This document shows, piece after piece, positions 1 through 64,000 of a stretch of 64,000 bases of DNA (position 1 is the first letter of the stretch; every line of letters starts with the position of its first letter). This DNA is from Polytrichum commune (taxonomy: Eukaryota; Streptophyta; Polytrichopsida; Polytrichales; Polytrichaceae): positions 12,462,001 to 12,526,000 of the forward strand of contig OX485803.1 of the NCBI GenBank assembly GCA_950295325.1, given 5' to 3'. A program made the position numbers and the translations under genes. The notes under the pieces are model-generated. The model worked only from the letters and a program-made list of their open reading frames with translations. It was not told the DNA's origin and ran no database searches.

Positions 1-2
1 CT

Positions 3-2216
3 AACAAACTTCCCACCCCACACATAATAATCAACAATGTAGACAAAATAGGTAACATTTGCTACATAACACACCTACACCTCAAAACCCCTAAAAACAA
101 ACCCATACAATACTACACATGGAATAACTTTACACTCATCCTCCTAAGTGGGGACATCCAACTTAACCCGGGACCAATATACAACATACTCAAGAACCTC
201 CCCCAAGCATATATAAAAAGACAAAAACAATACTTCCTACCCGACACATTAACACTCAAACCTCAATACACACACTTAGAAAAACTATTCGAACCTCATC
301 TTTCATACAACACCAATAATCCCCAAAATCTAGCACTAACACACTTACGAACACATAGTCTACTCCTCTCACAATATCCAACACACCACATACGATATGC
401 ACTTATAATAGTATATAGCCCACTACCACAAGTTTGTAATCAACTAATGTCCAAAAAACTAGACCCAAGATACCTAACCATCCTACGGAGACTTCAAGCA
501 CTCCCCATAGACACATACTCAACACCAACACACATAAATAACTACCCCCTCATGTACACAACCACAACAACCATAACACAAGCATATTCCAACATTAATG
601 ACAAAATAGCCAGAGGAATACCTATAAGTCTAAATAGTCTAAGGATAGAACTACCTCACTTCCCAACAAAAATATTACAAGAACTAACCAAATGCACTCA
701 ACCTATAATAGGACACCACCCTACCACAAGACCAACAAACCACCGACAAACACCACCTAGCGACACAAGACCAAACAACCCTCAAACTCAAACCTTAAAC
801 ATAATCACCTGGAATACCGGATTCATTAGCACTAGCCTACCCGGTATCCAAGAGCTCACAAGAAAATTACACCCAAACCCTCACATCATCCTTATCCAAG
901 AAACCAAAATCCCAAAAACTAAATCCACATCATACATAGACCGCCAACTACAAAACTACAAACTAATATACAACAATTCCAACAACATGATACCCAAATC
1001 GATATATACAAATGAAAACATCGCCAAAATCCCAACCCCGAGTCACATATCACCATACCTCCAAGCCATCCTAATCAACAACAAACCCTTAACACCAATA
1101 CTCCTACTAAATATGTATATGCCAACACATCCACAAGACATACACCTTATACCGGACATTCAAAATAAAATCCTTACCCTCATGACCCAACACGCTAACC
1201 ACCAAACAATATTAGGAGGAGACTTCAATCGAGATATCTTACTCAAAGGTAGAATATATAACGGCATCCCTATACCACCCAACCACAACGACCAAGAATG
1301 GGCCCGCTTCACACAAACCAATAACCTCAATGTGGTTCCTAACCCAAAACCGCTCACAAGACAAGGAGGCCACAACTACACATCCACAAGTCACATAGAC
1401 GGTTTTTACACTAACACTTCCCACACTCCGAACCTCATAAGCCACACAATAACTAACCTCAACCAAAACTCGGACCACTACCCGGTCCAACTCCAACTAA
1501 ATCCAAATAGCATAATCATCAAAGACCACAATACACCCACAAACCAACCCCGTATCACATATCCCATATCCCCCAAAAGCCTCCAAACCCTACAAATCAC
1601 ATTCCTAGAAAAACAAAACTTAGCAATAGAAGACCTCACAAAAATTCTCCAACATGACCACCTCACACACACACAATGGGAGAACGCACAAACTACACTT
1701 CAAGAAATCATCAACTCCCTAAGCCAATGTATTGAACACATTTGTATGACAAAACCTACCCCGCCTCTACCTAATATAGTCAAAAATCAAGGAGGCTTCC
1801 TCCCTAGACCACAACAAAAGAAATGGAAACGGCTACTAAAAGTACACCATACTATTCGTAAAGCCATAAAAGCCACATGTCAATACCCCCTCACTCACCT
1901 TCACAACGAACCCGATATCATATCCCTCCAATTAATCCAAACACCTAATATCCCACCCTTACCTACCAACCCCGCGGACTTACATACTTGGGTGGAAGAA
2001 CTCGCCAAAATCGGTAAAAATGCCAAGAGCGAAGCCCACAAAATCATCACTAAACAAGCATCTACCAACTGTAAAATAACCATTACAAAATATAGAGCCC
2101 TACTTAATAGCAAACCCAAAACCATCCACAAAAAGATATTTAACCCGACAACCAACAACTCCCTAGATTGCCTCCAAAATATACACGGACAAACCTTGTC
2201 AATCCCCGAGATATAG
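3..2216 (+). pseudogene. LINE polyprotein, N-terminal part with 2A-like motif and APE endonuclease
   Basis: This frame is open from the first bases of the window to the stop at 2214-2216, so the true start lies upstream. The first Met is at 447, but the frame before it also reads as protein and carries the 2A-like motif, so 447 is probably not the start. The endonuclease shows ITWNTG (about 804-821), QET near 898, a Y/M-P motif near 1118, GGDFN (about 1216-1230), a SHID motif near 1390 and SDHYPV (about 1470-1487). These are the metal-binding and catalytic motifs of the APE/EEP family, which nicks target DNA in LINE retrotransposition, and all appear intact. The frame is lost near 2195, where the continuation moves to another frame. 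The upstream product, by analogy an ORF1-like protein, is outside the window. Confidence 0.85.
132..176 (+). other. 2A-like ribosome-skipping motif (TLILLSGDIQLNPGP)
   Basis: In frame with the endonuclease, codons 132-176 read TLILLSGDIQLNPGP. The known 2A consensus is D(V/I)ExNPGP preceded by a Leu-rich, often LLxSG segment; skipping occurs between the final Gly and Pro. Here all of NPGP, D-I and the LLSG lead-in are present, and the usual Glu is Gln. 2A-like motifs of this type are known in several animal and trypanosome LINEs. Function in this element is inference. Confidence 0.8.
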
Positions 2217-4335
2217 CCCAAGAAATATACCAAACACAACAACAATCATTTCAAAGACAAGCCCCCTTATGTGATGACGTCACGGACCACCCAAACACAT
2301 GCACATGTGCAGTCCGCAAATACTCATGGCACTCACAACAAGGCTTCATCCTAGATAAGAGAGGCCCCCTAAATGCACACATAACCCCCCAATTTACTAG
2401 AGAAATATACAATTGCTGCATCAAACGATTAACAAGAGGAAAAGCCCCCGGCCCGGACAACATTCCTAATGACATACTCAAAGCGCTCCCACCGCAATGG
2501 CACGATCTCCTTTTCCTCTTCTTTACCCACTGTTACAAACAAAGGACAATCCCGCACCACTAGAAACACAGTAAAACAATATTACTGCACAAAAAAGACG
2601 ACCCGACCCACCTAGCCAACTATAGACCAATAGCATTAGCCAACACGATTTATAAGCTATACACAAGCACACTAACCACATTACTAACGAACTATGGAGA
2701 GCAACATAGATTACTCCACCTTAGCCAAGAAGGTTTTAGACCACAACGAAATACATCACGCCAAATTCAAACCATAATAGCGGCCCTAGAAGATGCCAAA
2801 CTTACCACACAAGACATATACTTAACCTACATCGATTTCCGAAACGCATTTGGATCCATAGACCACGCCCGCCTCCTCGCCCTAATGGAAGACCTAGGCT
2901 ACCCCTAGACACGGTCGAAATAGTGGGTAACATATATGAAAATTCTTCCACCTCCTTCGCGGGAAGCCATTTCGGGACAACTCCCCCAATACGAATAAGT
3001 AGAGGGACGATACAAGGAGACACCCTTAGTCCATATTTATTTATTATCTTTCTTGAACCACTCCTAAGATGGCTAGAGAAAGATGATGTAGGATACCACT
3101 TCAATACCTCCCACTCCACGTGTACCACCACCGCCTACGCCGATGACTTAGCCATCCTCACGGACAACATACAAAGTATTCAAACGCAAATCATCAAACT
3201 ACAAAAATATGCGGAATGGTCCTACATGGATCTCAACCTCTCAAAGTGCGCCATCACCGGATGTCCTAATAAATCTAAACTCAAGCCTAATACCTTCAAA
3301 GCCTACATCCAATCCCAAAATATCACGTACAAATCACAAAATTTTCCCATCCTCACCCAAAATGAATCATACACCTACCTAGGCATACAATTGACACCAT
3401 CACTTAAATGGAATTTACAAAAAGAAACAACATTAAAGAAAGTCAAACAACAAAGTCAATTGTTAGCCAACTCGCCAGCTAGCCTTATACAAAAAATAAA
3501 AATCCTAAACACGGTCATTAAACCTCGTATAGCATACGCATACTATGCAGTCTCATTTTCCAAACCTGACATTAAAAAATTAGACAAAATAATTAGTAAG
3601 TTAACCAAAGACATATGTCACATCCCCAAAAGCACGGCCAATATCCTCACTCACCTCCCTCACGAAAACTTTGGAATCAATGCAACCTCCCTACTACCGG
3701 ACTATGTAAGATGCATAGGCCAACAATTAATCCAAGCCCTTAACGACCCCGGTCAATTAGGTATCATCTACCAAGGACTCACAAAACATATTACGGCCAA
3801 ATATGGCGGCTCACTCCACCTACCTAAACTCAAGCAACAAGCATGCATAAGATCGCCCATAGCTCGAACGCTATTCCTCCTCGAAAGGGAATATGAAATA
3901 CATGTCACCTCCGCAAAACGATCATTCCCCATCAGAAAGACACCATTAGAACAAACTTGGACAACTAATCCCAACAACGCCAACCTCGCGGAAAACTCCA
4001 TAACCAAAACCCAAAAATATTTAAATAAACTCTACACATACGGCATAACCACACTACCCCAAATCCAAAACCCCGACACAAAAACCATCCTCACCCCCCA
4101 AGAATTCCAAGCCAAATATAAACACGCCCCAAAACTTATCAAAGAAGCCCTCCAACAAGCCACAATATTATTCCCTACTCCCACCGTCACAATACCCACG
4201 TCCCTCTCTCAAGACCCTTATGCTCCTAACACTCCCGCCATAACCTCCCAACCCACACTAGGGCAACCCATCCAAAAAATAATCAATGACAAAACCAACA
4301 TCCGAAAAGACAAATGGGGAGCACAAGCCATAAAA
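2180..4335 (+). pseudogene. LINE reverse transcriptase, frameshifted
   Basis: The RT runs in two frames. The first (to the TAG at 2561-2563, then on to a TAG at 2906) carries the RGKAPGPDNIP motif, ANYRPIAL and motif A, where the first Asp is present (YIDFRNAF) but the usual second Asp is Gly (FGSIDH). The second frame, from about 2902 to 4335, carries GTIQGDTLSP and the catalytic YADD box (3136-3147). The thumb and a long C-terminal extension follow. The nonsense codon at 2561 and a one-base shift near 2902 inactivate it; another shift near 4330 moves the frame again. The family role is target-primed reverse transcription of the element RNA. Confidence 0.85.
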
Positions 4336-5361
4336 CGAAATGTACCTATGCCAATGGCAACTACCACAAGGAATCTCCCAACAATGGCGCAAAGAAGAAG
4401 AACTAATTCACCCGGATAACATCCTCCTTGAACATAACATACTACGCATAACACAATACCACCACACCCAAACAAAACAACAAAATATACAAACATACGC
4501 CAACTTTCTCAACCACAAACAAACAAAAGACAACAAATATGTACACCCACCCCGAAGAATTACCAACCTAACACTATCTATACACGAATGCAACCCCGAT
4601 AAAGATATACAAACGACCCAACCTACCATCCAAATACAAGCCTTGGAGGCCAACATATACGACTCCATAGGCAACTACATGGCCACCCTTACCATTGAAA
4701 GACTACAATGGCTTTGGGATCAATTCTCACACAACAACCATACTCACTTAATTAATGAAATCCAACCCCCACCCCAAAATTTTGAAACAGAAGTACTATG
4801 GCTTATACAAAGATACATCACAATCCTTCCTAAGAAAAAACCAAAAAACACACTACCAAGCAACCTCCACCATACACTACACCCAACAATCACCAAGACA
4901 TTAATAGAATCACTTAACATCACACACTCATACTATTCATCCCCCCTCACATGCCCCACCCAACTCACACAATTTTACTCCCCACACAACCGAGATAAAA
5001 TCTTTGGCTCATTGGGTCATGCCCAATCTTCTAGATGGAAAGGTATTGGCCTCGCACACCCCACGGACTACAACACCACAATAGAAGCCATCCATTGGGC
5101 CCGTATGGCAGCTAAGGAAGACATAGACACAATAACTATCCTCGTAATCAACCATAATGATTGGACGCCACAACAATTCCCAATCTCAACAAAGGGAGAC
5201 ATACACATACTAGCCACTATCCCTCCACACACAATACAATACAACCCTACACCCGAATGGCCAAAATACTACCACTACGAAGAACCATCCCTAGTCTCAA
5301 TAATTTGTATACATAGCCAAACACACTTAGCACCGAACCTAAACCCCCCCCCCCCCCCCCC
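4336..5361 (+). pseudogene. LINE linker between RT and RNase H
   Basis: An open stretch continues the polyprotein after the frameshift near 4330. It is rich in Asn, Thr, His and Pro and shows no domain I recognise. It ends in a run of about 18 C (5344-5361) that encodes Pro and then falls out of frame. Beyond the run another frame is open straight into RNase H, so one length change in this homopolymer would explain the break. Confidence 0.6.
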
Positions 5362-6549
5362 GCACTCACACATGCAGTAAAACTAACCACTAACACACAC
5401 ATTGACACCTACCCCATCAAACCCACCACACCAAACTACCATATCAAATTCTCAAATACATGGAAAAATGCTCCCAAAATAGATACTCCCATAACAACAA
5501 CCACCACTCCAATACCTTTACCAAATAAATACTACACCCAACACCCCCCTAAATACCAACCACAACAATGCATGTACACCGACGGGTCATTCATCCCCCC
5601 ATCAAAAAACTCGGAAGGCCAAATAATAGGCAACACGGCCGGCTCCGGAGTATATAGTCCCCACCAAGACATCCAAATTTCAGAGAGATTACCGGGATAC
5701 CAAAACATACTCAGAGCAGAACTCAACGCCATACTCATAGCGGTCAAAACCATACAAACTACCCAAATGGACACACACATATTCACAGATAGCCTTAACA
5801 GTATATACTTAATTAACAACCATATACAACGCCCAACTTCGCAACATCACCACCCCGATAAACTCCTCATAGCAGCCATAATACACCAAATCTATTGGAC
5901 TCCACACTCCATCCACATTCACAAAGTACGAGCCCACACAGGAATTGCGGGAAACGAAAAAGCGGACATATTAGCCAACGAAGGAAACCTCCAAGAAAAA
6001 CCAACCAACACCCCACACATCCACCGGGCACACGCCACACCTTACTGGCTAGCAAGTTGCCCAACCGCCACCCACGATGGAGCTATCAGAAATATTCACA
6101 AATTCATACTAAAAGAACACACCAACCGAGAAAAAACACATGCCCAACACAAATTCCCATATGTAGAAAAATGGTTAACTAATGACCATATAAATCAAAA
6201 ACTCTCCAACCACTTTTGGAAAAACACAAAAATAACAGACGCTCAAATCACCCAAACACTAAAATTCAGATATGCCCAATATATGGGTAACCACAGAAAA
6301 AACATTTTCTGGCCCCTCAAATTCCGAAACCCCAATTGCACACTATGCTACAAAAATGATAGAGGCACATGGCCCCATCTACTATCAATGTGCGAGCATC
6401 CCTATCTAAAAGGCCTAAGAATAGCCCGCCACAACAACGCGGTTCACTTCATCACTCAAACACTACAAGCCAACAAACACACAAGATACTACACATTAAC
6501 AAATGCAGGAAACCTCAATAACACAAACCAACAACAAACGGTCCCATAA
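5362..6549 (+). pseudogene. LINE RNase H domain and zinc-finger segment
   Basis: The frame is open from the C run to the TAA at 6547-6549. RNase H type I motifs are all visible: YTDGSF (5575-5592, first Asp), RAELNAI (Glu), FTDSLNS (second Asp) and VRAHTGIAGNEKAD (His and last Asp). The product would degrade the RNA strand of the cDNA hybrid. After it comes a C-x2-C-x9-H-x4-C pattern (about 6334-6395) like the zinc fingers at the end of many LINE polyproteins. The catalytic set is intact; the stop at 6547 separates it from the last domain in the same frame. Confidence 0.85.
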
Positions 6550-6999
6550 TGGCTCCTAGAATGCACGTGCCCACAAGCACAATGTCAATGCCAAGCAAGA
6601 TTACGCCCAGACATCCTTTGTATAATAGGAGCCCCAAACCAAGCCTCAACACCCCTTATACCCTCACCCGCTCACACAATACAATTTATTGAATTCACAT
6701 ATTGCCATGAAAGATTCCCGGAACAAGCAATCACACAAAAACATACAAAATACGACCCACTAATCAATGCTATACGGAGCAAAGGCTGGAAAACAAACCC
6801 CCTCATAACTATCACAGCCGGCGTAAGAGGCGCCATACACGAACAATCCATCACAAGGCTAACAGACCTCAAAATACCAAAGACTAGCGTCAAAACTCTC
6901 ATGAAAAACATACACCAAAATGCCATTAAATACTTAACATACCTTGTACTTAACAAAAGAAAACTAGACAATAAACAAAATACAGTCGCACCACCCTAA
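6550..6999 (+). pseudogene. LINE C-terminal PD-(D/E)XK-like (restriction-like) endonuclease domain
   Basis: After the in-frame TAA at 6547 the same frame stays open to a TAA at 6997-6999. It begins with a Cys-rich segment (CTCPQAQCQC), then RPDILCI, then IEFTYC some 26 residues after the Asp, then a conserved K..KY..L pattern, GW, and a TAGVRGAIH segment. The spacing and motifs resemble the restriction-like endonuclease at the C-terminus of R2-type and Dualen elements. If right, the element had two endonucleases. The identification rests on motif pattern only; a structural comparison was not possible. Confidence 0.6.
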
Positions 7000-7140
7000 A
7001 AAGGGACCGAACATTACAAACTAAAAGAGCCCACCTCCCACAAGAGGCATAACTCCTTATGTAACAACACGGCTCGCCGTGTTAAACATCTGGATAACGG
7101 GCTCACATTCATGCCGGTACAATGTACAGGCGTAATTTTT
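7000..7140 (+). other. LINE 3' UTR with a GC-rich palindrome
   Basis: Non-coding tail after the last stop. It holds an 18-base palindrome at 7066-7083 (AACACGGC, TC, GCCGTGTT) that could form a 7-bp stem. LINE 3' hairpins can be recognised by the RT; that role here is inference. The A/C-rich composition of the element stops shortly after it. Confidence 0.5.
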
Positions 7141-7324
7141 CTTTTCTTTTCTTTCGTTGGGCCAAAGGGGTATCAAAGAACATATGCTGCTCTTCAGGTC
7201 AAAATACGGAATAATTTTCAAGCTTGCCAAAGAGGAGTTGGAATCAAGTCTCATCCTTTTTTTTACATGATCAATTTCATCATTTTTTGTGGTCTTGTGT
7301 AAAACAAAATGAGATTGTCACTTA

Positions 7325-9500
7325 CTCCTTTGGTAAGATGTCTTCACATAATTGCAAAGTCAATTTCATGAAGGTTCCAAGCTACTTCATGAACCTTCCA
7401 ACTCATGTTACTATAGTGTTATGCCAATTTCATGTACCTTCTAAATTAGTTCACGATTCCTCTAAACTAGCTTGACATGTGGCACACCTTAATTTCATGA
7501 TAGTGGACCTTTACCTCTAGCAACTTCATGAATCTTCCAAACCAAGAGGTTCTCGTATTCTTAACTTCTCAACTTCTCGCCTCCTCGTTTCACAACATTT
7601 GATTGTTTGTGAGAGCCTTCGTACTAGGTCCAACATTAGAATTGCTTTCGAAGTGTATTTATGTGCCCACATACAATTCTCTCGTTCTCTAGTGTATTGA
7701 TCCGATGTTCTAGCATGCTCGGGTTCTCTTTCGAGATTTTGTAATGGTTACATGCCTCAAGGCCACTTTTGTAGGACTCAACAACATATGATGGACAATA
7801 TACTTTGTTTTCTCTCCGCATTCTCCATGTTCACAAACTTTGATACACAAATTTCATTCAAATTCGAAAGGTTTATTTGTATTCATAGATTGTAGATAAT
7901 TATAGAATTTGCGATTTATTCAAACCACTCGAGTTGTTTAGAGTTAATAAATCAAAATGAATAAATCAACAAACTTTGAGTCAATTGGAAAAATCTATGA
8001 TTACCTACAATATGTGAATTTTATTTATTCAATATGATCACTATACGATTTATTCATATCACTTGAGTAGTCTCCTAGATAATTATAGAATTTACGGGGC
8101 CTACTGTAAATGACCAAAAAATTGTGACTGTGTTTGTTCCTTTACAAAAAAAACATAGTTAGTTTTGGTCCATATCACTTGAGTTGTCTCCTACATAATG
8201 ATTGAATTTGTGGGGGCCTACTGTAGCTATGCCTAATCGCCCACCTAGATAAAACTGCACAGGTGATGCACTTCGTTCACGAATTACACATTCTATTTTT
8301 AATGAGCTCTAATCTTATGCTGACAAAAATGAATGTTACGGTTATCCTTACAAGACTATTAGGAGCATAGCCAAAGCTTTTGAAGAAAATGCTTGATTAA
8401 TGCCCAAACACAAAAACAGTGCTCGCCATATAATTTTACAAGATGAGCACATTCAATGGTTAGTAGAGAGGCTTCATGTAGATCTAGACATCACCGTGAA
8501 ATCTCTTCATCGTTAGTTGAATGAAGTTTTTTTAAATTCCCATGCCATGTATCTAGTAGTTGTGTTTCCAAAGTGTACAGTTGGATTTACCCTCAAGTTG
8601 ATGCAATATGAACCATATGATTATAACAATGAAGAACGCCTTGAGAGCACATAGAGTGGTCTTAAAAGATTTTAAAACTCAGTGGCAATATGGCTAACGA
8701 TGTGTATGTGGATGAGGTTGGTTTCAATTTACATTTGATACGTTGATTTGGAAGGGCTTCTCAAGGACAAAGATGCCAACGAATTTGTGCAACTCAAAGG
8801 GGTCGAGATTTCTCTTTTGGTGGTTGCACTTGGTCGTGAAGGAGTCATTGCACATGATGTCACACTTGGTGCCTACAATACAAACAAGTTCTTGGAATTC
8901 AAACAAACCAAGTTCACACCTAGCCTTGATAAAGAAAGGTTCATCCTCATGAAAAATGTCTTATTTCCTGGATCTCATGAAATACAACAGGCTTTTGAAG
9001 ATGTTGGACACATCTACTTCCGTTTGCCATCATATAGTCCATTTGTCAATGTTGCGAAATGAGTATCTCAACACATCAAAAGTCATGTCCGACGGAATGA
9101 TCTCCAAAATCATCGAACATTACTCCTTTACATTAATGATGACGTACAAGCAATCATTGCAGACATGGTGCAAGATTGGATAAGAGAGGTCAATTGATAT
9201 TTTGGTAGAGCTAGTCACGGGGAGTGATCAGGAGAATCATGTACATGATGTACCGTCCTTGGTGAAATAAAGCTATACAAGTTCATGAAATTGATTATGT
9301 GAGGTTGTGAATATGGGTACCAAATCATGAAGTTCTTCACAATATGTAGTGAAATTGGTTGAAAGTTCAAGATAAATCGGTTCTCTAAGTAGTGAACTTG
9401 GTCCTCTATTCCAATGAAATTGGTAGGACCTACTGCTAAATTGGTTTATTAAATCATGAAATTTAGTTTGCACTTCTATGACTTCATCTTACCAAAGGAG
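7325..9500 (+). mobile_element. Tc1/mariner element with 16-bp terminal inverted repeats
   Basis: The ends CTCCTTTGGTAAGATG (7325-7340) and CATCTTACCAAAGGAG (9485-9500) are perfect inverted repeats. TA stands just outside the left end (7323-7324); the right flank is CA, compatible with one transition. Long non-coding arms (7341-8260 and 9200-9484) carry repeated ATTTCATGA motifs. The transposase lies between. The TIR resembles the CTCCY start of plant mariner/Stowaway ends. Confidence 0.8.
8265..9200 (+). pseudogene. Tc1/mariner (IS630-like) transposase, catalytic residues lost
   Basis: A decayed transposase reads in mixed frames. The first catalytic Asp is in YVDEVGFNLH (8704-8733). Open coding at 8748-9062 includes the LLVVALGREGVIAH strand, ILMKNVLFPGSHEIQ (8943-8987), where the usual Asp of the DN pair is Lys, and YSPFVNVAK (9033-9059), where the usual final Glu is Lys. 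The spacing between the last two sites is 34 residues, so the ancestor was DD34E, whereas the mariner-like elements usual in plants are DD39D. Stops and frameshifts upstream confirm it is inactive. Confidence 0.8.
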
Positions 9501-9637
9501 CATTTCTCATCCGATGAGGGAATTTAGAAAGTGGGGTCATGGTCCATGGTCATTATTGTCATTGGGCCCTAAATCATATATTTAGTAAAGAATGGCAGTG
9601 TGTTGCAAATCTCAAACCAATCCTTCTCTTTGAACCT

Positions 9638-9878
9638 TTAACCCTTAAAGGACATATGCTTTCCCGATACCACACCCAAAATATCTTTTAAAATTCATTT
9701 AAAGCATGATTAACCAATTAATTTACATAGACTCTATTCTAAAGAAGTATAGATCTTGCTAAGGTGCTCGATTTGGCATTCTAAAAACCCCATTTGGTGC
9801 AATGGAGTAGAAGTTTTGAACAAGATTCTCCCAAAATAATACCAAGCCCGTAGGGCAGCATTGTCCTTTAAGGGTTAA
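9638..9878. mobile_element. Small MITE with 17-bp inverted ends
   Basis: TTAACCCTTAAAGGACA (9638-9654) and TGTCCTTTAAGGGTTAA (9862-9878) are exact inverted repeats enclosing a 241-bp non-coding unit. The ends resemble those of the larger element at 51042-51975. No target duplication is clear. Confidence 0.6.
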
Positions 9879-11749
9879 GGGCCACTTCACATACGAGCCA
9901 AAGGATGTGACCATTTTAGTGGAGTGATGAGGATGCAATTGCCAAGCATACCTATGACAAAATGCCCTTGAAATCCACAAAAGAAACAAACAAAAAGCAG
10001 TTGTCGTCGACTCATCAAAGGTGAGAATGAGATCGAAGCGAACGTCAAGTTGGGTTTGGAAACCGGGGCACTTTGCCGCCTATTGAATGGAGTTCCACAT
10101 TAAGTTCTTCCAAGTTTGTTGACAACTTTAAAGTTGGTCAAAGGGGTTGCTAAGATTTTGGTGGTGGGAAGGTGCCTTGTAAGCTCCCAACAAGGGTCGA
10201 GAAATAGCAAAAGGGGCTGCATTGCCACATTTTAAGTTCTAATAGATTAACTCTTGATCATCACCCTACTCCGATTGCATGCATGCATGCCCGCATGCCC
10301 GCATGCAATGCATGAATCACTTTGCTTAAACTTTACTTACTTGGAAATTTTGTCTAAAAGGAAAAAAAAAGTTTACTTTTCTGGAGTGTGGTCTACACTA
10401 CTAGAGTCTAGGACTGTAAGTACTTATTAGGACCACTTCACACAAGAGACTGAGAGCCCGAGACCATTCCACTTCAAGCACTCTCATTGGTGGAAAAGGC
10501 GGAGCAGGTCCAAGTTCGCTTCACACTACACTTGAGGGACCAAAGGAGTATGTGAATGCAAGATGGATGTAAAGTCTACATGGATTCCTACATGACATCA
10601 AATGTATTAAGTTTCATGGTCACTTGGATTGTTTTCAAAAACCACCTCTTGGAGGTACGCCTAACACAAAAACTAGGAGACCATGGCACTCTGAACGCTC
10701 ACAACCGATAATCATGATTATTAACATCAATCTTCATGATTATTAACATCAATCTTCATGATTATTAACATCAATCTTCATGATTATAGTGTGTAAGAGC
10801 TTACTATTATTTTCCCACATTTTATTATTGTTATTGATCCACTAGGTTTGTGTTGTAAATAACTAGGTGGAAACTAGAGAGGATGTCACATGACGTTTAG
10901 TGTTTGCACAATAATTCATTAAGATTGGTCTAGTTAATGTGACACATCAACTTCATTCCCACACCTCTTCACCCATGCAATTTACCTTGGGTCAAAAGAT
11001 TATAACAATTTATAACTCTTGTTTGATTAATCCGTATAGAAACTACAATAATAATGAGTGGTTAATGTGTTTTGTTACTATTATTGTAATTATTCAAAAA
11101 ATGGCAGAATTTTGATATTTTACTATGGGGAAACCTAATTGCATATATGAATGTAGCTAACGTTTATAGTTAAGGCTTGTATTTAACTTCTCAATGTCTG
11201 AGTCATGTATGCAGAATTGCTATGAGTTGTCAGCAAGTCTTGGTTTATGTTAGTTTGATTTAAGTGGGTGTCAAATAATGTGGGGTACTTTATCTTATGC
11301 CAAGGAGAAACAAAAGGATAGCCATTTGTCACATCAATGATCACTATATTGAATATTTTTGAGTTATAAACTTCCATTTTAGTCAATTGTGTCAAGAAGG
11401 ACAAGCCTATCTAACATCAACTCAATCTTCAAGTGCACTTTATCAATGAGCTAGTTTAATATCATGTGAATTTTGACATAATTAGCCAAATATGAAAGTA
11501 GGTAATTCAAAACTATACTTCGGGCACTCCACATTAGCATAAATATAATTATGACAATTGGTGTGTGGAGAGGTTAGGGGTTTAACTTAACATCAAGAAG
11601 ACATTGTTGTGATGAGATTGGAGTATGTGCTCACAAAATATAGAAACCGTTCTAAGTTCAATAATTGCCAAAATTGAGAGGGTCAACGTGATCACTTAAA
11701 AACAAAATAATTCTTACGTTAACCTCTTCTAACTTTTGCATTTAAACTC
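9879..11749. other. Intergenic, no gene seen
   Basis: No coding pattern is recognisable. Contents are a GCATGC-rich patch at about 10275-10320 and a short tandem array at 10712-10788. Confidence 0.6.
10712..10788. repeat. 22-bp tandem repeat, about 3.5 copies
   Basis: Consecutive identical copies of a unit reading CATGATTATTAACATCAATC followed by TT. Identity suggests recent expansion. Confidence 0.9.
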
Positions 11750-11764
11750 CAATTCTAAAGTAGA

Positions 11765-12378
11765 AATGATAGTCTTTTACACCTACAAGACTTTTGCCAA
11801 AGCTTTACAAACGTAACTCCAACCTTTGTTGGTAGAGGTAATAGATGGTGACCAAACTACTTTTCTTCCACTAAGATTCATCTTGGATAATATTCCTCTC
11901 ACACACGAATCCATTCAATGGGCTAAGAAGCCACACCAAGATTCAATTGTTCTTAAATTAGATTTTAGCAAAGCCTATAATAGAGTTGATTGGATATTTA
12001 TGTTCAAAGTAATAAGGAAATTATGGATGCCTAACTCCTTTATTGACATGATTAAATCATTGCTCCAAGATACATCGGTTTTAGTTATCATCAATAATTA
12101 GGCAACATCTCCTTTTGAATTTCATAGAGGTGTCCGACAGGGTTGCCCTTTAGCCCCATATTTTATTATTATTATTGAGGCAACATTGAATGTTGCAATT
12201 AAAATGCGATGATAATTGGCTGTATTAAAGGCATTTTTCTTCCTCAATGTAATTCCCAACAAATCTTTAGCTAGTAATGTTGACAACACGTCCTTTATAG
12301 TGCGAGCATAAGAGGTCGGTGTGGAGAACATGGTTGCGATTCTTCAAAATTTTGGGCTTGCTTTTGGTTTGGAGATTA
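11765..12378 (+). pseudogene. L1 reverse transcriptase, fingers and palm
   Basis: Visible motifs are FLPLRFILDNI, LDFSKAYNRVDW (11958-11993, motif A, second Asp changed to Asn) and GVRQGCPLAPYF (about 12129-12164, motif B). The YADD region reads NVDNTSF (about 12277-12297), so a catalytic Asp is lost. A TAG at 12102 and further stops interrupt the frame. This is a dead copy. Confidence 0.85.
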
Positions 12379-12384
12379 TGGTAG

Positions 12385-14055
12385 TGTGAGGCCAAATCCA
12401 CCACCCTTAAGCGTCCTAGTCCGGGTGATGGCTTTGCGAGTCACATGTATCTCTTACAACTTGAACCATGTGCAAAGTAATTTTTATGTCCAAAAGAACA
12501 CATATTGTTTCCACTCATTGTACTTTATTAATGTTAGCCTCTTGGCTTGTGGTAGAGTTGGCTTTCTCAAGCGTCCAACCCGTGGCTTTAGCCACACATG
12601 CCCTTAAGGACATTCCCCTCGCTCGTTTAATCTTCACTTCCTTTTTCTTGCCATTGCAAGAATCTTCCACATTCTCCATTAATAATGCAAGTGAGTTATT
12701 TTGACCAAGAGGTGCAAGTGTTGAAAAAAACTTTTCTCAATGGTTAAACACACTCCTACAAACCCACACGTGGCACCAACTAGCCTAAATGAATATAACT
12801 TCTTAGCTACCACTAAAGATGGCCTAATGTGATCTAGTTTTTTATGTGCTAATACTTACTACTTGAGCTAGCCTTGCTAACCCCTAGATAGTCTAAATGA
12901 ATTGTTGCTAGGCAACCCAGCTGCCTTCTGATTCCAGTCCCGGGTGTGGTCTAACCTCCAAGCCCAGCTGCCTTCTGATTACAGTCGCGGTGTGGCCTAA
13001 CTTACCAAGCCCAGCTGCCTTCTGATTACAGTCGCGGTGTGGCCTAACTTACCGAGCCCAGTTGCCTTCTGTTCCAGTCCCGGGTGGTCTAACCTCCAAG
13101 CCCAGCTGCCTTTGATTCCAGTCGCGGTGTGGCCTAACTTACCGAGCCCAGCTGCCTTCTGTTCCAGTCCCGGGTGGTCTAACTTACCAAGCCCAGCTGC
13201 CTTTGATTCCAATCGCGGTGTGGCCTAACTTACCAAGCCCAGCTGCCTTCTGTTCCAGTCCCGGGTGGTTTAACCTCCAAGCCCAGCTGCCTTCTGATTT
13301 CAGTATATGAAGTTATAATACCCGAATGGGTATCCCAACCACTAGTTGCACCCTAATCCAAACTCTCTCCTTCCCTAATCACATGTTTTCTAAGTTTTTC
13401 TTCTTCTTTCTTTTTCCTTGCTCCTAAATAATAAACTAATCTAACACACTAATTCCACTAACTACTAACTAATCAACACGTGCAACTTTAAACTCTAAGA
13501 GCTCCCTCAATTGGGAGGCATTGGGAGAGAGAGCTTAACTAATTAACTTCACTAAGAACTAATGTCTCACACACGTGGCTCAAGCTCTTTAAGAGCTTGC
13601 TCTCTTGAGAGCGCTTGATGGAGAGAGAGAAAAATGAGAGAGAAAACACCTTAAGTAGTAAAGAGGGAGAGAGGGAGAGAGGGAGAGAGAGGTGAGGATA
13701 GGGTGAGAGGATTAGCACCTCCAATCACAATCCATTAACCCTCACCTTCAATGTAGGGACTAATCCCCTTCCACCAAGCTTCCTTCTTCCTAAACTACCA
13801 AGGTGGATCCAAAAGTGGGCATTTAACCCGCGGAGCTCACCTTGCTTCACCTTACCCCCTACTCACAATATCAAGGCATACTCTTATTGAATTCAACCTT
13901 GAAATAATCACACAACACATTCTAAAGCCTAAACTTAAATCCAAACCACACTTCACTCTTTTTATGTTTTGTGAATAATCATAACACATCAAAGTCAAAC
14001 TAAAATTGGTTTCGAAGAGTTAATCACCACATGTGGGCACCATTTTGGGCTCACA
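12385..14055 (+). mobile_element. Solo LTR 1 (1671 bp), 5-bp target duplication GGTAG
   Basis: The unit starts TGTGAG and ends CTCACA and is flanked by GGTAG at 12380-12384 and 14056-14060. No gag or pol is present, so it is the product of LTR-LTR recombination. It is homologous, in opposite orientation, to 42358-43876, and its 3' end matches that of 36898-39035. It carries a tandem array (12913-13305) and a GA-rich stretch (about 13610-13692). Confidence 0.9.
12913..13305. repeat. About nine-copy tandem array, ~45-bp unit, inside solo LTR 1
   Basis: Each unit has the core AGCCCAGCTGCCTT and a GTCTAAC/GCCTAACTTACC segment. Two variants alternate: one with GTCGCGGTGTGG and one with GTCCCGGGTGG. 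The other LTR copies lack this array at the matching place, so it arose within this copy or a sublineage. Confidence 0.9.
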
Positions 14056-14210
14056 GGTAGATATACCCAAAACCGTCACCGAACCTAAAACCATCACCGA
14101 ACCTAAAACCATCAGTATGTACCACATGCATGCATGTGGAAGCAACAAATGTACGCATTTGGTACATAGTGGTGGTTTTAGGTTTGGTAATGGTTTTGGG
14201 TATACCTACC

Positions 14211-16110
14211 TTAATTGGCATAAAAACGTGGTGTACTAGTGCGGCTAAGGAACCCGTCCAAGATAGGTGGAGAATTGCCAATGAAAATGGGTTGCAAACC
14301 TGGATCTTTCCAAGATACTTGGCACCCCTTGTGGCCTACACCTAGAGTTGCAAATTATTGATCAGTTTCTTATCACTAGGGTCAAGGCCACTTTGGAGGT
14401 CTACTTAGTTGTGTTAGCTAAGCTGACTACATGTTGCCTTTAAAAGTCGGAGGTCTAAGCCTTACTTCCCTAGAAGATGCTTTGAGAGTGCTCATGAGCA
14501 CATGGATTATTCAAGCACTTCTACATGGCCAATCGAATTTACAAATTCTTTTGAGGTACCACATCATGCAACTGCAACCGTCTTGTAATGGCTCTTGGGG
14601 CCCTTCCTCTTTGTGTTTGTTCTCTCCCAAACTCTTTGTCAAAGACGGCTCAAAAGTATGGTACCATATTGCTCAGTCCTAGAAGGTGATGGTGCGCATG
14701 GCCACCTTTCTTTCTCCTTCATGTTTAGAAGATTTTTTGCAACTTAAACCTTTGGTGGCAAGAGGAGTACCAAGGCCTTTATTTCGGCTTCACCATGAAT
14801 AGGGCTTTTATCCTCTATAATAAAGGTTTGAAATTTTCTTGAGACATTTAGGACCCCTTATAGGAATGATTTTTTGGAATGGGAGGAAGCACAGCTTGAA
14901 TTCTCCCTTGCAAAGGTCTATTATGATTTATGGGTCAAATTAGTAGAGCATTTGGTTTGTTCAAAGAGAGAATGTGTAGTCAACTTGGTGCTCAACCTAC
15001 GTCACAAGAATGGGTTGGTTTGTATAAAAACATAGAGGATACAATGCATGAATGGGTTGTTTGTGCAGGATACCTCAAGGAATTTAGTTTTGGTCTAGCG
15101 GAGTTTAGCATTGAGTTCATGGGTAGCTTCCCTAAATCCATTGTTGGGTTGCAATACTTTACCCTTATTGAGGTGAAACCGAATGCAAGGAAAGTAGTAC
15201 CTTCCACAACCTTCTTAGGATGGATGACAAAGGTTAGGGTGGATAGGCATTCTCATGGCAGTGCTCATCTGCAATTCAACTTGTGATTTGGAATATTTAA
15301 TCAATTTTTCTTTGACCCAACTAGATGGTGGGGGCATGAAGTTACTATTTTCTTGGCTTACACAACCAAGCTTGGTAGGACGTGGATCACTACCCAAGTT
15401 GCCCTTAGAAAATCGATTCCAGATTCGTGGCGGAATGAAATTCTACCTTCCACCTCCTTTAGATGGAACATCATCTGGCACAAACACAAAGCACAGAAGG
15501 AAACAAAATTTCTTTCGTCAGCTCTTCACAAGGCGGTGGTGGTGAATGAATGGCGTGAGCAGATCTCAATGGAGAGTAACAAGAGTTGTCCCCATTGTGG
15601 GCAAGAAGTTGCGGAATCGGTGGAGCACAAGTTCTTCACTTGCCTATTAACTCAACAAGTGTGGTGCTATGCATCCAACATCATTTGGCAATTCTTTGCA
15701 AGAAGAGGTAACCTATGCCCACAGAAGTTTTTTCCAATGATGCAATGCCTCTTTGATCAACCTCTCAACAAAACTCTAAAACCTCTTAGTCGAATTTGGT
15801 TCTTCTTAAGAAGTGGCATCCCCTGGATTATTTGGCATCAACACAATGATTTAGTTTTTAAATTCTAGTAAGTGGCCATTGGAGAAAACAAATCAACTGG
15901 TGTGGGACACCTTACTTGGTTATGGTAGACTTGAGTGACAACGGACTTTCCAGGTTTTGAAAAATGTTCAGGATGTTGCCTACGAAGATGTTCTTAACAA
16001 ATTTGACTTTGCATAATGTGTCAAACGTCTCATTATTACTCGTAGTTATTTGTCGGTCACTTGCAAAGGTAGCCCCGGATGGGCATTACTTCTTGTCCCT
16101 CGGTTTTCCA
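14211..16110 (+). pseudogene. L1 polyprotein C-terminal part with zf-RVT region
   Basis: Downstream of the nested insertions the L1 product resumes: NWHKN, LGTPCGLHLELQ, VGGLSLTSLEDAL (about 14446), then, in the frame open at 15353-15868, WRNEILPSTSFRWN, LHKAVVVNEW, CPHCGQEVAESVEHKFFTC (zinc-binding zf-RVT pattern) and IWFFLRSGIPWIIW. A further VAYEDVLNKFD segment lies near 15977. Multiple stops and shifts make it inactive. Confidence 0.8.
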
Positions 16111-16630
16111 TTGTTTCCCCAAGGTGGTTTTGTACTTCTCCTTTGCAAATGATTTGGTTCAATTTGTGCCAAAATAAAACAAAATCCGGTGCTTCAAGTT
16201 CTAACCCCGATTGAAGGCTAGGGTGTGTATGTGTGTACATTGAGTAGTCAACTAGCCTAATAAAGAGGCACGGTACTTGGCCACAAGGTTACTTCACCCC
16301 CATTGACCGTCCTTGTATTCAAACCGAGACTCCGAGGGCTGTGGAATTTGCATTCTAGGTTGTTAGGCACTTTGGTAGGTCACCGGGTGGTGTGGGGATT
16401 ATGCTTGGTGGGCTCATGTTTCACGTGCTTCTTACTCTTTACATGCCAGTGTTTCACGTCCGAGAGGCTCAACCTCTCCTCATAGTGGCTATGATTTTTT
16501 TGGGTTTGTTTCTTAGTTCATTTTGGCGTTAATTTTTTGACCTTTTGTCTCTGAAAAACGAAAAAAAAAGATGTATGAAATGTGAGAACAAATGTGTATG
16601 ATTAGTGATAGGAACTATAAAATGTTAGAA

Positions 16631-16856
16631 CTACACTAAATATGTTATTTAAAGTCACTTACTATTCGTAGTTACACATTCCGATATCTTTCTACTATTG
16701 ATGTAAAATTTTATCAAGTAGAAATGTTAATGTTCAATAATGTTCAAATGATCAATTCGACCTTTGTTGGTAAAAAATGAGATGTATAATAAAAAAAATA
16801 CACAGCATTGCGTAATTCCAAATAGTAAGTGACACTAAAGATCACATTTAGTGTAG
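16631..16856. mobile_element. MITE, CTACACTAAAT family, 226 bp
   Basis: Left end CTACACTAAATATG and right end CATTTAGTGTAG are inverted, and inner arms ACTTACTATT / AATAGTAAGT pair as well. Related copies are at 26060-26281 and 52049-52286, with a partial copy at about 34160-34340. Non-coding. Confidence 0.65.
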
Positions 16857-17030
16857 CGTTATTGTCAAACTATCTTTGGTAAATAACCTCCAATATATCA
16901 CTTCGTGATGTTCTTGTTGCATGAAGGGGAGGCCATGTCACACATTCGAAAACATTGGTCTTGAAATAAAGTTTGGTAAAAGGGACGCCATACATGTTTG
17001 AATATGTCGGTTTCAAAATGAAGATTGGTG

Positions 17031-17304
17031 GGCTATGGTAAGAGAATTTTGGCCGTGACATGTGTCTAACTTTCAACGGCTTGGTTTCAAAGTTGGTCCT
17101 TCTTTTTCTTCATTAAGACTTAAAACCAATTTTTTTTTTAGCTCCCTATTATAAACGAGGTTTTAATCTTCGCAAAATTGTTGATTTGAATCGGAGTTGG
17201 AATTTGACGGTTCTAGTCAATAAAAAAGGGACCAACCTTGAAACCAACCTCCTCAAAAGTTAGGCACATGTCAAGGTCAAAATTCGTTTACGTTGGCTTA
17301 CCAA
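17031..17304. mobile_element. Foldback MITE, copy 1
   Basis: The left arm holds GAATTTTGGCC, GACATGTG and a GGTTTCAAAGTTGGTCC-like segment; the right arm holds their inverse ending AAAATTCG. A second copy is at 30680-30931. The two arms are long and imperfect, giving an extended hairpin. Target duplications not resolved. Confidence 0.6.
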
Positions 17305-17882
17305 ACTTTGTTTTGAAATTGGTTTTTCCAACTAGGTGTGACCCCCACATGAATGAGAGATACATTTGTATGCAATAATTTCCTCTCTTCATGGAAAAGA
17401 GGGGTGTATGAGAGTCCAAGAAGTCAAAAGGCTTGTGGGATAAAAGTTTGTACATCAAGATGGTGACAACAAAGGCTAATATCCTAGAGTAATAAGACTA
17501 CAATGGCCTCCATGAGATACCCTACTTCATGGACATGTCCGGCAAGAATTAGGTATTTTGGCTATTGCCTAATAATTTTATCTTGGCAACAAAAATTTGG
17601 CTAATTTTCCAAACAATGAAAAGAAAAGTACCTAAATCATGAACACATTAATGCATCCAAAATATTAGTAGAGACATTTAACTTAACTTAATCTAATTGT
17701 TTAATTTGTCTTCCCCCAAATTGAATTCTCCTCCACCAGAGTCCTTAAAACATTAAATAAACTTTTGTGTAGGTCATGGCTTGTCAAAGGCAGTCTCACC
17801 TTGTGTGGGGATCTCCTTTAAGAAAATGAAGTCTTTCTAAAGATGCTTGGCATAAAGCAAATTGAGGTTGCCATGTTTTGAG

Positions 17883-20225
17883 GGGTCTCTCTAAATACCC
17901 CCGACGAGCGTTGCACTTGTTAGGGCGGCGGGCAAAGGCAGCCCCAAAAAACCAGAGGTTCGGACACCCGACCCTGGCCTAGCCCGACCCTGTCCACCTG
18001 GTGTCCAGCCCGGCCTCCAACATGGATTCCCGCCTGGCCTCTAGCTTGGACATACGCCCGGTTTTCCGGCCGCCCTCCACCTAGCACCTAGCCACCCTCC
18101 ACCTTCACTAGTGCACCACCTTCCATTTGATTTTTTTTGGTTTTGCTTTGCTCATGGCTGTTGCAATGATGCGAAGAGCTTTGGTGTGGTTGTCAATAAC
18201 ATGGCGGCAACCATGCATATGCACTAGATCTTGGGTCTGAGGTAGTAGGACAGGGCGTTGCTCCAAGAAATGCAATGGATCCAAGAGAATAACATAATTT
18301 CATGGCATGTGGCCAAGCACATGGACCAAATCTTGGATCTGAGGGCGATGGACAGGGAGTTTAGGGTTTAGGGTTGCAATGGATTCAAGAGAGGGACACA
18401 ATTTCATGGTGGCAGCGAAGCCCATGGATTGGATCTTGGATCTGAGATGGACAGGGTGTTTTTGGTTTAGGGTTGCAATAGATCAAAGAGAGGGACACAA
18501 TTTCATGGTGGCAACGAAGCCCATGGACTAAATCTTGGATTTGAGGGCGATGGACATGGCGTTTTTGGTTTAGGGTTGCAATGGATCAAAGAGATCACAA
18601 TCTCTTGGTGGCAGCGAAGCCCATGGATTGAATCTTGGATCTGAGGGCGATGGACATGGCGTTTAGGGTTTAGGGTTGCAATGGATCAAAGAGAGGCACA
18701 CAATTCTAATTGCGGGGAGGAGACGATCACGTGCGGCAACGCCTGCATTTTTTTTTCTATCACTTTCGTGTTGTGACAAAGTCAAAAGAATTAGGCCCTT
18801 CCCACACGAGAGGCACCGGAAGTTTCACAACTTCCTCCAACGTGGCACCTTGCCCAAGAAAAGTCTTCTTTTCCTCATTTTTCTCCTTATATTGTGGGAC
18901 TTCCGGGCACTAGTGCCCAGTAGTTGCGAACTACATTTATTGTGCCATGTCACTCTACTTTATTGCCAAGTAGATCCCGAAGCAAGATCCAAAGCAAAAT
19001 CTGAAGCTAAAAAGTCATTGTTGCCACTCCCCATACTTCCTCTCATGTGGCAACCACTTGCTCATTTGAACCAATGCTATTCATCCAACTCATTGCCGTT
19101 CCTCCCGTGTGGTTTGGGCCTTAGCATGCTTCAGACATCTCACAATGTTGGTTAACACGTAACAATATCACAATATCACTTGATTTGGTTCTCGGTTAGT
19201 AGCATCTATTTATATTGGACCAACATTGTGAGCCCAAAGGCGAAGAACACATGTTTAAGATGTTTGGAAATTGCAACTCCCAGAAATGCATGAAATAATT
19301 CCACCCAACCTTGCAATTCTGGCACGGGACACGACGCATGCACCAAATTTCACGACAATGTTCATGTCTATGGTGCTCTTCCAACATTGCCTCACCCTCT
19401 TGATTATATTGCATGTCACATCCCGCTTCTAGCAAACCACTGTGTGAGAGGCAAACATGTGTTGTTTGTCAAAAAAAAATTGTTCGGAAGGTGTCCATGA
19501 CTACCATGAAGGATATGGAGAGTTCCAGTAATTAATCATTTATTTGGGGTACTCCTGTATCAAAGAATCCATGACAGTCAATGCTAGTGTATGTTCCTGC
19601 CCACTATCACATTTTTTGTAGTGGGGACAGCGTTTTGGGTCTACCCGCCACGTCTCCCGCAACGGTACGAGCAATGCAGTCGTGGCCTCCCTTTCCCCCC
19701 GGCACCCTCCACCACAACGTTGACATGTTTTACCAGACACCCCCAAGGACACGCACGTCTATGCCAACATGGCTACGTTTTCAAATGTGAACATGCATGT
19801 TTCTAGCAGCATCACATTTGATTCGAAGTATTGCGCGCGTTAATTGCCAATCATATTGACGTCCTACAAAACAATACACGTTTTTGGAAAACAACCCCTA
19901 AAACGCCAGTTTCTTATAGTGCATGTTGTTGACAACCACACCAAAGCTCCTCGCATCATTGCAACAGCCATGAGCAAAGCAAAACCAAAAAAATTCAAAT
20001 GGAAGGCGGTGCACTAGTGAAGGTGGAGGGCGGGGCGGGCAGTCAGGCTGGAAGCCGGACGGAAAACCAGGCGTCTGTCCAGGCTGGAGGCCGAGTTGGA
20101 CACCAGGTGGACATGTTCGGGGGATTAGGCCAGGGTCGGGTGTCCGAACCTCTGGCTTTTTTGGGGCTGCCCTTGCCCGCCGCCCTGACAAGTGCAACGC
20201 TCGTCGGGGGTATTTAGAGAGACCC
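17883..20225. mobile_element. Mutator-like element (MULE), 2343 bp, 9-bp target duplication
   Basis: Long inverted repeats of about 300-320 bp (17883-18203 and 19922-20225) begin GGGTCTCTCTAAATACCCCC. TGTTTTGAG flanks both sides exactly (17874-17882 and 20226-20234), the 9-bp duplication characteristic of Mutator. There is no recognisable MURA transposase, so it is non-autonomous. The interior holds a tandem array (18240-18700) and about 1.2 kb of non-repeat sequence with small open frames at 18676-19155 (+) and 19196-19435 (-) that match no family I know; captured host sequence (Pack-MULE) is possible but unproved. Confidence 0.9.
18240..18700. repeat. ~105-bp tandem repeat inside the MULE, about five copies
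   Basis: Each unit contains GCAATGGATC, ACACAATTTCATGG, AAGCCCATGGA, ATCTTGGATCTGAG and a GTTTAGGGTT segment that includes telomere-like heptamers. Units differ by small changes. Confidence 0.85.
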
Positions 20226-20234
20226 TGTTTTGAG

Positions 20235-21040
20235 TTGGCGTGCCGTTGGCCTTCACTTGACATGATTTAGTTAAAGATTTCCAATTCTTATGAACCCTTG
20301 ATTTGCCCATATTAGTGGTGGACCTTGATGCATCCATCTTGTGGGTTTATTTAGGGTTTGACATGTGTGTGACTCACCAATCATTTATGTAGGTATTATA
20401 TTTTAGAGTTTTAGAAACAAAATGTATGTAGGTGGTCATACGAGGGTAATGATTGCTTAATTCTATGTCTCGGTGCCGGAAAAGTAAGAAATTGCCACCT
20501 AAGTATCGGGCATGTGCCCTTGGCACACTTATATTAATTATTTGGCTCATTACACTAAATATACCAATTAGCGTGTGGAAAATTAGCGAGGGTGAGAAAT
20601 TAGTGAAGGTGATACTATTTTTTTTTTACACTATGAATTAGTACCACTAAAAGATCTAGGAAGCATTGTTCATCTCGGCACTTGACATCAAAGTACCGGC
20701 ACTTGGCACTATTCACTAACAAGCACGTGGCACACACTAATCATGAATTTAGCATCACTCAGTAGCAACTTTAGCCCTCGGTAACTTTGAGATTTGGCTA
20801 GATTGTGCGGGTGACTTGAATTAGTACCACTTTCACTAAATGGTATATTAAGTGCAGTGCCGAACATGCCCTTGACTTGCAATAAAACCTAATACCAACT
20901 TTATGGTTTAATTGGAAGAAAGACTTGAGACCAATGTCTAGTATTAAATTTTTTTATAAGGAAAGAAACTTAGCTTCCATAGAGTTGTATTGTACATGGA
21001 ACACCCCAGTACAAAATGTGCATCATTTTCAACTTACTAT
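20235..21040. other. Intergenic, no gene seen
   Basis: A+T-rich sequence with several short ATTAGTGTGTGG/CACTAAATATACC-like motifs typical of MITE debris. No coding signal. Confidence 0.5.
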
Positions 21041-21048
21041 ATGGTAAA

Positions 21049-21274
21049 CAATGAACAGAGAGAACCGACCGCTAGTTACAGATGAAGTGGTTGAGTGTAA
21101 GAAACAACTGATTGAAATTCAAGACTTCGGAACAATTGCTGATCATTTTAAAGGAATCTATGGAATCTACCTCAAATTGATGAAGAAAAACCAAAAGATC
21201 ACATGTCACCAGTTGGACTTGTAAACACTAGGGTTTTTTTTACCGATTGTGCCCACAAATCTTCCCGAACACTG
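21049..21274 (-). mobile_element. hAT MITE family H1, copy 1, 226 bp
   Basis: Ends CAATGAACAGAGAGA and CTTCCCGAACACTG are inverted versions of the family end CAGTGATCGGGGAGA. Flanks ATGGTAAA (21041-21048) and ATGGTAAG (21275-21282) are an 8-bp duplication with one change. The interior has CCAGTTGGACTTG-like and CGGTT motifs shared by all copies. Confidence 0.8.
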
Positions 21275-21717
21275 ATGGTAAGAGCGAAAGTACTATATAA
21301 ATGTTATGTACGTGTGTATATTATAAATATCTGTATTAAAGTCAATGCTTCCAAAAACTAGGTGTACAGAACATAGGATAAAAGCTCAAAATGATGGGGG
21401 CGAGGAGCTAGCTTGGGACCAAGGTGAGGGCAGTACACGTGTCAGAGACACGTCAGATGATGATGTATGTTTCTGCTGCTGAGTCACCATGTCGGTAGCT
21501 ACTTGGGAAGCCAGACTCAGTCCTATCTTTGGTACTCCCAATCATGACCTCCTCCCTAACTTAATTCAATTGACTCACCTCCTGCCCCTGTGTAGTTTGT
21601 GCACATGCTACCTTCTTTTAATACACACTAGGGAATTTCCCATCACCTTTCTTCTAGAATCTACTATTATGTGGCCAGCCTACCCCGCTGTATAGGGACA
21701 TACATACGTTATTAGGG

Positions 21718-21945
21718 CCGTGTCTGGGGAGATTTTCGGGCACGATCGGTCCAAATCCTTGTGTTTCCAAGTCCGATCGGTGACATGGTGTGATCTTTCG
21801 GGTTGTTCATTTCAAAACTGTGATATATTTCATAGATTTCTATAAAACGATCGGTAATTTTTCTGAAGTCTTGAACTTCAACCGGTTATTCCTCAAACTC
21901 AATCGGTCCCATGTGTAACTAGTGGCCGGTTCTCCCCGTTCATTG
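21718..21945 (+). mobile_element. hAT MITE family H1, copy 2
   Basis: Ends CCGTGTCTGGGGAGATT and GGTTCTCCCCGTTCATTG match the family in the opposite orientation to copy 1. Right flank CGTTAGGG; left flank CGTTATTAGGG, which fits a duplication with a 3-bp insertion. Confidence 0.7.
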
Positions 21946-22352
21946 CGTTAGGGTTAGTTTCCATGTAGACCTCTCGCCCATGTCGCTAGGGCGCCCCATG
22001 AGCCCAAGCGCAGTTCACAATCTTGGCCATGCAAGCGCCCTGGCTTGGTGGACGGTGGAGATGAGTAGCGGGCGGTTGTAGTTAGGTAGCGGGCAGGGGG
22101 CTACGATTCAGGTCCACGGAAGAGGGCGGGGGGTTGACTATCATGGCTGCTCCCACAAGTTGAGGTAAGATGGGTTTTGAAGGGTTATACTTGGCCTACT
22201 TCTCTTGGAATAAGGAACCCATGCAATGATATGGCGGCCACCCCGGGAGTACAGCCAGCCCCTAGCCAGCCCGGCTAGTATGCCCCCCCCCCCCCGGATT
22301 GGGGCCGCCCATCCAGGCTGGATGGGACAACGTCCCAAAGGGCCCCAACTGA

Positions 22353-22592
22353 TACCAGGGCCACACCGGTAGGCCCAGCCAGAAACACCAGCCCTACGTA
22401 TTCTCCGGGAATACAGGGCTGGGATTTCATATGGCTGGAGCTGTTGGTTGCAGGCTACCCGCCTTCTTCCAGCCACTCTAGTAGCTCCAGTAGCTCCAGC
22501 CATCTGAAATCCCAGCCCTGTATTCCCCGAGAATACGTAGGGCTGGTGTTTCTGTCTACTGGAGCTGCTGGGGTTTTTGGTGTGGCCCTGGT
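22353..22592. repeat. Long GC-rich inverted repeat (hairpin)
   Basis: Arms 22353-22442 and 22491-22592 pair around a ~48-base loop. The core AGAAACACCAGCCCTACGTA continues into GGAATACAGGGCTGGGATTT on the left and is mirrored almost perfectly on the right. Outer pairing (TACCAGGGCCACAC / GTGTGGCCCTGGTA) is interrupted by unpaired bases. Nothing coding is evident. Confidence 0.8.
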
Positions 22593-22599
22593 ATGAGTG

Positions 22600-24490
22600 G
22601 ATGCAGAGCTCCCGGTCCCGGGGGGCCGCACCGGCCAGGCTAGCTGGGGACCAGCTGGACCCCCCAGTGTGGCCCCCATATGAGCAGGAGATGGCCATCA
22701 AATCTAGATTGAGGGTGCAACAACTTTCCTCATGATTCTTGGAGCTCTTCAACATTAAGTAGGCATTCAAAAGAAACAGAAACTCAAGAAGAAATAGTTC
22801 ATTCAATGGAGAAGCAAAGAGCTCGATCAAAACAAATCACACATCTGAATCCTCCACTTCGTCAGCTTGCTTTTTGGCCAGTGGCGTCCTCTTACAAATT
22901 TAGTGACATATCCTCTCATCATTCCACTTAAAAACTCCTAAACAGTTTTAGATTTTAATCTTATAGCTCTTACATTTAAAGGGAATTACGAGAAGCACAG
23001 CAAGAATGAGAAATACAAGAAGTTGTTTCTGTGTACTTGAAGCAGAAACAACTGCTTGCTCAAAACGTATCCAAAGTTTGTGTGTATAATCAAATTTAAA
23101 CTTGTTAATCTGCCAGTGATCACTTCCTGTGGCTTCTGATCTTATATCCACTCACTTGTCAGGAACTCCAAATTTAGCCGTTAATTTGATCAGAGATTGC
23201 ATCCCCAACAGCCAGGGCCAAGTAGAGTTGGTGAATGTGGTAAAGCAGAAGCTATTAAGGTGGGCTTACTATGGCCACTTGGAGATTACATCGTCAAATA
23301 TGTTATTTTTCTAGCTCACGACTCAGCTTGAGTGTTTGCAAGCTCAATTGTTCGGGACAATTCCAACCTGAAAGACTCGTGTAAATTGGAAGCTTCAAAC
23401 TTGCACAGCAAATGAACTTCCAACATGGCCCAAATAATGCTCAACAAGAGGCTCCATCTTCATATGATGTATCTACAATTTTAATAGAACAATCCTTTAC
23501 TGACATGAATTTTTTTATATATTTCAGACCCGTATGCAACTTGCATGTTTATAATTATTCTTGTGGTATGACGGTTTGAGGTGTGTTCAAGATGTATTTG
23601 AAACTCTTGGCTTTGAATTCTTGTCGCATCCTATTGCCTCTCATTACAAAGTGAATTCCTGCTTGCTGCAAGGTAAAGTGAAATTGACTACCTTAAGTAT
23701 GTAGATTGTGGCACCTCCAACTCTAAATAAGGAACTTGTCACTAATCTTGCGATTGATTTATTTTCACTGTAGTCAGGTTTTAATATACAGTACATAAAG
23801 GCACAATGGTTGTCTGCACATGTGTTTTGTCTTTGTTGGATAAATGAGGAGTGAGCTTCGTAAATCAAAATTTTATTCCTCAACATTTTATCCATCCATG
23901 CATTGATGATTCAACTTGCAGACCAATCCATGCATAGATAATTCATCTTGCAGACCAATCCATGGCCTTGATGGATTTATTTTCGCTTATGTACTGGGAT
24001 TCAACCACTTTCTACTGCCTGTCATCCTGATGTAGGCCTGTACACAATAGCAAACCACTTGCAACACATATCCCACTCAACAGAGACTAACTGTTCTACA
24101 ATTTGAAAGTTTATGGAGGGAGTACACTATGATTATGGCACCACCATATGTCACATTACAAAGCATGATAATTTTTTGCTTGTCGAGCTGGTTTACTCTT
24201 CCTCTAGACTTAGAACTCTTTATTCTATTTATTGTATGAAACACTGTTTCGTACATATAACTCTGTTTTATGTGATTTGATTAGTGCACCCTTGACACAT
24301 ACAGGTATGGTTGATGAAAATGAGACTTATATTTCAGAAACAACAATCTAGTCTACTAGTAATTAAGAGTCAAGCAGAGGGCAACGGTTTCTAGATTTGA
24401 GGCGAATTCACGAATGGAGGATCCTCTGCTAGTACAGTACCTAGAGAAATCGCTTCTTCTGGTTCTTACAGGTACTGCTCTGTTTCACCA
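22600..24490. other. Intergenic or intronic, no exon resolved
   Basis: Mostly single-copy in appearance. A short imperfect direct repeat (CAACTTGCAGACCAATCCATG-like) lies near 23910-23965. It could be intron of the decayed gene that follows; no splice-consistent exon was found. Confidence 0.35.
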
Positions 24491-24492
24491 TC

Positions 24493-25007
24493 GGAAGTGA
24501 TGCAACTCCAGATGTAACAAATCTGCATCTGGAAACTTACAAAAAGACCTCAGATATCCCTACGAATGCAAGGTTCCGAAGTGTTACCGAGCAATCTCTG
24601 GCAGTACCAAATAGAAAGTAAGGTCTTTCGTACAACATCATCAGTCAACAGACCCAATACAGGTGAAAGTATGTTGGGTCTGAATGCACATTCTGTTTCA
24701 AATGGCATAGTGTCTACAGCAGTTACGATTCTTATCCTCCCACAAAGTCTCGGTCTGTTCTCTCTTTGAGCCCTCCATCGACAGTCCGAATCCGACAGAA
24801 ATTCCGTCACTTTCATGTCCTTGCCGTGGTTTTGATGAGTGCTCTCAGGTGCCAGATGTGCTTCCAAGTGGAGAGGAGAAGAAAGATGCAGTAGTGCTTG
24901 ATGATGATGCAGTGGACTCACTTGATGGAAATGGAGATGGCACAAACATTCTACGAGGCGACTGTGCTTTAGATGTCTATGCAGGGAATTCAAGGACCCC
25001 AAGCAAG
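24493..25007 (+). pseudogene. Decayed protein-coding remnant, unknown family
   Basis: Three overlapping stretches of protein-like sequence follow one another in three frames: TPDVTNLHLETYKKTSDIP (about 24502-24558), then NRPNTGESMLGLNAHSVSNG (about 24650-24709), then from 24717 an open stretch with FEPSIDSPNPTEIPSLSC, CRGFDECSQVPDVLPSGEEK and an acidic DDDAVDSLDGNGDGTN run ending at AAG/GTAAGG (25007/25008), a good splice donor. The frame changes suggest a decayed gene or retained gene fragment. Antisense open frames here are shadows. Confidence 0.4.
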
Positions 25008-25248
25008 GTAAGGGCTCTTGCAGGCTTCGATGGTCGGCGCGCTGCTATGATAGTAAGCCTTAAACTCCATGATCACAAGTTGGGAGCCTTCCGGCCTCTG
25101 ATTTGTAGGAGACAGTTGAAGTTTTTCAAGATTGGAGCTGCATTTTGGGCTCATGAGGCACCCTAGTGACACGGATCGCCTGCCCACCACATTTTAGTGT
25201 TAATAAAGACAAACACGTCCAAATGTAGAGGGACTATGGTGTGATAAA

Positions 25249-25606
25249 GGTCAGTTGCCTACCAAATTCTAGTGGAACATGGGTCATTATTGGTACATGT
25301 TGACTAGAACTAAGATAACGGTAGTCTAGAATGAGTTTAAAGCAAAAGCATAGAGTTCATTATATTTGCTAATAATGAACATGCTTTTATTTTAGTTAAA
25401 CTTAAGACAACCGGGCATGGTGGGAAGGTATATAAAGGGCTCTTGCATAAGTGCTAGGGTTCCTTTATCTTATCTCGTGATTGGGTAGTTCATGCTAAAG
25501 AAATTTCCAATAGAGAATTAAAGTTTTGTTACATTTGGATTCCGCCTAGTGACGTCTACATTTCCACTAGAATCTGGTGGGCAAGTGGCTTACATGAGAA
25601 CTAACC
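25249..25606. mobile_element. Tourist-like MITE, 358 bp
   Basis: GGTCAGTTGCCTACCAAATT at the left and, inverted, GGTTAGTTCTCATGTAAGCC at the right; both arms share AATTCTAGTGGAA-type sequence. The right arm matches the MITE at 59340-59461. Possible flanking AAA on both sides. Confidence 0.6.
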
Positions 25607-25619
25607 AAATTTCAATCAT

Positions 25620-26059
25620 CCATGACGATATCTCATCACAAGTTGTTGACACAAGAAGGTAGGGTTTGGGCCAATGGATGGACTCATCCATCATCTATGA
25701 CAGTATTGGTTCACATATTCATAAGAAATGTCATACAAAAAGTTACCATAATGACATTAAATATCATATATTAGTGTAGCTACTCCCATCTCCTCAAATT
25801 CGAGCCCACCTACTAACCTCCTCCTCTTTAAAGTGGTCTTCAATCCTTTGGTGACTGGCACTTGTAGGTTTAAGGTTTTTTAATGAGTGCATGGTAGTCT
25901 AGTGGCATGTGTTCACGACCCTCCATATTCTAGCAGACCGTCAGAATATGGTTGGATGGCAGTTTGTGCTAAATTACATGCAAACACCTCCAACCCCCTA
26001 TTATCTAGAATCTTGTGGGTGGTCGACCTACATGGAAACTCACCCTTAGCAACCTCACA
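25620..26059. other. Intergenic with a MITE fragment
   Basis: Bases about 25900-26045 end in CTACATGGAAACTCACCC, matching the right end of the Tourist-like family at 59340. No gene seen. Confidence 0.5.
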
Positions 26060-26281
26060 CTAAACTAAATATGAAATTTAGTCTCACTTACTATTTGAGT
26101 TACATAGTGTTATATCTTTTTACTATTGATGTAATTTTTTACCAAGTTTAGTGTTTAATGCTCTATAAGGTCCAAACAACCATTTTGCCTTTTTTTAAAC
26201 AATATATGAGATATACAATAAATAAATACAACATTGCATAATTCCAAATAGTAAGTGAGATGAGTGCAATATCTAGTGTAG
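26060..26281. mobile_element. MITE, CTACACTAAAT family
   Basis: Shares the inner TCACTTACTATT / AATAGTAAGTGA arms and the TCTATAAGGTCCAAACAACC-like middle with the copy at 16631. Another diverged copy may follow at about 26290-26510. Confidence 0.6.
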
Positions 26282-27289
26282 TCATTACAATAATTATTCC
26301 AATTAGTGTGTGGAACTATTCACAGTTACACAATTTTATAACTATTTAATGAGAATGCAACATTCTACCAAGCAAAGTCATATATGTTCTATAATGTCCA
26401 AACAACCTATTGAACTTTCAATAGTAAAAATTTGAACTCATGAGTAAGATTCTATTGCACTGCATAACTTTGAATAGTATCACACCCTAATTAGGATAAT
26501 TAGTGTAGAAGAAATGTGGTAGTTTCATAACATGCCAATCTAACAAAAAGCGACCATAGTGGCATGGGTCACTGTCGTTGTGGTCACGTTGTGTAGATTG
26601 ATAATTAAAACTTCATCATAAGTGTCACCTCATGACACTTGGCGTTCAAGTGCGCTTACTAATATCTTGGCATGAGTATGTTCAATAATGCTATGAGATG
26701 TGTGCTTATGTTACACAACAGTCTACAATTCACTAAAGTGTACACGAATGACACTCGTCATTAGTATGTCAAGAATATCTTCCTCTTGCATACTCAAATG
26801 TAAGCAGATGGCACTTGCCATTAGTATGCTCAGAAATGTCTTTCCATTGCATACTAAATCACAAGACTATCATCTCAATAATCCCAATGTGCTACTCTAA
26901 ATGTCATAATGTAGATATTTTTGCACTTGAAAATAAATATTATGATGTGTGTGTGTGTGCATGTGCCTTCCTTTTCTTTTTCTTCTTCTTTTTGGTGGGG
27001 TAGGGTCTTACAAAAAACTTTGCACAACTACACACTGCACTACTTGCATTTAAATAGTTAGTAATCTTCATAAAACAAACACATATATGCAAATGAATGG
27101 CCCGGCATCATCGTAATTGTCGCTAGTGTTTAAAATCAATTGAAATTTGGCCAGTATCATGGAAACGAGACTCAAAGTTGCTATGTGAGAAACAAACTTT
27201 GACCACGTGAGATTGGTGGTGAAAATTACTAAATCTATTGGAAGTACATGGTTTAGGTGTTAGGAAACTAAACCGGGATGCATGCCAAT

Positions 27290-27524
27290 GACATGAGCTA
27301 TGATATGGGAGAACCTGCAGTTAGTTACAGATGAACCGGTTGAGTTTGAGAAATAACCAGTTGAAGTTCAAGACTACAGGAGAATTACTTATCATCTTAG
27401 AGGAATCTATAGAATATACCCCAATTTAGTAAAGGAAAACTGGAGGATGTCCACATGTAACCGGTTGGACTTGCAAACACTAGGATCTCAACCGATTATG
27501 CCCAAAAAATCTCCCCGATCACTG
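27290..27524 (-). mobile_element. hAT MITE family H1, copy 3
   Basis: Right end CTCCCCGATCACTG and an interior nearly identical to the copy at 57004. Flanks ATGCCAAT (27282-27289) and ATGCCGAT (27525-27532) agree at seven of eight bases. The left end has about eight extra bases before the usual terminus. Confidence 0.7.
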
Positions 27525-27534
27525 ATGCCGATAT

Positions 27535-29430
27535 TGAAGTTTACCATGTTTTTTTTCTCTCCTTTTTTTTGTGTGGGGGGGGGGGGTCCTTGAAGAGGCC
27601 TTGGGCAGCCTTCAAGTCCCAACCCTGGGTGCATGTAAGAAAGCCTTGTATAATAATAGGCCCTCACATGGCCGCCGCCAACTCTACGAGAATCACAGGA
27701 GTCATGAATGGGGACTGGGAGGAGCTCATCATTGTCATATACAAGAGCCCAGGCAAGGGTTACATTTCTTAATTGATGCGCCCTAGTATTATTAACTCTA
27801 TATTCACCACCACCGTACTACCTCCACACGTGCGCATGGGTTAAAAAGACCTCGTATATCCATCTGTCTATCTATCTATCTATACTGGCGATTGTTAAAT
27901 CGGCCACACATTGATGAAAACGACCATAGAGACGAGACGAGACGCGCACTCACATGACACGTCGAAACTCGAACAATTTCTAGTTGTAAGAAAGCCGAAA
28001 CACGAAGAAAGAGGAATGAGAACCAGTAGTACTCACCAGATATATATGCATCGTCGTCGGATTATGTATTTAACAAACTACACTGTCGATTTCCAGAACC
28101 CCCTCTAGATATATATATGTGTGTGTATATCCACACAGCTTATCCACTAACAGTCACGATTCTGAACTTGGCCGGACTCTTTGACTAAGTTTAGAACGAT
28201 GCTATTGTTGGCGCATGTTCATGAAAGCTTTAAATTCTCCCAATCATCCGGGCCATGGGTCCGATATTTCTCTCCAGGAGCACATGTAAGTGGCCGAATC
28301 CGTGTTCAGTGCATGTTTTGGGCATCTATATTTGGGCTCTCAATGCTTGGGCGGCAGGTGCCTAACCTAAACAACTGGGGAACAATTGGTTCCATAACTA
28401 ACTGGATCCCTTACGCAAAATCATTGGATAACACATTCTTTATGTTTGTTTCGTGTTCGTTCAATACTTTTTCCCGGGGCCCCGGGGATGCGACATGTGG
28501 GATTAACTCAATAAAAACAAAGGCATTATTCTTGCATTTCCCCACAATGGAAGTGAAGCCTTGTGTGTCTAGGGAAGAGCATTAGAACTAGGGATTTGTC
28601 TAAGGTAGAAATATCATAAACCGTGAACTACCCACTGCCCGTGCAGAAGACTTGGGTCAATATAGTGAAGTGTCATTTCTGAAACCAATGATTGCGAGGT
28701 TGGTGGCTTGATATGCGTGTACAATCACTTTAGCCAAATTTAGTCATGTTTGATTACCATCAATCACAGTTTAATGTACTCATGAGTTAACCGGTTTAGG
28801 TGATGTTCTGTGTGGAAATGAGCATTACCATGTTCGGTTTAAGGAGAATCTAGTGAACGAGCAGGGGGTTTGACAAACTTTCCACTTTGAAAAATTGTGG
28901 AATTTATTTTACAGGGAATGAAAATATGAAACAACTTGCATTCTTGATGAAACCTTCTCTTCTATCTTGGAAAATTGTCTCGTGAATTTAAGACCATGTC
29001 TTTAATGCGAATCACCTTATTTTCACGGTTTATGGTATTTCTACGTGCAAGAGCAAAATGCAATCGAGCGACGAGCTTGGAAATGTGGACCATGTCCAAC
29101 AAAGGAAGTGTTGGAGGAATGACTTCAATGTGGAGGTCACACACATTCAAAAGCACCGGTTCAATGGGCCAACCAAGTCACTGAGGCGCTATGAACATAG
29201 AGCTTGTGGTGGTGGGCAAACCACATCCAAGCCATCCGTTCACAAAGTCCCATCTTACGGTGCATAGAACCATTTGGGCGACCTGAATAAAATGTTGATG
29301 AATGAAGTTTTAAAGGACGAATTATTAGTGTTTGCATAATGAATCAACTAATTGTTCTAATGAATCCTAGTTGTATGGAAGGTAAGGGAATGCTAGGGTA
29401 ACCTCTAAAATTCCACGCAATACCTCCCAT
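27535..29430. other. Region without a recognisable gene
   Basis: Holds a G run (about 27577-27587), a TCTA microsatellite (about 27866-27885) and AT/GT microsatellites (about 28107-28132). A 134-codon open frame at 28181-28585 and two overlapping small frames near 28962-29267 resemble nothing I know and have no supporting context. Confidence 0.4.
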
Positions 29431-29432
29431 AC

Positions 29433-30304
29433 CACGGGTAGATCACGCTAAGGCATTTTTGTGCACCACGTGCGGTTGGGGTTTTTTTTGTTTTGTTTTG
29501 GGACTATTTACCTTCAAGGGTTGAATTAAAGCCTCCCTATAATTACTTAAATTTCAAAAATGGCCCATTTGTTTGCACCCTTCCATTACTTATATTGTCC
29601 AAGTCACTGCAATTTTTTGTACTCTATATTTCTTTTAAGTAATAAAAGCTAATCTACTTCCTAACGCAATTGACGAGTGTTGAGGGAAAGCATGGTAACA
29701 AAGAAGGGTGCAAACAGTAATACCATTGCAAACAAAGTTATGAAAAAAAACACATAGGAGACCATAGCAAAGTAATACCATTGCAAACATTGTTATGATG
29801 AAAACACATAGGAGATGCCAGCACAAATACCATAGCGATCATTGCAATGCAAGTGACCAAAAACATAGAGCATAGTAAAGCGGGTTTAGAATTTACAATT
29901 TAGGGTGGAGTCCACAATGTTACAGCGCGTACAAAATAACCCCAAGTACAACACAAATAGGGTAAGGGTGGAAACAGAGGAAAAGTGTCCGTGTGTTCAC
30001 AAACACAACATGCGGTTTACAAAATGTTGATCCAAACTCATCACAAAACGGGAAGAACGGCAGCGGTTTACATACCATACTAAACATACCTTCTAGGATC
30101 CTTATCTTCAGCCCCTATATTAATTCTACAAAAAATAATGGCCCGTGTTTTATGTCCATCTAACTTACTTATAATGGGATTGTCTACATTTAATGGCCCC
30201 TTCATTATTTGGAATTCCTTTATAATTTTTATTTCAAATGATTTTAATCCTCTCTATATTATGCCGCACGTCGTTTTTTAAATGCACTAAGTGATCTACC
30301 CGTG
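29433..30304 (-). mobile_element. hAT element family H2, copy A, 872 bp
   Basis: Starts CACGGGTAGATCAC and ends GTGATCTACCCGTG, inverted. Exact 8-bp duplications TCCCATAC stand at 29425-29432 and 30305-30312. It is homologous, in the opposite orientation, to 38446-39010 but about 300 bp longer because of a partial internal duplication (AATACCATTGCAAAC occurs twice). No transposase. Confidence 0.9.
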
Positions 30305-30354
30305 TCCCATACACATGGTTATATTTAATTGCTTCACATTAATGTTTATCAAAG

Positions 30355-30480
30355 AGGGCTTGGGTATTGTGGTTACCACCCCATAAACTACCGTTTGGGG
30401 AGGAGGACGTAGGGGTTCGAATCCCCTCACATTCCAATGCTTAAGATAGCCGATTTGATGCAATATTCAATTGGGTTTTT
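30355..30480 (+). mobile_element. tRNA-derived SINE
   Basis: A perfect pol III B box GGTTCGAATCC is at 30414-30424 and an A-box-like TGGGTATTGTGGTTA at 30361-30375, spaced as in tRNA-derived SINE heads. The flanks cannot fold as a tRNA acceptor stem. A T run at about 30475-30480 may be the tail. Target duplications were not resolved. Confidence 0.6.
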
Positions 30481-30679
30481 TCATCCCAAGCTTTGCGAGA
30501 AGGTGAAGGTGGAAATTCCATCCTACCTGAAGTTTTATAAACTTTGTTTGAGGGGGGGGAGAAGTGTAGAGTTGGGACAGCTTAGTAGCCTTCAGATATG
30601 GTAGAATGCAATTGACGGTGGATATCTACTTTACCCACGACCACACAAGAGGCGTTCACAACACCTCAAAGACGCAAGT

Positions 30680-30931
30680 GGGCTAAGGTAAAAGAATTTT
30701 GGCTTTGACATGTGCTTAATCTTGGGGAGGTTGGTTTCAAGGTTGGTTCCTCTTTTATTGGGTATAAATGTACGTTTTCAACTCCGGTACAAGACGGTAA
30801 TTTTATTAGGCTCAAAAGCTATGTTTCCAATTGGAGTTGAAAATGGACGGTTTTAACTCAAAAAAGGGACCAACCTTGAAACCAAGTTTCTCAAGGTTAG
30901 GCACATGTCAAGGCCAAAATTCTTTTACTCC
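30680..30931. mobile_element. Foldback MITE, copy 2
   Basis: Same family as 17031-17304: left arm AGAATTTTGGC, GACATGTG and GGTTTCAAGGTTGGT; right arm ACCAACCTTGAAACC, CACATGTC and CCAAAATTCTTTTA. Strong hairpin; non-coding. Confidence 0.65.
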
Positions 30932-30934
30932 GTT

Positions 30935-33030
30935 TTTGGAACCAACATTTTTGAACGCGTGTGACCTCCACATGAGAAACAGGGTAACCAACGAATCAAG
31001 TAGTCAAGAATCCAAGCAACCACAATCAAGCGGGTGCACCAAATGTGGACATTGGCTTTTAAAACGGTTGTTCTTATGCAATTCCGATTTGTGTATTACA
31101 AATGGTGGTTCTTTGAATTGGTAAAAGGAGCCATAATCACATGAAAGGACCCATTTTGATTGTTGTTTGTCACGTGGTCCCCGAGCCTATGTTGTATTAG
31201 TAGGGGTGTGCTTTAAGGGTTAGCCCTCTTTGCATTGGGCTAATGTAGTAATGAATACAGCTGCTAGAGTTCAGTCCACTTACCCTATTCCCATTGTATA
31301 TAGTATAGGATCAACGCTTAAAAATCACATCCTTTCATGACAATAGTATTTTTGCATTGGGCACATTTATTACCAACATAACATTTTCTTACATGGGTCA
31401 TTTACTGCGGTTTTATTGGTGCCAACACATTTGTTTTAACAACAATTTTTGTTTATCGAGTCACAATTATTAACTAGGCATGTTTTACTCTCTAGGCATA
31501 TAGAAGATTCATTATTTATTTATTTTGATTGGTTCTGCATGTGAACCTATCTCATCTATAGTAACAAACTTATACGATCTTTTCCACATATACTATAATG
31601 TGGACTTCCACACCACAAAGAGACGACTTCCATTCTCAAAACTTGCATGTTTTGATTTATTGCATATCTCAAATGTCAGTGATGCTTGCGCTTATTCATG
31701 AAAAATGTAGGCTTTTGCTTACACCTCGTTATGCAGTTGTTAGATCATATACACCTACCTGAATTTCCACCGATCTAGGCCTCTACGGTACTTTCCATGG
31801 GAATCAAATATCTTGTGGACCATTTGATATGTATTCCCATGTGCGTTTCACTTGCAACGGCCTCCTCTATAGTCCTCATGCACATGTTAGTTTCCAAGTG
31901 ATCAATGACATTCTTTTCTTGTGCACCCTCATATTATTGCCCTAAATTTTAAGTGAATGCAAACACATTCATCCCACATAATTCATGTACTTTCAGTTGT
32001 GATGACTAGCCCATAGTAACGGCCTTTGCCACAGGTTTTGTATCCCATTTGATTTTCAAGCAAAAACTTACCATTACTTAGTAGCATTGTACCATAGCAC
32101 TTGGTAACCAAGAGGTGGTTGGGATCCCACTCCACCATATATGTTGATCATTGACTAGAATGTGGATGGATCATGAGGGCCCACTTCTGGAAGGGGTGCC
32201 TCTACTTCCTGATGTGCTTGATATATTGGGATTTTTGTTATGCATGATGAGATCAACCTTTGGTTTTTATAGGGGATAGTGTGTGGTAGCCATGATGACT
32301 GCCATTGAGATTAAGATGTGGGTGCAACACATTCAACAATCACACCAACGTGCAATGTATGCATCCTACGCTCTCCGCAAGACCAAATGGTGGTAGAATC
32401 TAAGAAGACCACAAAACAATTCATCCACATTCTAGTCAATGATCAACAAATACATGTGATTCAAGTGATGAAGCCTACGTTTTGCTATCATGTACGAAAT
32501 ATCCAACTACATTGGAAAAATCTTCGTCATCCCCACACAAATACCAAGTCCTACCAGTGCAACACCCTTTTAGATGCCAAGTGCTATGGAATTTTGCAAA
32601 GGTCTTATCCAATTCAAAACATTGTGTTTTGACAAAACATGAGCTTCAAATAAACCCTAACAATCTCCCACACACATGACTTGCAAAAAAAGTTAGAATT
32701 CATGTCCAAATGCACACCAATGCAAAATGGGTGACATGTGCATCCACAAGAGGCCATGACAATATTGTTGCAAGCATAAAAAAAAACCACACATAGGGCA
32801 CATATGAGGCATGCAAATACGAAACCCACGGAGGATGAATAGGACATAATGTTCTCAAGGCCTTGAATTGGAAGGGGGTTGCTAATGATCCCAACCCCAT
32901 TGCACATGAGATGAATCAAACACATAAGAGCCCTTGAATCCACGTCTTTGAATGTGTGCATTGGAACTCCGACATATCAAGCTTAGAGGTCAAAGTTTGA
33001 AGTTGAGCCTTTGATGCACTGGGATCCTTC
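30935..33030. other. Intergenic, no gene seen
   Basis: A+T-rich, with no recognisable transposon ends and only short unsupported open frames. Confidence 0.5.
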
Positions 33031-33038
33031 TCACAATC

Positions 33039-33063
33039 CTAAACCCTAAACCCTAAACCCTAC
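33039..33063. repeat. Interstitial telomeric repeat (CCCTAAA), about 3.5 units
   Basis: CCTAAACCCTAAACCCTAAA followed by CCCTA is the plant telomere heptamer. It is internal and short, so not a chromosome end. Confidence 0.85.
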
Positions 33064-33450
33064 CACCCTGTCTTCGAACACCCAAAACCTTCATCCTTGC
33101 AAGTTCCAATTCAATCCCCTGGAGGTAGACTGTGACATTTTTTTCCTCCCAACAAATAGCGTCCCTTTGTAACGACTCCGCCTCATATGACAATGACTGG
33201 ACAACAAAACTTGTGCACTTCAAGGTCATGAGAGCATTTCCTATCATCAAAATTGATTGTTAAGGCATACACTTGGCCGATAGCTTCAATTCTCTCATCA
33301 ACCCTCCCCCCCCCCCCCAAACTCTTGGGCTCATATATAGGCTTCTCCTCAACTTGGCTCCCTGCAACAAATGGACGCGGAGCTTAAAGTGTTTGTTGTA
33401 AGTTAGACCCACTTCACTTCTTTTACGTTCGGTGGTTGAGTCTTTGTAGG

Positions 33451-33451
33451 A

Positions 33452-33482
<31 letters not shown>
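33451..33482. repeat. (AT)n microsatellite
   Basis: About 16 AT units, followed by AAAGAATAAGGAGAGAGAG. Confidence 0.95.
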
Positions 33483-33485
<3 letters not shown>

Positions 33486-34041
33486 AATAAGGAGAGAGAG
33501 CCGTCCATTGTCCTTGAAGCTTGTGCAAATCATGAGTCAATATCTCGAATCATGATCCCATCATGTGCCCCGGCGCCCTAGTTGTTTACCAATTACAAGA
33601 GTCCAAATCCACCTAGACTCCACCTAGAGGTGCACTTGATTTGGACCTACAACATTGATACACTATTTAATAAGGGGGACTGGACCTCGAACGCGGGATG
33701 AGAATATATAGAATGGCCTTTGAATGAATGAATGAATGCCTGCATGCGCTTTGTGGAGGTGCTGGTACGCTCATATTAATTGGATTTAAGGTAGACCTAT
33801 TAAACCCTTATAGGGCGTATAGCATGACTCATCATGACTCCCTTGAGTCACCTATGTATATATGTATGTAACATAGCTCTTGTCCGTTTGTGTTGCTTCT
33901 TTAGTACTTTATTTGCATAGCTTGTGAATCGTGATTGCTTTGTGTTGACTTAAGTGAAGGCCCCTAGGTAGTATACTCCATCCATATATAAAGGCCAAAA
34001 ATTGCGTAGCCTAGCCCAAATGAGGCACAAGGCTCAGGCTG

Positions 34042-34125
34042 GGGCGAACCAACCCGTACACTGGGTCCTTGGAGGCAAGGGTTTTAGGCATCCAACAAGG
34101 AATGAGTGTATGGTTTGGTTCGCCC
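34042..34125 (-). repeat. 84-bp near-palindromic repeat, copy 1
   Basis: Begins GGGCGAACCAACCCGTACAC and ends GTGTATGGTTTGGTTCGCCC. Two more copies in the opposite orientation lie at 46200-46281 and 46453-46535. Confidence 0.8.
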
Positions 34126-34129
34126 AAAT

Positions 34130-35310
34130 CTAAGGCTCGGGGCAACGAAATCGGCTGCTACACTTGAATATGATGTTTAGTGTCACTTATTATTTGGATT
34201 TACACCGTGCTATATATATAAATATAAATATATAAATATTATTATTGATATAAACTTTTTGTCAAGTAAATTTGTTAATGTTCTATAATGTCCAAACAAC
34301 CAATTTAACATATTTTGGTAAAATATGAGATCTATATTATAATTTTATAATGAGTTCAAGGAATATGAAAAAAAAATTCCAACTTCAAAATATGTAAGGT
34401 CATGAAATTCACATCCAAAACCAAATTTAGCCACTACCTTCCGAGCACTACTTTTAATGATAAGTTTTGAAGATCTCATCTTGGTATTCTATATTTGAGT
34501 ACCTAACACAACAATTAAGGGCGCCATGAAAAAAAACCAATTCAAACAACACTTAGCTACTACTTTTAGGTGTTTGACCAAAAAATTATGGTTTTTATAC
34601 ATTGGAGCAACTATTCCATACATTCGACCATGTTTGCTCCCTTGTGGGCAATTAGTGTGTGTTGTGACTAAGCTCACGCTTCAATTGATCTCGATTTTGG
34701 TCGACTACTTAACCCTAACCCCCATCGCTAACACAAAAGGGGCATATAAAATCTCGTGTCATGCCCACGAGGAGCCCACCCTACCTCTAAGTGATATTTA
34801 GGACCTTGTATGCCTTATATATAATGCCCAAAAGTATTGGAGGTTTGGTCCATAGGTTTACTATGGTTGGAAGTGGAATGACAAGGACCATAATTGGTTC
34901 ATCCAGAAGTTTTTATTACAATCCCCAACATGGGTGGGGCTCACCGGATGAGTTTACAACCGAAAAGGTTGTGAACAACACTCGAAATGAGGACATCTTG
35001 TGCAACATGTTACGACCAATTCAAGCATCAAGTGAATTCTATTGGGTTCGATTGCCGAGGAGTAAGGTTGATTAGCTCCAACGTGGTTACTTGGACCCCC
35101 AAGAGAGACTGGCATGCCGCATTGGTGACAAAGAGAAATTATTCCCATGGCATTTGGTCGAGGACCTTCAGGACGTTCTCAAGAAAGGGGAAAATCAATC
35201 ATATTTATATTAAAAAAAACTCCATGACCTAGTGGCAATTCTACAAAACCATAGAACATTCCGTGCCTCTCCCAAATCATTGGGGGTTCAACCGATGCAC
35301 TGTGCATCAA
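34130..35310. other. Intergenic with a MITE fragment
   Basis: Bases about 34160-34340 resemble part of the CTACACTAAAT family (CTATAATGTCCAAACAACC middle). The rest shows no gene; short open frames at 34526-35232 have no support. Confidence 0.45.
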
Positions 35311-35318
35311 AAACAATA

Positions 35319-35635
35319 CTCCCTCTATTTCAAAATAAAACCGTGGTTTCTATTACAGTGCGGGATTAAGAACAGTGACCAGCTTTGAACCACAATGAGT
35401 TTTTAAACCAAAATTGGGAGCTGCCGAAAATTAGCAAGCTGGCACGGAGTATACAGTATTTACCAAGGCTACTGTAGCTTCTTAGATAAATATACCATAT
35501 TTATTAGTAGGCCCAGCTGCACTGCCGTTGTTAGCCGTGAATGATAGGCATGAGTAGTGGTAATAACGAAACCATGGTTTTATTCTGGCACGGAGTTTAT
35601 GCAGAAACCATGGTTTTATTGTGAAACAGAGGGAG
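35319..35635. mobile_element. Stowaway MITE, 317 bp, TA target duplication
   Basis: The left end CTCCCTCTATTTCAAAATAA and the right end GTGAAACAGAGGGAG are the well-known Stowaway termini. TA flanks both sides (35317-35318 and 35636-35637). The inner arms contain ACCGTGG / CCATGG. Mobilised in plants by mariner-type transposases. Confidence 0.9.
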
Positions 35636-35639
35636 TATC

Positions 35640-36897
35640 AGGTTTATAGAGAGTATAAGCTTAGCCCTACCAATATGGTAGGAGTTTAGTTTGTAGATTT
35701 TACGTGGACATATAATTATATACATTGGTATATAGGTAAAATATAATATATGATTACAAGTATACAATGGATGAAAACATGATATTTCCATCAAATTTTC
35801 TATACAAATACTTTTTTATTGGATGAATATGCCGATTGTTATAGAAGATATTCATACCGACTTGTCACTATAGCAACACCTTATGCGCAAAAGAAGTGGG
35901 CATGAAATCAAGGAGAAAAGCACAACCACGATGGAAGAAAGGCAATGGGGGGGGGGGGATGATTTAAAGGCGGATTCATACCTTGCCCAAGACTCCCTTC
36001 CTAAGACCCTAGCAAAGACCCCCCCCCCCAAGTCTAAGACCCTGCCCAATACTCCCAGCTCAAGACCACCAATGAAGACCCCAACTCAAGACCCCTAACA
36101 AAGACCTCAGTCTTGGGAAATGACAAAGACCTAGTATTAAGACTTAGGACTTAGAAAGTAGTTGAGAATAACTACATTAACCACCATATGTTTGTGGAAT
36201 ATGAGTATTAGGAGTAGTTAGAGACACATCTTTAAAATGTAGATTTATTGTTACTAAATATAGGATGTAGGAAAATCACATTTCTATATCTAGTAAATCC
36301 GAGAACCCGCCTATGATTAGGTTATGTAAAGATTCGATAGACTATAAAAAAAGGGAAACTAAAGGACCCTATTACACTTCATTCGACTTCAAACAATTTA
36401 CATGAAGTGTTATTAAGGTCTCGATATAAGTGGGAAACCACTTGGGACTTGGAAATTGAATACCTAGCATGACACTTGGAACTCGGCACATGGATACTCA
36501 AGATTTTTACCTAGGAATCCAAAAGCTCCAATTTGAGTCTTTCTATTAGAAATTACTTGGAACTCGAAGGCTCAAGGGTTGAGACTTCTCATGAATATTC
36601 AAGATGTGATTGAGGGAATAAAGAGATTTGTAAACTCCTTCAAGATGAATGAGAAGAGAAATTCCTTTGGACACATGAAATTGATACTTAGAAATTTTGT
36701 AAAGCTTGGAGCGCTTGAATCAAAAGATATTCATTGAAGGCCTATTAGCTTCTTGGAACTTGAATAATCAAGTTACCAACGGAAGAACAGTCAAATTTGG
36801 AAGTTTAAAATACTTAGAATAAAATTTAGAATGGATACCCAAATATGAGAATAACTTGAAGTTCCAAATTGAAGATTGGAAGATTTTTGAACTCGGG
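35640..36897. other. Intergenic; ACTTGGAA-rich stretch
   Basis: Contains G and C runs (about 35947-35958 and 36020-36029) and an AAGACCC-rich patch. From about 36420 a loose repetition of ACTTGGAACT, ACTTGAG and TACTCAAG motifs continues on the far side of the solo LTR (39041 on). No gene seen. Confidence 0.4.
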
Positions 36898-39035
36898 TGT
36901 AAGCCTCAAACCCGAACCCTTTAATGCGTCAGTGTCCGAGTGGGGTGTTGAGCTCACATTTACTACATCAACCATTCTTTCCATGCAATCTTAACTGGGC
37001 TTCATATGTCACACACTTTACTAATGCAAGAGAACTGTACAATAGCATTGACAAATGCTTTCGGTGGTATCCCTAGCCACAACACACCACATCAACTAAC
37101 ATCATCTTGCTCCCTAAGTACCTATCCACACACAATTAGCACATAGTCTAGTGTCACTGCTTGCTTGCTTCACTAGATGTCACCCACCAATGACTTATTG
37201 AATTACCCAACAACCCATTCAACTCACCTAACTACTAACAGTCTTGCCTCACCCACTCAACCCTCCTCCAGGGCCTTGCCTCCTTGGTGCTCAATGTTGG
37301 TCTCCAGCAGTTGGGGCCTCGCTCCCGAAGGCTCCTAAGCTCTGACCCACATGTCACTCACCCAGCGACCGATCCTTTAGCCTCTAGTTCACATATTCCA
37401 ACCCGCCATGTCTCCCAAACCCCCCGAATGCCGAGACGAGGTCCCTGGTTTTTCCCCAAGCAGCGCCTCCTCCCCTTCACTTCCCCTGTACTTGTGGCAT
37501 TGGCTGCCTACCAATGCTGGTGGTCGAAATGCGAAGTTATACACAACAATTCCAAGCCCAGACGGTTGCTTCAACCAGCAAGCCGTCAAAATTCGGCGCC
37601 AGTAATGGCCAGAAGCTTCCCGAGGTCTCAGATTCAGATTCAAACCCACTTAAGAGTTCTTCCAACTAGCTCCCCTGTGGAATTCAACTCCCTCCCTCAT
37701 TCTCTTCAATCCAACAATCTCCCAGCCTTCAGACTAGTACGTCGCATCCCTTTGCCCAGGTTAGATGTTTTCTTCCATTGGCCCAGCAATGCCAGCCCGA
37801 GCATCATCATGCTCGGCTGCCATCCAGGCAGTCGCCTATGTCGGTGTCTACATTCCTTCGCCAAATTCCAGTACTCCCACCGCCGCCCCGACTCAGTCTT
37901 GCGGCAACGGCATTAGGCCAATCTCCACTTCCCGGTTCAGAGGACTTTCGGTGGGCTCACAGGACGCCTTCCCCCATCTGTAAGCAACCTCCTTAATATC
38001 CAACACCAAACCCCCTAAAAAACCATCCCCACAGCCACTGTCCCGCTATTAGCCGAGAGCTTCCTCCTCCTCCGTTCTGAGCCTTCTAGGGCCGCTAGAG
38101 AGAGTGCAAGCGCTGGCCTACCTCAACTGTCTCCCCCCTTCCCTGTCCCGGGAAATCCTAGGGCATAGTGCCCCTTACCCAATGCCCACATGCATAACTC
38201 CCAATTCGGACACCAACCCCAGCTCTTGGCTTAGCTCCAGAGTTTAACAAGCTGATTTTTAACATGATGCTAATCCACTCCCGACTAGTCTCTACCACTA
38301 TCAACCCTACAAAAAGCTAAAACTTAAGTCTAATGTATAATTGACAATGCCATCCCAAACCCACTCTTTTTATGTTTTAGTTAATGTGATGAGAAATCAA
38401 AGTCCGAGTTTTAATAACTTGAAGAGTTTAACCACAAATGTGGGCCACGGGTAGATCACTTAGTGCATTTTAAAAACCACGTGTAGCATAATATAGAGAG
38501 GATTAAAATCATTTGAAATAAAAATTATAAAGGAATTCCAAATAATGAAGGGGCCATTAAATGTAGACAATCCCATTATAAGTAAGTTAGATGGACATAA
38601 AACGTGGGCTATTATTTTTTTGTAAAATTAATGTAGGGGCTGAAGATAAGGATCCTAGAAGGTATGTTTAGTATGTTTGCTATGGTCTCCTATGTGTTTT
38701 CTTCACAACTTTGTTTGCAATGGTATTACTATTTGCACCCTTCTTTGTTTCCATGCTTTCCCTCAACACTCGTCAATTGCGTTTGGAAGTAGATTAGCTC
38801 TTATTACTTGAAAGGAATATAGAGTACAAAAAATTGCAGTGACTTGGACAATATAAGTAATGGAAGGGTGCAAACAAATGGGCCATTTTTTAAATTTAAG
38901 TAATTATAGGGAGGCTTTAATTCAACCCTTGAAGGTAAATAGCCCCAAAACAAAACAAAAACCCCAGCCGCACGTGGTGCACAAAAATGCCTTAGAGTGA
39001 TTTACCCGTGATGTGGGCTCGATCCTGAGCTCACA
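36898..39035 (+). mobile_element. Solo LTR 2 (about 1.56 kb without nested MITE), target duplication TCGGG
   Basis: Begins TGTAAGCC and ends GAGCTCACA, flanked exactly by TCGGG at 36893-36897 and 39036-39040. Its last ~120 bases (CACTCTTTTTATGTTTT and GAAGAGTTTAACCACAAATG) match the 3' end of solo LTR 1; the interior is diverged. A hAT MITE is inserted at 38446-39010. A 210-codon open frame inside (37284-37916) has no family match and is not called. Confidence 0.85.
38446..39010 (+). mobile_element. hAT element family H2, copy B, 565 bp
   Basis: Starts CACGGGTAGATCACTTAGTG and ends GAGTGATTTACCCGTG. Exact 8-bp duplications ATGTGGGC at 38438-38445 and 39011-39018. Inserted within solo LTR 2, so it is younger than that LTR. 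Confidence 0.9.
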
Positions 39036-39040
39036 TCGGG

Positions 39041-40080
39041 TACTTGAGAATTTTACTTGGCATTTGAGAACTTGAGCACTTAAGCAAATGTGAGAGTTGG
39101 ACACTTCAAGATTATTTAGAAACTTACTATGCTTGGAAAATTTGTTTTACATGGATACTTGAGACTCAGAGAATGACATAGGAAATCTAATCGGGGCGCA
39201 ATGAAAACCATCATTGGAAAAGAGATTCAAGGGTGGAAGATGATTCATATGAGGCAGTCAAGTAGGCCAAATCAATCATCACCTCATCCTCAAGTTTTAA
39301 ACTAAGATTCTACATCATAAGGGTCCTCAATCAAATTGTGTAGGGTTAAGCACTAATAAAGAAAGAAATAAACCCGCCAATTATGTTTGATAACTCATGA
39401 AAGAATTTAAAAGAAGATCTTTGACCAATGGACTTGAAATCAAGATAGGAGGATTTTCCACTTAGTCCATGCAAGTTATAAAGGGGGTAAAAAATCACTT
39501 AGCCTTAACATTACACTTGATAATAATATTGGAAGACATAATCCTAGTTCTATCCCAAAGACACCTAGCTCTAGCATTAAGCTTTTAGGGGAACATAGGC
39601 TAATAAAAAACACTAGAGCACCTAATACTTAGGAGTATTAAAAAATACTTGATAATCCATTCAACTAAGAAAACAAATTTCCCTTGTAATTAATTGTGCA
39701 TTTTTCTACCTTCAAGAAATTTGGAATTGTGTGAAGTCTAATTCCGATAGGGGTGATGTTCATGTAACCAGTCAGTAGCAAGTCACACCGTCTAAGGCTA
39801 AAGGGTTGAAGGTGACCTCGACAATCAAAGCCATCTCATTTTTTATACCAATTCGATCCAAATGTGGACTCCAATGCATTTGAAATTGAAGGCCATGAAT
39901 TCATTAAATGTTTGCAGGATTTGACTCTAGAGCCAATCATAGCAAGCGGCAATAAAAAGAAATTCATCTAAGAAATGATAGTGAACACAAGATCACTTAT
40001 AAATTATAACAAAGTGAAATTCCCACATTATGTACAGTTAAATCAAAGACTGTGCATCACATTCCTAGGCCTATCTCACT
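39041..40080. other. Intergenic, no gene seen
   Basis: Continues the ACTTGAG-type loose repetition for a few hundred bases, then featureless A+T-rich sequence. Confidence 0.45.
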
Positions 40081-40089
40081 ACTATATGT

Positions 40090-42357
40090 CTAGAAAAACT
40101 CATTAGATTTGGAGTCAATATCCAAGGGTATGGGAGGACAATGACTTGAGCTTGCATCATTCAAATTCCATGCTCGAAGGGTTTGGCATCTCGCCTTGCG
40201 CCTACGTTCGTTAAAGAGCCCACAACTCCGTAGTTTCTGCCTCCTTGGCCACTTAGGAACAAGTGCCCATGAGGTTCCCAATGGCCAATAGGGCTATTGG
40301 CTCCATCCAAATGTCCATAAAGGCCGTTGACGTATTTTCATTTGTTCAACTTGACATGAATATCTTTGCCATTGAATGACATTGCTTCAATGACGTCTTT
40401 TTTCCTTTTTTTCATCACGCTCAAAATGTTGAACATCCAATATTAATTCATATATTCTATGTCACAAGTCATCATCTCACCTAGAACAAGTTTGTGTGAC
40501 AATACTCCACGATCATGAAACCGTTCGAGTCATAAATGTAACCTTGGGGTGTGGGCCTTTGACAAACTCCCTTGTATCGCCATCATGGCCTCCCATGATT
40601 TGGTACCAAAATGCTTTGTCACCGCAAGCTTTAGGTGTAGAATCAGGGTAAAACTCATGCACTGCCCTTGTGATGTGCTCAACTGCGATCATATTTGTCG
40701 TTCCTGCCAATTACAAATAGGAGGATTACTACATTCTGCAGGAGGTACACCGTGGATGATATTGTACTCATAATCTGGAGGCGTTCCCCATTGCACACCA
40801 AATTGTTTTTACAACTTGCAATGTAGAGGGGTTTTGCATGAAGGACAATAATGAGTTTGCATCATGTGAGGCTGCAAGCAATTCAAATGGACCATATGAC
40901 CGCAAGAGCCAATGATCCACACGTCTTTGGGTCTCCAAGGTTTAGTATATATGCCACAAAAACTCCCATCCTTGATCCATGCCGGGACACTTGGCCACAA
41001 CCAATGAATGGGTAGTGCCGGCAGTTAGTTACAAACTAGCCAATCGATTTTGAGAATTTCTGAATAAAATAGAAATGTTTAGGAAGGGGTTCCGGAAGAA
41101 AATCAAGGTTTTTGGAAACGGGCTAATTAGAAAAAAAATAAAATGCCCGCATTTAGGCAAGTTGCCCTAGAGTATCCACGGCAAATTACCAATTAAAAGG
41201 TATTTTTCACAGAGGGCAGCCGACCAAACATATTTTTTAGGATATTTTTAATACTATGCAGACTTGGAGACTTGGAGTTACCATTGCCTTGCTAGCTTGT
41301 GGTTTAGGGTTAGTTGCTTGCCGCCGCAACTTGCATTCCACACCTTACATTTTTGTTTCCATTCCGAATTTTTGAGTGCTTAACTTCTTGAATCGTTGAA
41401 TCGTTGAGTGACTGACTATGTGCCACTCCGACATCTCTTGTTTCACATATGGAGCTCTCAGGGCATGGAGCCGCCATGAGAGTTCCCTTGCATCCGATTA
41501 GCCACTGTTTGGCCTTCGTGCAAAGTATTCTTCTTGGTTTCATGCGATTTCTTGGTTAGCCTGTGATTTCTTGGTTGCGGCCGAGTATGTTTAGGGTTGC
41601 ATTTCCCACGGCTTTTCTCAGTAGTCTTGAGATCATACTTTGAGATCTCCAATGCGCAGTTAGTAATCTAAGCACCAATCTGAAAGAATGGCGCACTATA
41701 TGCTAAGTTGCTTGATATGTAAGTTGACAATGTATGGGAACATTGTGGTGGATTTGTGTGATTAGGGTTTTAAATGTAACAAGAATGTCAAATCAATACT
41801 TGTGATTACATCCTTCGTGAAACAACTGAAACACAACTGTTGGGAAGCTTGTAGAACATTTGTTAACTTTACTTGGACCCTTTGTGGTGCTTGTATTTTT
41901 TGAAGGCCAAATCCTTAGCCCTAACCTAGTAGGGGCTTCGCCAAAAACTCTTGCTAAGGATATTATTTAGACAAAAAATGAAGAGAGAATGCCAACATTC
42001 TTTAACAATGAACACTTGGGAAAAATGAATAAATGACAATGAAAATTGAAGGGAAAAAAGAAGAGGGACAAAACATCCACCACCAAAATACAAAACCGGC
42101 CCCATTTTAAACATTTAGGAAATTGGATAAATGAAAAAAAAGAAATGCCGGCTAATTGCCTAAATACATTAGGAAATGGGGGATATCAACCGATAAAATT
42201 TGCACTCTCTAGGCCCACTTCTGGGTAAAAATTTGGAAAATCCGAGCCACCTCCTAAAAGCTAGGAAATTATCTGTTTTCTCTACAAACCTCCTCGGACT
42301 TTGGCCACAACAAGGCCAGTATGGGTGGAAGTATCGCTATGCAAGATGGTATCGCGG
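40090..42357 (-). pseudogene. Decayed minus-strand coding unit, RING-like part
   Basis: On the minus strand, 41000-40809 reads PWRPKDVWIIGSCGHMVHLN and then CLQPHMMQTHYCPSCKTPLH. The C-x-H-x2-H-x2-C...C-x2-C spacing is the second half of a RING-type zinc finger; the first CxxC pair is not seen. Protein-like sequence continues at 40710-40513 (HEFYPDSTPKACGDKAFWYQ) and 40281-40090. Stops and shifts separate the parts. This could be the C-terminal end of the unit upstream at 43877-45200, split by the solo LTR; that link is inference from orientation and position. Confidence 0.4.
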
Positions 42358-43876
42358 TGTGAGCCCAAAATGGTGCCCACATGTGGTGATTAACTCTTTG
42401 AAACCAATTTTAGTTAGACTTTGAAGTGTTATGATTGTTCACAAAAATATAAAAAGAGTGAAGTGTGGTGTGGATTGAAGTTTAGACATTAAGGGGTGTT
42501 GTGTGATTGTTTCAAGGTTAAGTTCAATAAGTAATGCCTTGACTAGGTGAATAAGGAGTAAGGTGAGGCAAGGTGAGCTCCGCGGGTTAAATGCCCACAT
42601 TAGGATCCACCTTATTAATTTAGGAATGTAAGAGCTTTGTGGATGGGGTGAGTCCCTACTTAGGAGGAAGGGATTAGGAGATTGTGATTGGAGGTGCTAA
42701 TTCTTTCACCCTATCCTTCCCTCATGTGCTCTCCTCCCCTCTCCTCTTATCTTTCACTCTCTCAATTTTCTTTCTTTCTTTCTTTGTTTCTTCACCTCTC
42801 CACTATGGGGAGTATGTGAAAGTGTGTGGGTGAGCTTGTGTGTGTGTGGAGTAAGAGAAAGACACGTGTGTGTGCGAGGTTATAAGGTGAAGAGTCAAGA
42901 TCAATTAGTCTTGAAGATTAGCCTTACATTATTAGATGTGGTTTAGACTCAAGGCATTTATGAACAAGTGCCTAACTCTAGCATTTAGATTTTTAGTATT
43001 GGGCTTATAGTATTTGGATTTATAGTATTCACTCTTATAGTTGTTAGACTCATGATGTTAGATTTGTAGTGTTCAATTTACATTGGAGAGGAGCACTTAA
43101 TGATAGTTTAGTGTTGGAGAGCTCACGGCCTAAGGCCCTGGACTGTATTAAGCGAGCTACTGGCCGCTGGCCGAAGGCCCTGGACTGTATTAAGTTAGCC
43201 TGCTGGCCGAGGTGGCTGGGGCGGACAGTAACCTAGCTCAAGGCCTAGGGAGGTTGTAATGAGTGTCTAGCTGGGCTTAAGGTTGGATTAAGCCTAGGGT
43301 AGTTAGGTGACCTTTAATTAATTAATTTAGCTAAGTAGGGTGTGGGTGAGGCTAAGCCTTTGCAAGATTACAATCTTGCAATCAAGGCCTAGCAACGTAG
43401 TTGCTTAGCAAAATTTAACCTAGACCATGTTAGAATTATCTTAGGCCATTTTGGCTCTTAGGTAAGTGTTGGATTCATTAAGCTAGGTAGGGGTGTGTGT
43501 GACTCTTGAACGTATTGGTGATTAACCATTGAGGGAGTGTTTTTCAACACTTACATCCTCTCTGGTAAAAATCAATCACTTACATAACAATGGAGAAAGA
43601 GGAAGACTCTAGCAATGACAAAGTGAAGGAGAGGATAATCAAAGGTGCAAGGAGAATATCCTTGAGAGCTTGTGTTGCCAAGGCCGCCGGTTGGACCCTT
43701 GAGAAGGTCAATTCGGTCCCAAGCCAAGAGGCTACTACTAATAAACAAAGTGATTCAAAATGACATAAAGGCCTTGGGATGTGAAGAGAGCATTTTTCAA
43801 GATACATACAATACATGTGATTCTCAAAACCATCACCCGGACTAGGACGCTTAAGGGTGGTGGGTTTGGCCTCACA
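42358..43876 (-). mobile_element. Solo LTR 3 (1519 bp), target duplication CGCGG
   Basis: In the minus orientation it begins TGTGAGGCCAAACCC and ends GGGCTCACA. CGCGG flanks it exactly at 42353-42357 and 43877-43881. It is similar over most of its length to solo LTR 1, but the ~45-bp array is replaced by a short GGCCCTGGACTGTATTAAG duplication (about 43130-43200). Confidence 0.9.
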
Positions 43877-45200
43877 CGCGGTCACCCATTGAGGAACGTC
43901 TTTGGGTCTCACATTCCAATCAATTACATGGTCATATTTATCATTGATTGGGAGCCCCTTAGGGTACATGAAATCCATGGGCAACCATGAGATGAATAGA
44001 AGTCGACAATCAAGCCATTTATCGCAGGGACTCCCAAGTTTATCAAGCTCGTTCATCAACACTCTCTCACACATTGCTTACATGATGGTAGTTGTGACCA
44101 TGCCCATATAGTCATCCTCTAACATCCGGTTCCTCCTAATTATTCTGCCATAATTAACCCGAATTGTCTTCAAATTTGTTGACGGTGGCTATCCTTGCCC
44201 TCCAGTATTTCCACTTGTGCCTTCAATTACGGCCCATGTTGATAAGCCTTGTTGTTCACTATTTATTGTCGCAAGATCAGTCAACACCTCAATCCATACC
44301 TTCAACCCGTGGACCTCCTACGCGTGTTCCATGTGAACCAACTCCAATTCCTGTTGGTGGTCCAACTTGCATTTTGCCAACTCAGCCCTTAATGCCTCCA
44401 CCACATCATTATCAACAACTACTAGTGGTGGCGTTGGAACCTTCCATGTTATCTCCACATGAACTGGCGAATATGATGGGCAAACCAAGCGGCATCCATG
44501 TGGCAGTGTCATGTGCATTCATTATCGTTTGGCAAGTGGTCCAACATGTACCCTTAACATTGTGTTCGCATCATTGAGGTCTACCCGATTAGAGGGTGAA
44601 GTTCCTAGAGGTTGATGACTTGGGACCGAAAGGAGATCAAAATAAGCTTGGAATGCTAGAGGGATTTTTTGGAGGGCCATGCCAATGGGATTGGTTGGCC
44701 AATATTTTGGCCTAGCATGGAACCGGGTATGAACTTACTCCAACGTGTTGCCCTCAAATTTGCACTAGTATGTGGGACAATTGACCAGTCAATTTGTACG
44801 CCCAAAATGACCTTGACATACACCATTTGGCACAACCACATTAGCATATGCCCACGATCAAACTCCCTTGGTCCTCCCCATATATACTCCCAAACCTCCT
44901 TGCACCGGTCCCCAAAAATCTTGTGGCTCACCTCCTTTCATAACCCATACTTTTGTTTGGACATTTGATTGACATTCGAGCTTGGAACGAGCATCCTCAT
45001 CATATGTGTTCACTTCACAATCCTTGGGACAATGCTATACATCCATATACCCCTCTCATATTGTCATTTAAGATTAGTGAGAATATTGGGATCCCGCGCC
45101 ACCTCCAAATTGATGGTTTATGGTTTACGTCTCAGTGCATTCAATCTCCCTTATCCAAGTGTATTTCATTATGTTGACCTTGGAGGCCGTATCGGAGTGA
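43877..45200 (-). pseudogene. Decayed minus-strand coding unit, N-terminal part, unknown family
   Basis: Three protein-like stretches follow each other on the minus strand. Bases 44931-44656 include CKEVWEYIWGGPREFDRGHM, LMWLCQMVYVKVILGVQIDW and LGQNIGQPIPLAWP. Bases 44518-44318 include a likely coiled coil (VEALRAELAKCKLDHQQELE). Bases 44074-43880 include CDKWLDCRLLFISWLPMDFM, KYDHVIDWNVRPKDVPQWVT and then enter the LTR. Stops separate them. The repeat-rich setting suggests a transposon-encoded protein, but I do not recognise the family. Confidence 0.45.
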
Positions 45201-45309
45201 CCCCGAACCTAATTCCCTGCCACACGGAGGTTCCAATGGTATGTTCTCTTCATCCGCCATCATTGCCGTTAAATCAAAAAAATTGGCCTAAAATTAATGT
45301 AATCTAGTA

Positions 45310-46150
45310 TGGTACCGCTTCCAAATAAAGCGCTAACATCCAATGAGTTTATTTTAAATAAACCTACATTTTTTTATCAAACAATATCTTATTATGTAAA
45401 ACACTTTCAAAATAAGTGTTGATATTTTATAATGTCTGGTATTGTTTTAGAATGATATCCCATATTTTTAATAAATAAAAGCGGCCATAATGTATTATGG
45501 TTTCACGTGTGGAATGGAGAATGCACGTATGTACGTATGACATATGTAAGCGAATGTGGTGCAATGACATATAATTCTTGAACACAAACCCACAATGTGG
45601 GCCCTCCAACTCACCTCTATCGCCAAGTCGCAATGGTTGTTTAACAACCAAGGACCCACTAGAGTGAGGGCAGAGCGAGGGTAGAATGGAAGTGGGGTCC
45701 ATATATATACCCACTGGGGGTGGGTATTAATTGGAGGTGACCCTTCCCCACCCAACCCATGAATGCCACATGTCTTTGGGTGGACATGCAGTCCACATAT
45801 CGACTACTCGTGAACAAACGCTTGCCTTGTTGATTGCACTAGTTGCAATCAACTTGGGGAAACGATTGTTGAAGAGTAGTTGACACACCATGACGACTAC
45901 TCTTAAGCAGTCGTCTGCCCAAGTCGATTACAACTACTACAATTGATGAGTTTAGTATTTGGTCGCATGTTAACAGTTGACACTTTACCCCAAGGTAAAC
46001 ATTTTGCCCCCCCCCCCCACACACGACGTTTTTGGGTCTGATGTGATGTCATTATCACATGATGTGATGCGACGTGATGGATGCTGACATGGATCCCTGA
46101 TGGGGAGCACATGGTCTTAGGGGTCAAACATGTTTGTCCTAAAGTGCTAT
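45310..46150. other. Intergenic, no gene seen
   Basis: Contains a C run (about 46006-46018). Small open frames on the minus strand lack support. Confidence 0.5.
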
Positions 46151-46199
46151 AACTTTCTAAGTTTTTGTGACACATACTTGAGGAGGGAGGGGGGATTTA

Positions 46200-46281
46200 G
46201 GCGAACCAACTCATACACTCGTTCCTTGTTAAATGCCTAAACCCTTGCCTCCAAGGAACCAATGTACGGGTTGGTTCGCCC
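46200..46281 (+). repeat. 84-bp near-palindromic repeat, copy 2
   Basis: GGCGAACCAACTCATACACT at the left, ACGGGTTGGTTCGCCC at the right; centre TGCCTAAACCCTTGCCTCCA. Confidence 0.8.
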
Positions 46282-46452
46282 CAGCCAGGGGGGTGTGAGG
46301 AGAGTGAAAATGCACATAAGCATTGTATGCCCGATGTTTCTATTCAAAGCCAAACTAACCCTTGATACACTTACCTTGCACAAGTTAGACACCACAAACT
46401 CAAGTTTTTGTGACACATACTTGAGGAGGAGGGGGAGAAGGGGGGGAGGGGT

Positions 46453-46535
46453 GGGCGAACCAACCCATACACTCGTTTCTTGTTAGATGCCTAAACCCTT
46501 GCCTCCAAGGAACTGGTGTACGGGTTGGTTTGCCC
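46453..46535 (+). repeat. 84-bp near-palindromic repeat, copy 3
   Basis: GGGCGAACCAACCCATACAC at the left, ACGGGTTGGTTTGCCC at the right. Copies 2 and 3 were multiplied together by the surrounding tandem duplication. Confidence 0.8.
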
Positions 46536-46987
46536 CAGCCAGGGGGTGGTGAGGAGAGTGAAAACGCACACATAAGCATTGTATGCCCGATGGTTCTATT
46601 TAACGCCAAACTGACCCTTGATACACTTACCTTGCATAAGTTAGACGCCACAAACTCAAGCTTAGCCAAAGCCATCTCGACTGATCTGAACACGAAGAGT
46701 ACAGCTTATCAATCGAACTGACACCTGCTTCTACTCTTGAGGAACTCCGGCTTGCACATGGTGATGATCCACATGATCTAACTTATACATCCCTCTTCTT
46801 CAGAACAGCAAATGTAAGAATGTAAGTTACGATTTCCGCAATTAACTTAGATGGCAGGACACAAGTTGGCAGGAAATCAAAACGCACGCGCATCAACCTG
46901 CCTCAGTCAGTGCACAGGATGGTGGTTCATGTTCAAGCTGTTTGGGACCCAACAGGTGGCTGCCTCATAAGGTAGATGGGTCTCGAG

Positions 46988-47871
46988 CAGTGATCGGGGA
47001 GATTTTTGGGCATAATCAATTGGTTGAGATCCTGGTGTTTGTAAATCCAACCGGTTTCATGTTCACATCCTTCCATTTTCCCTTTATTAAATTGGGGTGT
47101 ATTCCATAGATTCCTCTAAAATGATCGGTAATTTTCCTATAGTCTTGAACTTCAACCGGTTAATCCTCAAACTCAACTCGTTCATAACTGCCGGTTCTCC
47201 CTGATCATAGGCCTCGGGGAGATTTTTGGGCACTATCAGTCAAGATCCTAGTGCCATCCAAGTCCAACTGGTTACATGTTGACATCCTTCGGTTTTCCTT
47301 TATTAAATTGGGGTATATTCTACAAATTCCTCTTAAATGATCAATAATTTTCATGCAGTCTTAAACTTCAACCGGTTAATCCTCAAACTCAACTCGTTCA
47401 TAACTGCCGGTTCTTCCTGATCATAGGCCTCGGGGAGATTTTTGGGCATAATCAGTCAAGATCCTAGTGCCATCCAAGTCCAACTGGTTACATGTTGACA
47501 TCTTTTAGTTCTTCTTTATTGTTTTAGGTATATACTATAGATTCCTCTAAGAAAGATAGGTGAATTCCATGAAATCTTCAAACATCAACCAGTTATTTCT
47601 CAAATCCAACTGGTGCATATGTAACTGCACTGTTTTGTCTCATTAGTCTGGGTTGCTAGTCGGAGTTATGTGTTGGTATAGCTTTTTAATGATATTATTG
47701 TTCTTTATCAACTCGGTTATATTGTATTCTTCGGTGTGCATACTAACTACTTATGTTGTTTGAGTAGAAAAATGATACTCTCAGTAAACTGTTATAGCAA
47801 TGTGTAACTCCAAATGGTAACCCACACTATTTCGACAAAACGGTATACGAGCCGGTCCTCCCCGGTCATTT
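46988..47871 (+). mobile_element. Compound hAT MITE: tandem H1 units
   Basis: Starts CAGTGATCGGGGAGAT and ends in CTCCCCGGTCATT. Inside, three ~215-bp H1 units follow head to tail (about 46988-47210, 47213-47430 and 47430-47640), joined by CATAGGCCTCGGGGAGATTT, and a more diverged segment completes the right end. Outer flanks GTCTCGAG (46980-46987) and GTCTTGAA (47872-47879) agree at six of eight bases, consistent with one old hAT-type insertion of the whole compound. Confidence 0.65.
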
Positions 47872-47999
47872 GTCTTGAATGGCTACATTTTTCGACTAGC
47901 CCACTTCTCCTAGGATGTGAAACACGCGATTTGTACAAGATAAGTGGCAAATTTAAATCAAGATTGAAGCCACTTTCCTCATGATATTTGGAGCTCGCA

Positions 48000-48270
48000 T
48001 GAACATTTTATTTATTATGAAATTGAAGATTCTCATGCTCATTAAATGATCATATAGGTCCCCCCCCCCCCAATTATGTTAATTGTTGAGCCTGGAATGG
48101 TTTTCATATTTTGAGTACACAATCTAATCTTTTAAACACATCTTTTTGGTATTTGTTCTTGGAGCCACACTAAACCACATATTACTTAAGTATAAGTGTC
48201 CTAATAAGAAAAAGTAACCGTATAAGGGTGGTCTACCTTAAGGTAAGCATGCATGTAGTGGACACTTCCA
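48000..48270 (+). repeat. Dispersed poly(C)-containing repeat, copy 1
   Basis: Contains AATGATCATATAGGTCCCCC, a C run, CAATTATGTTAATTGTTGAG and CCTGGAATGG. Similar blocks occur at about 48400-48600, 49090-49300, 62380-62570 and 63440-63700, with the C run varying from a few to about a dozen bases. Confidence 0.7.
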
Positions 48271-51040
48271 ACTTCATATACACCTTTGGCCATTGGATGG
48301 GATTACAAATTGTCTCATTTAACTAGCAATTGTGCATCATGAAAATTCATGTTTCAAGTGTCAAAATTGAATTTGAGATGTAAAAGTCATAAGAAGTCAA
48401 AGTGAGGCTTATTCTTCCTCTTTAGGTGATCACATTGTGCTCTCCCAATTATATTTACTACTGAACCTAGAATGACGTCCTAATTTTGAGCATATAGCAT
48501 AATCTCGGTGTTACATGTGTTGTTTTAGGTGTCCATCCTTAACTGCAAGCCTTGTCATATACCACTCATATAAACGTATGCATAAGACTAGTGTTCGATG
48601 TTGGCCAACATATCTTAGTGTCATTTGATAAAGTTGAGTTATGGTTGAACAATATCCTTTTTGGTGTCTTTATATGAGGTTGCCACACACACCTTGAGCT
48701 CCACCACCTCAAGCTTGCACGTTTGGTGGACCAAGGAAAAGAATTTGAGCCCTGTACATGTGTCTAAGATGGTGGAGCTTTGTCTCAATGTTGGTCCACA
48801 CTTTTATTGAGCATGGATTTGAGCTTGAAGTCATGTCAAGTTTGATGACTACAAGTTCAAGTTTTGGTTTGAACTTGAAATTCACTTGAAAATAAGGAGG
48901 AACCAAAGATGTTTGCCACCAATTGTAAGTAAGGTATGTGGCCCTATATATAGTGGGTGCTTCCAGCTCCGCATGCAGTTATGGCTATTGGATCGGATTG
49001 AGAATTGTCTCATCTTGGGAGCATTTGCAAATCACAAAAAATTGTTATTACGATTTTCATATTTGTAGTTGAGATGCAAGAATCATAGGAGGTAAAAAAT
49101 AATATCTCTTTCTCTTTAAATGATTGCATAGACCCTTCTAGTTGTGTTGACTTTTGAACCTAGGGTGGGCACAAAGTGAGTCCAATCTCATCTTGACACA
49201 TATCTTTCTAGTAGTTGTTTATACCTACAAGCATCGCTATTACCACTCAAATATAGGTGTCCGATTAAGAAGAGTGACCACATAAGGCCCACATACCTTG
49301 GATGCTACAAATCTCGCAATTGCAACCTCATTCTAAAGAGTGATCTCTCTTATTTCCAATATTCTTGTGAGATGTAAACCTAAAGTATGGACGGGCTCCC
49401 GCAAAAACTCCATCCGTTCAACATAATGTGGCATTTAGTGTGGGGTGTTTGTCTATGTCCCTATAATTGATTTGTTGAGGAGCTCATCCTCATTGCTAGT
49501 GGGCCATAGTTAGGGTCTTTGTAGTTTACTAGTTTGTGCATGCACCATCCGGCATGTTGCAATTGTGCACATGAGTTATTGTCTCATGCCATCCCCACAC
49601 CATTTGCTCAACATGCGTTCATTAATGGCCGGCCATTTAAGAAAGGTTGAGCATCGATGGCCTCACCATCCGTGCAGTCACCATTCAACGTCTCCTAAAT
49701 ATATAGTAAATTTAACCTTAAAATGGAGTCTATGTTTAGAGCATAAATAGTCCATTCTCATCATAATACATTTCTTTTTTGTCTCCAAATGTTTCACATG
49801 TGCATACAAATTAGTGTGTGCCAGATTGTAGCCTTCATGTGTCATATGTATTTATTTTTTATTGTTTTAAAATTTAACAAAACGCTTTGAAAACACCATT
49901 TTCTTCCTCTCTTTTTCTTCCTACCCCTACACCTCACCCCTTAACCCCCACTCCCTAACTATGAACCCCTAGTCCCAACCTGCAAGTCAAGCCATGCATG
50001 CCACAAGCTTATGTTTTTTAGTGAAATGGTGGGGCGATATCCTCACCACCCATGCATGTGACACATCACTTTAATGTGGTCCCCTTACCTTTCCAAAGCA
50101 TTGGCAAACATTGGGGGAACATTGGGGAACACCATCATAGCCACCGCCACATCGTCCAATGCATATAGATTGTGTGTCTTTGTAGTTTTTGTTTTAAGGC
50201 ATTTGAGCTCACCGCTTTCTAAGAATGATCCGAAGCTTTGGTTTCGTGTCAACCTGAATGCTCTTACCTTTCGTAACTTATGTAATGCTCTAAGATGAGC
50301 ACTTCGGGATGATTAGTTGGTTACTCCCTACCTTGCATGGGTGGTTCACGTGTTGTTTGGGGGTCGTTTACATCACGACCCATGAAGTTGTCCCATGTCA
50401 GATGGCCCATTTTCCATGGTCAAATTTCTTTTAAATGCAAAATTTAAAGCATTTGGGCCCCACACTAGGTGGAAACTAAACGTGGACCAAGAGGAGTGAC
50501 CATGCACCCAAAAGTGGATGTGCTCATTTTTTTAATAAATGCCCAAAAAAAATAGGTTTGGGATTTTTCTTCCATCATTTACCTTCTCCCCTTCTTCTTT
50601 CCTCTTAACTACAGTAATGTTTGCCCCCCCCCCCAATTAAATATATATATATATAATAATACGGCATTTCTCTGCCATGATCCCCAAACGTTTGCAATGA
50701 GAGAACCCCTTTTACCTCTCATAGCAAGACCCGCTGAACCATGACAATGAACAATGTAGGCATGAAAAAATGCCTTTTAAAGACTTCAAGTTCCATGGTC
50801 AGTATTACATTTTTTTCCTTGATGTAAACCGACGTAGTTGTAGAATGAGTTCAATAATCAATCACATATTTTAGAAGAGCAAGGGGCAACATCATGGTCC
50901 ATGATGTAAACAACCCTTAGGTTGGTTATGTTGTTTGGTTGATTGGCTCGCCCTCGGGCCATTCTATTGGGGCTTGGCCTTGGTTACTTGCTAATCTTAC
51001 CCCCGGTCATAACTTTCAGTTTATTGCATACATTTGTCAA
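48270..51040. other. Intergenic with fragments of the poly(C) repeat
   Basis: Two diverged fragments of the repeat (about 48400-48600 and 49090-49300), a C run (50623-50633) and an AT microsatellite (about 50641-50658). No gene seen. Confidence 0.5.
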
Positions 51041-51041
51041 T

Positions 51042-51975
51042 CACTTAACCCCTAAAGGACCGGGGGTGTTTTAGCTTAGGTCATGTTTTCTTGATTAGCT
51101 CTTGTAGCAAGCTCAATTTCTTATTAGTGTGGGGTAATTTTCACGATCGGCACTGTTGAAACTAAAGAAGACTTACATAGCTTGTTTATGAAAAAAAGAT
51201 CAACAAGATCGCACAATTTCTGAGAAATTGCCACCGTTGAGAAGATTGATGGAAATTGTTTGGGCAGGGGGTACTTCGTACTTATGCTAGAATCAGATTG
51301 CTTAGAAGTGCTCCAAAACATCTGAAATTTTTACCACATGTAAAGAACATTATGATCCTCATGTGGAATTTTTTTCGTCAAATTCTGAGGTGTGGAAAAA
51401 AAGATATGGGACTCTGAAGTCTCCAAGCAATGAGATTGGGCCCAAAAACTGAAAACTCAAAGAATTTGCCAAAAATCCAATCCTTCATCATTTTCTGATC
51501 GGAAAAACCATTGGATCCATCTCGCAAAAATAGTCAGGGTCCTCTCGCCGCAAATTTGAGCTTCTTTGGAACAATCTCATCCAATTTGCACTTTTCTACA
51601 ATCAAAAGCCCCCTGGGGGCCTTACGGTCCTTAGAAGTGCTCCAAAACATCTAAATTTTTTACCACATGTAAAGAACATTATGACCCTCATGTGGAATTT
51701 TTTTCGTCAAATTTTGAGGTGTGGAAAAAAAGATATGGGACTTTGAAGTCTCCAAGCAATGAGATTGGGCCCAAAAACTGAAAACTCAAAGAATTCGCCA
51801 AAAATCCAATCCTTCATCATTTTCTGATCGAAAAAGACCATTGGATCCATCTCGCAAAAACAGCCAGGGTCCTCTCCCCGCAAATTTGGACTTCTTTGGA
51901 ACAATCTCATCCAATTTGCACTTTTCTACAATCAAAAGCCCCCTGGGGGCCTCACGGTCCTTTAGGGGTTAAGTA
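51042..51975. mobile_element. Non-autonomous DNA element, 20-bp perfect inverted ends
   Basis: ACTTAACCCCTAAAGGACCG (51043-51062) is exactly mirrored at 51955-51974; TCAAT / ATTGA extends the pairing. The interior is dominated by a recent 329-bp tandem duplication. No transposase. Superfamily unresolved because no clear target duplication was read. Confidence 0.75.
51302..51960. repeat. 329-bp tandem duplication, two nearly identical copies
   Basis: Unit 1 is 51302-51630 and unit 2 is 51631-51960. Both begin TTAGAAGTGCTCCAAAACAT and end CCCCCTGGGGGCC followed by ACGGTCC. Few differences are visible, so the event is recent relative to other repeats here. Confidence 0.9.
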
Positions 51976-52048
51976 TTGAGTTGGGTTAGGTGTGTTCCTT
52001 TTCTCAAGCTGTTCTCCCTCCCAAGCGTGGCCTGGGGTGAGGGGGTGC

Positions 52049-52286
52049 TACACTAAATATTGTATTTAGTGTCACCAATTTTATTTGTCTTGCTCAATAC
52101 TGAATGTAAACCACCCATGTAGTGTCACCAACACTAGATGTAAACCTAACATTATTTGTCATTCCTTGTAAAAAAAATTGGGGATATAGATATACAGTGT
52201 TTGCAAACTTATTCATTAGAAGTGTCACTAGATAAGTTACCACAGTGACATAAAATACCATATGAAATAAACACAATATTTAGTGT
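52049..52286. mobile_element. MITE, CTACACTAAAT family
   Basis: TACACTAAATATTG at the left and CAATATTTAGTGTA at the right are exact inverted repeats. Non-coding. Confidence 0.7.
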
Positions 52287-52289
52287 ATT

Positions 52290-53340
52290 GTGCATAATTT
52301 GACTTTCTCAGTGGAGTAAATTGCCATTCAAGGCCCCCCAAAAAGGAAAAGAAAATCTAGAGTAAATATATGGGTGTTCCAGAGTCCAGACATCCAGACT
52401 CCCTTGAACCCTGGCCTTAAACAAAGTTCAATCACTCAACAAGTTGAGGTACTGACCTTTATCTCTTATGCATGAAAGGTTTTTGACAACTGGCAAATCA
52501 TGAACCTCTTGCAAAATACTATGGTCGGGCTCCAAACACTAGAATTGATTAAGCCTTCAAGGTGCTAAATCTGGTCAATCATAGAGCCCTCATATGCCAG
52601 TGCTGGAATCAGCTGGAATCAGTTTAAAGACTAAGTTGCACAGGTTAATTCTTGAAACTTATATTACATGACCAGTTTCAAATCTTGGGTGTGCAATATC
52701 GAAGGCGTTTTTAAAAGTACTTCATTTGCTACCAATGGACCATCTGTATTTTGACAAAGAAGGACAACATAGCAGCATTTTGGCAGTGGACAAGACCAGA
52801 CCTGAAGCTCACATTTGACATTGCTTCAGCTTCAAAAATTAAAACATGAAACTGCCTTCAATGTCCAACTCGTTCAAGAAGTTGGTATCTCAAGTATAGG
52901 CCCACAAAGAACATTTCTATATGAATACTGTGCTGTATGTGGGTGTCAACTAAGGAGGTCGCACACAAAAAGCTCATGAACATATATGCAACAATTTTGT
53001 ATTCCCAGTTTCCACATTTCCCCACAAGCAATCATCATCATGCACAGCACTATTGAATAGCATAGTATTAATTATCAACACTGTGAACCATCAATATCTG
53101 TGATTTGCAAGCCAGAATTTTAAGTTTTTTGGCTGCTGCAGAAATGCAAGACTTTCTACATGAGAGGCACTCAACAGGAGTGTGAAGCCAGATAGCGAAT
53201 GTACTATTACAGCCTTACAAAAAGAACAGCATGTGGAATGGTTAGGTGTTGTCCTCATCTCCATGTATATTTGAAGTTTTAATTTCTACTCTGCACATTG
53301 ATATCAATAAGAACTCCCATATACATCTTACAACCTATTC
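52290..53340. other. Intergenic or intronic, no exon resolved
   Basis: Single-copy-looking sequence without recognisable transposon ends or coding pattern. Confidence 0.4.
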
Positions 53341-53384
53341 CGATACCCTTTTCTTCCTCCCTGTACAGGTGCTGTCATCATCCT

Positions 53385-53880
53385 TGTGGACGTGCCAAAA
53401 ACCCTTCCCTACCAAGACTCCATTGCGGCATTTGCAAATGTGACTGACCTTGATACTACCTATACCTTACTGACATTCAGCCTCCTCACCTCAGGAAGAA
53501 CGTAAAAAAGAAGATTTCTGTCACACACCCTCCACATAACCTGGTTATACTGAGGTTACCATCCACCACAACTGTAAATGCACGATTTCAGTGCAACTGA
53601 GCAACAGCTACCGCCTGGTGGGTGGAGTACATTAACCTAGTCCCCGTTTTTCTTCATTCCTCAATATTATAGGTCTTGCGAAGAAAGCCATTGCTTGATA
53701 TGTTGTCAAAATGCACCAAATGTAGAATACCTGCTACATTGCCAAATCATATGTGTTGGTGATCATCAGCCGAATTTCCAATCACAAGGATTATCTAGCC
53801 CTGGAGCTGTGATGGCACATAACATTTCTAGGAAAATTACTCAAACCCAATTCCAAGGAAGAGCTGCCCATAACCGATCA
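53385..53880 (+). pseudogene. Possible Cys-rich exon remnants
   Basis: After an acceptor-like TGTACAG, one frame reads CCHHPCGRAKNPSLPRLHCG then ICKCD and a stop (about 53389-53452). After another acceptor-like TTATAG (about 53670), SCEESHCLICCQNAPNVEYL is followed by LHCQIICVGDH. Both are Cys/His-rich in a way that recalls zinc-binding domains, but no family fits clearly and the call is weak. Confidence 0.2.
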
Positions 53881-53884
53881 CTTT

Positions 53885-54430
53885 AGAAAATTTGCACCAG
53901 ATCTGGAGAAGTATAAGGCAGGGCACATTTTTCCTGTGGAGGAAAATAGAAATCAAGACTACAATTTTTTCAGTGATTTTATTCCTTAAATTGAAATTAC
54001 TGTGAATTTTTGAAGCCAAAAGTTGGTCCAAACACATTTCCAATGTCTAGAGTACCCCATAACCACTGCTCTTGAGACAAATCCCTTCTCACTTTAGCAC
54101 TCAAATCCAAGGACATGTGTCATGACAATATCGATTCCTTGGTGATACCATAACCGAAGTTGGAGACTTAGAAACCAAGAATTGCTAGTGTACAAGTTGG
54201 CAAGAAGGGTTTACTAAAACTTACATTTGTGTGAACCTATAATAATATAGGCCGCCATTCTCACTAACTCATGCACTAATTAAAGTGACAAGTGGCAATC
54301 ATGTCTGCTATGCACAAAAGCCCAAGCTGTGAAATGTGGAACCTGATTTTAACCACCCACGAAATCAGTCCAGCCTTATTGAAATTCTGGTACCCTATAG
54401 ATTCCCGACGAGGTCCTCATCATATAGGCG
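53885..54430. repeat. Dispersed ~550-bp repeat, copy 1 (empty-site copy)
   Basis: Contains CACATTTCCAATGTCTAGAG, CCAAGGACATGTGTCAT, GGTGATACCATAACC and GTTGGAGACTTAGAAACC, then, after an unrelated stretch, a TTTTAACCACCCACGAAA segment. The same series occurs at 59050-59580 in direct orientation. Here GACTTA runs straight into GAAA; in copy 2 a MITE stands at that point. Confidence 0.8.
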
Positions 54431-54724
54431 GTTCGACTCTACACGAGGTTTTGGTAGTACCCACCTCACTTGAACCTTTTACAGGTCCCTAAACTACACT
54501 AAACATCTGGTTTAGTGTGGCCCACACTGCTCACCTTCGACCCATGCTAATTGTCTTGCAATCAATGGGTGGCATCTACAGAGGATGTCATGTGCCACTC
54601 GGTGGCTGCATCACACGTCATACAAGACCACTTTAACATGGCACACCAATTTTAATGCCACACTAATTCAGATGTTTAGTCTACTGAACATGAACAAGTT
54701 GATAGCAAACATGATAAGATTGTC

Positions 54725-56115
54725 TGTGCCCTAAACCCTGAACCATAAGATTGATCAAATTTGAGCCATTTCGAACATAAGAAAAAGGCTCCTAAATTTG
54801 TCCCACTTAGGGTTAGACTGCTGTGATACATGCTCTTCCCAGTCAATGGCACCGATGTGGATCATCACACTTGGTGTTATCCACATATTAACCTCTTCAA
54901 GAGTTGCAATCAGCAGTGGACTATAATCAAAAGGAAGAACAAAGGAAGTAACAGCACCATTTGCCAACACAAAACAATCCCTAATTTCTTCAAATTTGAA
55001 ACATTGTTTGATTGATGACACATACAAAGCTTTTCTGTACACTAATCCATCTGAATTCCCGTGAATTTCACATCAAAGGTCGTCAGAATAACCATCGAAA
55101 AATGTGCACGCTTGGGAAAGGGAGAAACAGCTACAATTGCCAACACAAAATATTCCCTAATCTCTTCAAATGTGAAGTGGATCGATGACACATACAAAGC
55201 TTCTGACATCCAAATGATTCATCCGAACTTCTCGTCAATTGCACATCAAAGGCAATCAGGATTGCACAACTCAACCTTTATAACACCGGCCAGGTTTTAT
55301 ATGCTCTAAACCCTGAACCCTAAAATTGTTCCATGTTAAGCCATTTAGAACTTAAGAAAAAGGCTCCTACAGTCACACTGGACTATAATAGATAATGTTT
55401 AGCCGTGCTGACGCTTGGAAAAGAAAGGAAGAAACATCTACAATTGCCAACAAAAAATGCTCCCCGATCTCTTCAAAGTTGAAGGGCTTGATTGATGGCA
55501 CATACAAAGCCTTCCCGTGCAGTTATTCATCTGATTTTCCCGTGAATTTCACATGGAAGGCAGTCAGACTGGATTATGTTCATGTTCAGCCATGCTGGCG
55601 CTTGCAAAAAGAAAGGAAGAAACAACTACAATTGCCAACACAAAATGTTGCCTAATCTTTCCAAATGTGAAAAAATTGATTGATGACAGATACAAGGCTT
55701 TGCCGTGCAGTGATCCATCTGATTTTCCCTTAAATTGCACATCAAAGGCAGTCAGGATAACCATCGATAGTGTCCACGCTTGAAAAAGAACGGAAGAAAC
55801 AGCTACTATCGTAAAACATAAAACGTTCCCTACTCCGTCCACATGTGAAGAAATTGATTGATGACAAGCACAAAACTTTACCGTGCAGTGATCCGTTTGA
55901 TTTTCCCGTGGAGTGCACATCAAAGGCACTCAGGATAAACACCGAGATTATTCACGCTTGAAAAAGAAAGGAAGAAACAGCTACAATTGTGAACACAAAA
56001 CGTTCCCTAATCTCTTCAAATGTAGAGAAATTAATTGATGACACATTACAAGAGTTTCCGTGCAGTGATTCATCTGAATTAACCTTCAATTGCACATCAA
56101 AAGGCAGTCAGGACC
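54725..56115 (-). repeat. Tandem array of six ~175-bp units with minus-strand coding similarity
   Basis: The anchor CACATCAAAGG (or its variant) recurs near 55070, 55243, 55551, 55738, 55918 and 56095, giving periods of about 172, 307, 188, 178 and 178; the long interval includes a second copy of the CTAAACCCTGAACC...GAAAAAGGCTCCTA segment also found at 54730. On the minus strand each unit preserves a FDVxFxG..SDGSLHGKALY-like motif, then SSIN.F.FEEIR and FVLAIVAVSSF. The lowest unit reads on without a stop into LEEVNMWITPSVMIHIGAID and ends at 54755. This looks like repeated exon duplication of an unknown gene. It begins about 55 bases below the stop codon of the next gene. Confidence 0.7.
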
Positions 56116-56167
56116 TCACAGCGTACCTTTACAACATCAATCGGCCGCCTGAACATCGAACTCCCCT

Positions 56168-56629
56168 CTACTCGGTGACTTCTTTCGCCTTCTTAGGGTT
56201 AAGAGGGTTCTCGCCTTTGATCCACCAGCCAAGGGCAAAGAATGCGCCCCCTGCCAGGATGGCGGTACCCCAGGCGTGCGAGTACCACCTGCTGTACAAG
56301 CGCACGGCGTTATTCCACTGCGCCCTCAGCGTGACGGCATCTGGATTCTCTGCGTCAGGCGGGTTCACGGGGGGCGGAAGCTTGTACTCCTTGTGCTCTG
56401 CGTTTACACCCGCAGACGACGAAGACGAGGAAGAGAAGAGAGCTCTCGCCAGAAACGTTGCTGGAGGCACCTTGCAAGGCGCGGCGGATACCTTACCCGA
56501 GCCGTAAACCGAGTTCAGTAATGGCAGCAATGTGACGGGGATCGGCGACAGGTACGATGTTGAATGAAGAGAGGCCGAAGCTAGAGGAGAAGATGAAGAC
56601 GACGAAGGCTGCGAATTCTTGGACGCCAT
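56168..56629 (-). CDS. Predicted mitochondrial single-pass membrane protein, 153 aa
   Basis: A complete single-exon frame starts at the ATG at 56629 and ends at the TAG at 56170-56168. The N-terminus is Ser-rich and free of acidic residues for about 70 residues, with an ARALFSSS segment (about 61-68) that looks like a presequence cleavage region. After an acidic/Pro linker (NPPDAENPDA) comes WNNAVRLYSRWYSHAWG and then one hydrophobic segment (about residues 118-137, AILAGGAFFALGWWI), closing with a short Lys-rich tail. This layout fits a small protein of the mitochondrial inner membrane, perhaps an accessory respiratory or import subunit, but I do not recognise the family. Base composition is richer in G+C than the surroundings and the frame is undamaged, so it is the most credible gene in the window. 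It is flanked by an exon-like repeat array below and a hAT MITE 375 bases upstream. Confidence 0.75.
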   Translation of the reverse strand: MASKNSQPSSSSSSPLASASLHSTSYLSPIPVTLLPLLNSVYGSGKVSAAPCKVPPATFLARALFSSSSSSSAGVNAEHKEYKLPPPVNPPDAENPDAVTLRAQWNNAVRLYSRWYSHAWGTAILAGGAFFALGWWIKGENPLNPKKAKEVTE

Positions 56630-56760
56630 AGCTGCAATTATCTCTGCAGCAAACGCTCTCTCTCCTTCGGTCTTCTCTCGTTCTCTCTCCTTCGCTACCT
56701 CAGTAATCTTCGAACTTGTAGATTTTAGTCTATGGAATCTACGTATAGCGTAGAGTACAC
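56630..56760 (-). promoter_or_regulatory. Probable 5' UTR and core promoter of the mitochondrial-protein gene
   Basis: Directly above the start codon, the minus strand is strongly GA-rich (GGAGAGAGAACGAGAGAAG), as in many plant leaders. A weak TATA-like CTATACG lies near 56740. The transcription start is not determined. Confidence 0.35.
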
Positions 56761-57003
56761 CTGCCCTCTCGTCAAGGAGCCAAGGTGGCGAGGTAAGATC
56801 CTAAGCTTGTGTGCTGCATGCAGAGGAGATATAATGGACCTAGCGCCAGTTTAGAGTATTCAGGTTGAATGTGGGAAATATCCAGGAATATTGTGTGGAA
56901 TATTGTCAGTCCCACAGAACATTGTTATGGATCTGAATAATGTTATGAACATTTTTTGTTGAGGGAGTTTTATGGAGGTGAAGTTCCTTGGGCAACTTCA
57001 AAC

Positions 57004-57229
57004 CAATGATTGGGGAGAACCGACAGTTAGTTACAGATGAACCAGGTGAACTTGAGAAGTAACCGGTTGAAGTTCAAGACTGCAGGAAAATTACCGATCG
57101 CTTTAGAGGAATTGATAGAATTTACCCCAATTTAATGAAGGAAAACCAGTGGATGTCAACATGTAACCAGTTGGACTTGCAAACACTAGGATCTCAACCG
57201 ATTATGCCCAAAAATCTCCCCGATCAATG
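57004..57229 (-). mobile_element. hAT MITE family H1, copy 4, 226 bp
   Basis: Ends CAATGATTGGGGAGA and TCTCCCCGATCAATG are inverted. Exact 8-bp duplications CTTCAAAC at 56996-57003 and 57230-57237 establish the hAT class for the whole H1 family. Interior carries several ACCGGTT and ACCAGTTGG motifs. Confidence 0.92.
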
Positions 57230-57237
57230 CTTCAAAC

Positions 57238-59049
57238 CCTCAGACAAGAAACTTGGGTTGTGGAGGAGTCCAACTTTAGGCTTTTGTTTTATTTTATTTT
57301 CCATCTTATTCCTCATATGAAATGTTGCCTCAAATAACCTTGTCTTGGGCTAAATTTCTTGACCAACTAGTGCACCTCTTCATTGTAGTCTAAACTGGCC
57401 CTAAGGTAGACAACCCTTGTTTCGTTACTTTCTTATTGGGTCTGCTATATTTGACTAGAATATGTCTTGATGTGGCGCCAAAAACGGATACCAAAAAGAT
57501 ATGTGTCCGAATAAGATTGAATCATGTGCTCAAGATATGATAATCATTTTAGGCTTAACAATCATTATATTTGGGGGCACCTATATGACCATTCAATGAG
57601 AACGAGTACTAAATAAGATAATGATATGAGTTCCATAAACTATATATGAGGACAGTGGCTAGAGCCTCAATTTGGATATGCTAACCACTTGTACAAAGCA
57701 CATGTTTCATATCCTAGGCAAGTGGGCAAGTTGGAAAACAGTAACCATGTAAAACCAATCTACCTCATATGACCGACCAACGAGAGGAGAGTGGATGACG
57801 AGCCATGGGAGCGGTGAGTCATCCATCTACTCGAGTTGGTTGCCAATCAAAATCTGATCAGCTCATAGACACAATTTGTGAATTATGCATAATATTGTGC
57901 CTTCATGAATGAAAAAGCATGACGAGCATTGATAATTGTTTTGTTCTTGGATGAATGATTAATTATATACTAGATATTATAAGCAAGAAATCTTCCTACA
58001 ATCCAACATATGTACAATATTGAGTGCAACATTGACCATGATAATTAGAGTGGTCCTTATGACTTGTCATGTGGCACCAACTATCTTGTGGGCCCCTCTC
58101 TAGTTGTCATCTACTTATAGTGAGAAAATTAGTGTGGGTTAATGATCAACAGTGTGAGCCACACTAAAACAAACCATGTTTAGTGGAGGAAGAAGTTGCA
58201 GAAAAAACGGGGTCACCTAGATAAATTACGACATTCATAAGTAAGTATTCAGTAATTCTTTATTTTTATATACTTTCTATTACAACTCCTACATGTTTTG
58301 TCCATTAAAATACATGCATATAAGAGCAAAAATAATCAACAAACCATGTTTGTGGACAACTAAATCTAAGCGGACAATTTTGACTGTTGGATCTGATTGG
58401 GAATGGCATCGTCCGCTTAGCACTTACAAATCATAAAGATTATTCTTTCAATTTTTAGAATTGGAGTTGAGATGCCAAAGATATAAGAGGTCAAAGTGAA
58501 ATTTTCTTTTTTTCTTTATTGAGTTGATTTTTTAATCAAAAATAGTATTTTCTCCCTCTTTAGTATGACACGTTTTGAAAACATAGAAAAAGTCATATTA
58601 TCGAGGTGTCGTCTTCTCATTAATATGACAAATGGCGTAAAGTTGTCTTATTATTGAGAGAATTTGAAAACATGAGTAAAATGCGCTTAAAATATATATA
58701 CAACAAGTTTAAGCAATATAGATGGTATGAATTAATAACTTATAACTCCAAAAAAATACAAATATTCTCAAGACCTCTTGAAATAGGAGTCCAAAGATCT
58801 CTAGTGTTGCCTACCCATATTAGCAACTGTCATTTTTATCTAAATTCCCTATTAACTTTTGAAAACTAATAATTTTATTAACACCAAATTCTAAAGAGTT
58901 CTTTAATAAGAAATTAGACAATAATGATGCATAGCGTTTAACATCAAGATATTGATGATACTATATCACCCGTGTATAAGGCAACATACTAGGCAAGAGG
59001 TCACTCTAACCCTAATCATGTCCATTCTACACTAATAACCAATCTCTGG
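57238..59049. other. Intergenic, no gene seen
   Basis: A+T-rich. A TTCTCCCTCTTTAGTATGACA segment near 58550 resembles a Stowaway left end, but no matching right end was found. Confidence 0.5.
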
Positions 59050-59580
59050 AGAGATTCTATGCCAAATTTTGGAGGAGTACAAGGCGGTGCATTTTTTTTA
59101 TGTGTAGGAAGATCAAAATAAGGAGGAAATTAATTTTTTTGGTAATTTTAATCCTTGAATTGAAACTAGTGTGAATTTTTGAAGCCAAGAGATGGCCTAA
59201 ACGCATTTCCAATGTCTAGAGTTTGCCATAACTGCTCATTTTGAGACGAATCCCTCCTTGCTTTAGCACTCAAAACCAAGGACATGTGTCATAGCATTAT
59301 TGATTCTCTAGTGATACCATAACCAAAGTTGGAGACTTAGGGTTAGATTTCATGTAGGTTGCTTCACCCACCACATGTTGGTGGAAATGTATATTCCACT
59401 CAGTGGCATCTACATTTCCACTAGAATCTAGTGGACAAGCAGCCTACATGGAAACTGACCCTTAGAAAGCATGAAGTGTGGAATCTTATTTTAACCACCC
59501 ATGAAAAGAAACTACTAAAATCGATCCCAACCCGATCAAAATTATGGCGCCCTATAAATTTCCTATGGGGTCCTGATTGG
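59050..59580. repeat. Dispersed ~550-bp repeat, copy 2 (carries a MITE)
   Basis: Direct-orientation homologue of 53885-54430, sharing CATTTCCAATGTCTAGAG, AAGGACATGTGTCAT, TGATACCATAACC and TTTTAACCACCCATGAAA. It is interrupted by the MITE at 59340-59461. Confidence 0.8.
59340..59461. mobile_element. Tourist-like MITE, 122 bp, TTA target duplication
   Basis: The unit folds almost end to end: left GGGTTAGATTTCATGTAGG, right CCTACATGGAAACTGACCC. TTA stands at 59337-59339 and 59462-59464. The paralogous copy at about 54166-54175 reads GACTTAGAAA without the insertion, which confirms both ends and the 3-bp duplication. Confidence 0.9.
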
Positions 59581-59950
59581 GAATGGACACCTTTGCTCTA
59601 GATGATGGTCCTTTTCCAAATAATAAAAATAATAAAAATAAAAATAATTGATTTTTTTGATAAATTATGGTTTCTTGTCAAAAACCTTACAATACACATC
59701 TTGAGGGCTTCCCATAAATAGAAAATCCAGGAATTAAAGGAGAATTATGCTCGCCCGATACTCGATCCCATGGAATGCAACCAAGGAGCTGACTGATGTT
59801 ATGTGCATAACATTGTTGAGACCCAGGTTGGCTAACCTTTTTGGTGGAATGGGAAGCCTAGGTAGGCTGGTAGATTTGGGAGAAGTAGAAAGTCAATAAG
59901 CTAGATTCAATATTAATGTGTATTGAATCGATTCATTATTCTTAAGATTG

Positions 59951-60184
59951 GAAGGTGGTTGCCAAATAAGTTAGGTTAGCCACCACAACATTTTTCAACA
60001 CTTAGATGCTTGAGAAACGGAGATAGTTGTGTGCACATGTGGTAGAGAGCAACCTTCTTTAAGAATGGAAGGTGGTTGCCAAATAAGTTAAGTTAGCCAC
60101 CACAACATTTTTTAACACTTAGATGCTTGAGAAACATAGACAGTTGTGTGCACATGTAGTAGAGAGCAACCTTCTTTAAGAATA
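59951..60184. repeat. Tandem duplication, ~117-bp unit, two copies
   Basis: GAAGGTGGTTGCCAAATAAG starts each unit (59951 and 60068), and both end AGAGAGCAACCTTCTTTAAG. Only a few differences are visible. Confidence 0.9.
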
Positions 60185-63018
60185 CCATTCTTTTGCAATA
60201 ATCCAATTACAGCTTTGCATTTGAGTCGTGTGACCATGGAATACATTACGTTTGTCATGACATGGACCCCTTGTTTTGGCATGAGATAGGGCCAGGCACA
60301 TACTATCTAATTGGCCAAAACATATGCAGGTAATTTAAACTGGGCACCTCAGCTAAGGTGTTTCCCAAAAATGGTTTAAATGAAACAAATTTTGAATGGG
60401 GAGACACCAAACACACCACGTGACAAAAAGCACACACTAATTTTACATATTCCATAGGCAACTTACATTACATAAATACTACATTGACCTATGAAATACC
60501 CTTTGAAAAATATACAAGTCTATTGGTAGGACCATCTATTTGCACTCGGGGGGGGGGGCAGTGTGTTAAAAAGTTAAGGATATAGGTGCGAATAACCACT
60601 ATTTTATAGGGGGGTATTACTTTCAATTCTTTTTTTTTTCACATGCTATCATTATATAAATTTCTACTTTGGGTCAATAGAAAAATGGCTTGCATTACTT
60701 ATAATTTCAAATTACCTATTATTCCATACCCTATAGTACTTTAAAAATGTCCAGTGCCATTTTTGATACCCTATATTACTCTTAAGCCCAATTATAATTT
60801 TTTGCTCCCATGTTTTTAAAATACCCTATCATTTGTTCGCATGTATATTGCTACTCCAGCCAATGACTGCCCCCCCCCCCAAAGTATTTGCAGCACTTTG
60901 AGGGCTCCCTATTTCATATTTACATGTGCCGGAATGTAGTTTCCACATGGGATACAAGTGGGGGTTTGGCGAATGTGAGGGTGACACATGGCAACTTTTG
61001 AGGGGGGAATAATTATTTTGTGTCGGAATAGAGATTTCTCTACGGTAGTGTGCAAATTTTGAATCAACATACCATAAGGACAAATACATAAGGAGTCCAT
61101 AGCTATTTTTTAGATGTTATGAATTGCAGTTGAGAAGTACTAGAATTAACATTGTGACATGAATGCCTCCAAAATTACTATCACCTCGAGATTCCCAAAT
61201 TTGAAAGTGGTGTCACATGCTCATTGGGTTATTTCAAGTTGCTAGTGACATATTTAGATTGCTCATGTGTTGAAAATGGGTGCATTTGTTAAGGATGGAA
61301 GAAGGTGCCTAACAACTATAGGTGTTTCTTTGTACCCAAAGATGTGGTGATAATTAAAGAAAGATGGTGAACACGTGGTTGATACCTAAGGCATGTGGCA
61401 TCTTATGATGAGATTGGTTTAAGTGCGAAAACTTTATATCTAGACACAAGATTTGTTTATACTCAATAATGCATATGAAATTATCAAATGCATTGTCAAT
61501 ACATGCACATTCAAAATGATTATTTTGGGGAAGAAATCTAAGAGCATATCATGGCAACCCTAATTGTATTATAAATAAGTTTAATGTGAATGGTTATGAT
61601 TTGGGGTTAATACAAAATATTTGCATTGGATGAAGATATATATAAGATGTAACAAGGCTAGGTTATCAACTTAAATTTAATTCCATACTAATTGAAATGG
61701 TGTTCACATTCATTTAGGGTGTATTTTCAAACGGTGTTCACGTGAAAGCTCTCGCCATAATACAAATGAAGGACCACAACTACTAAGAACACAAACCAAA
61801 AACTACTCAAAGCATAATCTAATAACCACAAACAACTCTCACACAAATAAAGAGTCACAAACACAAATTGTACAAGCCAAGAGCCACAACCACCAAAAGC
61901 CTCAAGAGGATAGACGAAAGAGGAAGAGGAAAGTGTCACAACAACCTTTTATGAAGCCTCTTTTGCAAGTTGGTTGGATCAGAAGTGCTTAGTGCCGCCC
62001 TTATTGAGACTTAATGCATGTTACTTATGGGTAGCTAAAACATACAGATACAAAGTCAACAACCTATTAGTCTGGATTTAAGTCATAATAAAATAAGAGC
62101 CCTTAGACAAAGAGTTGTTTTACACCAAGTGATATTCTTAAAACCACATAAATAAACTCCATTTCACAAAGATGAAAGTCCATTACCTTGGGCTTAAAGA
62201 TAAGAATACACAAACTTTGCAAATCCCAAACCCAAGCGGACTAAGACAAACATGTTTTATTTGGAAACTTTGTCTCTACACCCACTTCTCATACAACATG
62301 AAATACATAATTAGTGCAAGATAATTAGCATATCCAAATCATGCATGTATTCATTTGCCTCATAATTTTCAAAGCTTGTATGAATATCTTATTTAATATC
62401 CATATAAGTCCCCCCCCCCCCCCAAAATATGTTCACTATCAAGCCTAGAATGGTTATTATAATTTGAGAAACATAATCCAATCTTGTTTAAACAAATATT
62501 TTTGGTGTCCATTCTTAGATGCACAACTAACCAAACCCCATTCAAATATAGGTCAAGATTTTTTCCATGTTGGATTCAGGCATATCTGCCTTAGTCAGAA
62601 AGCTTCATGGAAAGTAGTCCAGGATTAAGCATGACAGTCCTAATCTCAAGCAAAAGCAGTTCTTAACAAATAAATGTTTGAAGCTGCCACAGCTACTGAG
62701 GTATTCCAGACAAGATGAGAAAAGAATCAATTCAGTCAGGTTAAGAGAAAACCTTTTTGCATGGAGCAACAAATTGCCTGCCAGAGAATATATATAAAAT
62801 ATTACACCAACGCTGTCAATTTGATAGGGCGTTTTTGTGGACTCTCATTCAAGAGTAGAAAGTTGATATGAGGATGTTACACTAGAATACATGTTACTAT
62901 GAATAAATATGGGGTTGCTGAATTGACCCATCTATTCTAGAAGCTAGAATGAAATACTAATGCATTGCAAGTTGATAGGGGCCTCACATGAATTTTCTAT
63001 CTTAATTCTCTTGTAATG
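60185..63018. other. Intergenic; poly(G)/poly(C) runs and a dispersed repeat copy
   Basis: Contains a G run (60549-60557), a C run (60871-60880), and a copy of the poly(C) dispersed repeat (about 62380-62570, C run 62410-62422). No gene seen; the last part may hold the 3' UTR of the gene that follows on the minus strand. Confidence 0.5.
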
Positions 63019-63198
63019 CTATCTTGGTAAGCTTCCAGAAAATGAACCCAATTTTCTTCTTGCAGGTATTGAAGGTGCATTAGGCTTAAGAGGAAGGGGT
63101 GTTGATCCCACCAAAAGCTGAGCTGGCAGCAGTATAGGTCCTCCTTTGTCAACCGCCTTTGTAAGCTTTCTAGTACTCCTTGGCGGCTTTCTCTTTGC
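63019..63198 (-). CDS. Last exon of a basic nuclear-type protein, partial gene
   Basis: On the minus strand an acceptor TTGTGCTTGTAG precedes an exon that opens AKRKPPRSTRKLTKA and reads on through LLPAQLLVGSTPLPLKPN and RRKLGSFSGSLPR to a TAG at 63021-63019. The phase matches the upstream exon at 63780-63971 exactly (both boundaries fall between codons). The Lys/Arg-rich start looks like a nuclear localisation or DNA-binding tail. The protein is not recognised. Confidence 0.6.
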   Translation of the reverse strand, partial: AKRKPPRSTRKLTKAVDKGGPILLPAQLLVGSTPLPLKPNAPSIPARRKLGSFSGSLPR

Positions 63199-63439
63199 CT
63201 ACAAGCACAAACCCAAAGCCATATCTTCAGTGAGTAAAAATGAGCCTTCTGGGATGGAAAAAGGTTGTGGAGATTGACCTTTATAATAGGACCATATTTG
63301 GCATCAAGCACTGAGATAAGTGGGCCTAAAACAGACACTTTCAGCTCTGCATCCGCTTCTACTAGGATATTGAACACTTGATACGTATGAGATGCTTAGC
63401 ATTTCCAAATCAAGGCTGTAGTTATTTTCCTCAAGAATT

Positions 63440-63700
63440 TTGGAGCTCGTACAAATATCTCACTCATTATCAAAGTGAAGATTTCGTTCTTAAATGATCA
63501 TGTAGGTCCCCCCAATTATGTTGAATACTGCACCTAATATAATTAACAGATTTTGAGCACATAGTCCAATCTCTTTAATTCATATTTTTATTTTTATTTT
63601 GGGTGTTTATTCCTAGATCCATACACTGCTCAAATATAGCTGTCTGATTAAGATAAGTAATCAAATAAGGCCCACTTACCTTACCTGTTGGATTCATTGG
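63440..63700 (+). repeat. Dispersed poly(C)-type repeat, copy inside an intron
   Basis: AAATGATCATGTAGGTCCCC and CCAATTATGTTGAATACTG match the repeat at 48000-48270, here with only six C. It lies within the 581-base intron (63199-63779) between the two predicted exons. Confidence 0.65.
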
Positions 63701-63779
63701 AAACCAAAGGTTCAGAATTGCATTACTCTTGAAACTTCAAAACTTGTTTATTAGTGTTTGCTAGGAAAAGGGTGCTTAC

Positions 63780-63971
63780 AGGAGGTGTGCGGTCCATGGC
63801 CTCTTCTGTGGCCTTTCGTGGACGCTTCTTGGTCAACTTATTTTTAGGTGTTGGTTCGCTTACTCCACTATCATTTTCCTCTTCATCACCTGAAGTTTGA
63901 GCAGGAATTCCATCAATTGAGGTGTCCACTGCCTGCTCAAGTCGGTTTTCAAGGTTTGTTGCTCCAGACTC
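63780..63971 (-). CDS. Penultimate exon of a basic nuclear-type protein, partial gene
   Basis: Acceptor TTGTCACTGTAG and donor CCT/GTAAGC bound a 64-codon exon on the minus strand: ESGATNLENRLEQAVDTSID, then GIPAQTSGDEEENDSGV, then PKNKLTKKRPRKATEE and AMDRTPP. Acidic and basic blocks alternate, as in chromatin-associated or other nuclear proteins. The gene continues beyond the window end. Both splice sites and frame continuity with the last exon make this credible, but the family is not recognised. Confidence 0.65.
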
Positions 63972-64000
63972 CTACAGTGACAATAGAAGTGAATAACTGC

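Follow-up and report, generated by a model that had tools for sequence, protein, structure and literature searches.

StopGo (2A) sequences are already known in LINEs, where trypanosome L1Tc and animal APE-type elements are the closest described cases. In virus genomes, a 2026 survey found nearly 10,000 StopGo sites (PMC12846837); it reports no sign that plant viruses use StopGo naturally and states that artificial StopGo sites work in plants. The survey describes position 14 as almost exclusively Glu in virus sites. It reports His at position 14 and His at position 16 as rare variants measured at ~90% or more, while Gln at position 14 is not among the variants it flags or tests, and it assigns an L-rich stretch ending in Gly to upstream motifs 2 and 6. 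LINEs of the Dualen type are described as carrying both APE and RLE endonucleases (PMC4640811), and Table 3 of a 2013 paper places RandI under green algae only and gives L1 and RTE for flowering plants (PMC3747384). Overlapping start and stop codons, like AUG-Nx-UGA (x of 2), are described as sites of coupled reinitiation, with SART1 as the LINE case (PMC5972666). Here we analyze a LINE in a plant genome that combines these features, and we argue that its 2A-like motif very probably acts as a genuine StopGo site of a Dualen-type element.

Results

The window, a 64,000-nucleotide stretch (C1:12462001-12526000), comes from an assembly of 64 contigs, nearly all of which is contained in seven contigs of 42-78 Mb. 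It carries a decayed member of a large LINE family, with several frames and in-frame stops (Table 1). One frame runs uninterrupted from base 3 until it meets a stop at 2214-2216; it encodes GDIQLNPGP at 150-176 and, downstream of it, an APE endonuclease (Pfam Exo_endo_phos_2, E 1.2e-8; Exo_endo_phos, E 2.5e-5). A sequence-only reading had placed a 2A-like motif at 132-176, in an endonuclease frame open upstream to the window edge and with Gln substituted for Glu. The motif begins at 135, position 132 being the preceding Thr codon; the frame is open as described, and Gln is correct for the window copy, with Glu, Gln, His and rarely Lys in its relatives. The bond predicted to remain unmade lies between Gly (171-173) and Pro (174-176). 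A PDB sequence search with one window ORF returned no match.

The coding strand of the element (window 1-8000) is strongly G-poor, with a GC skew of -0.58 to -0.28 per 2 kb, and a drift of position 14 from Glu (GAA) to Gln (CAA) would fit this composition. A run of C occupies window 5345-5362, inside the ORF2 region of the window copy, where two frames overlap. A 193-aa ORF at 15287-15868 with zf-RVT, a zinc-binding RT-associated domain (E 4.1e-10), is a fragment of another retroelement.

Table 1. Features of the LINE copy in the window.
Feature	Position	Strand	Evidence
ORF2 leader, C-terminal end, up to Gly of NPG	3-173	+	Open frame; AUG overlapping ORF1 stop
Conserved context 5' of 2A (IGNICYITHLHLKTPK...YYTWNN, frame residues 16-44)	48-134	+	Column conservation; dN/dS 0.405
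2A-like (putative StopGo) motif LILLSGDIQLNPGP	135-176	+	Genomic matches, modules, dN/dS
~200 residues from 2A to endonuclease, common to family B	177-803	+	Alignment of families A and B
APE endonuclease	804-1487	+	Pfam PF03372, PF14529
Reverse transcriptase, split over two frames	2588-3393	+	Pfam RVT_1, E 2.3e-12 and 3.1e-15
PCIF1-like domain, between RT and RNase H	4763-5026	+	Pfam PF12237, E 6.1e-8; fold match of L008 homologue
RNase H	5566-5985	+	Pfam PF00075, E 2.3e-16
CCHC-type zinc motif CTLCYKNDRGTWPHLLSMC	6337-6393	+	C, C, H, C invariant in four aligned homologues
RLE core (RPD ... EFTYC ... K..KY)	6604-6753	+	Invariant in four homologues; L008 model matches R2 proteins

We searched the 407.8 Mb of the host genome with a degenerate DNA pattern for GD(I/V)[E/Q/H/D]xNPGP. 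There were 400 exact matches (213 forward, 187 reverse) and none to the reversed control pattern, which excludes a chance origin of the motif; the presence of copies on all seven chromosome-sized contigs excludes contamination. Assignment of these motif matches to elements covers part of the 400. A 280-residue module around the motif gave at least 142 scored matches, many of them within long frames. From the 142 we fetched those covering the motif, minus about 16 by hand count, and analyzed 104 modules from 86 of 88 loci; one locus, L096, is very decayed and its alignment doubtful. Six loci (L011-L016) were excluded from the 104-module counts, having been found by the motif itself.

ORF2 frames containing NPGP reach 2409 aa in L006, 2131 aa in L007 and 2422 aa in L008. 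The nearest to complete is L006, which has two 2A sites and which, read from the AUG, continues for 2382 aa before meeting a stop 5' of the CCHC motif; L008 has a frame change within its leader. No family A copy among those read is open from the ORF2 AUG through the RLE, a point that we count against the StopGo reading. Both families include copies that are 98-99% identical to each other (ORF1 of C1:44782464 and of C5:33405633; nine family B matches), indicating that copying is recent.

Family B became apparent among the 100 motif matches listed, many of which read GDIE(S/P/T)NPGP; in L011-L016 and L137, sites of this form precede the same kind of polyprotein. The ORF2 of L137 is 2625 aa long and open across 2A, RT, PCIF1-like domain, RNase H and RLE. 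Its identity to the L008 ORF2 is 42%, the alignment running from about 20 residues before the 2A onward, and the leaders of the two families do not align. Twenty family B stretches were chosen from 138 matches by module similarity (identity <=85%, start by residue 5) and not by motif; L142/L143 and L155/L156 are alike over the printed part. NPGP is kept in 16 of the 20, the others reading HPGP (two), HPAP (one) and NLGP (one), and among the NPGP sites one has Ala for Asp and one a stop before Asp. His occurs at position 16 in L155, L156 and L158 (EPHPGP or EPHPAP). A single 648-aa frame at L139:7792-9735 (-) contains three 2A-like sites, GDIQLNPGP, GDIELNPGP and GDIHPNPGP; the first two are of family A type, and an endonuclease of family B type follows after a stop. 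Because L139 looks like a mosaic of the families, units seem to move between them.

The domain order of the element is leader, 2A, about 200 residues, APE, RT, PCIF1-like domain, RNase H, CCHC and RLE. Pfam identifies the APE endonuclease, and the RLE lies in the same element, with PD, EFTYC and K..KY invariant in four copies. For a low-confidence model of the L008 RLE (pLDDT 56), the top six PDB fold matches were R2 proteins; by sequence, the RT matched R2 RTs best in the PDB. Judged by its predicted domains, the window element is a LINE with the Dualen (RandI) domain set. The proposal that a Dualen-type element resides in a plant genome is supported: APE and RLE are both present and the genome carries LEAFY. 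The LEAFY SAM-domain family has four matches in the host genome (including L010 and L141) versus matches in 0 of 14 control genomes, and we therefore take the host to be a plant. The DNA-binding exon of host LEAFY reads KMRHYVHCYALH, a form that would speak against a moss. Viral contigs scanned with the RLE alignment gave 66 pattern matches, none of which was confirmed.

Both families also contain a PCIF1-like (cap-specific adenosine methyltransferase-like) domain, found outside the window at L137:1951-2940 (-) and L008:6054-7043. PF12237 reached E 3e-10 in L137 and was below the curated cut-off in L006, L008 and L140. A model of the L008 domain (pLDDT 61) had cap adenosine methyltransferases as its five best PDB fold matches (E 1.9e-8 to 1.0e-6). 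The NPPF catalytic string is present in 0 of 6 aligned PCIF1-like rows, so the domain may be inactive. A literature search on PCIF1 in retroelements, covering titles and abstract starts, yielded nothing on point.

Purifying selection on NPGP, which the sequence-only reading had proposed as a check, was evident among the relatives. Across 703 pairs from 62 of the 63 stop-free modules, the codons for the core D, N, P, G and P had a dN/dS of 0.019 versus 0.415 for the whole module; the value was 0.105 for GDIxxNPGP, 0.99 for position 14 and 0.49 for position 15. Among stop-free modules, 53 of 63 match GD[IV][EQH]xNPGP and 58 keep NPGP, compared with 24 and 27 of the 41 stop-bearing modules (Fisher P 0.006 and 0.0013, respectively; these P values, like the pair counts, overstate independence, given the common ancestry of copies and of pairs). 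In 40 non-redundant stop-free modules, the Asn and Gly of NPG were found in all 40 and both Pro and Asp in 39. Synonymous codons vary within the motif, with 68 distinct 27-base versions among the 104 modules. The motif lies in frame between two coding parts and is kept by selection, as expected of a 2A site.

Intact copies without NPGP had been named in advance as evidence against skipping. Such copies exist, since 5 of 63 stop-free modules lack NPGP, and we count them against the StopGo reading; yet 19 of 20 modules read in open frames of at least 1000 aa retain it, those with Gln and His included. The exception, L024, is without NPGP in its module; farther upstream, its frame contains another 2A unit, in which NPGP is present.

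The motif is not the only constrained part of this region. The 9-codon window at the motif is the 10th lowest of 272 in non-synonymous change, and all nine lower windows start at 264-272, where the endonuclease begins; the module as a whole is somewhat constrained, and parts of the sequence flanking the motif are conserved. We weigh these observations against StopGo, and they favor a rival reading in which NPGP is preserved as a turn in the structure, joining the leader to the endonuclease part, and causes no skipping. We consider such a turn very unlikely, however, because the conserved letters, the free position 15, the L-rich run-up and the His variants all agree with the rules for StopGo, and because the 2A unit is repeated in series, with spacing that varies. 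Other copies have duplicated a unit to which the conserved context immediately 5' of the motif (Table 1) belongs.

Constraint follows the StopGo pattern: G-D-[I/V] and NPGP are fixed, position 15 is free and an L-rich stretch ends in Gly. Upstream contexts of the suitable kind, L-rich and with Gly at position 11, are found as LILLSG, IILLCG, ELLKCG and the like. Position 10 is often His or Gly, outside the A/S/C described for the L-rich motifs in PMC12846837, and this we also score against StopGo. Relative to the core (D/G/C/N)(V/I)ExNPGP, the window motif has Gln for Glu, and family B is mostly canonical. In family A, position 14 is Glu in 37, Gln in 35, His in 27 and Lys in 5 of 104 modules, and within this set of residues it is under no measurable constraint. 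His at position 14 and His at position 16 are both recurrent in the host elements.

The frequency of Gln and the dN/dS at position 14 also stand against StopGo, and they bear on a narrower alternative, in which Glu sites skip and those with Gln or His, such as the site of the window copy, have lost some or all of their activity. A dN/dS near 1 at this position fits that proposal, as does the near absence of residues other than Glu, and of Gln as a listed variant, in the virus sites described in PMC12846837. We think it unlikely, given that all 104 modules have E, Q, H or K at position 14, that modules with Gln and His are among those keeping NPGP in long frames, and that His was active in the published test (PMC12846837). 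Full activity with Gln at position 14 is nevertheless the step most in doubt, because that survey flags His and not Gln.

Beyond the window edge, the 2A frame extends a further 913 bases 5' and starts with the ATG at L005:1588; counted from this ATG, 359 residues precede NPGP in the window copy. The extension asked for by the sequence-only reading thus ends at ORF2's own AUG and does not reach ORF1. Of the 83 ORF1 matches in family A, 47 were read at the junction. In all 47, ORF1 is in a frame other than that of ORF2, and the start codon of ORF2 overlaps the stop of ORF1, as at a reinitiation junction. The consensus of the overlap is ATG(A/G)(A/T/C)TAG (ATGRNTAG; AUGRNUAG in RNA), represented by ATGAATAG (26), ATGGATAG (11), ATGGTTAG (5), ATGATTAG (4) and ATGACTAG (1); the octamer was found in 86 of 1600 shuffled stretches. 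ORF1 matched no Pfam family above the cut-off. These junctions led us to reject a joined ORF1-ORF2. The earlier idea that the 2A frees an ORF1-like protein from a single ORF1-ORF2 polyprotein, which the open frame past the window edge had suggested, can hardly be correct; because ORF1 is in another frame and the ORF2 AUG overlaps its stop, the piece released would be the ORF2 leader. In family B, the single intact junction read lacks an overlapping AUG of this kind. We therefore dropped a start-stop overlap for family B, and we propose reinitiation for family A only.

The leader is open from AUG to NPGP in 18 of the 47 cases, with NPGP beginning at residue 171-433. In the remainder, the stretch does not extend as far as the site, a stop codon or a change of frame lies in between, or the site is decayed (L004 reads NLGP). 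With respect to the other finding named as adverse, a stop ahead of the motif, many copies have a stop or a change of frame after the AUG, but 18 leaders read through. Leader frames carry one to four NPGP, and two or more are present in 6 of the 18; the L106 leader has four, one of them with Arg replacing Gly at position 11.

The start of the leader is conserved as M(N/D/V/I)S..Y.W, a hydrophobic stretch and then NK. This start, and the precedent of 2A sequences in sea-urchin NLRs (PMC4981915), would suit a leader that serves as a membrane or secretory signal, with StopGo choosing between leader-fused and free endonuclease-RT, an arrangement compatible with our main reading. Its hydropathy is modest, however: the best 17-residue mean within the first 45 residues is at least 1.6 in 18 of 44 leaders, and just 7 of the 44 reach the 0.05 level or lower against their own shuffles. 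We dropped any firm claim of a membrane leader for this reason, and we regard a signal role as quite unlikely.

Discussion

Our reading of the motif as a StopGo site rests on its 400 genomic matches against none for the control, on the strong constraint on its core codons and on the invariant Asn and Gly. The constraint pattern, the L-rich context and the His variants agree with the virus sites described in PMC12846837. NPGP is kept more often in stop-free than in stop-bearing modules, and the two families align from just upstream of the 2A, whereas their leaders do not.

We suggest that family A RNA would be decoded in two steps. Ribosomes would complete ORF1, and some would restart at the ORF2 AUG overlapping its stop. 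The nascent LILLxGDI(E/Q/H)xNPG would then stall in the exit tunnel, and the Gly-Pro bond would not form, such that the ORF2 leader is released and the endonuclease-RT protein is made separately, starting with Pro. Where leaders have been duplicated along with the 2A, one to four leader pieces could be released.

A broader proposal is that StopGo is in natural and extensive use in a plant lineage, its Dualen-type LINEs chaining reinitiation to one to four StopGo sites that work with Gln or His for Glu and free duplicated leaders as separate proteins. We advance this tentatively, as plausible but a little short of probable. If it is true, plants carry natural StopGo, with hundreds of sites in one genome, under selection where tested; these sites would supply a natural series of Glu, Gln and His with which to test the position 14 rule, and they would suggest how elements separate a leader from their replication enzymes. 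In keeping with the sequence-only reading, which knew of no plant description, our literature search, whose scope did not take in a key survey (Odon 2013), found no 2A in a plant element.

Because StopGo in LINEs is already known, the host case is a variant of known StopGo use. As described for trypanosome L1Tc and animal APE-type LINEs, a 2A core lies in the polyprotein ahead of the replication enzymes. Unlike those elements, the host elements are in a plant, have both APE and RLE, carry Gln or His at position 14 in most family A sites, and have serial sites in duplicated leaders and an ORF2 start overlapping the ORF1 stop. Like RNA-virus StopGo, they have the core GDIExNPGP and L-rich upstream stretches of the class that ends in Gly, whereas position 14 is E/Q/H/K here and nearly always Glu in the virus sites described (PMC12846837). 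With Dualen/RandI LINEs they share APE and RLE together with RT and RNase H; they differ in the PCIF1-like domain between RT and RNase H and perhaps in the 2A. In the LINE SART1, too, the start of ORF2 is described as overlapping the stop of ORF1 (PMC5972666), but its junction is UAAUG rather than AUGRNUAG, and here a putative StopGo site follows inside ORF2. As in the 2A-like signal sequences of sea-urchin NLRs, the 2A closes an N-terminal leader; that signal is 26 residues long (PMC4981915), whereas here at least 171 residues precede NPGP and the signal role is putative. What appears to be new here is the plant host, the element with both APE and RLE, the occurrence of E, Q and H at position 14, the serial sites and the start-stop overlap upstream.
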